Shown here piece after piece: positions 1 to 6,270 of a DNA stretch of 6,270 nucleotides (its first letter is position 1; each line of letters begins with the position of its first letter). The stretch comes from an uncultured Lachnospiraceae bacterium (GTDB lineage Bacteria; Bacillota_A; Clostridia; Lachnospirales; Lachnospiraceae). The notes under the pieces are model-generated. The model saw only the letters and a list, made by a program, of their open reading frames with translations, was not told the DNA's origin and did not search any database. The position numbers and the translations under genes are program-made. The stretch is taken from positions 1 to 6,270 of the forward strand of contig CACZQE010000349.1 of the NCBI GenBank assembly GCA_902783205.1, written 5' to 3'.

Positions 1-476
1 CGGAACTTCTCTCTGGGAAGATAATACTCGGAAGTGTAGAAAGCGGTCTTTGCCATAAAGCTTCCGGCCAGCTCTCCCATCTTCTCAAAGGTCATGTTCC
101 TGTTCAGAGAGAAACGGGCGATATTGAGGTTCGACACATCCTCCATGACGAAAAGGCAGTTTTCCTCATCGATGAAGTAAAGACGCGGCACACAATCCGG
201 CATGATGGCTCCGAATATCTTCATGCAGTCATACTCAAGAGGATTTCGCTCCACCACCATGGGATACTGCGTCATGCGTCCGTAAGGCAGACTCTGCTTT
301 AAAACCAGGGCATAGTTGTCCGTTCGGACACGGAAAATGAAATTCACATAACCGTCTCCGTCTTCCTCCGGCGTTCCTTCCCCTACCATGGAGATCACTG
401 CCGGCTTCGAATCATCCAGATCCGGCAGACGGCTTTTCAGATATGAAATTATGTTCTCCTTGGTAATGACAGTCAT
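1..476 (-). CDS. Methylthioribose kinase-like (MtnK family) small-molecule kinase, partial (C-terminus beyond the window)
   Basis: The first 158 residues are visible. They read like the N-lobe of the MtnK/aminoglycoside-phosphotransferase fold: a glycine-rich loop GDGYVNFIFRV at residues 40-50, a VLKQSLPY strand with the presumed ATP-binding lysine K60, a hinge-like MEDVSN at 111-116, and AKTAFYTS at 142-149. MtnK proteins have similar GDGNLN, VKQALPY, MEDLS and FYTS segments. MtnK phosphorylates 5-methylthioribose in the methionine salvage or 5'-deoxyadenosine disposal routes in the cytoplasm. The segment after K60 is shorter than I recall for B. subtilis MtnK, so the substrate could be a related deoxysugar. 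The ATG at 476 is preceded by an in-frame TAG, and the Shine-Dalgarno AGGA overlaps the stop codon of the upstream gene 15 bases away, so the two are probably translated together. The family call is fairly firm; the exact substrate is not. Confidence 0.8.
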   Translation of the reverse strand, partial: MTVITKENIISYLKSRLPDLDDSKPAVISMVGEGTPEEDGDGYVNFIFRVRTDNYALVLKQSLPYGRMTQYPMVVERNPLEYDCMKIFGAIMPDCVPRLYFIDEENCLFVMEDVSNLNIARFSLNRNMTFEKMGELAGSFMAKTAFYTSEYYLPREKF

Positions 477-491
477 CAGAATCTATCCATC

Positions 492-848
492 CTAGAAATT
501 GTATTTGCTGTAATCCGTTTCGGGATCGTCAAACATTTCAAACGCTTCACAGACAGAACTGGTCTTTTGGTTCATGCCGGTTCTCTCCAGTACAGTGGAA
601 ACAGCTGCTGCCATCTGGGAAATCGTCCATTTCTCTTTTGTTCTGGCAGATACTCCGCCGGGAGTGTTGGTGCTGTCCCAGGATCCCTGTGTGGAAGCGG
701 AAGCTTTCGGCTTCTCATCCTTCTTCCAGGATGCCGGTGTGGATGTGGAAGCTCTTACCGGCTTGGGTCTTGCAACATTTCCGAACTGTACCTGTTCGCT
801 GACCAGTTGACGTACCATTTCCTCTAACTTTTTCTCGTTCATTTCCAT
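492..848 (-). CDS. Hypothetical 118-aa protein with N-terminal amphipathic helix and Ser/Thr/Pro linker (possible microcompartment-targeting peptide)
   Basis: I do not recognise the full protein. Residues 4-20 (MNEKKLEEMVRQLVSEQV region) form a short amphipathic helix with hydrophobic positions L8, M11, V12, L15, V16 and V20. A low-complexity linker rich in Ser, Thr, Pro and Lys follows (about 25-70), then a small region (about 71-118) containing WTISQMAAAVSTVLERTG and an acidic, aromatic C-terminus ending DYSKYNF. Helix plus flexible linker is the layout of encapsulation peptides on cargo enzymes of bacterial microcompartments, and the helix spacing fits. That is an inference, since no shell gene lies in the window. 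The start at 848 is chosen because AAAGGAG lies 10 bases upstream; the internal Met at codon 3 would sit too far from it. It is the first gene after the 924-932 promoter and is followed after 15 bases by the methylthioribose-kinase-like gene, so the two probably share a pathway. Confidence 0.8.
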   Translation of the reverse strand: MEMNEKKLEEMVRQLVSEQVQFGNVARPKPVRASTSTPASWKKDEKPKASASTQGSWDSTNTPGGVSARTKEKWTISQMAAAVSTVLERTGMNQKTSSVCEAFEMFDDPETDYSKYNF

Positions 849-923
849 TATGTAGCAACTCCTTTCTGCTGTATCTTTAATACGATATACGCATTCTTTA
901 TGAAAACATAGTAATCCAAATGT

Positions 924-932
924 ATTATAACA
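924..932 (-). promoter_or_regulatory. Extended -10 promoter for the 118-aa gene and the kinase-like gene
   Basis: On the minus strand the sequence reads TGTTATAAT: a perfect TATAAT box at 929-924 preceded by the TG of an extended -10 element at 932-931. No good -35 box is found at 16-18 bases upstream, where there is a run of seven T; an extended -10 can compensate for this. Transcription would start near 917, giving a leader of about 70 bases before the ATG at 848. The promoter lies just after the tandem terminators, which separates this unit from the tRNA block. Confidence 0.65.
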
Positions 933-974
933 CTAATATCGAAAAAAACCTACTGCCTTTAACGGTCTTTTGTG

Positions 975-1014
975 AAAAAATAATTGTCCCGGCTCAATTT
1001 CCGGGACAATTATT
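975..1014 (-). terminator. Intrinsic terminator, distal of a tandem pair
   Basis: A perfect 14-base-pair stem pairs 979-992 with 1001-1014 around an 8-base loop. Read on the minus strand it is followed by six T (980-975), as expected of a Rho-independent terminator. The plus-strand reading lacks a T-run, so it acts on minus-strand transcription only. It lies downstream of another terminator and just upstream of the next promoter. Confidence 0.88.
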
Positions 1015-1047
1015 TGTCATAGCCGATATAAACGTCTTCTTACACAT

Positions 1048-1079
1048 AAAAAATCCCGGTTCCGTAAAAGAACCGGGAT
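1048..1079 (-). terminator. Intrinsic terminator immediately after tRNA-Phe
   Basis: A perfect 10-base-pair stem pairs 1053-1062 with 1070-1079 around a 7-base loop. On the minus strand it is followed by six T (1053-1048). It begins about 7 bases after the mature tRNA 3' end and should terminate the tRNA transcript and any read-through from the operon upstream. Confidence 0.88.
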
Positions 1080-1085
1080 CAACTA

Positions 1086-1158
<73 letters not shown>

Positions 1159-1184
1159 CCCTGCTGCATGAAAGCAACGAGGAT

Positions 1185-1213
1185 ATTGTAGCGGATTCAT
1201 CCTGCTTTGTCAA
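1185..1213 (-). promoter_or_regulatory. Sigma-A-type promoter of tRNA-Phe
   Basis: On the minus strand there is a perfect TTGACA (1213-1208), a spacer of exactly 17 bases, and TACAAT (1190-1185), one mismatch from consensus. Transcription should start near 1178, about 20 bases before the tRNA 5' end at 1158. The -35 hexamer contains the TGA stop codon (1212-1210) of the upstream HEAT-like gene, so the tRNA can be transcribed both from here and by read-through from the operon. Confidence 0.9.
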
Positions 1214-1578
1214 GACATTACACGCTTGACTATTTCAGCCAGCACCTCTCTCTGATGTTCCAGATAGACTTCTTCGGCTGCCAGTCTGACCTCTTCTCTC
1301 TCACACTCATAAATTCTAATCCTGTTCACTGCTTCCATATTGGTCAGGCGCGGTATGACAGCCAGATTAACCGGTGTATCCTTGAAAACAGATGCAAGTC
1401 TCTCCAGCTTGCTCTGATCATCGATCAGCATGGAAGCAGCCACGCGAACATCATCAAGCGGTGCTTCCCGGGCAATCTTATAGAGTTCATCCTGATCAGT
1501 AATCTTTTTTACAGCTTCTATCGCCTTTTCCTTTTTCTTTACATTCTTCGTCATCCAGACCGGGGAGAAAAGTCCCAT
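1210..1578 (-). CDS. Small HEAT/ARM-like alpha-helical repeat protein, function unknown
   Basis: This 122-residue protein has no signal peptide or membrane segment. After a MGLFSPVWM start and a lysine-rich stretch (11-19), it shows three degenerate helical repeats of about 26 residues starting at I26, I52 and L78. The first two share the pattern (I)xDQxxLxxxA followed by a segment with Val and Ala (VRVAA, VNLAV); the third keeps EVRLAA with a one-residue slip. This periodicity fits a small HEAT-like solenoid used for protein contacts, and no catalytic residues are evident. The start at 1578 has an ideal AGGAGG 7 bases upstream. It lies 40 bases after the ArsR-type regulator with no terminator or promoter between them, so the two are probably co-transcribed. 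Its role here is not known; a partner of the regulator or of the upstream stress cassette is possible. Confidence 0.85.
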   Translation of the reverse strand: MGLFSPVWMTKNVKKKEKAIEAVKKITDQDELYKIAREAPLDDVRVAASMLIDDQSKLERLASVFKDTPVNLAVIPRLTNMEAVNRIRIYECEREEVRLAAEEVYLEHQREVLAEIVKRVMS

Positions 1579-1618
1579 ATATATTCCTCCTTTTGCATCC
1601 GGAATTTTCTCAGATGCC

Positions 1619-1897
1619 CTATTTCGCGTACCGGTTCATCCAGTCGCCAAGTTTTGAAAAAGCTTCCTTGTTCAAACTGTAATGGATCCATTTACCTGAT
1701 TTTCTGGCGTTAACAACACCTGCCCGCATCAGCAGTTTCATGTGGTGTGACAATGTGGACTGCCCGAAGTCCATGACTGCAAGAAGCTCTGTGGCGTTAT
1801 ACTCTTTCTCCCGCAGCAGATCCACGATCCGCAGACGGTTTTCATCAGACATCGCCTTCAATACCCTTGCATGAATAACATACTCTTTATTATCCAT
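1619..1897 (-). CDS. ArsR-family winged-helix transcriptional repressor, cysteine-free
   Basis: The 92-residue protein is about the usual length for a single-domain ArsR/SmtB regulator. The fold is recognisable by VLKAMSDENRLRIVDLL at about 13-28, the helix-turn-helix ATELLAVMDFGQSTLSHHMK at 35-54, and the wing AGVVNARKSGKWIHYSL at 59-75. Classic metal sensors of the family carry a cysteine pair in the recognition region (ELCVC); here the equivalent is ELLAVMD and the protein has no cysteine at all. It is thus not a thiol-based arsenic or cadmium sensor, and I see no clear histidine/aspartate zinc site at the C-terminus. It may respond to another cue through a different surface. The start at 1897 has GAGAGG about 4-5 bases upstream. 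It follows the serine acetyltransferase gene by 65 bases, a gap holding an inverted repeat that could be its own operator. Confidence 0.92.
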   Translation of the reverse strand: MDNKEYVIHARVLKAMSDENRLRIVDLLREKEYNATELLAVMDFGQSTLSHHMKLLMRAGVVNARKSGKWIHYSLNKEAFSKLGDWMNRYAK

Positions 1898-1929
1898 AAT
1901 TCCTCTCCCGAATGACGTGTGTTTTTAAT

Positions 1930-1962
1930 GGGTTTCCGCGTGGTTAAAGGGTTTTCACGCGG
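1930..1962. repeat. Inverted/direct repeat upstream of the ArsR-family gene, possible operator
   Basis: The arms CCGCGTG (1936-1942) and CACGCGG (1956-1962) form a perfect 7-base inverted repeat around a 13-base loop. The same stretch is also an imperfect direct repeat, GGGTTTCCGCGTGG (1930-1943) and GGGTTTTCACGCGG (1949-1962). It starts at the base next to the serine acetyltransferase stop codon. Neither strand has a T-run after it, so it is a poor terminator. An operator for the adjacent repressor or an mRNA 3'-end hairpin are the likelier roles. Confidence 0.4.
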
Positions 1963-2913
1963 TCAGATTACCCAGATTCCTTCTTCGTTTTCTATGCTCT
2001 GCAGCTCTATCGTCTTATCCGATCCCTTAAACTGGAGTTCAGGATTCTTAACTACTACCTTGGTGTAGGCCGGTACAGACTTGGTCACAAAGGCGCCGCC
2101 CGATACAATGGCTCCTTCGCCGATCACTGTTTCGCCGCCCAGAATGGAGGCGCCGGAATATACCGTAACATTATCTCTGATCGTGGGATGTCTCTTCTTG
2201 CCCCGGAGCTGCTGTCCGGCACGGGTGGAAAGAGCGCCCAGAGTAACACCCTGGTAGAGCTTGACATGATTTCCGATCTCCGTTGTCTCACCGATTACTA
2301 CGCCCGTACCGTGATCGATGAAGAAATATTCGCCGATGGTGGCGCCGGAGTTGATATCAATACCGGTCCTGCTGTGAGCGTACTCAGTCATGATCCTGGG
2401 CAGAAGAGGTACCTCCTGCACGTAGAATTCATGGGCGATCCTGTATACAAAGACCGCAAAAAGTCCGGGATAGGAGAAAACCACATCCTCCCTGCTCTTG
2501 GCAGCCGGGTCTCCGTCATACCCTGCCTCCACGTCTTTCAGAAGCATCTCATAAACGTGGGGGAGCCTGCGGAAGAAGTTGGCACAGATTTCCTCTGCCC
2601 GATCTTCAAGCTTGTCCCCGGAGGCATCATCGCCCGCCCGGAATGCAAGGGCCGCCCGGACCTGGCCTTTCAGCTTCACATAGATATGGCTCAGCTGGTC
2701 GCCGACAAAGAAATCCGGCGGTACCACTGTAATATTTTCGTCACCGAAAAATCCCGGAAACATTACCCGGCGAAGGTCTTTAAGAATCTCTATGGTCACT
2801 CCCCGCGAAGGCAGATTTTTACTTCCTTTGGATACAATATAGGGAGTATCCAGGATCTGCCCGGTGATACCGGCGGAGGCATCGAGAATCAGTTTTCTCA
2901 TATAATCCTTCAT
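1963..2913 (-). CDS. cysE: Serine O-acetyltransferase, long form (CysE-type)
   Basis: The enzyme transfers acetyl from acetyl-CoA to L-serine, giving O-acetylserine, the precursor of cysteine. The C-terminal part (about 180-290) is a left-handed beta-helix of hexapeptide repeats. D186 (GIDIN) and H201 (IDHGTGVVIGET), 15 residues apart, match the E. coli CysE D143/H158 catalytic pair, and H242 (KKRHP) matches H193; the loop between H201 and H242 is 6 residues longer. The N-terminal helical region of about 180 residues is longer than in E. coli, giving 316 residues in total, as in long-form bacterial homologues. The protein ends in WVI; a C-terminal isoleucine is what inserts into the cysteine synthase active site in known complexes, so that interaction may be retained. 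The start at 2913 is supported by AGGAGGG about 8 bases upstream, which sits right after the stop of the cysteine-rich gene 15 bases away. It is probably in the same operon as the TerY-like cassette. Confidence 0.95.
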   Translation of the reverse strand: MKDYMRKLILDASAGITGQILDTPYIVSKGSKNLPSRGVTIEILKDLRRVMFPGFFGDENITVVPPDFFVGDQLSHIYVKLKGQVRAALAFRAGDDASGDKLEDRAEEICANFFRRLPHVYEMLLKDVEAGYDGDPAAKSREDVVFSYPGLFAVFVYRIAHEFYVQEVPLLPRIMTEYAHSRTGIDINSGATIGEYFFIDHGTGVVIGETTEIGNHVKLYQGVTLGALSTRAGQQLRGKKRHPTIRDNVTVYSGASILGGETVIGEGAIVSGGAFVTKSVPAYTKVVVKNPELQFKGSDKTIELQSIENEEGIWVI

Positions 2914-2928
2914 ACTTTGGCCCTCCTG

Positions 2929-3279
2929 TCAGAATCCGCCGCCCGTAACATCCATGGCGGAATTGTCCGCGCTGGCTTTTCCTGATGCGCCGCACCAGTT
3001 GCAAACGATCTTTTCGGATCCGTCATAGCAGCTGACCTTGCCGCAGCTGCCGCATACAAAACATTTGCGGGCTCCGCAGTAAGGGCATCCCGGGTACTCT
3101 TCTTCTGTCAGAAAAGTTCCGCTGAAAGTAGTTTTGTCGAACTGTTCCTTTTTGGCCACATCCTCCTTCAGAGGAAAAGCCCAGGTACGGATCCAGTCCA
3201 TGTCCCGCTTTTCGATCCGGATTCCATATAATTGACTGTCCCTGCACTTGGCAAGGATCACACTGGCTTCTTTTTTCAT
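2929..3279 (-). CDS. Cysteine-rich zinc-ribbon protein resembling a stand-alone TerY-C metal-binding domain
   Basis: This 116-residue protein has an N-terminal part (1-60) with YGIRIEKRDMDWIRTWAFPL at 18-37 and a cysteine-rich part with CPYC (65-68), C73, CGSC (76-79), C84 and CNWC (93-96), followed by a Gly/Ser-rich tail. The spacing fits two metal-binding knuckle pairs. The combination of a W(V/I)RTWAF segment with YPGCPYCG resembles the TerY-C domain, described as a metal-binding domain in Ter-linked operons and often fused to TerY-type vWA proteins. That match is from memory, not a search. Here it is a separate gene, 28 bases after the PP2C gene and two genes after the vWA gene. The start at 3279 has AGGAGGAG (3288-3295) about 8 bases upstream. 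A metal sensor or structural partner for the phosphorylation cassette is the best guess; a generic zinc ribbon is the alternative. Confidence 0.85.
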   Translation of the reverse strand: MKKEASVILAKCRDSQLYGIRIEKRDMDWIRTWAFPLKEDVAKKEQFDKTTFSGTFLTEEEYPGCPYCGARKCFVCGSCGKVSCYDGSEKIVCNWCGASGKASADNSAMDVTGGGF

Positions 3280-3307
3280 ATGCCGGTCTCCTCCTGTCCT
3301 TATTGGT

Positions 3308-4102
3308 CTAAGTCCGGTATATCATAGCGATGGAAATGTCATCCCCGCTTCCGTCCTTTGTTCTTTTCGCAAAATTCCTTTCCAGACTTTTCTTTGCCTG
3401 ATCAGGGTCATCCAGAAGCTTCAGGATCAGCCCGTGATATTTAAGAAAATCTTCCTCGCTGGCAAAGGATTTAAAGAGGCCGTCCGTCGATACGAACATG
3501 CCCCGGATCTCCTCTTTTGTGTACCAGTGCTCGAAAAAGTGGAGAGCGTTGGTATTACACAGAGAAGATGTATAATTGGCATGGGCATTGGAATCTTCCA
3601 CAGGGATGAAAAGGCGGTTTTTATCATCCAGAACGACAAGCCCGCCGTCTCCCAGCACTATCCCGAAGGAAAACTCCTCACCCATGACAGCCGCCAGAAC
3701 GGTACTGCCATAGATGACCGGCACGGATCCCGGTTTCTTTTCCTCTTTCAGGATCTCCTTTTCCTCATCCGTCAGAGGATTCTCCCGATGGAACTCCTCC
3801 ACCGCTTCCCTCCATTTCATGAGGATCTGTTTCTCCATCTGGATCAGGATAAATTCCGGATGGCGCAGAAACTGCTTGCGGAAGTCAGGTCTTGCCATAT
3901 ATTTGGATATGAGCCCTGCCGTGATCTTAACGGCGATGCGCGATCCGGCGTCGCTTCTGAAATGCCTCCTGCTTCCGTGCCCGTCCGCCACGACGGCAAT
4001 GGCAAAATCATCTCCGTCAAACACGCCGGAACTGTCCTGGCACACTATGCCCTTTTCTATATGTGAGAATCCGGTCACTGTCGTGTTGATTCCCTGAATC
4101 AT
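3308..4102 (-). CDS. PP2C-family Ser/Thr protein phosphatase
   Basis: The protein should remove phosphate from Ser/Thr of cytoplasmic targets using two metal ions. Counting from the chosen start (264 residues), PP2C motifs are in order: CQDSSG near 21-26, VVADGHGS at 37-44 with metal-binding D40 and G41, YGSTVLAAV at 131-139, LGDG at 150-153, FVSTDGLF at 203-210 with metal-binding D207, and GSGDDISIAMIY at 251-262 with D254/D255. All core metal ligands appear intact, so it is probably active. The ATG at 4111 is possible, but its only Shine-Dalgarno (GAGGG, 4116-4112) directly touches it; the same site is 9 bases from the ATG at 4102, which I prefer. The upstream vWA gene stops at 4105, two bases before this start, so translation is likely coupled. 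Beside a vWA protein and kinase-like genes it forms the TerY-P triad arrangement. Confidence 0.95.
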   Translation of the reverse strand: MIQGINTTVTGFSHIEKGIVCQDSSGVFDGDDFAIAVVADGHGSRRHFRSDAGSRIAVKITAGLISKYMARPDFRKQFLRHPEFILIQMEKQILMKWREAVEEFHRENPLTDEEKEILKEEKKPGSVPVIYGSTVLAAVMGEEFSFGIVLGDGGLVVLDDKNRLFIPVEDSNAHANYTSSLCNTNALHFFEHWYTKEEIRGMFVSTDGLFKSFASEEDFLKYHGLILKLLDDPDQAKKSLERNFAKRTKDGSGDDISIAMIYRT

Positions 4103-4104
4103 TT

Positions 4105-4905
4105 TTACCATCCCTCGTCAAAATCGATGTCAAGATCGTCAAGGCTTTCTATATCCTCCAGGATATCTTCTTTCATCTCCTGGACCGCCTCGATCATCTG
4201 TGCTTTTTTAGTCCCGGCAACTTCCTCCTCCGTACGCTCCCTGGACGTATCCGTCAGCACCATACTGGAAGAACCGATTTTGGAAGATGTCACGGCAATC
4301 TCGCGGACCAGTTTCTTTAACATGTCAGCGCCGAAAGCCTGAAGGACCAGTTCATCATCATCCGTAAACTCTTTTAAGACATCCAGATCCACGCTTGATC
4401 CGATCGCCAGAGCCACTTTAAGGCCGTAGCGGAACCAGCGGTTCTTCTTGAGCTGCTCAATTCCCTTCCTGTAATTGTCCGTCGGATAACCGTCCGTGAT
4501 CAGAAAGATTACGGGAGCGAAGGACAGGGACGGAGCCTTTAAGAAGCTGTGCCTTGACAGCTTTGAAGCAAGTTCTTCGCATGCTTCCCCCAGATCCGTT
4601 ACACCGTCTGCCTGCAGAGGAGTCCAGGTCTGGTACTCCTCGATCCGCACCGGCTCGGGTGTGATCCACTCAAAACCGGATGAGAAGGACATGACCGCAA
4701 TCTTCACGTCTGTTCCTGCTTCTCCCACGCCGATCAGCTCCGGAAGAATATCGGACATGACACTGTTCAGGGACTCCAGTTTACTTCCCTCCATGCTGCT
4801 GGAGGTATCAACAAGGAAAAACAGCACCATACTCTTTTTGGCGGGCGGCATGGTATCCAGAGGATCAAATGTGTCAGCCGCCGGTATACTACTCTGCTTG
4901 CTCAT
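4105..4905 (-). CDS. TerY-like von Willebrand factor A domain protein
   Basis: Counting from the chosen start (266 residues), the vWA domain spans about 25-205. The metal-ion-dependent adhesion site is complete: DTSSS at 33-37 (DxSxS), T103 in GVTDLGEA, and D138 in LITDGYPTD. No signal peptide or membrane segment is seen, so it is cytoplasmic like TerY. After the vWA fold comes a charged tail (about 215-266) with a predicted helix at 235-253 and a very acidic end, LDDLDIDFDEGW. There is no cysteine-rich C-terminal domain; the related domain seems to be encoded by the gene at 2929-3279. A GTG start at 4920 would add five residues but lacks a ribosome site; the ATG at 4905 has GAGGA (4918-4914) 8 bases upstream. 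It overlaps the upstream pseudokinase-like gene by 17 bases. It probably scaffolds substrates or partners for the kinase and phosphatase. Confidence 0.95.
   Translation of the reverse strand: MSKQSSIPAADTFDPLDTMPPAKKSMVLFFLVDTSSSMEGSKLESLNSVMSDILPELIGVGEAGTDVKIAVMSFSSGFEWITPEPVRIEEYQTWTPLQADGVTDLGEACEELASKLSRHSFLKAPSLSFAPVIFLITDGYPTDNYRKGIEQLKKNRWFRYGLKVALAIGSSVDLDVLKEFTDDDELVLQAFGADMLKKLVREIAVTSSKIGSSSMVLTDTSRERTEEEVAGTKKAQMIEAVQEMKEDILEDIESLDDLDIDFDEGW
4112..4116 (-). promoter_or_regulatory. Ribosome binding site deciding the PP2C start
   Basis: GAGGG on the minus strand directly touches the ATG at 4111 but is 9 bases from the ATG at 4102. Since a ribosome needs several bases between site and start codon, the shorter protein starting at 4102 is favoured. 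The site lies inside the end of the vWA coding region. Confidence 0.6.
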
Positions 4906-6040
4906 GGTTATCGTCCTCACTTTCTTCAGAAAAAGCTGTCATCCGGAGAGTCCAGTCTTCACCCCTCTCAAAGCGCAGGGTCATGCCGCTCCAGATGGGA
5001 ATTGCCATTCCTTTTGTGATCTCTTTTGTCTCTCTATTGGGGAAAAATCCCCTCCATACGCCGTCACTTACATTCTTTATTCCAAACAGGCCTTTACGGT
5101 TGCGGTTTTCCACCACCTGACCGGTCACTGTTTCAGTATCAAAGGCATTCAGGCCGGTCTGACACTCATAAAGCCTGGCTCCCGCCGACAGTAGAATCCA
5201 GTCCAGACCGTCAGACATGGGATAGTAGACTTTGCCGCATCCCGGGCAGACCCTGGTTCCGTCCTCCTTGGAGATCAGCTTTGCCGAATAGCCGTGGAAG
5301 CCGCAGCTGCAGTCCTTGTAATCCATCATCAGGCGGACGACACTCTGTTTCCAGTCGATCTCCGTCGGGCGCAGATGGATCAGGCTGCCTCCTGAAAGAA
5401 AGGCTTTCTGAAACATTTTGCCCAGATCCTCCGGGTACTCCTTCCAGAAGCGGATCAGCTTGTCCTGGATCCCCGGCACCGGCGAATTGTCATGGGAGCC
5501 CGGTTCCATGCAGAAAATCCCTTCTCTGGCACGGAAGAGTTCCTTTTCGGCCGGGGAGAGGAAACAGTGATTTACCATCAGTTTTCCTTCAAAAGGCGAC
5601 CCTGTATGGTAAAAGTATTCAAAAAGAAATACCGCCATGAAATACCAGTCTGTCTCCACAGTCCAGCAGGCAGTTTCCCTGCCTTCCTCATCGCCGCTCA
5701 AAGCCTCAACCAGCTCCGGAGCCAGGAACTCGTTCATGACCGCCGCATCCGGCTCAACTGCCGTCCCTTCGGCCGCCACAGCCGCATCTGCCCTGACGTG
5801 CAGATCGCCGCATGCCGGATCAAAATAAAAGGCATCCGGATCAGACGATCCGTAAACCATTCCCCGGCTGTGCAGGTCCGAGAAGTAGCCGGCAAAATGC
5901 ATGGCCCCTTTGTGGAGGGCATCCATGGAGGAAAAATACACTGCCTTTGCCCTGACCTGGCCTTCCGGCCCGGGCAGGACGGCTGCCTCCTCGCAGATTT
6001 CCCGCAGGCAGACCCACTCTTTTCCGTCTATTACTTTCAT
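4889..6040 (-). CDS. Degenerate TerY-triad kinase paralogue: pseudokinase C-lobe, zinc ribbon and C-terminal beta-rich domain
   Basis: This 383-residue protein keeps landmarks of a kinase C-lobe: LHSRGMVYG (56-64) where the catalytic loop starts, FYFDPACGDL (71-80), FLAPEL with the APE motif (105-110), TDWYFMAVFLFEYF with the helix-F aspartate D131 (130-143), PFEGK (149-153) and SPVPG (186-190). The catalytic residues are gone: the HRD-like position reads YGSSDPDA, with no catalytic Asp or partner Asn, and the DFG-like position reads VRADAA. Only about 55 residues precede this point, too few for an N-lobe with the ATP-binding lysine. It is therefore probably a pseudokinase. A zinc ribbon follows (C244, C246, C265, C268), then a domain at 291-367 that is about 40% identical to the end of the gene upstream, and an acidic tail. 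The ATG overlaps the upstream stop as ATGA, with AGGGGG 11 bases before it. A regulatory partner of an active kinase is the likely role. The gene has no frameshift, so it is a maintained protein. Confidence 0.85.
   Translation of the reverse strand: MKVIDGKEWVCLREICEEAAVLPGPEGQVRAKAVYFSSMDALHKGAMHFAGYFSDLHSRGMVYGSSDPDAFYFDPACGDLHVRADAAVAAEGTAVEPDAAVMNEFLAPELVEALSGDEEGRETACWTVETDWYFMAVFLFEYFYHTGSPFEGKLMVNHCFLSPAEKELFRAREGIFCMEPGSHDNSPVPGIQDKLIRFWKEYPEDLGKMFQKAFLSGGSLIHLRPTEIDWKQSVVRLMMDYKDCSCGFHGYSAKLISKEDGTRVCPGCGKVYYPMSDGLDWILLSAGARLYECQTGLNAFDTETVTGQVVENRNRKGLFGIKNVSDGVWRGFFPNRETKEITKGMAIPIWSGMTLRFERGEDWTLRMTAFSEESEDDNHEQAE
4914..4918 (-). promoter_or_regulatory. Ribosome binding site deciding the vWA start
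   Basis: GAGGA on the minus strand is 8 bases upstream of the ATG at 4905 and overlaps the in-frame GTG at 4920, which has no site of its own. The ATG is thus the likely start. The site lies within the last codons of the pseudokinase-like gene. Confidence 0.65.
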
Positions 6041-6270
6041 ATGCAGATCTTCCCCCTGACACCGTCATCAAACTCTATGGAAAGTTCTTTCCAGACCGGA
6101 ACCGTTTTCCCGGGGCCTACTTCCCTGACACTCTGATCGGGAAAAACCGCTTTCCACACCTTGCGCGACTGATTCCTGATGCCGAAGAGGCCTCTCTTGA
6201 CACGGTTCTCGATCACCACGCCGGTGACAGTTTCAAAATCATCGTTATTTCTTTCGGTCAGGCACCGGTA
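6037..6270 (-). CDS. Partial gene: C-terminal domain of a kinase-like paralogue (N-terminal part beyond the window)
   Basis: Only the last 77 residues are visible; the frame stays open to the window edge at 6270. The segment contains ETVTGVVIENR and KRGLFGIRN, then VW, FP, PVW and an IEF strand, and aligns without gaps to residues 291-367 of the next gene, with about 31 of 77 positions identical by eye. In TerY-type triads the kinase carries such a C-terminal region after a zinc ribbon, so I infer this is the end of the cassette's full kinase. The kinase domain itself is not in view. The TGA stop overlaps the next start as ATGA (6040-6037), a classic sign of coupled translation. The operon promoter must lie beyond the window. 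Confidence 0.85.
   Translation of the reverse strand, partial: YRCLTERNNDDFETVTGVVIENRVKRGLFGIRNQSRKVWKAVFPDQSVREVGPGKTVPVWKELSIEFDDGVRGKICI

What the first reader, a model, noticed from the sequence alone, without database searches (positions are those of the whole stretch)
4889..6040. Kinase paralogue without N-lobe and without catalytic residues
C-lobe landmarks (LHSRG, APE, helix-F Asp, PFEGK, VPG) remain in order, but the catalytic loop reads YGSSDPDA, the DFG-like site reads VRADAA, and only about 55 residues come before it. The frame is intact over 383 codons and tightly coupled to its neighbours, so it looks like a selected pseudokinase rather than decay. It could regulate the active kinase, hold substrate, or bridge the vWA protein through its zinc ribbon.
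Basis: partly seen in the sequence, partly recalled or inferred. Interest (0 to 1): 0.75.

Follow-up and report, generated by a model that had tools for sequence, protein, structure and literature searches.

The report
Half-kinase pseudokinase in duplicated TerY-P operon
A lineage of Eubacterium-like bacteria keeps, next to a normal protein kinase, a second copy that has lost the whole upper half of the kinase and its catalytic residues yet is preserved by selection, which points to a binding or control job rather than an enzyme.

The parts
4889..6040 (-). C-lobe-only pseudokinase (PSK), 383 aa
5942..6040 (-). res 1-33: equivalent of kinase hinge/alphaD segment; start of the protein, no N-lobe before it
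   Evidence: profile alignment from kinase res 92; CRAF 421-614 match from model res 4; in-frame stop 9 codons upstream
5321..5941 (-). res 34-240: kinase C-lobe (alphaE onward)
   Evidence: Foldseek/VIA match to kinase C-lobes
5831..5854 (-). degenerate catalytic loop YGSSDPDA (L001 kinase: YQDLNDGG)
5780..5797 (-). degenerate DFG site VRADAA (L001 kinase: VCDCDN)
5714..5722 (-). APE motif kept
5648..5650 (-). helix-F Asp (D131) kept
5531..5620 (-). res 141-170, end of alphaF to alphaG: most conserved part, 16 of 51 PSK-specific fixed residues
5225..5320 (-). zinc ribbon (C244, C246, C265, C268 invariant in 49 PSKs), shared with the kinase
4943..5224 (-). C-terminal beta domain, shared with the kinase; no Pfam model at cut-off
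6037..6270 (-). 3' end (77 aa + stop) of the upstream kinase gene; rest outside window
4105..4920 (-). vWA protein (vWA2), MIDAS start DTSSS, C-terminal DEGW
   Evidence: PF00092 E 6.1e-10
3308..4111 (-). PP2C phosphatase
   Evidence: PF13672 E 9.2e-38
2929..3279 (-). TerY_C zinc-ribbon protein
   Evidence: PF15616 E 7.6e-10

Best explanation
SHOWN by sequence and models: the protein is a pseudokinase consisting only of a kinase C-lobe (from the hinge on) plus the kinase's own C-terminal zinc ribbon and beta domain. It belongs to one clade found so far in one genus, where the kinase and vWA genes of a TerY-P-type operon are both duplicated and one kinase copy lacks the N-lobe and the catalytic residues. 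It is maintained by purifying selection. INFERRED mechanism: it cannot bind ATP or phosphorylate; it serves as a docking/regulatory subunit of the duplicated module. Its zinc ribbon/beta tail would be recognised like the kinase's own (probably by the paired vWA2 and/or PP2C). Its conserved alphaF-alphaG face, a usual protein-docking surface of kinases, would hold the partner kinase or the common substrate, so that the dead arm (PSK-vWA2) tunes phosphorylation by the live arm (kinase-vWA1) against PP2C.
For: Homology and fold. Full-length sister kinase with both lobes. Catalytic residues: VAIK Lys and aligned DFG Asp in 0 of 49 PSKs, HRD Asp in 2 of 49, against 35 of 35 for each in distinct kinases; 22 of 22 aligned PSKs (window included) lack the N-lobe. 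PSK follows the kinase on 24 of 28 loci (window + 27 loci from 24 genomes); the other four are cut by contig ends. Single clade with 100/100 support, 15 PSKs. vWA1 and vWA2 are sister clades, 99/98. omega 0.119 against 0.050 for the kinase. Same 17 species: PSK identity is 0.49 and 0.28 in the catalytic and DFG/activation loops but 0.92 at alphaF-alphaG, and equal to the kinase in the beta domain (0.74 vs 0.73). PSK-specific fixed residues cluster at 141-170: 16 of 51, 0 of 5000 permutations reach it. AlphaG as a region with roles in protein-protein interaction: PMC12599244, section 6.
Against: No complex was predicted and no experiment exists; the partner is not identified. In the same species the kinase is also 0.98 conserved at alphaF-alphaG, so that conservation is not special to PSK; only the contrast within PSK is. 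PSK has a higher omega and lower identity than the four neighbours tested, which fits a looser role. dS is large across these species, so omega is approximate. The DFG stretch aligns loosely: 12 of 49 PSKs have an Asp two columns on.
Confidence: 0.55

Rival explanations
1. Scaffold for the vWA2-PP2C pair only: PSK keeps the zinc ribbon/beta tail as the vWA-binding part and its C-lobe merely as a folded base; no direct control of the kinase.
For: The beta domain and ribbon are about as conserved as in the kinase (0.74 vs 0.73; 0.63 vs 0.68). PSK is followed by vWA2 on 23 of 28 loci, the other five cut by contig ends. 52 of 53 vWA proteins read end in Trp, the exception being cut by its contig end: a possible shared docking tail.
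Against: The alphaF-alphaG face is the most conserved part (0.92), more than the tail (0.74).
Confidence: 0.22
2. Phospho-acceptor or decoy: PSK is the kinase's dedicated substrate or inhibitor, phosphorylated and reset by PP2C.
For: Kinase and PP2C in one operon; a kinase-like dead copy could occupy the kinase's dimer or substrate face (inference).
Against: The segment 76-105, where a regulatory phosphosite would be expected, is the least conserved (0.28). Phosphosites elsewhere were not tested.
Confidence: 0.13
3. Decaying pseudogene remnant.
For: Faster evolution than the neighbours (omega 0.119 vs 0.039-0.078; mean identity 0.63 vs 0.74-0.86).
Against: omega=1 rejected by 1239 log-likelihood units; 23 of 24 species keep it; invariant zinc ligands and C-lobe core. 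The one in-frame stop flagged among the 23 (G308) is the gene's own terminal stop.
Confidence: 0.03
4. Split-kinase complementation: PSK's C-lobe pairs with an N-lobe supplied by the neighbouring kinase.
For: Homology begins at the hinge.
Against: PSK lacks the catalytic and metal Asp, so even with an N-lobe it should not catalyse.
Confidence: 0.03

Closest known systems
TerY-P triad (TerY-like vWA + PP2C + Ser/Thr kinase with C-terminal zinc ribbon), as described in PMC11090510 (passages)
   Same: vWA, PP2C, kinase with zinc ribbon; plus a TerY_C ribbon protein
   Different: here vWA and kinase are duplicated and one kinase copy is a C-lobe-only pseudokinase; not described in the passages read
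Type III-A CoCoNuT TerY-P with duplicated vWA (PMC11090510, passages)
   Same: duplicated TerY-related vWA
   Different: there the internal vWA lacks the middle MIDAS Thr and an ATPase is inserted between the two; here both vWAs keep the DxSxS start of the MIDAS, and a kinase plus pseudokinase lie between
Human PLK5 (PMC6930252, passages)
   Same: pseudokinase consisting only of the kinase C-terminal domain
   Different: eukaryotic Polo-like kinase; mouse PLK5 is full-length, whereas here 22 of 22 aligned PSKs lack the N-lobe
Bacterial pseudokinase families ActPs1-3, GLW, CP1, DYD, DLHK (PMC12599244: abstract, section 4 part 1, section 6, passages; ActPs2 section not read)
   Same: bacterial Ser/Thr-kinase fold with catalytic residues lost in some or all members
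   Different: N-lobe motifs are still discussed or tabulated for the families read; about 60% of ActPs1 lack alphaG, the opposite of this family, which keeps alphaG and lacks the N-lobe

Membership tests
Protein kinase (complete domain) | two lobes | tested here: not met
   only C-lobe from the hinge on:
Protein-kinase superfamily by descent | C-lobe homologous to kinases | tested here: met
Pseudokinase | kinase homologue lacking VAIK Lys, HRD Asp and/or DFG Asp | tested here: met
   window protein lacks all three (no N-lobe; S65; A84)
Pseudokinase | no phosphotransfer activity | not testable with these tools
   needs biochemistry
TerY-P triad | vWA gene beside PP2C gene | tested here: met
TerY-P triad | Ser/Thr kinase with C-terminal zinc ribbon | tested here: met
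   L001 kinase: PF00069 E 5e-10, Cys 328/330/349/352; in the window only the last 77 aa of the kinase are seen
TerY-P triad | vWA is TerY-like | tested here: inconclusive
   only general VWA models hit; the separate TerY_C protein is met (PF15616)
TerY-P antiphage system | matches a PADLOC defence model | tested here: inconclusive
   PSK, vWA2 and ribbon no family, PP2C only BrxB at E 0.013; the L001 kinase hits mad6 and PD-T4-6 kinase models over parts
Known bacterial pseudokinase families (ActPs1-3, GLW, CP1, DYD, DLHK) | family-specific constraint patterns | not tested
   their profiles are not held here

The most novel reading that the evidence does not exclude
A two-armed bacterial kinase/phosphatase switch: gene duplication split one kinase-vWA unit into a live arm (kinase-vWA1) and a dead sensing/docking arm (half-kinase-vWA2), and the dead arm gates the live one through the alphaG face. 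It would be a bacterial counterpart of kinase/pseudokinase pairs, reached by deleting the whole N-lobe.
Probability: 0.3. Interest if true: 0.75.

Novelty: new variant of a known kind. Interest (0 to 1): 0.58.

Why it matters
It is a natural experiment on what a kinase fold is worth without catalysis: selection discarded the N-lobe and active site but kept the C-lobe docking face and the zinc-ribbon tail. Paired live and dead copies in one operon also give a tractable way into how TerY-P kinase/phosphatase/vWA modules work, which the passages read treat as hypothesis. Family models do not name the protein (nothing at cut-off in Pfam or NCBIfam, nothing in PADLOC), and the four listed homologues with a descriptive source name are called hypothetical protein.

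Tried and rejected
Hidden N-lobe or misplaced start: rejected. Decay: rejected. Virus or plasmid origin: none of the candidate stretches in viral contigs was confirmed; plasmids gave two distant matches at 24% identity, one annotated as a Ser/Thr kinase.

PSK outside the genus: samples of the family (9 of 299 with any match), class (6 of 391), phylum (8 of 398) and order (47 of 392) showed no second PSK-like match beside a kinase except in G001 itself. These are even samples, not full scans. The short order hit G1325 is cut by its contig end. G1258's two kinases both include the N-lobe. Not inspected: G670's second match (816-aa frame) and distant hits that align only from kinase res 63-139 on but lie in 485-514-aa frames (G996, G928, G893, G917, G1028, G1144, G1249).

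Outgroup operons that are not the simple triad: L074 (kinase-like gene alone), L104 (triad plus two more vWA genes), L105 (two kinases, no vWA or PP2C found), L106 (kinase-vWA, PP2C 3.5 kb on); in L071 the vWA lies 1.2 kb from the kinase.

Age of the duplication: the PSK stem is very long (2.81) and its attachment beside genus or Ruminococcus-type kinases is unresolved (87/57). The vWA tree carries a long-branch warning for an outgroup row. My first contrast of PSK and kinase at alphaF-alphaG mixed species sets; on matched species the kinase is equally conserved there, so I dropped that claim.

Papers: searches. None of the titles and abstract starts listed describes a C-lobe-only bacterial pseudokinase or one in a TerY-P operon; some searches listed only 15 of 80, 10 of 45, 10 of 88 and 8 of 150 papers. 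Anantharaman 2012, cited for TerY-P, was seen only as a citation; Kwon 2019 is not held. PMC4978471 (passages) describes TerY-P clusters in H. pylori and added nothing here.

Rows dropped: A2 holds 49 of the 120 listed homologues (169 found) after removing near-copies and lengths under 355; A3 lists one protein twice, so 35 distinct kinases, chosen from 120 listed of 1906.

Full report
What is there. On the minus strand the window carries, in order, the last 77 aa of a kinase gene (6037-6270), the finding (PSK, 4889-6040), a vWA protein, a PP2C phosphatase, a TerY_C zinc-ribbon protein, a serine O-acetyltransferase-like protein (best NCBIfam model cysE, E 1.7e-46, below its cut-off) and an ArsR-type regulator. 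Kinase stop and PSK start overlap as ATGA, and PSK overlaps the vWA gene by 32 nt (17 nt from the later vWA ATG). The PSK frame is open for only 8 codons before its ATG, so no N-lobe can be read upstream.

What is lost and what is kept. In 35 of 35 distinct kinases the VAIK Lys, HRD-type Asp (YQD) and DFG-type Asp (DCD) are present. In 49 PSKs the Lys and the aligned DFG Asp are absent from all and the catalytic Asp from 47; the DFG stretch aligns loosely, and 12 of 49 have an Asp two columns on. APE Glu, the helix-F Asp and the four zinc Cys are shared by at least 95% of both families. On the same 17 species PSK identity falls to 0.49 in the catalytic loop and 0.28 in the DFG/activation segment (kinase 0.98 and 0.91). 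It stays 0.92 from alphaF to alphaG (kinase 0.98), 0.63 in the zinc ribbon (0.68) and 0.74 in the beta domain (0.73). Residues fixed in PSK but different in the kinase cluster at 141-170: 16 of 51, 0 of 5000 permutations as high.

Selection and history. In the genus of the L001 genome 24 of 24 species match; 23 carry PSK (some cut by contig ends), and in the 24th the contig ends inside the kinase. PSK follows the kinase on 24 of 28 loci (window plus 27 loci from 24 genomes), and the other four are contig breaks. The one in-frame stop flagged (G308) is the gene's terminal stop. On 17 species without the window, omega is 0.119 for PSK, 0.050 kinase, 0.049 vWA1, 0.039 vWA2 and 0.078 PP2C; omega=1, on the fixed tree and kappa, costs PSK 1239 log-likelihood units (dS is high, so values are approximate). 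The 15 PSKs in the tree form one clade (100/100) on a long stem (2.81) whose exact attachment is unresolved; the window PSK groups inside it with L045 (100/99). vWA1 and vWA2 are sister clades (99/98; long-branch warning for an outgroup row), so kinase and vWA were both duplicated. Of eight loci from the wider family, seven carry a single kinase with vWA and PP2C and L074 a kinase-like gene alone. Of seven order-level loci, four show that triad and three differ: L104 has extra vWA genes, L105 two kinases without vWA or PP2C, L106 a distant PP2C. In samples of the family (9 of 299 with any match), class (6 of 391), phylum (8 of 398) and order (47 of 392), no PSK-like match beside a kinase was seen outside G001; some distant hits were not inspected.

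How it most likely works. Without N-lobe, Lys and metal Asp it should not bind ATP or transfer phosphate (inference from kinase chemistry). What selection keeps is the C-lobe protein-docking face and the zinc-ribbon/beta tail shared with the kinase. The simplest reading is a non-catalytic docking or regulatory subunit paired with vWA2 and acting on the adjacent kinase and PP2C. Partner and direction of control are not shown.

Against what is known. The operon is of the TerY-P type as described in PMC11090510 (passages), but with a duplicated vWA and kinase. Type III-A CoCoNuTs also have duplicated vWA, but with an ATPase between them. Bacterial pseudokinase families reviewed in PMC12599244 (abstract, section 4 part 1, section 6, passages) still have N-lobe motifs discussed or tabulated in the parts read; about 60% of ActPs1 lack alphaG, the reverse of this family. 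A C-lobe-only pseudokinase is known in human PLK5 (PMC6930252, passages). Hence: new variant of a known kind.

Noticed in passing
L001:6626-7981, genus kinases and other A3 kinases: All 35 distinct kinases in A3 have Gly where the HRDxxxxN Asn should be (YQDLNDGG or YQDLNGGG), while three more distant family kinases (L068-L070) keep Asn (YQDLNDGN). How these kinases hold the second metal is unclear.
   Followed up: partly
window 4108-4119 and vWA genes of the loci: 52 of 53 vWA proteins read end in Trp, the exception cut by its contig end (L045); the tail is DEGW in the genus and IQW, MVW, IDW or DVW in outgroups, usually after acidic residues: a possible docking tail.
   Followed up: partly
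window 1619-2913 and genus loci: Among recognised genes a serine O-acetyltransferase-like gene follows the TerY_C protein on 21 and an ArsR-type gene follows that on 20 of 28 loci, suggesting a link to cysteine supply and metal or oxyanion stress (inference).
   Followed up: partly
L001:2620-3787 and genus loci: A LytTR response regulator and a proteasome-assembly-chaperone-like gene lie upstream of vWA1 on 9 and 12 of 28 loci, many of which do not reach that far: the operon sits in a conserved chromosomal place.
   Followed up: no
L077 (G321:C253): G321 has a second vWA1-kinase pair on another contig that ends right after the kinase: true second copy or mixed assembly.
   Followed up: no
L104 (G1318:C27): A triad with two further vWA genes downstream: vWA multiplication also occurs outside the genus.
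   Followed up: no
window 1086-1158 (-): tRNA-Phe (gaa).
   Followed up: yes
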